Shown here in pieces: positions 1 to 26,391 of a stretch of DNA of 26,391 bases (positions are counted from its first letter, which is position 1; every line of letters starts with the position of its first letter). Source of the DNA: a virus. The position numbers were made by a program, and so were the translations under genes. The notes under the pieces were generated by a model. It did not search any database and was not told the DNA's origin. It saw only the letters and a list, made by a program, of their open reading frames with translations. Location of the stretch: positions 1 to 26,391 of the IMG/VR virus record IMGVR_UViG_3300042542_003580, one strand, 5' to 3'.

Positions 1-1483
1 GCTCAAGATGCTGCTGCGCTGCGCTTACCGTCGCGGCTACCGCCGCGCGGGTGGTGCTCTGTAGTGCGTCGGCGTCGAGGCCCATCGAGGCCTTGCTCAT
101 GCCGGTGCGGGTCTCGCGTACCTCGTCGAGGTAGCCCAGCATCGGGAAGGCGGCCTGGCCGACAAACGGCACGGCGAACGGTTGGACCGCGCCGGCTTGA
201 CGCATACGGATGACGCCGCCCACCTCGGTGTTCAGCACGTCGTCCATGTTGACCTGCCCCTCGACCACGCCCACCCGCGGGTGGATGGCGAGCGACAGCG
301 AGTCGAGCATGTTGCGCATGATCGCCGACTTGATCTTCTGCAGGTCGGCGGTCATGTCGAACATGGAGAGCCCGATGAGCGCGTGCGGCTCCGGGTCCGG
401 GCAGAAGAGCGCGAACGGCGAGTGCGAGCACGGCTCGTTCATCACCATCTTGTAGCTCGGGCCGATGGTGCAAATCTTGCGCAGCTCCGAGATGCCGTCC
501 TTGTCGTAGTCGACCCGGATGTAGGCCTCGCAGTAGAGCACGCGCTTGTCGTCCTGCGTGCCGCCCGGGCCATATGACTGGGCGTAGGGGTTGCGCGCCA
601 GGTACTCGTCGTTCGTGTCGAGCTCGTAGACGCCCATCTGCGCCTCGACCTCATCCTTGTCGTAGCCGAGCGCCACGAGGTCGGAGACGCGCATCATCCG
701 CCGGTGCGCGACCAGGGTCGCGTCCTCGACGGAGCGCGCGCGGCGGTCGATCAGGAACTCCTCGGGCGGGATCGCCTCGATGCGCACCCGGCCGTTCTTG
801 GTCTCGCGCTTGAGCTCGACCGAGTAAATCTGCGGCGCCGGCGGCGAAAGGCCCGTCATCGGGTCCACCACCGGCGCGCCCGTCATCGGGTCCACCGGCG
901 GCTGGTACGACGGGTCGTCCATCGCCGAGATGGCGCTACCCACGACATCCGGCTCCGAGAGCAGCACCGTCAGCGCCGAGTCATCGAGCCCGGTGAAGTA
1001 CTCGGTCTTGACCTCGACCCGCTCCTCCCAGACGTACTTGGCGATGCCGAGCGCGCCGCGCAGGGCGTCCTTGAAGACCGAGTAGCAGATCAGGAAGCCG
1101 TTGTTGTCGTTCTGGAAGATGTGGTTGATGTAGTCGGTCGCCTGCTCGGCGGACGCCACGTCTTCCGGGTTGCGCGGCGCAAACTGGACAATCTTCTTCG
1201 AGCCAAAAAAGACCTTCATCAGCGACGGCATGATGCCGTTGATGGTGTCGCGCACGTCGGTCGAGACGACCTGCGATCGCCCCTCCTCCTCGTTGCCGAA
1301 GGGCTCGCCGCGGTAGTATTGGATGGCGCGCGCGCGGACCGGTGAGAGCTCCGCGTCGATAAACGAGGTGGCATCCGTCAGCTCGCCGCCGACCAGCGCC
1401 TCGAGGTCGGCGTCGTCCATGGTCTCCACGAAACCAAGGGACTGCTCGCTCTGCTCGATCAGGGACCCGTCTGCTCTATACAT
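1..1483 (-). CDS. Phage portal protein (3' end outside window)
   Basis: The minus-strand frame stays open from an ATG at 1483 to the window edge, giving about 494 residues with no stop, so the C-terminus is missing. The protein is acidic and starts MYRADGSLIEQSEQ. It holds a stretch typical of podovirus portals: a helical N-terminus with a YYRGEPFGNE motif, an NGIMPSLMKVFF segment, and near the visible end GMSKASMGLDADALQSTT, which I recognise from portal proteins of proteobacterial podoviruses. The portal would form the dodecameric DNA channel at the capsid vertex and the docking site for TerL. A GGTGG sits about 7 bases before the start. It is the last visible gene of the TerL-led minus-strand operon; the next genes off the left edge would be expected to be scaffold and capsid. 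A short duplication of the segment VDPMTGAP/VDPMTGLS lies mid-protein. The family call is from recognition, not a search. Confidence 0.88.
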   Translation of the reverse strand, partial: MYRADGSLIEQSEQSLGFVETMDDADLEALVGGELTDATSFIDAELSPVRARAIQYYRGEPFGNEEEGRSQVVSTDVRDTINGIMPSLMKVFFGSKKIVQFAPRNPEDVASAEQATDYINHIFQNDNNGFLICYSVFKDALRGALGIAKYVWEERVEVKTEYFTGLDDSALTVLLSEPDVVGSAISAMDDPSYQPPVDPMTGAPVVDPMTGLSPPAPQIYSVELKRETKNGRVRIEAIPPEEFLIDRRARSVEDATLVAHRRMMRVSDLVALGYDKDEVEAQMGVYELDTNDEYLARNPYAQSYGPGGTQDDKRVLYCEAYIRVDYDKDGISELRKICTIGPSYKMVMNEPCSHSPFALFCPDPEPHALIGLSMFDMTADLQKIKSAIMRNMLDSLSLAIHPRVGVVEGQVNMDDVLNTEVGGVIRMRQAGAVQPFAVPFVGQAAFPMLGYLDEVRETRTGMSKASMGLDADALQSTTRAAVAATVSAAQQHLE

Positions 1484-1522
1484 GAAATCGCCACCCGTGC
1501 CGATTTTGGTCTATCCCCATTG

Positions 1523-2365
1523 TCAGCCTAAAAGGGAGCCAAACTCGGCGACCGTTAGCCGAACCAGCCACGCCTCGCGGTCCTTCACCCCGAACGAGAG
1601 CACGAACCCGCCGCCGTGCTCGGCGAGCCCGGCGCAGAATTCGACCTGCGCGCCGCGGAAGTAAAACTCCCGCCCGGCGTGCGCCGGCATCAGCTTGTCG
1701 TCGTAGCGCACCAGCCGGTGCGCGTAGTACACCCGCCCGCGCTCCTTGCGCCGCTGGTGTACCACCCCGACCCAGGCGTCGCCGTGGCGGATGATCTGCG
1801 AGCCGCCGGACCAGCCGGCCAATCCCGGGAACGACTCGAAGCAGATCTTCTCCCGCGCCGGCATCAGCTGGTACGACTCTGCCGGGTGGTGCGAGTACAC
1901 AAACGAGAGCCGGTCGCCGTCTGCGCGCGGCATCCAGTTTTTCTCCATCTCCCGGGCGTGCGGGCTGTGCAGAAACTCAAGCTCGTCGACCAGGCGGCCA
2001 TCCAGGGCGCAGAGCGCCATCGTCGTGCGCACCCGGGGGCCGTGGTGCAGCCCCGAGGCCGTAAAGCGCCACCGCTTGCGGAACCAAAATAGCCTCCCGT
2101 CCTCTAAGCCGTCCCGGCACGGCAGCCGCGAGACACGCTGCGAGGCGTCGTCCACGCGCTCGACCCGCGCCAGCGACAAGTCATCGCCAAGGTCGGCGAT
2201 GTAGTTGACCGTATCCGGCCCCGGGTCGTCCCGAAACCAGATCCCGTCCGTCTCGCCGAGCTCGTAGTTCACGGCGCGGATGAGGCACCGCAGCTCCCCG
2301 CCCGGGCCAACGGCCACCGACGGGTTACACGGCAGCATCGGCGCGCACGGCACCTCGAGGCGCAC
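1523..2365 (-). CDS. Five-bladed beta-propeller, GH43/GH130-like glycan-associated protein
   Basis: About 280 residues if translation starts at the GTG at 2365. The frame is open further upstream to 2581, but that extension overlaps a better small gene and has no family-like sequence. Motifs recur in a glycosidase-like beta-propeller family of bacterial and giant-virus glycan proteins: PCNPSV (12-17), EKNW (141-144), VYSHHP (156-161), GWSGGSQ (184-190), VEFCAGLA (241-248) and LSFGVKDREAWL (256-267). Such propellers bind or process oligosaccharides and are often found with glycosyltransferases, which fits the GT25 gene upstream. The exact substrate, and whether it is catalytic, cannot be read from the sequence. 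It follows a 45-aa gene by about 32 bases and precedes the portal by about 39. A GGGG six bases before the chosen GTG could serve as a ribosome site. The start is the least certain part. Confidence 0.72.
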   Translation of the reverse strand: MRLEVPCAPMLPCNPSVAVGPGGELRCLIRAVNYELGETDGIWFRDDPGPDTVNYIADLGDDLSLARVERVDDASQRVSRLPCRDGLEDGRLFWFRKRWRFTASGLHHGPRVRTTMALCALDGRLVDELEFLHSPHAREMEKNWMPRADGDRLSFVYSHHPAESYQLMPAREKICFESFPGLAGWSGGSQIIRHGDAWVGVVHQRRKERGRVYYAHRLVRYDDKLMPAHAGREFYFRGAQVEFCAGLAEHGGGFVLSFGVKDREAWLVRLTVAEFGSLLG

Positions 2366-2397
2366 GAAGCGCCCCGCCGGCAGCCGCTCCGATAGGA

Positions 2398-2535
2398 CTA
2401 GGCTGCCTTCTTCCCGGAGGGCGGAGGCGGCGCACCCTTCCCGCCACCCTTCGGCGGCTCCGGGGGCTGCGGCTTCTCGGGGGACTTCTTGTCGAGCCGG
2501 CGCTGGAACCGCGCCACGTCGCTTGGCTTTAGCAT
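2398..2535 (-). CDS. Small Lys/Pro-rich protein (45 aa)
   Basis: A short ORF beginning MLKPSDVARFQRRLDKK and continuing as a Lys-, Pro- and Gly-rich tail ending PSGKKAA. It starts 11 bases after the glycosyltransferase stop with a GAGG nine bases upstream. Codons strongly prefer G or C in the third position, like the neighbours, which supports coding in this frame rather than in the overlapping N-terminal extension of the propeller frame. A basic, disordered tail of this type could bind nucleic acid or another virion protein, but no function can be assigned. Confidence 0.55.
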   Translation of the reverse strand: MLKPSDVARFQRRLDKKSPEKPQPPEPPKGGGKGAPPPPSGKKAA

Positions 2536-2546
2536 TCACGAGTACC

Positions 2547-3155
2547 TCACATGTGGATGGTCGATGGCATCGGCACCGCAAGGTCCTGCGTTGCCTGGGA
2601 GACCAATGGCGGCACCGCCGTCAGCACCCGCAGGTGCGGCAGCGCGTGCCACTCGAGCAGGATGTCCACGGGCGTGTTCGCGGGCTTGGTGTACATCTGC
2701 AGCGTCGGGATCGCGCGTCGGCGGTGCCAGATCGCGGCCGTACACAGCGGGTACTTGATCTCCCACAGGCTCGCCGACTCCTTCTTCGCCGGCTTCTGGT
2801 CCGTGCAGCACGAGTTCAAGTACACCAGGTCGCACCACTCGGGCACCTCGGCGCGCATCTGCGCCCAGCGCTCGGCAAAGTTATCCGGCAGGATGAAGTC
2901 ATCCTCAAAGATCACGAACTCCTCGTGCCCCTCGCGCCACGCAATCTGCCAGGCGATGTGCCACGACAAGACCAGGCACGTCGCGCCGCGGGTCACGAAA
3001 TAGTCCGAGTGCATCGGGATCTCGGACTTCACCTGCATCGTCTTGCCGAAGATGCCGTAGATGAAATCCAACTGGATGCCAGCCTTCGCGGCCTGCGCGC
3101 GGGCGTGCTCGGTGCGCTCCGGGGTCTCGGAGAGCGTGATGCAGTAGTACTTCAC
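2547..3155 (-). CDS. Glycosyltransferase family 25 (LPS-type)
   Basis: A 202-residue protein starting VKYYCITLSETPERTEHA, the classical N-terminal strand of GT25 enzymes. A GATCLVLSWHIAWQIAW segment follows at 57-73, matching the family's 'xxCxxSHxxxW' region. The acidic EDD (84-86, in FEDDF) is the expected metal/nucleotide-sugar site. GT25 enzymes transfer galactose or glucose to lipopolysaccharide or other acceptors. I chose the GTG at 3155 because it overlaps the methyltransferase stop as GTGA and has a GGAGGG ribosome site; the longer frame to 3350 lies inside the methyltransferase and is not family-like. Encoded between terL and portal, it may decorate a virion protein or host surface glycan; the target is inference. 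Confidence 0.82.
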   Translation of the reverse strand: MKYYCITLSETPERTEHARAQAAKAGIQLDFIYGIFGKTMQVKSEIPMHSDYFVTRGATCLVLSWHIAWQIAWREGHEEFVIFEDDFILPDNFAERWAQMRAEVPEWCDLVYLNSCCTDQKPAKKESASLWEIKYPLCTAAIWHRRRAIPTLQMYTKPANTPVDILLEWHALPHLRVLTAVPPLVSQATQDLAVPMPSTIHM

Positions 3156-3823
3156 TCGATTCCCTCCACGCCGCGGTCCTTGCCGAAGGCAAACTTGCCC
3201 GAGCGGCGCACGACAGAGCGGTGCAGGAAGTGCGCATCGCAAAACTCGTCCACCGCGCGCGTCACGCCGGGCCACGCCTGGTAGTCGTCGCCGAACAGAA
3301 TCCCGCCCCGGCGCAGGAGCGGCCAGTAGTTTGCTAGGTCCGCCTTGCAATCCTCGTAGTCGTGCGAGCCGTCGATGTAGATGACGTCCGCCACGATATT
3401 TTTTTCGGCCACCACCCGCGCCGCGATCGTCGCCGGCAGGGGGAGGGGGGTCACGCGCTCGGTCAGCTCAAGGCGCGCCATGTTCGACAGGAACAGCTCG
3501 TGCAGCCGTGGGTAGCCCGCGTGCAGCCGCAGCGCCTCGTGCAGCCAGCGATTGTCCCCGTCGTGGCGCGCGTAGTTCTCGTGCGACCCGAGCCAAGTGT
3601 CGATGCACAAGAGCCGCGCGTCGAGCCCCAGGCGCTTGCAGATCGCCATCATGTTAGCCGCCGAGCGCCCCTTCCACGAGCCCACCTCGATGATGGTCGT
3701 GGGGCGCACCGCCGCCAGGACCTGCTCAAACATCGGGTCATCCGAGCCCCAGCCCTGCAGGTCGTGCTCGACTATCTTCGCGCCCGAGTACGGGTCCACC
3801 AAAAAGAAATCCCGCCAGTTCAT
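3152..3823 (-). CDS. Class I SAM-dependent methyltransferase (Methyltransf_24-like)
   Basis: A 223-residue protein. Motif I, IIEVGSWKGRSA (44-55), is the glycine-rich SAM loop. CIDTW (73-77) carries the acidic residue after strand 2. IYIDGSHDYED (148-158) and GGILFGDDY (173-181) match the small-molecule/sugar methyltransferase group that often accompanies glycosyltransferases. It is not a DNA methylase, since there is no N/DPPY or PCQ motif. The ATG at 3823 overlaps the TerL stop as ATGA, and the gene ends in a GTGA overlap with the GT25 gene, so the three are probably translationally coupled. The likely role is methylation of a sugar or glycan added by the adjacent GT25 enzyme; that pairing is inferred from position. 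Confidence 0.82.
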   Translation of the reverse strand: MNWRDFFLVDPYSGAKIVEHDLQGWGSDDPMFEQVLAAVRPTTIIEVGSWKGRSAANMMAICKRLGLDARLLCIDTWLGSHENYARHDGDNRWLHEALRLHAGYPRLHELFLSNMARLELTERVTPLPLPATIAARVVAEKNIVADVIYIDGSHDYEDCKADLANYWPLLRRGGILFGDDYQAWPGVTRAVDEFCDAHFLHRSVVRRSGKFAFGKDRGVEGIE

Positions 3824-5226
3824 ACCACCCCCCGGATCTGCCGCTTGACCGCCTTCTGCCATGTCGGCGCGTACACGCCGCCGCCCGTCGCCGCCTCAGA
3901 CGCAAAGGTCAGCACGAAGGCATCCGCCACGTCGGGCGACGCAAGGCCACGGCGCTTCATGTCGTCCTTTCCCTCGAGGCGCAGCTTCCCGTTCGACATG
4001 AACGAGTAGCGCGGCGAGGATAGCTCATTCACCAGCCGCTCGTCGCGCGGCAGCTTGCAGTCGCGCGCCTCTAGCCACGCCTTCGCCTTGCCCCAAAGCT
4101 CCGCGCGCAGGTTCGTGTACTGGCCCTTGAAGGCCGGCGACTCGCCGACATTGATCCCGCGCGCCGGCAGCTTCAGCTCCCGCAGCCGGTCCACCACGCC
4201 CGCGCCAAGGCCGATGCTGTCCACCAGGATCTCGACCGGGCGGTCGCGGTGGTCGGTGCTCTCCCACTCGTGCATCACCGCGCCCGTCAGCGCCATCAGG
4301 TCGAGGCCCCTCCATGTCTTCACCGGCGCCACGACCACGTTCGCCTGGCGCTTGCAGAGCGCCGAGGAGTCCGCGCCGAAGCGCGCCACGTCCAGCCCCC
4401 ACAGCACCGGCGCGCCCGGGTTCTGCACCACGTCCCGGTCCACCGCCGACTGGGCGAGCTCAAGCCCGATCAGCGTGTCATCGTCCGCCACCGGGAACTC
4501 GCCGAGCACGCGCACCCGGTAGGCGTTGCTGCCCTCGCCGTACCGGCTCGACATCTCGGCGACGTAATCCTCCGAGACCCGGGGCGAGTCGAGGCAGCTG
4601 ACGTGCAGGTTCTTCCACTCGCCGGACAGGCGGTGGAAGGTGTCGTAGAAGTACCCCTGCGTCCGGGTGGGGTTGCCCAAGAGCAGCGTCGTGGCGTTGT
4701 GGCCGGACATCGAGCCGCCCGCCGACTCGAAGACCGCCTCGGACACGCCCGGGGCCTCGTCCACCACCAGCAGCACATACTCGGCGTGGATGCCCTGCAG
4801 GGCGTCCGGCTGCTCCGCGCGGCTGGTGCGCGCCGAGATGAAGGCCTCCTCCGGGCTCGCCTTCAGCTCGATGCGGTCGGACTTGATCTCGAGCAGCTCG
4901 GCCACCGCCGGCGGCAGGAGCTTGGCCCAGCGGCGGCACTCGCCGAAGAGGGCGTCGAAGAGCTGCGATGCCGTGGGGGCCGTGACGACCACCTTGACCG
5001 GGACGCGGGTGAGCATGAACCAGAGCATGGCCCACGAGGCCACGGTGGACTTGCCGGTGCCGTGGCCGGAGCGGACGCTGATCTTGCGCTCGCCGGCCGC
5101 CAGAAGCTCTAGGAGGCGGCGCTGCCACGGGTCGGGGGTGACGCCTAGGACCTCCTCCACGAAGGCCACAGGGGCCGCGTGGTAGCGTTTGACGAAGGCG
5201 AAGTACGGGTTTTCAGAATTTTTCAT
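3820..5226 (-). CDS. terL: Terminase large subunit
   Basis: A 468-residue packaging motor. The ATPase domain shows Walker A SGHGTGKST (53-61), Walker B LLVVDEA (152-158) with catalytic Glu157, and a LLLGNPT coupling motif (181-187). The C-terminal RNase H-like nuclease has three acidic clusters: LDVARFG (Asp279), LVDSIGLG (Asp336) and SPDVADAF (Asp432/Asp435). Length and domain order are complete. It cuts concatemeric DNA and pumps it into the prohead through the portal encoded downstream. The start is the ATG at 5226 (MKNSENPYFAF); there is only a weak ribosome site, and the upstream 350 bases are the putative origin. terS lies on the other side of that region in the same orientation. Confidence 0.95.
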   Translation of the reverse strand: MKNSENPYFAFVKRYHAAPVAFVEEVLGVTPDPWQRRLLELLAAGERKISVRSGHGTGKSTVASWAMLWFMLTRVPVKVVVTAPTASQLFDALFGECRRWAKLLPPAVAELLEIKSDRIELKASPEEAFISARTSRAEQPDALQGIHAEYVLLVVDEAPGVSEAVFESAGGSMSGHNATTLLLGNPTRTQGYFYDTFHRLSGEWKNLHVSCLDSPRVSEDYVAEMSSRYGEGSNAYRVRVLGEFPVADDDTLIGLELAQSAVDRDVVQNPGAPVLWGLDVARFGADSSALCKRQANVVVAPVKTWRGLDLMALTGAVMHEWESTDHRDRPVEILVDSIGLGAGVVDRLRELKLPARGINVGESPAFKGQYTNLRAELWGKAKAWLEARDCKLPRDERLVNELSSPRYSFMSNGKLRLEGKDDMKRRGLASPDVADAFVLTFASEAATGGGVYAPTWQKAVKRQIRGVV

Positions 5227-5330
5227 GGGGTCCGTGTGGGGTTACGCAAGCGCCGACCCCCCGGCGGGGGCCACCCCCCGGGGGGGGTCTGGCGGGCGGC
5301 CGGAATCGCCCGGCGCGCTGTCGCTAGGGG

Positions 5331-5346
5331 AATCAAGCACTTACGC
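5331..5346 (+). repeat. Direct repeat copy 1 in origin region
   Basis: AATCAAGCACTTACGC, matched at 15 of 16 bases by AATCAAGCACTTGCGC at 5448-5463, 117 bases away in the same orientation. The pair flanks the stem-loop and the AT-rich island. It could be an initiator or transcription-factor site, or a duplicated promoter element for terL. Confidence 0.7.
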
Positions 5347-5447
5347 GCGCCCCCGTCGTTGAGGGGGGGATTGTCCGCAGGGCGGTCACAATCGCCCCGA
5401 TTTAACATAATGGGTGTTATACGCACTACGCGCCGCAACCCCTTGCG

Positions 5448-5463
5448 AATCAAGCACTTGCGC
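5448..5463 (+). repeat. Direct repeat copy 2 in origin region
   Basis: Second copy of the 16-base repeat (see 5331-5346), differing by one base and lying 56 bases before the first DnaA box. Confidence 0.7.
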
Positions 5464-5518
5464 CGTGCGTGCGTGTGCGCATCGGTGCCCGAGCGCGTGC
5501 TGATCGCCAGGCCGTAAG

Positions 5519-5561
5519 TTATCCACAGGTTATCCACAGGTTATCCACAGAGTTATCCACA
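5519..5561 (+). promoter_or_regulatory. Four tandem perfect DnaA boxes
   Basis: TTATCCACA occurs at 5519-5527, 5530-5538, 5541-5549 and 5553-5561, all on the plus strand, with start-to-start spacing of 11, 11 and 12 bases, about one helical turn. Each matches the high-affinity consensus of bacterial DnaA exactly. This spacing puts the boxes on one face of the helix and suits co-operative DnaA loading. The cluster implies host DnaA recruitment for phage replication, or less likely DnaA-controlled transcription. Confidence 0.88.
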
Positions 5562-5576
5562 GCCCGGTTCAATGAG

Positions 5577-6071
5577 TCACGCGCGCGGGACCGTCGGCGT
5601 CGATGCGTCATCTGTCAGCTTTTCGGGTTCCTGCACGCTCACGGTCCGCATCAGGTCGCGCACCGCAGCAAGGTGCAGCGCCGTTGTATCGGTGATGCGG
5701 ACATCGTTCTGGACCTTGTTGCCCCAACGCTTCGGGTCCATCCGTTCGGCCAGCCATTGCCTCGCACCCATCGCAACCTTCGCGGCGTTCGGGTCGATCT
5801 GCTCCTGCTCCACTTGGTCGGCCAGCGCCTCAATGCGCTCCGCATTCGCCAGGGCACGCGCAGTCCGCACCAGCTCGAACTTCTCATGCCTCGCGGGATC
5901 GGACTGGATTGTCTCCCACAAGAGCTGATAAGGGATCTCGCTGCCCTTCACGAACGAGGACAGGCTGTTGCCCTCGGCGAGATGAATCCAGAGCTGGTCC
6001 CAGAAGGCCGGCGATTCCATGACCGCCAGCGCCTTCTCCCGCCTCGCCCGTTTGATTGGTGTCCCTGCCAT
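5577..6071 (-). CDS. terS: Terminase small subunit-like protein
   Basis: A 164-residue protein with an N-terminal helical region (ESPAFWDQLWIHLAEGNSL, about 19-37), which resembles the HTH-type DNA-binding part of small terminases. A central helical hairpin (AERIEALADQVEQEQIDP) follows, then ARQWLAERMDPKRWGNKV (about 103-120). The 'W-L-A-x-x-x-x-P-K-x-W/Y-G-x-K' pattern is what I recognise from small-terminase-like phage proteins. TerS forms a ring that recognises the packaging site and stimulates TerL. Its ATG at 6071 overlaps the stop of the zinc-ribbon gene by one base (TAATG). The putative origin separates it from terL, an uncommon gap for this gene pair. Its C-terminus (after about 145) looks disordered. 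Confidence 0.75.
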   Translation of the reverse strand: MAGTPIKRARREKALAVMESPAFWDQLWIHLAEGNSLSSFVKGSEIPYQLLWETIQSDPARHEKFELVRTARALANAERIEALADQVEQEQIDPNAAKVAMGARQWLAERMDPKRWGNKVQNDVRITDTTALHLAAVRDLMRTVSVQEPEKLTDDASTPTVPRA

Positions 6072-6364
6072 TAGTCGCTCACATGCACATAGGTGCTGAC
6101 GTCTTCGTAGTCCATGTCGTAACCATCCACCGGCACCACGTCGAAGTTAGACCAGCGCCGCTTCACAGGCTCCGGTCTCTCTTGCCGCGTCGCTCGAGGA
6201 GACGGTCGGTTGCGTATCTCTTCGGCGTAAACACGGCGCCACAGCTTCTCAGCCGTCGTGAACCGGTGCCCGCAGGTCAGGCACTCCCGCCGACGCCTCG
6301 CCTCGGTCGGGAACTGGTAGACCTTCACGACCTCGCTAGGCTTGGAGCACTTCGGGCACTTCAT
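6071..6364 (-). CDS. NrdR-like zinc-ribbon protein without ATP-cone
   Basis: A 97-residue protein. Residues 1-41 (MKCPKC...RRRRECLTCGHRFTTAEKL) match the N-terminal zinc ribbon of the ribonucleotide-reductase repressor NrdR, with cysteines at 3, 6, 28 and 31 and the basic RRRREC patch that contacts DNA. The ATP-cone that follows in NrdR is absent; instead there is a basic linker and an acidic tail (DGYDMDYEDVSTYVHVSD). The ATG at 6364 overlaps the stop of the nuclease gene (ATGA), so it is preferred over an upstream start. It could be a phage transcription regulator that binds NrdR-box-like sites, or a zinc-ribbon accessory to terminase. Without the ATP-cone it cannot sense dATP in the NrdR manner. 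Confidence 0.7.
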   Translation of the reverse strand: MKCPKCSKPSEVVKVYQFPTEARRRRECLTCGHRFTTAEKLWRRVYAEEIRNRPSPRATRQERPEPVKRRWSNFDVVPVDGYDMDYEDVSTYVHVSD

Positions 6365-6684
6365 CGTTCGGGCAGCTCGGCCTTTGCCATCTTCAGCCAA
6401 TCTTCCAAGGGTTGCACCACGAGGAACTCACGCTTGTCGCCCCGGCAGATGACGACCGGGATCTCGTAAGGCGCGCACGCTGCCTTCGCCTGGTCGACCC
6501 AATCGTAGACCGCGATGCTCTTGCGTCGCTTCACCTCGACCACGAACCGGCCAAGTCGAATGTCGCAGCCACCGTCTCGAGCCTGCCCGAGCTCACGCTT
6601 CACGACCCATCCGGTCGCTTGGCTAATCTTGTCGCAGACCTCTCGCTCGGTCTCAGCGCCGCGTTGTCGTTGTCGTAGTCCCAT
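6361..6684 (-). CDS. Small PD-(D/E)XK nuclease (Holliday-junction-resolvase/VRR-NUC-like)
   Basis: A 107-residue, basic protein with a minimal PD-(D/E)XK core: Glu14 in the first helix (ETEREV), Asp41 in GGCDIRLG, and Glu50-Val-Lys52 in FVVEVKRR, followed by a helix with Gln65 (WVDQAK). This order is typical of single-domain Holliday-junction resolvases and VRR-NUC-like nucleases. It could trim replication or recombination junctions before packaging, which fits its place just upstream of terS. The start at 6684 follows the previous stop by three bases. It overlaps the zinc-ribbon gene by four. Confidence 0.72.
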   Translation of the reverse strand: MGLRQRQRGAETEREVCDKISQATGWVVKRELGQARDGGCDIRLGRFVVEVKRRKSIAVYDWVDQAKAACAPYEIPVVICRGDKREFLVVQPLEDWLKMAKAELPER

Positions 6685-6687
6685 GCC

Positions 6688-7062
6688 TCACCATCTCGCA
6701 GTCAATCGGCCCAAGTCTACCGCATAGCACAGGCCAGCAATCAAGGGACGCAGCCGGCGCCGCATCCGTTGGTCTCGCTTGCTCTGCCGGGTCTGTTCCC
6801 TGCGACGCTCGAGGTTCGCTTGGTAATAGGCTCGATGGTACCGGGTGCGCTTGTCGGCCCACGGCTCCGGCTGCCTTGATTCATCGACGGCCTGGGCCAC
6901 GATGACTCGCACCTGGTTGGCCTCAATGACCTGCCGCGCCATCTCGCTGATTTGCTCGATCGTGCGCGACTTCTTCCGGTGACCCTCTCGATGGTGCCGG
7001 TGAGGCAAGCCGCCCGTGTTCTCGGTCAAACAGACCGGGCAGAGCTTAACGACCTTTTTCAT
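6688..7062 (-). CDS. Hypothetical basic protein with Cys/His-rich N-terminus
   Basis: A 124-residue, strongly basic protein. The N-terminus has CPVC (8-11) and then HRHHREGHRKK, a spacing that could bind zinc. The middle and end are helical and Arg-rich (RTRYHRAYYQANLERRREQ and onward), resembling DNA- or RNA-binding coiled segments. It starts at an ATG (7062) with AGGTGG just upstream and overlaps the preceding gene by 17 bases. No family recognised; a nucleic-acid-binding role is only a guess from charge and Cys/His content. Confidence 0.6.
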   Translation of the reverse strand: MKKVVKLCPVCLTENTGGLPHRHHREGHRKKSRTIEQISEMARQVIEANQVRVIVAQAVDESRQPEPWADKRTRYHRAYYQANLERRREQTRQSKRDQRMRRRLRPLIAGLCYAVDLGRLTARW

Positions 7063-7336
7063 CGGCCACCTTCCAGAGCAGGTTGATGCTGGGCGGCTTC
7101 TCGCCCCTCGCGTTCTCGGCGAGCTCTGCCGCCTCGGCGAAGGTGTTAGTCACCCCGAGCCACCGCGGGATCACCCGCCCGTCGGCTCCCATCCGCCAGA
7201 CTACATACTCGACCTTATCTCCAACCCGCTGCCCCCGGATACAGAACCGGCCATCCGTTGACGCCTTATCCCAGAACGGGTCATCCATCCACTCGAGCGG
7301 CCCGGTATGGTTGAGGTCAATCTTCTGCTGGCTCAC
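7046..7336 (-). CDS. Hypothetical protein (96 aa)
   Basis: A mixed alpha/beta protein starting VSQQKIDLNHTGPLEWMDD, with IRGQRVGDKVEYVVWR in the middle and a helical AEAAELAENARGEK near the end. I chose the GTG at 7336, which overlaps the upstream stop as GTGA and has AGGTGG five bases before it; a second GTG at 7345 is also possible. No family is recognised. It is one of three small unknown genes between the primase-helicase and the nuclease. Confidence 0.6.
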   Translation of the reverse strand: MSQQKIDLNHTGPLEWMDDPFWDKASTDGRFCIRGQRVGDKVEYVVWRMGADGRVIPRWLGVTNTFAEAAELAENARGEKPPSINLLWKVADEKGR

Positions 7337-7638
7337 GCCGGCCACCTAGGGTCGGTGCCGACCTCGCCCTTGGCGTCCTGGTAATGGACGACCTTGGCCC
7401 CGAAGTGGGCTTGGAAGGTCTTGAGCACCCGGAACCCCTCCTCACCCAGCCCGTCGACCATCCTCCGGCCGAAGGCCGTGTCTGTCTTGGCTGGTTCAAG
7501 TTCCAAGGCCGGGTACGGTACAAAAGGTACGAGTCCTAAAGGACTCTCGTACCTTTCGTACCCGGTTCGTACGGTACGAACGGGTACATTTCGTACCTTT
7601 CGTACTTTTCGTACCTGATTCTGTCTCATTTTTGCCAC
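7333..7638 (-). CDS. Hypothetical protein whose N-terminus is encoded by an iteron-like array
   Basis: A 101-residue frame starting at the GTG at 7638, three bases after the helicase stop's start-side neighbourhood, with GGAGGG upstream; an ATG at 7629 is an alternative. The first 35 residues (VAKMRQNQVRKVRKVRN..., VRTVRT, YERYES) are a basic, repetitive peptide translated from the GTAC-rich repeat array at 7513-7615. The rest (for example RRMVDGLGEEGFRVLKTFQAHFG) looks like an ordinary small helical domain. It may be a protein built around a DNA-binding-site array, or a true gene starting further in. No family is recognised. Confidence 0.5.
   Translation of the reverse strand: MAKMRQNQVRKVRKVRNVPVRTVRTGYERYESPLGLVPFVPYPALELEPAKTDTAFGRRMVDGLGEEGFRVLKTFQAHFGAKVVHYQDAKGEVGTDPRWPA
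7513..7615. repeat. Iteron-like array of GTAC-centred repeats
   Basis: GTAC occurs 11 times in about 100 bases. On the plus strand the 9-mer TTTCGTACC/T is found at 7554-7562, 7589-7597, 7598-7606 and 7607-7615 (the last three abut), with TCTCGTACC at 7545-7553 abutting the first. A perfect 8-base inverted repeat, GTTCGTAC-G-GTACGAAC, sits at 7565-7581. A bulged hairpin pairs GGTACGAGTCC (7526-7536) with GGACTCTCGTACC (7541-7553). Both orientations are present. The array lies just downstream of the primase-helicase gene, where plasmid and phage initiators often have iterons. It also fits a transcription-factor operator cluster. Confidence 0.85.
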
Positions 7639-7640
7639 AG

Positions 7641-9695
7641 TTACTTGCCCTCCCTCGACAGTTTGTAGCCCCCGACGGTGCCCGTCATGAAGGGCGAAAA
7701 GGCCAGCGCCTCGGCGGCCGCGTGGGCGGTCGTCTTGCTCATCGCCGCCTCCCTGCCGATCTGTCGCAGGTCCGGCAGCGACCAGATCATCTCCGAGTCG
7801 CTGCCCCTCTGGCGCTCCCTCAGCGCCGTCAACAGCTGCCGCTGTGCCTTGCCCTGCGGCATCGGCTCGCGCTCCTTGCGCCCCGCCGCGGCGGTCTCGC
7901 GCATGACCAGCGACTTGACCCGCTCGCCGTACTTGTCGGCGCGCCCCAGGTCCACCTCGGTGGCCTCGTAGGCGACCGGCGCCATGCTGGCGGTGTCCTT
8001 GAACCGCTCGCGGGTGACGTTCACGACCATCGCCTGGACATCGGGCCGCTCGACGATGTACTCGGCGTCCGGGTTGGCCATGAGCGCCGACGCGCCTCGC
8101 GGGCGCTTGCTGTCGCCGTGGCCTGAGTGCGCCACGAGCAGCACCGTGGCGCCGTACCGCTCCCGCAGCCCGACGGTGAGCTTCGAGAGGTACTCGGCCA
8201 CCTCCTGGTTCGAGTTCTCGTCGAGCCCGGCGGAGAACTTGCTGAAGGTGTCCACGATGATCAGCGCCGGTCGGATGCCGGCCTCGTCGATGCCCTGCTG
8301 GAGCGACCCCATGTCCGCCTCGGCGTTGAGGTTGGCGACCGACTCCAGCGCGAGCAGCCGCAGCTCGCTGAGGGTGCGCCCGTTGCCGTGCTCCTGCATC
8401 CACGCCTCGGCGCGCCGCCCGAGACCTGCGCCCTCGCCTGAGAGGATGACGACCGGGTTGCCGGCGGCGGCTATGCGCATCGCCCAGTCGAGGGCGATGA
8501 AGGACTTGAACGACGCGCGCGGCCCGGCGAGCACGGCGAGCACGTTCGCCTCGAGCACGTTGTGGATCAGCCAGGTAGCCTCGCGCCGCTCGGCGACGAT
8601 CTCTCCGATGGCGCGCAGCGTGAGCCGCCTACCGGGCGTGGCGGCCGCGCCGATCGACAGGAAGGTAGGCTCCGGCTCCCGCGCGCGCTCCATGCCCCTC
8701 GCCTCTGGCACATCGTCGTAGTCGCCGGGCGGCTCGTCCCTGACCGGCGGCCCGATGCGCACCGCCTCTGGCACCGGCACCCAGCCGCCCGCCTTGGCTG
8801 CGCTGAAGAGGCTCCCGAGCGTGACGCCCTTTCCGCGGTCCAGGTGGAAGCTCTGCCAGCGGTACTCCATGTCGGCGCGCCCTGCATAGGACGCCGGCAG
8901 CACGCCGGTGATGCCGCCGCTCGACCACGCATCCCAGAGCTCAAGGCCGTCGTCCGCGCCGCCGCTCGCGTGGTGCAGCGCCATCCCCACCATCAGCCAT
9001 GCGTCGTACCCCTCCGGGTCGATGTGCGCGATCGCCTCGGTGACGCGCGGCAGGTCGCGCTGGAAGTCCTGACTGGTGCCGGGCTTTGGCGGCAGCTTTT
9101 TGGCGACCTCGGCCGGGAGCTCGAGGTCCATCCGGCGCTCGTCGATGAGCCCCGCCGGCAGCGGCTGCGCCTCTTCCATGGGCCCGCTCTGGCCGTAGTG
9201 CAGCGGCCACCATATGACGTACCCGCCCTCGGCCCTGATGTCGAGCCCCTCGCGCTTGACCTTGCCTAGCACGACACTAGCGCCGCCTCGTATTTTTACC
9301 CCGGCGGGTGCCTTGAAGAGGTAATGACGGCCGCCGCTGCCGCCGCCGGTCGCGTGCACCCTGGTCTTGGTGAGCTCGAACTGGTGCTCGCTGATCCAGT
9401 CCTGCGCCGCGCTCGACGCGCTACGGTGGTCGTAGTCGATAACCACCAGCCCGGTGATGGAGCCGGTCGGCACCCCGACCAGCGCCTCCGGGTTCGCCGA
9501 CCACCAGCGCCTAATCTGCTGCTCGTCTTGGGTGGCATCCTTAAAGCCGTTGCGGGTGAGCGGGCTCTTGGCCTTTAGGACGCGCCCGTCCTGGTCTGTC
9601 TGGTCCGCCCTGCGGCACGGAAAGACCGGCGCGCGCTTGGCGAGCTCGAGGACGCGCTCGACGGGCACGACGGCGGTGAGGTCTGGCTTGGTCAT
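7641..9695 (-). CDS. Bifunctional primase-polymerase / RepA-like helicase
   Basis: A 684-residue replication protein. Residues about 14-190 form a Prim-Pol (archaeo-eukaryotic primase) domain with metal ligands in VVIDYDH (Asp87, Asp89), His114 in RVHATGG, SGGRHYLFK (120-128) and GLDIRAEGGYV (150-160, Asp152). Residues about 229-305 (YDAWLMVGMALHH ... SLFSAAKAGGW) match a PriCT-2 type C-terminal primase domain. The last part is a RepA/RecA-type ATPase with Walker A GPRASFKS (391-398), Walker B ALIIVDT (477-483), and VAHSGHGDSKRPRGASAL (521-538). It would prime and unwind phage DNA at an origin. The ATG at 9695 overlaps the upstream stop (ATGA); an extension to 9791 lies in the regulator gene and is not used. 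Confidence 0.9.
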   Translation of the reverse strand: MTKPDLTAVVPVERVLELAKRAPVFPCRRADQTDQDGRVLKAKSPLTRNGFKDATQDEQQIRRWWSANPEALVGVPTGSITGLVVIDYDHRSASSAAQDWISEHQFELTKTRVHATGGGSGGRHYLFKAPAGVKIRGGASVVLGKVKREGLDIRAEGGYVIWWPLHYGQSGPMEEAQPLPAGLIDERRMDLELPAEVAKKLPPKPGTSQDFQRDLPRVTEAIAHIDPEGYDAWLMVGMALHHASGGADDGLELWDAWSSGGITGVLPASYAGRADMEYRWQSFHLDRGKGVTLGSLFSAAKAGGWVPVPEAVRIGPPVRDEPPGDYDDVPEARGMERAREPEPTFLSIGAAATPGRRLTLRAIGEIVAERREATWLIHNVLEANVLAVLAGPRASFKSFIALDWAMRIAAAGNPVVILSGEGAGLGRRAEAWMQEHGNGRTLSELRLLALESVANLNAEADMGSLQQGIDEAGIRPALIIVDTFSKFSAGLDENSNQEVAEYLSKLTVGLRERYGATVLLVAHSGHGDSKRPRGASALMANPDAEYIVERPDVQAMVVNVTRERFKDTASMAPVAYEATEVDLGRADKYGERVKSLVMRETAAAGRKEREPMPQGKAQRQLLTALRERQRGSDSEMIWSLPDLRQIGREAAMSKTTAHAAAEALAFSPFMTGTVGGYKLSREGK

Positions 9696-9904
9696 GGGTA
9701 GATATCCGGCCGCAGGGCCTTGCGTGATACACCGGTTGCGGCCTCTACCGCAAGCACCCGCAGCGCCGGGACGCTGCCGCGCGCGCACCACTTCTGGACG
9801 GCCTGTGGCCTGATCCGTAGGACCTTGGCGAGGGCCGACTGGCCCCCGGCTTTGTCCACGGCGTAGATGATGGCCGCGTGTTGCGGCGTGACTTTCCTGC
9901 TCAT
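9692..9904 (-). CDS. Cro/YdaS-like HTH regulator
   Basis: A 70-residue protein. Residues 20-41 (GGQSALAKVLRIRPQAVQKW) form the helix-turn-helix, and the end, AATGVSRKALRPDIYP, is the signature of the YdaS/Cro-like family. It would bind the divergent region just upstream and control the minus-strand primase operon and perhaps the plus-strand operon. It heads the operon, with its stop overlapping the Prim-Pol start (ATGA). No opposing CI-type repressor or integrase is visible, so a lysogeny switch is not shown. The start at 9904 leaves a short leader. Confidence 0.83.
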   Translation of the reverse strand: MSRKVTPQHAAIIYAVDKAGGQSALAKVLRIRPQAVQKWCARGSVPALRVLAVEAATGVSRKALRPDIYP

Positions 9905-10051
9905 GTTGACATGGTACAACCTTCGGTATAGGCCACGGAAGGGGGTATGAAAATATTTTACACCGGGGGGTTGTAATCCGTTTTCGGCTGTGCCAGTATT
10001 CATTCCACGGGCGGCGATGTTGCCGACCGGAAGTGATAGAAGGAGACGAAC
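9905..10051. promoter_or_regulatory. Divergent promoter/operator region
   Basis: 147 bases between the divergent regulator and plus-strand operons, AT-rich in the middle (AAAATATTTTACA). For the minus strand a possible promoter has -35 TTTTCA (complement of 9948-9953) and -10 TATACC (complement of 9925-9930), spacer 17. On the plus strand TTGACA at 9906-9911 and TATAGG at 9927-9932 have a short 15-base spacer and are weak. A 7-base inverted repeat, TACAACC (9915-9921) and GGTTGTA (9969-9975), overlaps these and is a candidate operator for the Cro-like protein. An AAGGAGA ribosome site precedes the plus-strand gene at 10052. Confidence 0.5.
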
Positions 10052-10258
10052 ATGGAACACTTAGAAGTCAATCACGAGACGATGGTCTCTGCCGAGGTTG
10101 AGATGGTGCTCGAGGGTAAGTATCACGGCAAGTACCGCGTGATCTTCCGCGACCTCGACGCTGACGCCGTAATCGCCGTGCGCATTTACCCGCGCCACAT
10201 GCGCGACGCGGCTATCGCCTATGCCAAGACTCTCGCCACCGGCAAGGTGGCCGCATGA
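10052..10258 (+). CDS. Hypothetical small protein (68 aa)
   Basis: First gene of the plus-strand operon, with an excellent ribosome site (AGAAGGAGACGAAC before ATG). It is acidic and alpha/beta in character: MEHLEVNHETMVSAEVEM, then KYRVIFRDLDADAVIAVRIYP and a helical end with AIAYAKTLATG. No family is recognised. It overlaps the next gene by four bases (ATGA). As the first early gene it could be a small host-takeover protein, but nothing in the sequence shows this. Confidence 0.65.
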   Translation: MEHLEVNHETMVSAEVEMVLEGKYHGKYRVIFRDLDADAVIAVRIYPRHMRDAAIAYAKTLATGKVAA

Positions 10259-10449
10259 CTCCCCTCGAGACCGCCTTCTGCGCAGCCGTCGGGCTTTTGG
10301 CGCTGATTTTCTTCGGCGTCTTGGCGCTCTTCATGTACGCGCGCCCCGCGCCGTGGCCGTGCCTGCGCGACCGCCGCGAGCGGCTGCCGCACCCCAACTG
10401 CCGCGCGCGCGTCGTGCAGCCGGGCAAGTATTCGCGGTGGTTCGTATGA
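10255..10449 (+). CDS. Small single-pass membrane protein (64 aa)
   Basis: Residues about 8-29 (FCAAVGLLALIFFGVLALFMYA) make one strong hydrophobic segment, followed by a basic, Cys-containing C-terminus (RDRRERLPHPNCRARVV). The start overlaps the previous stop (ATGA) and its stop overlaps the next start (ATGA). Function unknown; inner-membrane location is inferred from the hydrophobic segment. Confidence 0.65.
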   Translation: MTPLETAFCAAVGLLALIFFGVLALFMYARPAPWPCLRDRRERLPHPNCRARVVQPGKYSRWFV

Positions 10450-10667
10450 GCGCCCCGGTCGATAACTTCTACAAGAGCCTTGAGCGGACGATGGGTCTGC
10501 GAGTGGACGCCGCGAGCGTCACCGCCCCGACCCGCGCGCGACTCTGCGGCGTCAGCGTCGGCGAGTTGGCGCAGGCGCTGCGGTTCTCGGGGCTTTCAAT
10601 TTTTACGGGCCGCGACGGCGTGGTCGAAGTGCGAAGAGTTGATTCACAACAACAGGAGACGAAGTGA
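10446..10667 (+). CDS. Hypothetical small protein (73 aa)
   Basis: Starts at the ATG at 10446 (MSAPVDNFYKSLERTMGLRV) overlapping the previous stop. The N-terminal part is helical; the middle (CGVSVGELAQALRFSGLSIF) could be a helix-turn-helix-like or winged fold, and the end is GRDGVVEVRRVDSQQQETK. No family is recognised. It lies immediately before the ssDNA-binding-like gene. Confidence 0.6.
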   Translation: MSAPVDNFYKSLERTMGLRVDAASVTAPTRARLCGVSVGELAQALRFSGLSIFTGRDGVVEVRRVDSQQQETK

Positions 10668-11305
10668 TGAGCCTTTACGTTAGCGCCGCCTCTGGCGGCA
10701 GTTTCGAGCCCCGCAAGCCCATCGAGGCGGGTGCATATGCAGCGGTCTGCGACATGGTCGTGGACCTTGGCGTCCAGCCGTCACCCGGCGGCCAGTTTGC
10801 GCCGAAGCGCACGGTGGTGCTGCGGTTCCAGATACCGGAGATTCGGGTTGAGATCACGAAGGACGGCGAGACGAAGAGCCTGCCGGCGGTCATCTCGCGC
10901 ACCGTCGGCCTCTCGCTCAACGAGAAGAGCACGCTCTACGCGCTGCTGACCTCGTGGCGCGGCCGGGCGTTTACGCCGGAGGAACTCAAGAAGTTCGACC
11001 TATCGAAAATCTGCGGCAAGCCGGCGTTCATCAACATCACGCACAGCGTGAAGGGCGACCGCACCTACGCCAACTTGACCAGCATCATGCCGTTGCCGAA
11101 GGCGATCCCGGCGCCGGTGCTCGAGGGCGAGGCGCTGGTGTACTCGACCGACGAGCCGAACGGCGCCCTCTTCGACAAGCTCCCGACGTGGATGCAGGAC
11201 AAGATCGCCGCCCGTATCGTCGACGCGCCGAAGGCGGCCCCGAAGCCTGCCGCCGCGCCCGCGGCGCTGGCGTCGGACTTTGCCGACGACGACCTGGCGT
11301 TCTGA
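10667..11305 (+). CDS. Putative ssDNA-binding replication/recombination protein
   Basis: A 212-residue protein starting MSLYVSAASGGSFEPRK, a start I recognise from a conserved phage protein family near recombination genes. The beta-rich body includes VVLRFQIPEIRVEI and FINITHSVKGDRTYANL. The C-terminus is an Ala/Pro linker followed by ASDFADDDLAF, an acidic tail ending in an aromatic residue as in SSB and T7 gp2.5 proteins, where it recruits partner enzymes. The role would be coating or annealing ssDNA during replication, with the RecB-like nuclease next door. I use the ATG at 10667 (AGGAG eight bases upstream) rather than the GTG three bases earlier. The biochemical role is inferred. Confidence 0.7.
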   Translation: MSLYVSAASGGSFEPRKPIEAGAYAAVCDMVVDLGVQPSPGGQFAPKRTVVLRFQIPEIRVEITKDGETKSLPAVISRTVGLSLNEKSTLYALLTSWRGRAFTPEELKKFDLSKICGKPAFINITHSVKGDRTYANLTSIMPLPKAIPAPVLEGEALVYSTDEPNGALFDKLPTWMQDKIAARIVDAPKAAPKPAAAPAALASDFADDDLAF

Positions 11306-11307
11306 CC

Positions 11308-12015
11308 GTGCCTACACCGAGACAGGGTTATAAGGCAGCCGACGGGAAGAAGATTCCGTCGGTGACAACGGTCCTCAAGATCAAGGACCCCGGCGCGCTC
11401 ATCAACTGGGCGTACAAGCAGGGCCGCGAGCACGGGCTGCTGGAGGGGCAGGGCAAGGACGCGCCGGGCGGTCTCTACGAGGGAAACGACATCCTCGCCA
11501 TCGGGACGTGCGTCCACGCCATGTGCGAGGCCTGGGTGAAGGGCGGGTCTCCGGTGGAGGTGCTCGAGAAGAGCATTGCCGCCGAGACCGTCAGCGACCC
11601 GGTGTCGTTCCGCGCGCGCGCATCGTCGGCGTACTCGGCCTTCGAGTTCTGGTGCAAGGGCACGCAGCTCGAGATCATCGACTGCGAGGTCAAGGTCATC
11701 AGCGAGTCGCACCGGTACGGTGGAACGTTGGATTTTATTGGCAAACTCGACGGCAAGCTCGTGCTCGGGGACTTTAAGACCTCGAACAGCGTCTGGCCGG
11801 AGATGCTGTGTCAGTTGGCGGCGTATGCTAAGGCCTATACGGAGACCACCGGGAACGAGATCGACGGCGGGTACCACCTGCTGCGGTTCAGCAAGGAGAA
11901 CGGTGACTTCGGCCACCACTACTACCCGAGCCTGGACGATGACGCGTGGCCGGCGTTCCTGCACCTGCGGGCGCTGCACGATCTGAACGAGAGGCTCAAG
12001 AAGAGAGCGGCCTGA
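11308..12015 (+). CDS. RecB/Cas4-like PD-(D/E)XK exonuclease
   Basis: A 235-residue nuclease. The family motif order is present: His70 in GTCVHAMCEAW, Asp142 in GGTLDFIGKLDG, the Asp155-x-Lys157 of VLGDFKTS, and the Gln169-x3-Tyr173 motif in CQLAAYAK. These are the metal and catalytic residues of RecB-type nucleases, which resect duplex ends. Paired with the preceding SSB-like gene it suggests a phage end-resection or recombination module. The GTG at 11308 lies two bases after the previous stop; its ribosome site is weak, but no better in-frame start precedes His70. Confidence 0.83.
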   Translation: MPTPRQGYKAADGKKIPSVTTVLKIKDPGALINWAYKQGREHGLLEGQGKDAPGGLYEGNDILAIGTCVHAMCEAWVKGGSPVEVLEKSIAAETVSDPVSFRARASSAYSAFEFWCKGTQLEIIDCEVKVISESHRYGGTLDFIGKLDGKLVLGDFKTSNSVWPEMLCQLAAYAKAYTETTGNEIDGGYHLLRFSKENGDFGHHYYPSLDDDAWPAFLHLRALHDLNERLKKRAA

Positions 12016-12078
12016 TCCACCCTCGAGTCTGGCGATACCCACTTCGGAGCCCGGCCCCGTCCAGACAGCCGGTACCTT

Positions 12079-12636
12079 ATGACGCTACACACACACGCCG
12101 GCCCGCTGCCCACGCATCAATATGTCTGGCTGGACGCCGATGCCATCGGCAAGCACGAGCCGCTGCGGGCGGTCTGGTTTGGGCTCACGAGTTTCCCTGG
12201 GCGCGCCTTCGGGTGCCATGTCTTGCTGGAGTCCGGCGCGGTCTACCGCAACGTGCCGCTGCACCAGCTCGCGTCTCGCAATGATGTCGACGAGCCGTGG
12301 ACGCCGGCGCAGGCCGCGACCTGGGACTGCTACGGGTACCAATTCTCGGCCATCGAATACCCGTTCCTGCAGAGCATGAACTGCCGCGTGCGATTGCAGG
12401 ACAAGTCGGAGCGCCGCGGGATGTACCTTTTTACCGTGGCCCCGGTCGGCGACGCATTCAGCGCAGCGCCAGAGCAGAGCAAGGAGTTTTATTTCATTCA
12501 GCTGGAGAACGGCCGGTTTACGGCGCAGCCGACGAACCATGTGCTCATCGAGGATCGGTCGTTCACGACGGCGCTGGAGTGGCCGAAGTTCCTGCGCCGG
12601 CAGAATGAGTGGCACAGCGCGGAGGATTCAGAGTGA
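12079..12636 (+). CDS. Conserved phage protein of unknown function (185 aa)
   Basis: Soluble, beta-rich. Features: YVWLDADAIG (15-24), AVWFGLTSFPGRAFGCHVLLESGAVYRNVPLHQL (about 31-64), WDCYGYQFSAIEYPFL, GMYLFTVAPVGDAFSAAPEQSKEF and NVLIEDRSFTT-like end. I recognise it as a protein repeatedly found beside phage replication or methylase genes, without a known activity. The start at 12079 lacks a good ribosome site and follows 63 bases with no gene. Its stop overlaps the methyltransferase GTG as GTGA. Confidence 0.65.
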   Translation: MTLHTHAGPLPTHQYVWLDADAIGKHEPLRAVWFGLTSFPGRAFGCHVLLESGAVYRNVPLHQLASRNDVDEPWTPAQAATWDCYGYQFSAIEYPFLQSMNCRVRLQDKSERRGMYLFTVAPVGDAFSAAPEQSKEFYFIQLENGRFTAQPTNHVLIEDRSFTTALEWPKFLRRQNEWHSAEDSE

Positions 12637-14357
12637 AGTATCTGTCTGTCTGCAGCGGCATCGAAGCCGCATCCGTCGCATGGCACCCGCTCGGGTGGGA
12701 GCCGGTGGCGTTCAGCGAAATCGAACCGTTCCCGAGCGCCGTGTTGGCGCATCACTATCCGTCTGTCCCGAACCTCGGCGACATGACCAAATTCCAGGAG
12801 TGGCCTGATGAACCAGTTGACCTTCTTGTCGGAGGAACCCCTTGCCAATCCTTCAGCGTCGCGGGTCTCCGCAAGGGCCTCGAAGACCCTCGAGGAAACC
12901 TCATGCTCACGTACCTTGCGATCGCTCAACGCTACCGGCCTCGATGGCTTGTGTGGGAAAACGTCCCCGGCGTCCTGTCATCGAACGGAGGACGGGACTT
13001 TGGCACCTTCCTCGGGGCGCTGGGGGAGTTGGGGTATGGGTGGGCCTACCGAGTCTTGGACGCTCAATGGTTCGGAGTGGCCCAGCGCCGCCGTCGTGTG
13101 TTCGTTGTCGGATATCTTGGAGACTGGCAGCGTGCCGCAAAGGTTCTTTTTGAGCGCGAAAGCGTGCAGCGGAATCCTGCGCCGAGCCGGGAAGCGCGGG
13201 AAGCAGTTGCCGGAACAATTGCAGCGCGCTTTGGAATCAGCCGCAACAACCACGAAGAGCTAGCGTGGACTCAATGCTTTGCAGGCAGTCGCCAATCCGA
13301 CGTAGCGGCGACGCTTGAGACCACGGCGCACGACTACAGCCGCGCCGATAACTTCAACATGGTTGCGCAGCCAATCGGCTTCGGCGCACAAATGTCTGTG
13401 CCGCAAACCGATATTGACTTGATGCAAACACTTCAAGCCAAGAATCCAATGGCGGTCGCGCAGCCGATTCCCATCCACGACCAAGCGACGCGGCACGCCG
13501 GGAAGCGCGGCAACAACCAAGACGGCAAGGGCAACGGCCTCGGCATCGGTCAGCCGGGCGACCCCGCGCCGACCTTGACGAAGGGCGACAAGCACGCGGT
13601 CGCGCAGCCGGTGGCGTTTACCCGTTGTGACAACGGGCAAGACGCGCAAGTTGATGTAACACCCACCATGCGCTGCGGAAGCAACTATTCCGCGCATCTT
13701 GCGGTCGCACAACCGGTCTACGGCACCGACTGCTACAACGGCGCGATCACGGGCGATGTCGCGGCCACGCTTGGCACGCCGGGCAGCAGCGTCAACGCGA
13801 GCGGGCCGACGGTGATGCAGCCGGTGGCGTATGCGATTCAAGGCGCAGCGACACGCGAAAATCCGGCGAGTGGGCCGGACGGGATTGGAGTTCGGAGTGA
13901 TAACTGTGCCTACACGATTGAGGCGCGATCCGAAGTGCAAGCGGTAGCGTATGGCATCGACGGCGAGCAGAACGCGAGCGAGGAACTGATCGGCACCTTG
14001 CGCTCGCACCAGTCTGGCGGCTACGAGGGCGCACGGGTCGCGCAGCCGGTGGCGTTTGAGCCAGGAAGCATTGCGCGCAACGCCGGTCCGGCGGGCGAGT
14101 CACCGCTTGCTCCGACGCTACGCCGCGAGATGGGAGACAACCAGCCAGCCGTGCGCATCGCCATGCAAGTTCGCCGCCTCACGCCCGTGGAGTGCGAGCG
14201 GCTGCAAGGCTTCCCTGACGGGTACACGAACATCCCGTGGCGCAAGAAGGCCGACGCACCGGACGGGCCGCGCTACAAGGCATTGGGTAATTCGATGGCC
14301 GTGCCGTGCATGGCCTGGATCGGCAAGCGGATCGCGGAGGTGGACCGTGGCGATTGA
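12633..14357 (+). CDS. C5-cytosine DNA methyltransferase with repeat-rich target region
   Basis: A 574-residue enzyme that transfers a methyl group from SAM to C5 of cytosine in DNA. Motif I is SVCSGIEAASVAW (5-17), motif IV has the catalytic Cys71 in GGTPCQSFSVAG, motif VI is WENVPG (108-113), motif VIII is QRRRRVFVVG (151-160), and the C-terminal motifs are RRLTPVECERLQGFPDGY and YKALGNSMAVP. Between motifs VIII and IX is about 330 residues, much longer than a usual target-recognition domain, built of 7-8 degenerate repeats, several ending in VAQPVAF. Its start is a GTG with GGAGG seven bases before it, overlapping the previous stop. It probably protects phage DNA from host restriction. Another ORF is overprinted at 12808-13263. 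Confidence 0.93.
   Translation: MKYLSVCSGIEAASVAWHPLGWEPVAFSEIEPFPSAVLAHHYPSVPNLGDMTKFQEWPDEPVDLLVGGTPCQSFSVAGLRKGLEDPRGNLMLTYLAIAQRYRPRWLVWENVPGVLSSNGGRDFGTFLGALGELGYGWAYRVLDAQWFGVAQRRRRVFVVGYLGDWQRAAKVLFERESVQRNPAPSREAREAVAGTIAARFGISRNNHEELAWTQCFAGSRQSDVAATLETTAHDYSRADNFNMVAQPIGFGAQMSVPQTDIDLMQTLQAKNPMAVAQPIPIHDQATRHAGKRGNNQDGKGNGLGIGQPGDPAPTLTKGDKHAVAQPVAFTRCDNGQDAQVDVTPTMRCGSNYSAHLAVAQPVYGTDCYNGAITGDVAATLGTPGSSVNASGPTVMQPVAYAIQGAATRENPASGPDGIGVRSDNCAYTIEARSEVQAVAYGIDGEQNASEELIGTLRSHQSGGYEGARVAQPVAFEPGSIARNAGPAGESPLAPTLRREMGDNQPAVRIAMQVRRLTPVECERLQGFPDGYTNIPWRKKADAPDGPRYKALGNSMAVPCMAWIGKRIAEVDRGD
12808..13263 (+). CDS. Putative overprinted gene inside the cytosine methyltransferase (151 aa)
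   Basis: In the +1 frame relative to the methyltransferase, an ATG at 12808 is preceded by AGGAG with a seven-base spacer and is followed by 151 codons. The product starts MNQLTFLSEEPLANPSAS and ends in the pattern VCSLSDILETGSVPQRF then SAKACSGILRRAGKRGKQLP. I recognise similar sequences annotated as independent small phage proteins near cytosine methylases. This resemblance is from memory and may partly reflect translation of the conserved methylase DNA in another frame. Function unknown; Ser/Thr-rich N-terminal half, basic helical C-terminus. It could also be a chance open frame in GC-rich DNA, where such frames are common. Confidence 0.45.
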   Translation: MNQLTFLSEEPLANPSASRVSARASKTLEETSCSRTLRSLNATGLDGLCGKTSPASCHRTEDGTLAPSSGRWGSWGMGGPTESWTLNGSEWPSAAVVCSLSDILETGSVPQRFFLSAKACSGILRRAGKRGKQLPEQLQRALESAATTTKS

Positions 14358-14598
14358 ACTCGACGACTGGGACAAGGAGTGGCTCGCGCGCGCGCACTCG
14401 GAGTCCGAGTACCGGGCGAAGTGTAAGGAACTGATGGAGCGGTGCGCCGAGTACGGCGCCGAGCTCGAGCGGCTTCGCGGGCAGCGTGCCGGCTGCGGCT
14501 ACCCCGACTGCATGGTGGATGGCCGCTGCGCCCGTATGTGGTCGGGCGAGTGTTCTGGGCCAAAACAACAGGAGAGTACGGATGGAAAAACCGCCTGA
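14347..14598 (+). CDS. Hypothetical Cys-rich coiled-coil protein (83 aa)
   Basis: Starts at a GTG overlapping the methyltransferase end by 11 bases with GGAGG just upstream. Residues about 5-47 (IELDDWDKEWLARAHSESEY...ELERLRGQRA) are helical and charged. The C-terminal part has C-x4-C-x5-C-x6-C (CGYPDCMVDGRCARMWSGEC), a likely zinc-binding knuckle. Function is unknown; a DNA- or protein-binding adaptor is possible. Confidence 0.62.
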   Translation: MAIELDDWDKEWLARAHSESEYRAKCKELMERCAEYGAELERLRGQRAGCGYPDCMVDGRCARMWSGECSGPKQQESTDGKTA

Positions 14599-14692
14599 CT
14601 TCGACGCCTTCTTTCGGCTGCTGCGCGACGCGATCATCGCGGCGATTGGCATCCTGCTGTTCTGCGCGCTTTTTGTGGAGGTGATGACGTGA
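14582..14692 (+). CDS. Small membrane peptide (36 aa)
   Basis: MEKPPDFDAFFRLLRD followed by a hydrophobic segment (AIIAAIGILLFCALFVEV). A GGAGA ribosome site precedes the ATG. It overlaps the previous gene by 17 bases and the next start as GTGA. A single-pass membrane peptide with an unknown role; the length is below most automatic cut-offs, but its spacing in the operon supports it. Confidence 0.58.
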   Translation: MEKPPDFDAFFRLLRDAIIAAIGILLFCALFVEVMT

Positions 14693-14910
14693 GCGACCCC
14701 ATCAACCCGAACCATTACAAGGCCGGCGAGATCGAGTGCATCGACGCTATCGAGGCGCAGCTCTCGCCGACGGAGTTTCGCGGGTACTTACGCGGCCAAG
14801 TGGCAAAATATAACTGGCGCCTGGGGCTGAAGGATTCCGTGGAGCAGGACGCCAAGAAGATGCTCTGGTACGCCTCGATGCTCGCCGGCGTGGACCCGAG
14901 GGAGCGTTAG
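14689..14910 (+). CDS. DUF3310-type protein (73 aa)
   Basis: Starts VSDPINPNHYKAGEIECIDAIEAQL, the signature of the DUF3310/SaV-like family found in many phages (NPxHYK then E-C-I-D-A-I). The rest (YLRGQVAKYNWRLGLKDSVEQDAKKMLWYASML) is the expected helical part. Members are conserved beside phage replication genes but have no established activity. It begins at a GTG overlapping the previous stop and ends the plus-strand operon, 17 bases from the convergent gene. Confidence 0.85.
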   Translation: MSDPINPNHYKAGEIECIDAIEAQLSPTEFRGYLRGQVAKYNWRLGLKDSVEQDAKKMLWYASMLAGVDPRER

Positions 14911-14927
14911 CCTAGGCCGCGCGGCGG

Positions 14928-15698
14928 TCAGCCGAACTTGCGCCGCAGGTAGTCCATAGACAACGGCATCAGGTCGTAGTTTCCGTTTCGCACCTCGTTC
15001 AGCACGACGATGCCGGACCACTCCGCCCTTTGCACATCCTCGGGCCGATAGCCCTCGTGGTCGATGTAAAAACGACCGCAGACTAGGCCGTGCTTCACAT
15101 GGTCGGGGTACTGCTTCGACCCGTACAAAAAGCCCTGCTGGTGCCCCTGCACGAAGCTCGAGCCGATGTGCCCGAGGCGGCTCGTGATGGTGCCGCCAAT
15201 GGGGCGACCCGATAGCGGGCTCGGGAAGTAGTGACAGTATTTAATGCCGTCGATCTCGACAATCTCGAGGAACTTCGGTCGCTCCCAGTCGAGCGTCTCG
15301 CAGTTGTGCGAGCCGATGGTGCCATGCCACTTCGGCTCGCGCTTGGCTACACGGTCGGCGCGGGCCTCGTGGTTGCCGGGCACGAACACCTTGCGCGGCA
15401 ACCATCGTTTACGCTTTTGCTGAACGAGCTTGTCAATCTCGGCCTGCATGGGCGCGCACAGGCGCCGGAATGCCTCGTTGCCGGCCTCGACATCCTCCTG
15501 GTACCGGGTGCCCTCGAGCTCCTCGGAGCCGGGCTCGTTGTGCGAGTTTAGAGACGGAAAATCCCACCAGTCTCCAATGCAGACGATGACATCCGGCTGG
15601 TACTCGACAATCGCTCGCGCCGCCCAGTCGACGTGCTCTGTGTTGGCGCCCGGCCTAATCTGGGCGTCGGGGATGATTAGGTGCCGCCTGGGGGTCAT
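14928..15698 (-). CDS. Calcineurin-like metallophosphoesterase
   Basis: A 256-residue dimetal phosphoesterase. Motifs: IIPDAQI (8-14, Asp11; the usual DxH is DxQ here, as in other phage members), CIGDWWDFPS (40-49), VPGNHEAR (106-113), His156 (YCHYF) and VQGHQQG (184-190). Such phage enzymes act as phosphodiesterases or nucleases; the substrate is not readable. It is the last gene of the right-hand minus-strand late operon, overlapping the HExxH gene by four bases, and converges on the plus-strand operon. Confidence 0.83.
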   Translation of the reverse strand: MTPRRHLIIPDAQIRPGANTEHVDWAARAIVEYQPDVIVCIGDWWDFPSLNSHNEPGSEELEGTRYQEDVEAGNEAFRRLCAPMQAEIDKLVQQKRKRWLPRKVFVPGNHEARADRVAKREPKWHGTIGSHNCETLDWERPKFLEIVEIDGIKYCHYFPSPLSGRPIGGTITSRLGHIGSSFVQGHQQGFLYGSKQYPDHVKHGLVCGRFYIDHEGYRPEDVQRAEWSGIVVLNEVRNGNYDLMPLSMDYLRRKFG

Positions 15699-16021
15699 TT
15701 TTTAGTCGTACAAAATGTACTGCTGGACTGATGCAACAGGCTTGCCATGTTGTCCACGAACACCTCGTCGTGATTTAACGGGTGGTTCATTTCGCAGAGC
15801 AGGGCGTGCGTCCACTCGTGGCAGAAGGCCTGCTGTAGCTCGGTGTCGCCCAGATCGCCCCGCAGGTCGATGCGGTGACGGGTCGGGTCGTACATCCCGA
15901 CGGTATCCATCGAGTGCGGCCACCGGGTGCGCGGGATGATCCGCACCGTGACCTCGTGGCCGTGCAGCTGGAACCGACGCGGGATCTGCAGCCGCGCGTG
16001 GCGGTCACGACGAGGTGGCAC
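15695..16021 (-). CDS. Small HExxH zinc metallopeptidase-like protein
   Basis: A 108-residue protein with AFCHEWTHALL (66-75), a clear HExxH zinc site (His68, Glu69, His72), and Glu86 in HDEVFVD as a possible third ligand. It resembles minimal ImmA/IrrE- or SprT-like peptidase domains in phages. The GTG start at 16021 has a GGGAGG nine bases upstream. Possible roles are cleaving a host regulator or virion maturation. The unusual placement downstream of ejection proteins gives no firm clue. Confidence 0.72.
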   Translation of the reverse strand: MPPRRDRHARLQIPRRFQLHGHEVTVRIIPRTRWPHSMDTVGMYDPTRHRIDLRGDLGDTELQQAFCHEWTHALLCEMNHPLNHDEVFVDNMASLLHQSSSTFCTTKK

Positions 16022-16060
16022 GATATATCGCCTCCCTTTTGAGGTGCGGCGAGTTTAGCC

Positions 16061-17995
16061 TTATTCTTCGACTGAAAGAAGCCCCGGCACCTTTGCCCCG
16101 AACTGGACATCCTGCAGCCGCCGACGGGCGCGCTCCATTTCCTCCCGCATCAGGAGTTGGTCCTCCGCCCGCAGCCGGCTCAATATCTGAGCCTGCTGCT
16201 CTGGGTCGGTCTGCACCAGCATCCGCGCCATGTCCGCGCGCGACCCAGGGGTGAGGCCCCGGAGCCTGCCGCCGGCAAGGTTTAAGAAGGCCATAAATTG
16301 CGCCCCAGGGCCGCCCGCAGCGAACTGCGTGAGCCGCTCGGCGTTCGCGAGCTGGTCCACGCCCTCGCCCGCCGCCGCCTGCGTGCGCGCCGTGCGCGAG
16401 CCGATGTTGGGGTTGATGTTGCGGGCGAACTCTTGGAGCTGGCGCTCCTGCTTGATGCGCAGCGCCGCCTGCGCGGCTTGCTCCGGCGACACCGCCAAAA
16501 AGTCGAGCATGTCCCGGTTTTGCTTGCTCGAGGTAAGCATATTGGCAAGCCCGGCATCGTTTGCGGAGGCCAGTCGGTTGTAGAGCGTGTCCCGCGCCGA
16601 CGCGCGCACCACGTCGAGCTTTTCGGGCGACAGCCCGCGAAGGGCAACCTGACGATCAGACTCCGGCATGTTGATGAGCCGCTTGCCGAGCTCGGAGAGC
16701 TTTATTAGCTCCGAATCATCGGCGAACTTCGCGCGCGCGTCGCGGTACTCCGGCACCAGGTCCTTGACCTTTTGGTCCAGCGAATTGAAGAGCGCGTTGA
16801 TGCCGCTCGCGTTGACATCTCCAGCACGGAATGCCTTGTCTTTCTTGGCGCGCAGCGCGCGCAGCAGGTAGTCGAGCGACGCCACCGACGGGTAGGCGTT
16901 GGCGATCAGGTTTCCGTCCTTGTCGAACAGGTCCGGAAGCTTGAGGTTTTCCTGCCGGATCGCGTTTGTTTGGGCCTGCTTATAGAGCGAGCGCGTGAGC
17001 GGGTCGCGGGCGATCATCTCGACCACGCCGTCGTCCATCACGATGCCGACCGCGCGCGCCTTGCCGTAGAGCTCGCTCGCGTTCATGTTGCGCGCGGCCT
17101 CGAGCTTGTCTTGGATGTCCTTTAGGAACTGGCGGTCTCCGCCGGTCATCTGGTTGATGGTGCTCATGACGCGAGCGCCCGAGCCGGAGAGGATTTCCTG
17201 CGACGCCTCGCGGGTGATGTCCGCCGCCTCGCCGCCGCCGATGCCGGCGCGCTCGGCAGCGAGCTGGCCCGGCATCCCGAGGCGCATCCCAAATGGAACT
17301 GTATCGACGGGCGTTTGGTTAAGGCGCGCATAGGCTGAAGTAAGCGCTACGTCTCCCCCAAGGCGCGGGATGTTGGTCTTGGACTCGCGCACGGCCCCTA
17401 GCACCTGCTGCGAGGCAATCCGCTGCTCGTTTGGGTTGAAGGCACGATTCAAAAGCGCCGCCCCGCCGCGCGCCGCGCTGGCGGCCGCGCCAAAGGCCGG
17501 ACCGGTCGCGGCGCCAATCGCGCCGCCCGTGACCGCGCCAGAGAGACGATCGCCGGGCTGCGCCGAGAGCGCGCCCTGCGTGGCGCCTATGCCGCCGCTG
17601 ATGGCGGCCTCGCGGCCGAGGCGCCCGTATGCGGATGTCACCGCGCCGACCTTGCCAAACGGGTTGGGCGAGAGCAGCGCACCGGCGAGCTCGGAGACGC
17701 CGTAGGTGAGCGGGTTGGCGCGGCGCATGGACTCGCGCTCTGTCGCCTGCTCGCGCAGGCTCTGCTCATAGGGCATCACGCCAGCCGCACGCTCAACCCC
17801 CGCGATCGCCTCATCCGCGCCACCGTAGGAAAATCCCTGCCCAAAGGCGCGAATACCCGTTTGCAGCATCCCCGGCGTTTCTGTCCGCGGCGCTGCGCGC
17901 ATCTTCTGCTGCCGCACGCGCTCGATGACTTCTGAACTGGTGCCCTCGGGGAACTCCGCGATGGTGCCGTCCGGCATTGGTACCTTGATGCTCAT
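16061..17995 (-). CDS. Large internal virion / DNA-ejection protein
   Basis: A 644-residue protein. The N-terminus MSIKVPMPDGTIAEFPEGT...EVIERVRQQ is a short leader domain I recognise from podoviral internal and ejection proteins. Residues about 110-190 are Gly/Ala-rich with membrane-like amphipathic segments (SGAVTGGAIGAATGPAFGAAASAARGGAAL), fitting a channel- or membrane-interacting part. The rest is long helical sequence rich in Arg, Asp and Gln, ending LLMREEMERARRRLQDVQ. It would be packed in the capsid and ejected to help DNA cross the cell envelope. ATG at 17995; the longer frame to 18040 is in the upstream gene. It follows that gene by about five bases. Confidence 0.68.
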   Translation of the reverse strand: MSIKVPMPDGTIAEFPEGTSSEVIERVRQQKMRAAPRTETPGMLQTGIRAFGQGFSYGGADEAIAGVERAAGVMPYEQSLREQATERESMRRANPLTYGVSELAGALLSPNPFGKVGAVTSAYGRLGREAAISGGIGATQGALSAQPGDRLSGAVTGGAIGAATGPAFGAAASAARGGAALLNRAFNPNEQRIASQQVLGAVRESKTNIPRLGGDVALTSAYARLNQTPVDTVPFGMRLGMPGQLAAERAGIGGGEAADITREASQEILSGSGARVMSTINQMTGGDRQFLKDIQDKLEAARNMNASELYGKARAVGIVMDDGVVEMIARDPLTRSLYKQAQTNAIRQENLKLPDLFDKDGNLIANAYPSVASLDYLLRALRAKKDKAFRAGDVNASGINALFNSLDQKVKDLVPEYRDARAKFADDSELIKLSELGKRLINMPESDRQVALRGLSPEKLDVVRASARDTLYNRLASANDAGLANMLTSSKQNRDMLDFLAVSPEQAAQAALRIKQERQLQEFARNINPNIGSRTARTQAAAGEGVDQLANAERLTQFAAGGPGAQFMAFLNLAGGRLRGLTPGSRADMARMLVQTDPEQQAQILSRLRAEDQLLMREEMERARRRLQDVQFGAKVPGLLSVEE

Positions 17996-17999
17996 CGTG

Positions 18000-19271
18000 T
18001 TACTTCCTGTTGCCTTGTGCGTCGTACTGCTCAACCACACCGCCGCGCTCCAAGATGGAACGGATCATCTGCGCCTGCACGTCCACCGGCAGCATCGGGT
18101 TTGGGAACTGCCGGATGCCGATGTCCACGTCCGGTCCGGTGATCTGCCCGGTCGGGTTCTGCGTCATGGCGATACCAGCGCCGCCAGCGGTCGACGGCCC
18201 GATGAGATCGGCGTTTGCCGACTCCACGATTCCGCGCGCGAAGTCGCCTACGATTGGCAGGTTGGTCAGCATCCGGGCCGTGCCACCTTGCAGCACCCTC
18301 CCGCCCTTCTGCTTAATCAACTCCTCGATTTCCACCGGCGTCTTCTTGCTGATTTCCTCGATGCTCAATCCCGTGATATTGGCCGCGTACTGCAATGCGG
18401 CGTTTCTCGTCATGTCGGCACCAGAGCGTTGGCGCTCGTTCATCCCGGCCATCGGCCCCTCCGTAGGGGTTCCGCCGGCGGCGCGCGGGCGCTGAAGCAC
18501 AACCAAGTCACGACGGCGCACCACCGCGCCGGGCTCAAAGCCCATAGCCCGCGCCTCCTCTGGCGTTAGCACCGGACCCTGCCCTGGGACAGCTCCCGCC
18601 GCCCCCGGCGCACCACCACCCGCCCCCATCCGCGGCGGCTCGCGCAGAATCTTGAGCTCGCCGCCTGAGTCGCGCTGCACCAGCGTCCCGCGCGGCAGGC
18701 CAAGGCGTGCCACCTCCTGCGGGGTCAGCGTCTGGACCTGCGCCTCGGGCGGCCTCGTAAACCTGCCCGTCAGGGGATCGTAGACAGACCCGCCAACCGT
18801 GCGCCCGAGGGCGGCCTCCTTGGCAAACTCGGCAAGGCCGGGCGACATCTGGGCCACGTCTCGGCCAGCCGGGGTGCCGTAGAGCATCCCAAGCGCCTGG
18901 CGCGCCCCTGCCGAGGTCGGCACTCGGCGCGCGGCAAGCGGGGCCGCCTCGCCGCCGGCACCCGGAAGCGCCTCGATTATCGTGCCGGTGAGGCCACCGA
19001 ATATGCGGGATGTAATGTCTGGCATCCTGGCCTCTGCCGCCGCGGTGCGGCGCGCGTCGTCTGCGGCCTTACGCTCTGCGGCGCGCCGGGCGCGGGTAAG
19101 CGCGAGCGCCTCGCTGCCCGCCTCGGGCGAGCCCATGCCGCGGGCGATGACGCCCAGCACGGAGAGGCTCGCCGCGCTGCGCTCCTCGGGGCTCATGTTC
19201 TCGTAGTCCTCCCCGAGCAGGCCGCCGACGTATCGGCTCCAGAGTCCGGGCTTCTTGGGTTTCTCTGCCAT
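18000..19271 (-). CDS. Probable internal virion protein with duplicated motif
   Basis: A 423-residue protein starting MAEKPKKPGLWSRYVGGLLG. It is Ala/Gly-rich and helical, with two copies of a short motif: LTPQEVARLGLPRGTLVQRD and LTPEEARAMGFEPGAVVRRR. I recognise this repeated 'LxPxEaxxlGlpxGtvvqr' unit from internal proteins of podoviruses. The C-terminal part (GLSIEEISKKTPVEIEELI, IRQFPNPMLPVDVQAQMI) is helical. It lies between a 93-aa gene and the large ejection protein and probably belongs to the same injected complex. Assignment is by position and repeat motif. Confidence 0.6.
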   Translation of the reverse strand: MAEKPKKPGLWSRYVGGLLGEDYENMSPEERSAASLSVLGVIARGMGSPEAGSEALALTRARRAAERKAADDARRTAAAEARMPDITSRIFGGLTGTIIEALPGAGGEAAPLAARRVPTSAGARQALGMLYGTPAGRDVAQMSPGLAEFAKEAALGRTVGGSVYDPLTGRFTRPPEAQVQTLTPQEVARLGLPRGTLVQRDSGGELKILREPPRMGAGGGAPGAAGAVPGQGPVLTPEEARAMGFEPGAVVRRRDLVVLQRPRAAGGTPTEGPMAGMNERQRSGADMTRNAALQYAANITGLSIEEISKKTPVEIEELIKQKGGRVLQGGTARMLTNLPIVGDFARGIVESANADLIGPSTAGGAGIAMTQNPTGQITGPDVDIGIRQFPNPMLPVDVQAQMIRSILERGGVVEQYDAQGNRK

Positions 19272-19281
19272 GTCGTATTCC

Positions 19282-19563
19282 TCAGTCGAACAGCAGGCCG
19301 CGCGTCTTGCGGCCGCCGTAGGTGCGGTACATCTTGCGGTACATCTCGAGCGGGTCGGCGCCGGTAGGCTCGCCAACCTTGGCCCTAAAGGTCGGCGTCA
19401 GGTCCATCTTTTCAGCGTCTTCGCTTTGCGCGGCAAGGCGCATGATTCCGCGCTCTGCGCCGGTGCCCTCTGCGTACCGCGTGCCGTAGCGCTTGAGCAT
19501 CTCCTCGTCGGCGTCGATCCTGCGCTGCGCCGCGCGGTCCGTCAGCTTCTTGAAAAAGTCCAC
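19282..19563 (-). CDS. Small structural-cluster protein (93 aa)
   Basis: A GTG start at 19563 one base after the upstream stop. The protein is basic and helical: MDFFKKLTDRAAQRRID, then AERGIMRLAAQSEDAEKMD and DPLEMYRKMYRTYGG. No family is recognised. Its position in the internal-virion cluster suggests a minor virion or assembly protein. Confidence 0.6.
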   Translation of the reverse strand: MDFFKKLTDRAAQRRIDADEEMLKRYGTRYAEGTGAERGIMRLAAQSEDAEKMDLTPTFRAKVGEPTGADPLEMYRKMYRTYGGRKTRGLLFD

Positions 19564-19564
19564 C

Positions 19565-21607
19565 TCACGCCCTCCCGCGGCGCTTGGCGCCGACTTTCTT
19601 GTCCAATTCCTTCACGGCCTCGGTGAGCAGCCCCACTACCTGCGGCAGATCATACTGGCGCATGTTGTCCGAATCGCGCCGCGAGACGGCCTCGGGCATG
19701 GCGCGCTCGACGGACTGGGCCGACATGCCCATGTCCTCCTCGCCGCCCTTATCCTCGCCCTCGTTCTCGCCGTAGCCGTCCTGCCACTCGAACTCGATGC
19801 CCTTGAGGCGGCGCACCTTGTCGAGCGGGTTCTTGATGCCGCCGATGTTGCGCTTCATGTTCTCGTCGGAACCGGTCGGGAAAAACGCGCCGGCGGCCCT
19901 CGAGGCCATGTCCCAATAGGACGGCCGCCCGGTCACGGTCCCGGTAGTGGTCTGATTGAACGGCGACGCCGACACCGCACCCTGCCGGATCGCAAGCTGC
20001 CGCAGCGGGAACTCCTGCCGGCGGAGGTCCTCCTCGCGCTGCGCGTTGAGGAACTGCTGGTAGAGGTTCTGCTGCTGCGTGCCGAGGCCCATCATCGCCC
20101 GCCCCGACTCGTACCGGTTCGCGAGCGCCGTCTGGCCGTATCCCGCCAGGTCGCCCCCAGCGCGAAGCCGGAACTCTGCGCCCTGCAAGCCGGTGGCTTG
20201 GTTCGCGCGCGCGGCCTCCATGCCAGTCTGCACGTTGAACTGCTGCGCCGTCGACCCCATCCGCTGCGCGTCGAGCATGGCCCGCTGGTTGGCCTCCTCG
20301 GCGGACAGCCCCATCTGCATGTACTGCTGCACCGCCTGCTGGTTGGAGAGGCCCGCACGCATCTGCTGCTCAACATTGAACTGCTGCGCGGTTGAGCCTA
20401 GGCGCTGCGCCTCAAGCTCCGCCTGCTGGTTGCGCCCGGAGGCGTCGAGCATGGCGCGCTGGTTTGCCTCCTCTGCCGTGAGGCCCATGCGCATGTAGTC
20501 TTGAACGGTTTGCTGGTTCGCGCGCTCGGCCTCAAGCGCCGCCTGGACGTTCGTCGTCTCGGCCGTGAGCCCAAGCCGCTGCGCGTCCTGCTGCGCCTGC
20601 TGGTTCGCGCGCGCGGCCTCGAGGTTGGCCTGGACGTTCGTCGTCTCTCCCGTAAGCCCAAGCCGAGCGAGCTCAAGGTCGCGCTGCTGGTTCGTGATCT
20701 CGCCGCGCTGGGCGAGTTCTATCACATTCTGCGCCGCGTTCTGGTTGGAGAGGCGCACCGCCTGCTCGCGGCCGACGTCGGCCTCTCGCAGCGCCGCAGC
20801 CTCGCGGAAGCCACGCGCGCGCTGCTCGGCCACAAAGCGGTTGCGCTCGCGGGCGGCCTCGCCGGCGGCGATGCCCTCCTCGATGGCGGCCCTAGAGCCA
20901 CCGAAGGCACGCGCCGCCGTGGCGCGGGCTGATCGCGTCCCTCGAGCCTGCTCCTCGGCGCGGCTGATGTCCTCGAGCCCCGCCTGCGTGACGGCAGCCT
21001 CGTAGGGGTTAATGTAGCGGCCAAGGTCTTGGTCCAAGAAGCCCGCCGCCTGCGCCGTGGGCGCAGCGCCCGGCGCGCTAATCTCGCGCGCGCCAAAGGT
21101 GGTACCGACTCGGCCGGCGCTGACCTGCCCGGGGGCAAAGGTCGTCCCGACCCGCCCGGCAGAGATACGCTCCGGGCCGCGCCCAAGGGCCGCACCGACG
21201 CGCTCCGCGCCGATGGGCGCCGCGCCGAAGGTGGTCCCGATGGCGCCCGCCGCGACCCGCTCCGGGCCACCCGCGAGCGACGCGCCGATGTCGCGCGCGC
21301 CAAACTGGGTCCCAATCTGGCCGGCGCTGATGCGCTCAGGCTGGTAGCCCATCAGCGCCTGCGCGTTGCGCGCGGCGGCCTCCACCTCGGGGACGAAGCC
21401 GCCCTCGCGCGCGATGCGGCGCGTCGCGGCCTCGCCCTCCATATAGTCGCGCGTGAACGGCGCGACCATCATCCCGCGGTACGGCTCGTACGGGATGGCC
21501 GAGACCTCCTCGGCGAACTGCAGGTTCCGCAGCACGCTGTCGTAGATCCTCGGGTCGATCTCCGTCTTGGAGACTTCCTTCTTCTTGCTCGAAAAAATCT
21601 TGCTCAT
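19565..21607 (-). CDS. Repeat-rich structural protein with C-terminal S74-like domain
   Basis: A 680-residue protein in three parts. Residues about 90-180 hold repeats of GPERISAG, AGRVGTTFG and similar Gly-rich units. Residues about 270-480 are Gln/Asn/Ala-rich coiled-coil-like repeats with a 58-residue period, for example GLTAEEANQRAMLDASGRNQ and GLSAEEANQRAMLDAQRMG. The last 100 residues match the S74 intramolecular-chaperone pattern: SDENMKRNI with Ser580 and Lys585 at the S-D-x-x-x-K spacing, RLKGIEFEWQDG, MSAQSVERAMPEAV and AVKELD. The catalytic dyad suggests self-cleavage after trimer folding. It is probably a fibrous or tail-tube-associated virion component, in the ejection-protein block. 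It overlaps the GNAT-like gene by four bases. Confidence 0.7.
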   Translation of the reverse strand: MSKIFSSKKKEVSKTEIDPRIYDSVLRNLQFAEEVSAIPYEPYRGMMVAPFTRDYMEGEAATRRIAREGGFVPEVEAAARNAQALMGYQPERISAGQIGTQFGARDIGASLAGGPERVAAGAIGTTFGAAPIGAERVGAALGRGPERISAGRVGTTFAPGQVSAGRVGTTFGAREISAPGAAPTAQAAGFLDQDLGRYINPYEAAVTQAGLEDISRAEEQARGTRSARATAARAFGGSRAAIEEGIAAGEAARERNRFVAEQRARGFREAAALREADVGREQAVRLSNQNAAQNVIELAQRGEITNQQRDLELARLGLTGETTNVQANLEAARANQQAQQDAQRLGLTAETTNVQAALEAERANQQTVQDYMRMGLTAEEANQRAMLDASGRNQQAELEAQRLGSTAQQFNVEQQMRAGLSNQQAVQQYMQMGLSAEEANQRAMLDAQRMGSTAQQFNVQTGMEAARANQATGLQGAEFRLRAGGDLAGYGQTALANRYESGRAMMGLGTQQQNLYQQFLNAQREEDLRRQEFPLRQLAIRQGAVSASPFNQTTTGTVTGRPSYWDMASRAAGAFFPTGSDENMKRNIGGIKNPLDKVRRLKGIEFEWQDGYGENEGEDKGGEEDMGMSAQSVERAMPEAVSRRDSDNMRQYDLPQVVGLLTEAVKELDKKVGAKRRGRA
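20268..20476. repeat. Direct DNA repeats, 174-base period, in structural gene
   Basis: The segment at 20268-20302 (GCGTCGAGCATGGCCCGCTG and following) recurs at 20442-20476 with few changes, 174 bases apart, equal to 58 codons. It reflects the internal protein repeats of the gene at 19565-21607 and is a possible site of repeat-number variation by recombination. Confidence 0.65.
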
Positions 21608-21975
21608 AGTTTCTTCTCTAGAACCACCGCGGTTCGTTTGTAGCCCTCAAGCGCCCGCTGCCAGCCGGGGCGGCCCATGATCAACATCGTGTCGCAGCCG
21701 ATGCTGCGCGCCCAGGCCTCGATGACCGGGCGTATCACATCATCAATCTCGCGCAGGTCGCCCGCGCCGATGATGACGGTGAGTTGCTTGATTCGCGGAA
21801 AGATGTCAACGGTCGTCACCACGCACGAATCATTCGAGGCCCAAAACTGGTACTCGCCGCGCGCAATCCCGTCGAGCACGTCGTGGTAGCCCATCTGGCC
21901 GTAGCCCTCGGCGAGCGCGCGCTCGATGGGCTCGCGGAATGGCGCGATGTGCTCGATGCCCTCGACCTCTTTCAT
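21604..21975 (-). CDS. GNAT-like phage protein (123 aa)
   Basis: Motifs QLTVIIGAGDLREIDDVI and AWARSIGCDTMLIMGRPGWQRALEGYKRTAVVLEKKL are those of a short GNAT-fold protein that recurs in podovirus structural clusters. The fold is shared with acetyltransferases, but the acetyl-CoA loop is not clear, so enzyme activity is unproven. It lies between the gp10-like hub and the repeat protein and overlaps both by four bases. Confidence 0.72.
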   Translation of the reverse strand: MKEVEGIEHIAPFREPIERALAEGYGQMGYHDVLDGIARGEYQFWASNDSCVVTTVDIFPRIKQLTVIIGAGDLREIDDVIRPVIEAWARSIGCDTMLIMGRPGWQRALEGYKRTAVVLEKKL

Positions 21976-23450
21976 CGCTCTCCCCCCGCCACGGCATCGA
22001 GCCGCATCGTGCCGACGCGCCAGTCCGTGGCCGGAGACGCGCCCGTGATCTGCATCTCGACCTGCCGCCCGGTGAATCGCACCGGGGTGTAGATGGAGTC
22101 GATGGTGTAGCTCTTGGTCGTCTCCGAGCCGTTCGGCGCGAACTTGGTGATGAACTGCAGCGACACCGCCCCCATCGCGTTCTCGTCGGCGATAACCTGC
22201 CGGGCCACCATCAGCCGCTCGCCGCCGCCCAGCTCAATGGCGCCAGAGCGCGCATACGGCGCCGCGCCGTCGTAGGTGACGCCGACCTCGTGCTCGTAGA
22301 CATAGCCGTCCGGCGAGACCATCAGCGGGTAGCTGAAGACGCCGCGGTCGGTGCCGGCGGTGCGCGCCAGGGTGCCGATGGACCAATGCCCCTCGCGGTA
22401 ATTGTACGACACATACGAGTCGCACTCGCTGTTTGAGGTGCTCGGGTAGAGCCACCAGACCTCGCCGAATTGGTTGTTGGCGACGGCGTACACCTTCGAG
22501 CGTTGCGTCTGCGAAAGGTTGTTCACCACATAATCGAGCACGTCGCACTTGAGCGGGCGCACGAAGCCGTCGTACATGAAGAAGCCGGAGGGCGACCACC
22601 AGTAGGCGACCGACTCCACCGCCGCCACGGCCTGGGCGCCGATGAGGCCGCAGCCGGTGGCGATGCGCTCGAAGCCGTAGACATACGGCGGCCCCTGATA
22701 CTGGGCCGTGTGAACATCGACATCCGTGAATATCAGGTTCACGCCGCGCAGGCGCTTGGCGGTGACGATGGAGCCCACCGTCTCGAGCTCGAAGTCCCCG
22801 GCCTGGTTCGTGATGGCCGGGGTCCACATGGTGTTGTCTTCCTGGTCGGACCAGGCCACCTTGCGCGCGTTGCCGCCGGCTCCGAGGGCGAACACGAACC
22901 GCTCGGCCGTCACGAGCACGGCCTTGTTGCTGACCGGCGCGTTGGCGAGCGCCACGCCGTCGTTCGCGGTGTTGAGGTCCCACTCGTAGATCTTGCCGTC
23001 GGCGTTGCTGCACGCCAGCAGGTACTCGCCCCAGTTGTCGAGCGTCCAGGTCGTGGCCGGCGTCACCGTGCCCGTGTCCGGGCGCGCCGTGCCGTAGGAG
23101 AACAGCCCGTAGGGGCCGCCGCCATACCCAAGGTTCAGCACCGCGTCGGCGTTGCCGGCCGTGAAGCCCGCCGGGGTGATGTCGGTGATGGTCCCGGCCT
23201 CGTTCATGGCGTACAGCTTCGAGTGCGTCCCGATGCCGATCCATCGCGCGTTGGCGTTCGAGCGCCACGCCAGGAGGCCGCGGCACTTGCCCGTGACCTG
23301 CCCGGAGGCGCGCTTGCGCCAGCCGCCCACGGGGCGCATGGTGTTCTCGTACCAGCGCACGAGCGAGGCGTCACGCCAGCGCCCGCGGCTCTGGTACTCG
23401 GTGCCGTTGCGGTACACGCCCGGCTGGATGTTCAGCGGAATAAGTGCCAC
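21972..23450 (-). CDS. P22 gp10-like tail hub / packaged-DNA stabilisation protein
   Basis: A 492-residue, beta-rich protein starting MALIPLNIQPGVYRNGTEYQSRGRW. Repeats such as WIGIGTHSKLYAM, KIYEWDL and VYEHEVGV suggest a propeller-like body, and it contains FRPLKCDVLDYVVNNL-type sequence and WSIGTLARTAGTDRGVFSYPLM. I recognise the whole as the gp10-type tail stabilisation family. It would plug the portal-tail channel after packaging and hold the tail needle or fibres. The GTG start at 23450 follows the i-spanin stop by one base. The family assignment is from recognition of the general pattern. Confidence 0.8.
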   Translation of the reverse strand: MALIPLNIQPGVYRNGTEYQSRGRWRDASLVRWYENTMRPVGGWRKRASGQVTGKCRGLLAWRSNANARWIGIGTHSKLYAMNEAGTITDITPAGFTAGNADAVLNLGYGGGPYGLFSYGTARPDTGTVTPATTWTLDNWGEYLLACSNADGKIYEWDLNTANDGVALANAPVSNKAVLVTAERFVFALGAGGNARKVAWSDQEDNTMWTPAITNQAGDFELETVGSIVTAKRLRGVNLIFTDVDVHTAQYQGPPYVYGFERIATGCGLIGAQAVAAVESVAYWWSPSGFFMYDGFVRPLKCDVLDYVVNNLSQTQRSKVYAVANNQFGEVWWLYPSTSNSECDSYVSYNYREGHWSIGTLARTAGTDRGVFSYPLMVSPDGYVYEHEVGVTYDGAAPYARSGAIELGGGERLMVARQVIADENAMGAVSLQFITKFAPNGSETTKSYTIDSIYTPVRFTGRQVEMQITGASPATDWRVGTMRLDAVAGGER

Positions 23451-23451
23451 G

Positions 23452-23892
23452 TCAATCCTCTGTCAGTCTCTGGAGCTCGGCGAGCCGCTCGGCGTCTCGC
23501 TCGCACGCCCCGAGGTGAGCGATAAAAGCCTCGTCAATCGCTCGCGCGTCGCCGGGCTCTCCGGGGGCGACATCAGCCGCGGCGGCACCGGGACAGGCGG
23601 CGGGCACGCCGGGGGCGGCGCGGGCGTCGCGCAGCCGGCGAGCAAGCTCGCGGCCACGGCGATCAGCGGCGTCCAACCTCTCCGACAGTCCACGCTCTAC
23701 CTCCTGGTGCCGGGCGTAAATCAGCGCCTCGGCCTCTCTGGCGGCCTCTGCGGCCTTCGCCCGCTCAAGGTACCACTCTGCCCTCACGGCCGCCGAGCCA
23801 GCCTCGTGGCCGCTTTGGTAGGCCGACCGGTGCCCGGCCCAGCCGAGGGCGGCCAGCGCAAGCGCCAGAGCCGCCCCCAGCCAGATCCTCAC
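23452..23892 (-). CDS. Rz: i-spanin (Rz-like)
   Basis: A 146-residue protein. An N-terminal transmembrane segment (IWLGAALALALAALGWAG) is followed by a periplasmic, Ala/Glu/Arg-rich coiled coil (EWYLERAKAAEAAREAEALIYARHQEVERG and onward). This is the Rz inner-membrane spanin design. It pairs with the lipoprotein Rz1, encoded inside it in another frame, to fuse inner and outer membranes at the end of lysis. The GTG at 23892 overlaps the holin stop as GTGA, so I prefer it to a longer frame to 23928. Confidence 0.82.
   Translation of the reverse strand: MRIWLGAALALALAALGWAGHRSAYQSGHEAGSAAVRAEWYLERAKAAEAAREAEALIYARHQEVERGLSERLDAADRRGRELARRLRDARAAPGVPAACPGAAAADVAPGEPGDARAIDEAFIAHLGACERDAERLAELQRLTED
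23463..23693 (-). CDS. Rz1: o-spanin lipoprotein (Rz1-like) embedded in Rz
   Basis: A 76-residue frame nested wholly inside the i-spanin gene. It starts at a GTG (MDCRRGWTPLIAVAASLLAGC), giving a signal sequence with a lipobox LLAG^C, then a Pro-rich tail (TPAPPPACPPPVPVPPRLM). These are the marks of Rz1: an outer-membrane lipoprotein that bridges to Rz. No better start is in frame before the lipobox. Gram-negative hosts are implied. Confidence 0.78.
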   Translation of the reverse strand: MDCRRGWTPLIAVAASLLAGCATPAPPPACPPPVPVPPRLMSPPESPATRERLTRLLSLTSGRASETPSGSPSSRD

Positions 23893-24065
23893 GCCGCCTC
23901 GGGCTTCTTCTTCGACAGCACCGACCACGCCGCCACGGCGAGGGTGGCGAGCGCGCCGCCCACGGCGGCGACGGTCTCGGCGTCGGCGAGGCCCTTGCCG
24001 ACAAGGTAGCCGCCGATGGCGGCCACGACGGCGCGGACGATCCCGGCGATTTGTTCTGCGTTCAT
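23889..24065 (-). CDS. Small holin-like membrane protein (58 aa)
   Basis: MNAEQIAGIVRAVVAAIGGYLVGKG then DAETVAAVGGALATLAVAAWSVLSKKKPEAA. Two hydrophobic segments (about 8-24 and 30-50) and a basic tail fit a two-segment holin; it resembles the Pam3-gp28 holin family. An AGGAGACGAAC ribosome site precedes the ATG. The stop overlaps the i-spanin start. It would form the inner-membrane holes that release the endolysin or trigger lysis timing. Confidence 0.78.
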   Translation of the reverse strand: MNAEQIAGIVRAVVAAIGGYLVGKGLADAETVAAVGGALATLAVAAWSVLSKKKPEAA

Positions 24066-24074
24066 GTTCGTCTC

Positions 24075-24560
24075 CTATGCTTCGTTGGCCGAGGCCTTCG
24101 CCCCGTTGGATGCGATGAGCGGCATGGGGCAGCCCAGCACGGTGAAGCCCGGGGGCCAGCGGTAGCCGAGCACCCGGGCGCGATCAAAGGGAGCCACCGT
24201 CACGGCGTTGCCCTGGTTCCCGCCGAGCACCATCAGGCGCCCGGCTTCGTCGTTTCCGACCACGAACCCGACGTGGCCGCCGCCCTTGCGGTCAAGGATT
24301 ACGACGGCGCCCACGGCGGGCTCACGGATATGGTCGCCCCAGTCGAGCCACGCCCTGGCGCGGTACCAATGCTTTGGGCGCTTGATGCCCTCGCCCTCGA
24401 GCACGGCGGCGACGAAGGTGCCGCACCACGGGGTCTCATCATCCGACCACCACGCCTTGAGCTCGCGCAGCCATCTTCCGATGACGGGCGCGGTCGCCTT
24501 GCCGGGGATCTCCCGCAGGCCGAGGAAGGCGCGCGCGGCGATGAGCCAGCGTGGCTCCAT
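24075..24560 (-). CDS. Endolysin, NlpC/P60-CHAP-like (TIGR02594 type)
   Basis: A 161-residue protein starting MEPRWLIAARAFLGLREIPG. The catalytic Cys46 lies in TPWCGTFVAAVL, His96 in GGGHVGFVVG and Asn115 in GGNQGNAV, a Cys-His-Asn arrangement typical of this cell-wall hydrolase family. It would cut peptidoglycan peptide cross-links or stems. No signal peptide, so export depends on the flanking holin genes. The ATG overlaps the upstream holin-like stop by one base (TGATG). Confidence 0.85.
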   Translation of the reverse strand: MEPRWLIAARAFLGLREIPGKATAPVIGRWLRELKAWWSDDETPWCGTFVAAVLEGEGIKRPKHWYRARAWLDWGDHIREPAVGAVVILDRKGGGHVGFVVGNDEAGRLMVLGGNQGNAVTVAPFDRARVLGYRWPPGFTVLGCPMPLIASNGAKASANEA

Positions 24561-24736
24561 CAGGGCTTCCTCAAATTCTTGAAGTGTACGGCGATCGCGA
24601 AGCAGCCGGCCGCGATCGCGATGAGCCCGGCGACCAGCGAGATGACCTCGTTGGCCTGGGTCATCCACGACACGCTGGCGGCGGTCACGCTGCCGGCGGC
24701 GGCGACATCGCCCACGCGCTCGACCGGGACTGTCAC
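24560..24736 (-). CDS. Second holin-like/membrane protein (58 aa)
   Basis: VTVPVERVGDVAAAG then a hydrophobic segment EVISLVAGLIAIAAGCFAIAVHF and the basic end KNLRKP. One clear transmembrane helix, short soluble N-terminus: a pinholin or holin-antiholin type. It sits immediately upstream of the endolysin, overlapping its start. The GTG at 24736 overlaps the previous stop as GTGA. Which of the two small membrane genes is the main holin cannot be decided. Confidence 0.68.
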   Translation of the reverse strand: MTVPVERVGDVAAAGSVTAASVSWMTQANEVISLVAGLIAIAAGCFAIAVHFKNLRKP

Positions 24737-24882
24737 GGCTCCCCGTCCTTCGGCACCTGCGCCTCCACCTGCGCCTTCAGTTTCTGCCAGAGCGGATACC
24801 CGCCTTGGCTCGTCGGGAGCGAACCCAGCAGGTTCACGATGGCGACGGCTTCTTCCAAAGTCACTTCAAGTTTGGCTTCCAT
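24733..24882 (-). CDS. Small hypothetical protein (49 aa)
   Basis: MEAKLEVTLEEAVAIVNLLG followed by SLPTSQGGYPLWQKLKAQVE. Soluble and helical. The ATG overlaps the stop of the gene before it (TAATG) and its stop overlaps the next GTG start, giving a tightly coupled chain. I recognise no family; comparable short proteins lie between tail fibres and lysis genes in other phages. Confidence 0.62.
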   Translation of the reverse strand: MEAKLEVTLEEAVAIVNLLGSLPTSQGGYPLWQKLKAQVEAQVPKDGEP

Positions 24883-25202
24883 TAGACGCTCCACGGCAGC
24901 GGCGGCGAGACGATGGGCGGGTTCTTCTGGGCCTCAATCTGTTGCTGCACGGCAGCCTCGGTAGCGTCCTTATCCACGCCGTTAGCCCAGACCCAGCCGA
25001 GCACTTGGTCGAGCGTGAGGTCAGCGTAGGGGGTGAAGGACTTGTCCTTTTGAAACGGCACGGAGCAGGTTGAGTAGACGCTTCCGTTGTAGTCTCCGTC
25101 CACGCCGTTGCAAGACCAATGAACGATGAAAACGACATCGGCATCGCCGTCCTCCTGCGGGAGGCAGTCAAGTTGCGAGATGTTCCAAGTGATAGTGGTC
25201 AT
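24882..25202 (-). CDS. Small tail-fibre-associated protein (106 aa, DUF7936-like)
   Basis: MTTITWNISQLDCLPQED, then VVFIVHWSCNGVDGDYNGSV and YADLTLDQVLGWVWANGVDKD. I recognise the MTTITWNISQLD...VHW...DGDY pattern from small proteins just after tail-fibre genes in marine and freshwater phages. Proposed roles are a fibre tip or assembly factor, not proven. The ATG at 25202 is one base from the fibre stop. Confidence 0.72.
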   Translation of the reverse strand: MTTITWNISQLDCLPQEDGDADVVFIVHWSCNGVDGDYNGSVYSTCSVPFQKDKSFTPYADLTLDQVLGWVWANGVDKDATEAAVQQQIEAQKNPPIVSPPLPWSV

Positions 25203-26391
25203 TTATTTAGTCTCCAGTTGTGCGACACGCGCACGCAGCGATTGAATTTCTTTAACAAGCATCGGGACAAGTTTGCTGTAGTCCACCGACCACATCTTCT
25301 CGTCGTCCTCCGGCTTGGTCACGGCGTGGGGCGCAACCTCGTGCAACTCCTGCGCGACGAAACCATAGTCAACATGGTTGCCGGTTTCCTTCCAGTCAAA
25401 CTGACGCACCTTGATAGCGTCAACCTTGTCACCGGAGTCGGCGGCGTTGGCGATGTTGTCCTTGAGGCGGTAATCAGAGGTAGTGTTGTAAGAAACCAGC
25501 CCTGCTGTGCGATTGTAGGAGACGGAACCGCGAAGCGTTGCTGACGCTTCCGTGTAAAAATCAATAAATTTATTATCTCCACTTGCTGCGTTATTCCACA
25601 TCACATGAGTTGGGCTTACTGCGGCACCGGAATTTTTGCCCCAGAAAGCGCAATCAGCCGCATTACTTGTTCCGTCAACTTTAACTCGTGCATCGGTTCC
25701 GCTTGTCGTCCCAACCAGCAAATCTCCAGCCGCCGAGATTCTGGCGCGTTCGGTGCCGTTGGTTCCAAACACCATTGGGTTGTTGGTAAGCGTAAACAGC
25801 GCCATTCCGGGATATGTCGTATCACACTGGATACGACCACCAACGGTGCCGTTAGATGCAACATCAACCAAAGAACCGGTAGTTCCGTTTACGGTTACGG
25901 TCTTATAATTTGCAATGCTTGTTGGCGAACTCGTCCCGATGCCGAGGCCCGTCGAATTGAGGCGCATTTGTTCGGAGCCGCCAACACCCCAAGTTTGAAC
26001 TCCGGTTATGCCTGCAATTCGATAGTTTTCAATTGCAGTTGTAGCATCGTAAAAAACAAGGCTGCGAGTCCCGCGGTCAAGAAAAATTCGTTGGGTTCCA
26101 AGGTCTGACGCAAAATTTAATTGCGTATCGGTTGACTTGCTTCCGCTGCCAAGATTTGCGTTTCCTGTGGTTCCAAAATTCGTCCCATCAAAGGTCAGCG
26201 CACTCCCACTCGTCGCCACCTTGCTGCCGTTCAAGTACAACACGCCGTTGGCGGTGCCGCCGGAGAGCGTGAGGTTGCCGGAGAGGGTCTGCGCCGCGGC
26301 GTCGATCGTGCCCGTCAGCGTCGGAGACGCCGAGAGCACATTGTTCCCGGTGCCGGTGTTCGTGACCGACACCGCCTGCTTGCTCGCGTTC
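25203..26391 (-). CDS. Tail fibre with C-terminal S74 chaperone (5' end outside window)
   Basis: The minus frame is open to the window edge (about 396 residues seen, N-terminus missing). The body is beta-repeat-rich and Gly/Thr/Asn-rich (NVLSASPTLTGTIDAAAQ, LYLNGSKVATSGSALTFDG). The end is a peptidase S74 intramolecular chaperone: TSDYRLKDNI with the Ser-Lys dyad, IKVRQFDWKETG, YGFVAQELHEVAPHAV and VDYSKLVPMLVKEIQSLRARV. This domain trimerises the fibre and then cleaves itself off. It would bind the host receptor. Base composition from about 25540 to 26200 is more AT-rich than the rest, suggesting a more recently acquired fibre module. Confidence 0.9.
   Translation of the reverse strand, partial: NASKQAVSVTNTGTGNNVLSASPTLTGTIDAAAQTLSGNLTLSGGTANGVLYLNGSKVATSGSALTFDGTNFGTTGNANLGSGSKSTDTQLNFASDLGTQRIFLDRGTRSLVFYDATTAIENYRIAGITGVQTWGVGGSEQMRLNSTGLGIGTSSPTSIANYKTVTVNGTTGSLVDVASNGTVGGRIQCDTTYPGMALFTLTNNPMVFGTNGTERARISAAGDLLVGTTSGTDARVKVDGTSNAADCAFWGKNSGAAVSPTHVMWNNAASGDNKFIDFYTEASATLRGSVSYNRTAGLVSYNTTSDYRLKDNIANAADSGDKVDAIKVRQFDWKETGNHVDYGFVAQELHEVAPHAVTKPEDDEKMWSVDYSKLVPMLVKEIQSLRARVAQLETK

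Follow-up and report, generated by a model that had tools for sequence, protein, structure and literature searches.

In lambdoid phages, the type-specific initiator (the O protein) and the iterons of its ori are exchanged together. P4 has a separate crr element besides its ori. For the SaPI Rep and SCCmec Cch2 proteins, it is the C-terminal domain of the initiator that reads the repeats, and these lie directly downstream of its own gene (PMC7581432). The Prim-Pol replicon pRN1 depends on a structure that follows immediately after its initiator gene and in which pairing is conserved and sequence is not, and a stem-loop origin like that of pRN1 has also been proposed for Bordetella phage BIP-1/BPP-1 (PMC4234260). 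In the PLE satellites, the DNA-binding domain of RepA covaries with the origin, and the two function only when they are a cognate pair (PMC8263062).

The stretch of DNA analysed here in full, referred to as the window, is IMG/VR virus record IMGVR_UViG_3300042542_003580 (26,391 bases). It carries an array of short repeats just downstream of a Prim-Pol initiator gene. Judged from sequence comparison and from analogy, the initiator encoded immediately upstream very probably has its cognate binding site in this array, which would most likely also serve as its replication origin. The best reading is that its repeats would be initiator-bound iterons that form the phage origin and are exchanged as a cassette with their reader.

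An array of short repeats past the initiator gene

All 11 GTAC tetramers of the array fall within 102 bases (7513-7614), as a sequence-only reading of this DNA had counted. The maximum in any 102-base stretch of 200 first-order Markov sequences, simulated with the window's length and nearest-neighbour make-up, was four. Therefore, the cluster is not due to chance. The other parts described in that reading are also in place: four copies of TTTCGTACY (one at 7554 and three directly adjoining ones with a period of 9, at 7589, 7598 and 7607), a variant unit TCTCGTACC at 7545, a perfect inverted repeat and a hairpin (Table 1). As single-stranded DNA, the array folds much better than shuffles (z -7.5). 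It is itself the local GC minimum (46-52% vs 65-76% in the flanking genes), and there is no separate A+T-rich tract. The papers searched contain no mention of the repeat letters. Outside the array GTAC is also about twice as frequent as expected, with 79 copies there and 45 +/- 6 in all in shuffles. A repeat of another kind lies at 20511-20694, where 2.1 copies of an 87-bp tandem unit are found within a large minus-strand gene (19565-21607).

Table 1. Positions of the array, its parts and the neighbouring reading frames in the window.
Feature	Positions	Strand	Basis or remark
Iteron-hairpin array, putative replication origin	7509..7615	-	Repeats, geometry in relatives, conservation
Three abutting direct units GGTACGAAA AGTACGAAA GGTACGAAA	7589..7615	-	
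Perfect 8+1+8 inverted repeat containing inverted units	7565..7581	none	
Second pair, direct units GGTACGAAA GGTACGAGA	7545..7562	-	
Hairpin core GAGTCCTTTAGGACTC, GAGTCC-TTTA-GGACTC	7531..7546	-	Stem letters vary on both arms among relatives, pairing kept
Terminal inverted units, GTAC at 7527, 7518 and 7513	7509..7530	-	
Replication initiator, 684 aa: Prim-Pol, PriCT_2, AAA_25 (RecA-like) helicase, C-terminal winged helix	7641..9695	-	Pfam; AlphaFold2
Codons of the C-terminal winged helix (about residues 612-684), reader half of the exchangeable cassette	7641..7862	-	
Recognition helix, residues 654-665	7701..7736	-	Sequence tracks array class
Small downstream ORF, 57 aa	7333..7506	-	Start TTG (7506-7504); no family match

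The array fills the gap between the initiator gene and the small ORF, beginning 25 bases past the initiator stop and ending just ahead of the ORF. In having short repeats directly after the initiator gene, the window resembles the SaPI/Cch2 systems, and in having fixed-period tandem iterons near such a gene it resembles iteron plasmids of the theta type. The initiator itself is not the Rep_3/RepA-type protein without fused primase that such plasmids encode. It combines Prim-Pol, helicase and a C-terminal winged helix in one protein, as pRN1-type systems do. Its helicase belongs to AAA_25, being neither DUF927, D5/Primase_Cterm nor SF3, and RepA_N is absent from its Pfam hits. The last 89 residues are modelled as a winged helix (AlphaFold2, pLDDT 83.6) with a wing at residues 670-679; the full-length model is of low confidence (pLDDT 52), and only the C-terminal model was used. 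Foldseek partners of this model are mostly winged-helix-like, none of them at a significant E-value.

Relatives keep the layout and change the letters

Searching with the initiator yielded 80 loci, and two profile searches in that collection turned up more. Arrays are present in the relatives with enough sequence past the initiator stop. About 75 relatives have the same array geometry in the same place, with the letters of the units changed in concert. The unit is GGTACGAAA in class A, to which the window belongs, TGTCCGAAA in class B, GGTCAAAAA in class C, TGTTGGAAA in class D (L060) and TTGTCCGGAT in class E (L061/L062). One locus, L039, has a mis-set 3' end and owes its class label to few units. 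In complete or near-complete relatives, searched as whole genomes, the unit is essentially confined to the array location.

The layout runs as three direct units, two inverted, two direct, a hairpin and further inverted units. Counted from the first unit, direct units stand at +1, +10/11 and +20/21 and later at +53/54 and +62/64, whereas inverted units stand at +30, often at +40, and past the hairpin at about +92 and +105. The hairpin stems include GAGTCC/GGACTC, GTGTCC/GGACAC, GAGACC/GGTCTC and AAAACCC/GGGTTTT, among others. They differ on both arms between loci, so pairing is kept despite the change of letters. A stem-loop downstream of the gene that persists under sequence change is also what is found in pRN1. 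Class A loci agree with one another at 93-99% of array bases, as against 58-79% at fourfold-degenerate sites of the initiator, so selection acts on the array bases themselves.

Two further observations concern the same relatives. In classes B, D and E (L016, L031, L055, L060, L061) an inverted pair GGTCA...TGACC occupies fixed places while the unit letters vary, and this pair may be a second contact of the initiator, one that stays constant. The records behind L046, L033 and L066 have direct terminal repeats of 127 bases. Assemblers produce such ends from circular or circularly permuted genomes, which points to a complete genome size of about 35-37 kb in this phage family.

Is the array translated as well? 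It had been described as part of a coding sequence, its 9-base unit reading as Val-Arg-Lys repeats, and one frame is indeed open through it in the window's clade and class. However, comparison of reading frames suggests that the small ORF most likely starts past the array. Its start codon is TTG in the window, GTG in L020 and ATG in L026, all at the identical position, which argues for translation from that point. Moreover, most class B and C relatives have no single conserved open frame at the array: every frame across it is interrupted by a stop in 25 of the 42 loci with sequence, and the rest share neither frame nor peptide with class A. The other classes thus show stops, other periods and other peptides. 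Had the peptide been the conserved element, related phages should have kept it with free synonymous change and lost the repeats. The opposite is found. Loci of one class have nearly the same array DNA throughout; between classes it is the peptide that disappears and the geometry of the repeats that persists. The Val-Arg-Lys reading is rejected, since neither frame nor peptide is conserved beyond the window's class, and the array probably lies outside any gene. In L042 and L065 an unrelated gene replaces the small ORF just past the array. Hence, no single downstream gene goes with the array.

A connection with GGTACAA at 9913, in the divergent control region, had been proposed too. Within the same class, some members have this sequence and others do not, and in the other classes a class-matched unit is absent from the region upstream of the initiator. 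GGTACAA at 9913 therefore does not belong to the array system.

The unit letters and the recognition helix change together

Which protein reads the array? The candidates put forward had been a Cro-like protein, an NrdR-like zinc ribbon and the Prim-Pol helicase. Covariation and exchange point to the C-terminal winged helix of the initiator, not to the first two. Unit class and recognition-helix sequence match in 65/65 distinct loci, the helix letters being KTTAH in class A, RQSVH in B, KQSVH in C, RHSVH in D and RSSVH in E. L055 (class B) and L061 (class E) form a natural pair with few differences in the helix. When all 684 residues were scanned for positions at least 90% fixed within each of A, B and C but not the same in all three, 11 were class-diagnostic (617, 642, 648, 651, 654-657, 661, 664 and 677) and none lay in residues 1-616.

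The class has changed repeatedly. On a tree of residues 1-605, built from 50 non-redundant sequences, there are at least nine changes of array class, where the possible minimum is four. Well-supported branches alone force three (A), six (B) and four (C). Independent pairs agree in 3/3 cases for A, 6/6 for B (p 0.03) and 4/4 for C; only class B reaches this p value because such pairs are few.

Close relatives of different class show where the exchange occurred. L016 is 90.7% identical to the window over residues 1-612, its C-terminal domain is 47% identical and its array class is different. Counted from the initiator stop, DNA identity between L049 (class C) and L050 (class B) is 92-100% between -1200 and about -420, dips to 50-78% from about -420 to about +180 and recovers to 82-98% beyond. 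A similar dip separates L056 (B) and L061 (E) from -240 to +120. In both pairs identity falls only over the winged-helix codons and the array. The similarity is also crossed: L049 and L050 share 95% of the backbone and 57% of the cassette, whereas L049 and L043 share 76% and 87%, respectively, and L016 stands in the same way towards the window and L031. A matching pair of protein and DNA explains this pattern. An RNA element, a peptide or the operator of another protein does not.

As the comparison of these loci shows, the array letters change with the recognition helix, and the two travel as a single cassette of about 350-550 bp while the geometry stays fixed. A DNA-binding domain and an origin swapped as a module between similar elements are a PLE-type feature. 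Recognition of the repeats by the C-terminal domain, as the covariation and cassette exchange would indicate, is a SaPI/Cch2-type feature.

An origin, or another kind of site?

Covariation shows recognition, not origin function as such. The origin reading is drawn from the precedents of SaPI Rep/Cch2, pRN1 and PLE RepA. The earlier suggestion of iteron-like sites beside an initiator-helicase gene, perhaps an origin, is strongly supported by the comparison, the origin role being the part that is reasoned from those precedents. With a spacing of about 10 bp, initiators holding the 9/10-bp units by their winged helices would line up along the same side of the DNA duplex, and the RecA-like helicase ring would assemble at the array and open the locally A+T-richer segment. 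The exposed hairpin might then position the Prim-Pol domain for laying the first primer. With reader and address swapped together, a phage would gain a private origin, which factors specific for a neighbour's origin could neither use nor attack.

What if the winged helix binds the array for regulation or copy control (as an operator, a titration site or an incompatibility locus like P4 crr) and replication starts elsewhere? Initiators of iteron systems often do bind control sites as well. The window also offers another place to start: the terminase subunit genes flank a tandem run of four GTTATCCACAG units (5518-5562), every one with a perfect DnaA box TTATCCACA, and these could mark another or the real origin. 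In the window's clade this cluster lies 2 kb from the array. However, many relatives are without it. Near-complete relatives have four DnaA boxes (L018), three (L016), two (L026) and one or none in the others, and several complete relatives have none. The array is, moreover, behind the initiator gene and not in front of it, no class-matched unit lies upstream of that gene, there is no promoter-like site at the array, and the gene that follows is not constant (L042, L065). A purely regulatory role is thus unlikely.

GC skew supports an origin in only two class A relatives, in which its minima lie 330-350 bases from the array and its maxima nearly opposite. The pattern is not seen in classes B and C, and gene strand bias confounds GC skew.

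The remaining explanations for the array fare worse. It is very improbable that the array is an RNA element, a terminator or attenuator hairpin ending the initiator transcript. The hairpin does have a terminator-like score and its stem does change on both arms, but the direct repeats, the concerted change of units and the coupling to the recognition helix are left unexplained. A known RNA family was rejected, as Rfam gives none above the gathering cut-off (best E 0.13). A packaging (pac) or partition site that lies beside the initiator by happenstance is a shade less credible still. Partition sites are typically repeat arrays and the terminase genes are 1.5 kb downstream, but the array is coupled with the last domain of the initiator, and the swap spans initiator codons and not terminase. 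Finally, the idea that the Val-Arg-Lys peptide is the selected feature has the open frame of the window's class on its side and is hardly tenable given the stops and lack of conservation in other classes, the start-codon variation past the array and the conserved silent positions.

Similar layouts behind distant initiators

The initiators of L087 (CCCGAAA) and Salicola phage CGphi29 (GGGGACA) are followed by a similar layout in other letters. In L089 from Ancylobacter (GGCGACA) such a layout overlaps the gene end, and in Bordetella phage BPP-1 (GAGGCAA) it lies roughly 0.5 kb past the gene. In BPP-1 (L232, about 2095-2220, minus strand) direct repeats of TTTGCCTCG, a hairpin and inverted copies lie between bbp28 and bbp27. 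These repeats are a candidate origin, distinct from the gene-nearer stem-loop proposed previously (PMC4234260).

How common is the layout? Prim-Pol loci were surveyed from 589 genomes of two proteobacterial groups for a 7-mer occurring at least five times in a 140-base stretch that begins no more than 150 bases from the initiator stop. Such arrays follow 9 of the 35 long initiators with sequence past the stop, L342 being a weak case among the nine; loci scoring four (L321, L326, L328) were left uncounted. Among 13,724 other windows of the same loci, mostly coding DNA, there were none. L327, L341 and L333 closely repeat the layout of the window, with hairpin loops such as CCTATAGG and CCTTTAGG. 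The helicase types ahead of such arrays include AAA_25, DUF927, DUF5906, D5_N and DUF3987. By this measure most sampled genome loci have no array, and the Vibrio, Klebsiella, Serratia and Pseudoalteromonas phages in the sample likewise have none after their Prim-Pol genes. The layout is therefore common without being universal.

Perhaps the direct-inverted-direct-hairpin-inverted layout, with its CTTTAG-type loop, is an unrecognised class of portable origin behind AAA_25, DUF927, DUF5906, D5 and DUF3987 initiators of proteobacterial phages and islands. Its letters would be rewritten together with the DNA-reading domain, so that winged-helix residues and DNA would be linked by a natural code open to decoding. 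The probable driver would be interference among mobile elements that is aimed at origins. The idea is to be held tentatively, its chances falling somewhat short of even.

Whatever the fate of this idea, a probable origin and its reader can now be named for an uncultivated freshwater phage family, and near-identical phages supply matched pairs of reader and address that amount to a natural specificity-swap experiment. Several questions become testable. How few winged-helix residues alter which iteron is read? Do private origins shield phages from satellites or origin-cutting nucleases? Protection of this kind has been shown for PLE and Odn (PMC8263062). Are the stem-loop origins of the pRN1 and BPP-1 type, which are not conserved in sequence, iteron arrays with varying letters? 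There is also a simple rule for finding origins in metagenomic phages, which is to inspect the DNA just past the initiator stop codon.

Comparison with known systems

The lambdoid O system differs in that the origin is inside the O gene, the DNA-binding domain is N-terminal and the helicase loader is separate. SaPI Rep and Cch2 resemble the present initiator in being self-loading initiator helicases with a C-terminal DNA-binding domain and a short-repeat origin just downstream. However, the helicase here is of the AAA_25/RecA-like type with a fused Prim-Pol domain, not DUF927 or D5/Primase_Cterm, the 9/10-bp units are in both orientations around a hairpin, and the hosts of the system are freshwater phages and not staphylococcal islands. 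The ORF904 protein of pRN1 is likewise a Prim-Pol-helicase fusion with a C-terminal winged helix, and its origin is just downstream, with low sequence conservation and a structure that is kept. In contrast, its helicase is SF3, and pRN1 has been described without iterons and with its binding motif not identified (PMC4234260), whereas here the motif is explicit and covaries with its reader. The alpha protein of P4 is also a primase-helicase with a winged helix that binds origin repeats (PMC4234260), although the P4 primase is of the Toprim type. The RepA protein of the Vibrio PLE shows the same covariation of DNA-binding domain and origin, with several exchanges, and PLE replicates only as cognate pairs (PMC8263062), but it has an N-terminal RepA_N domain and iterons of about 30 bp, and the fused primase/helicase is absent. 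An iteron origin downstream of the gene and read by the C-terminal domain is of a known kind (SaPI, P4, pRN1, PLE). What is new is the phage family, the helicase type, a covariation resolved to the recognition helix and a hairpin layout that recurs behind unrelated initiators.
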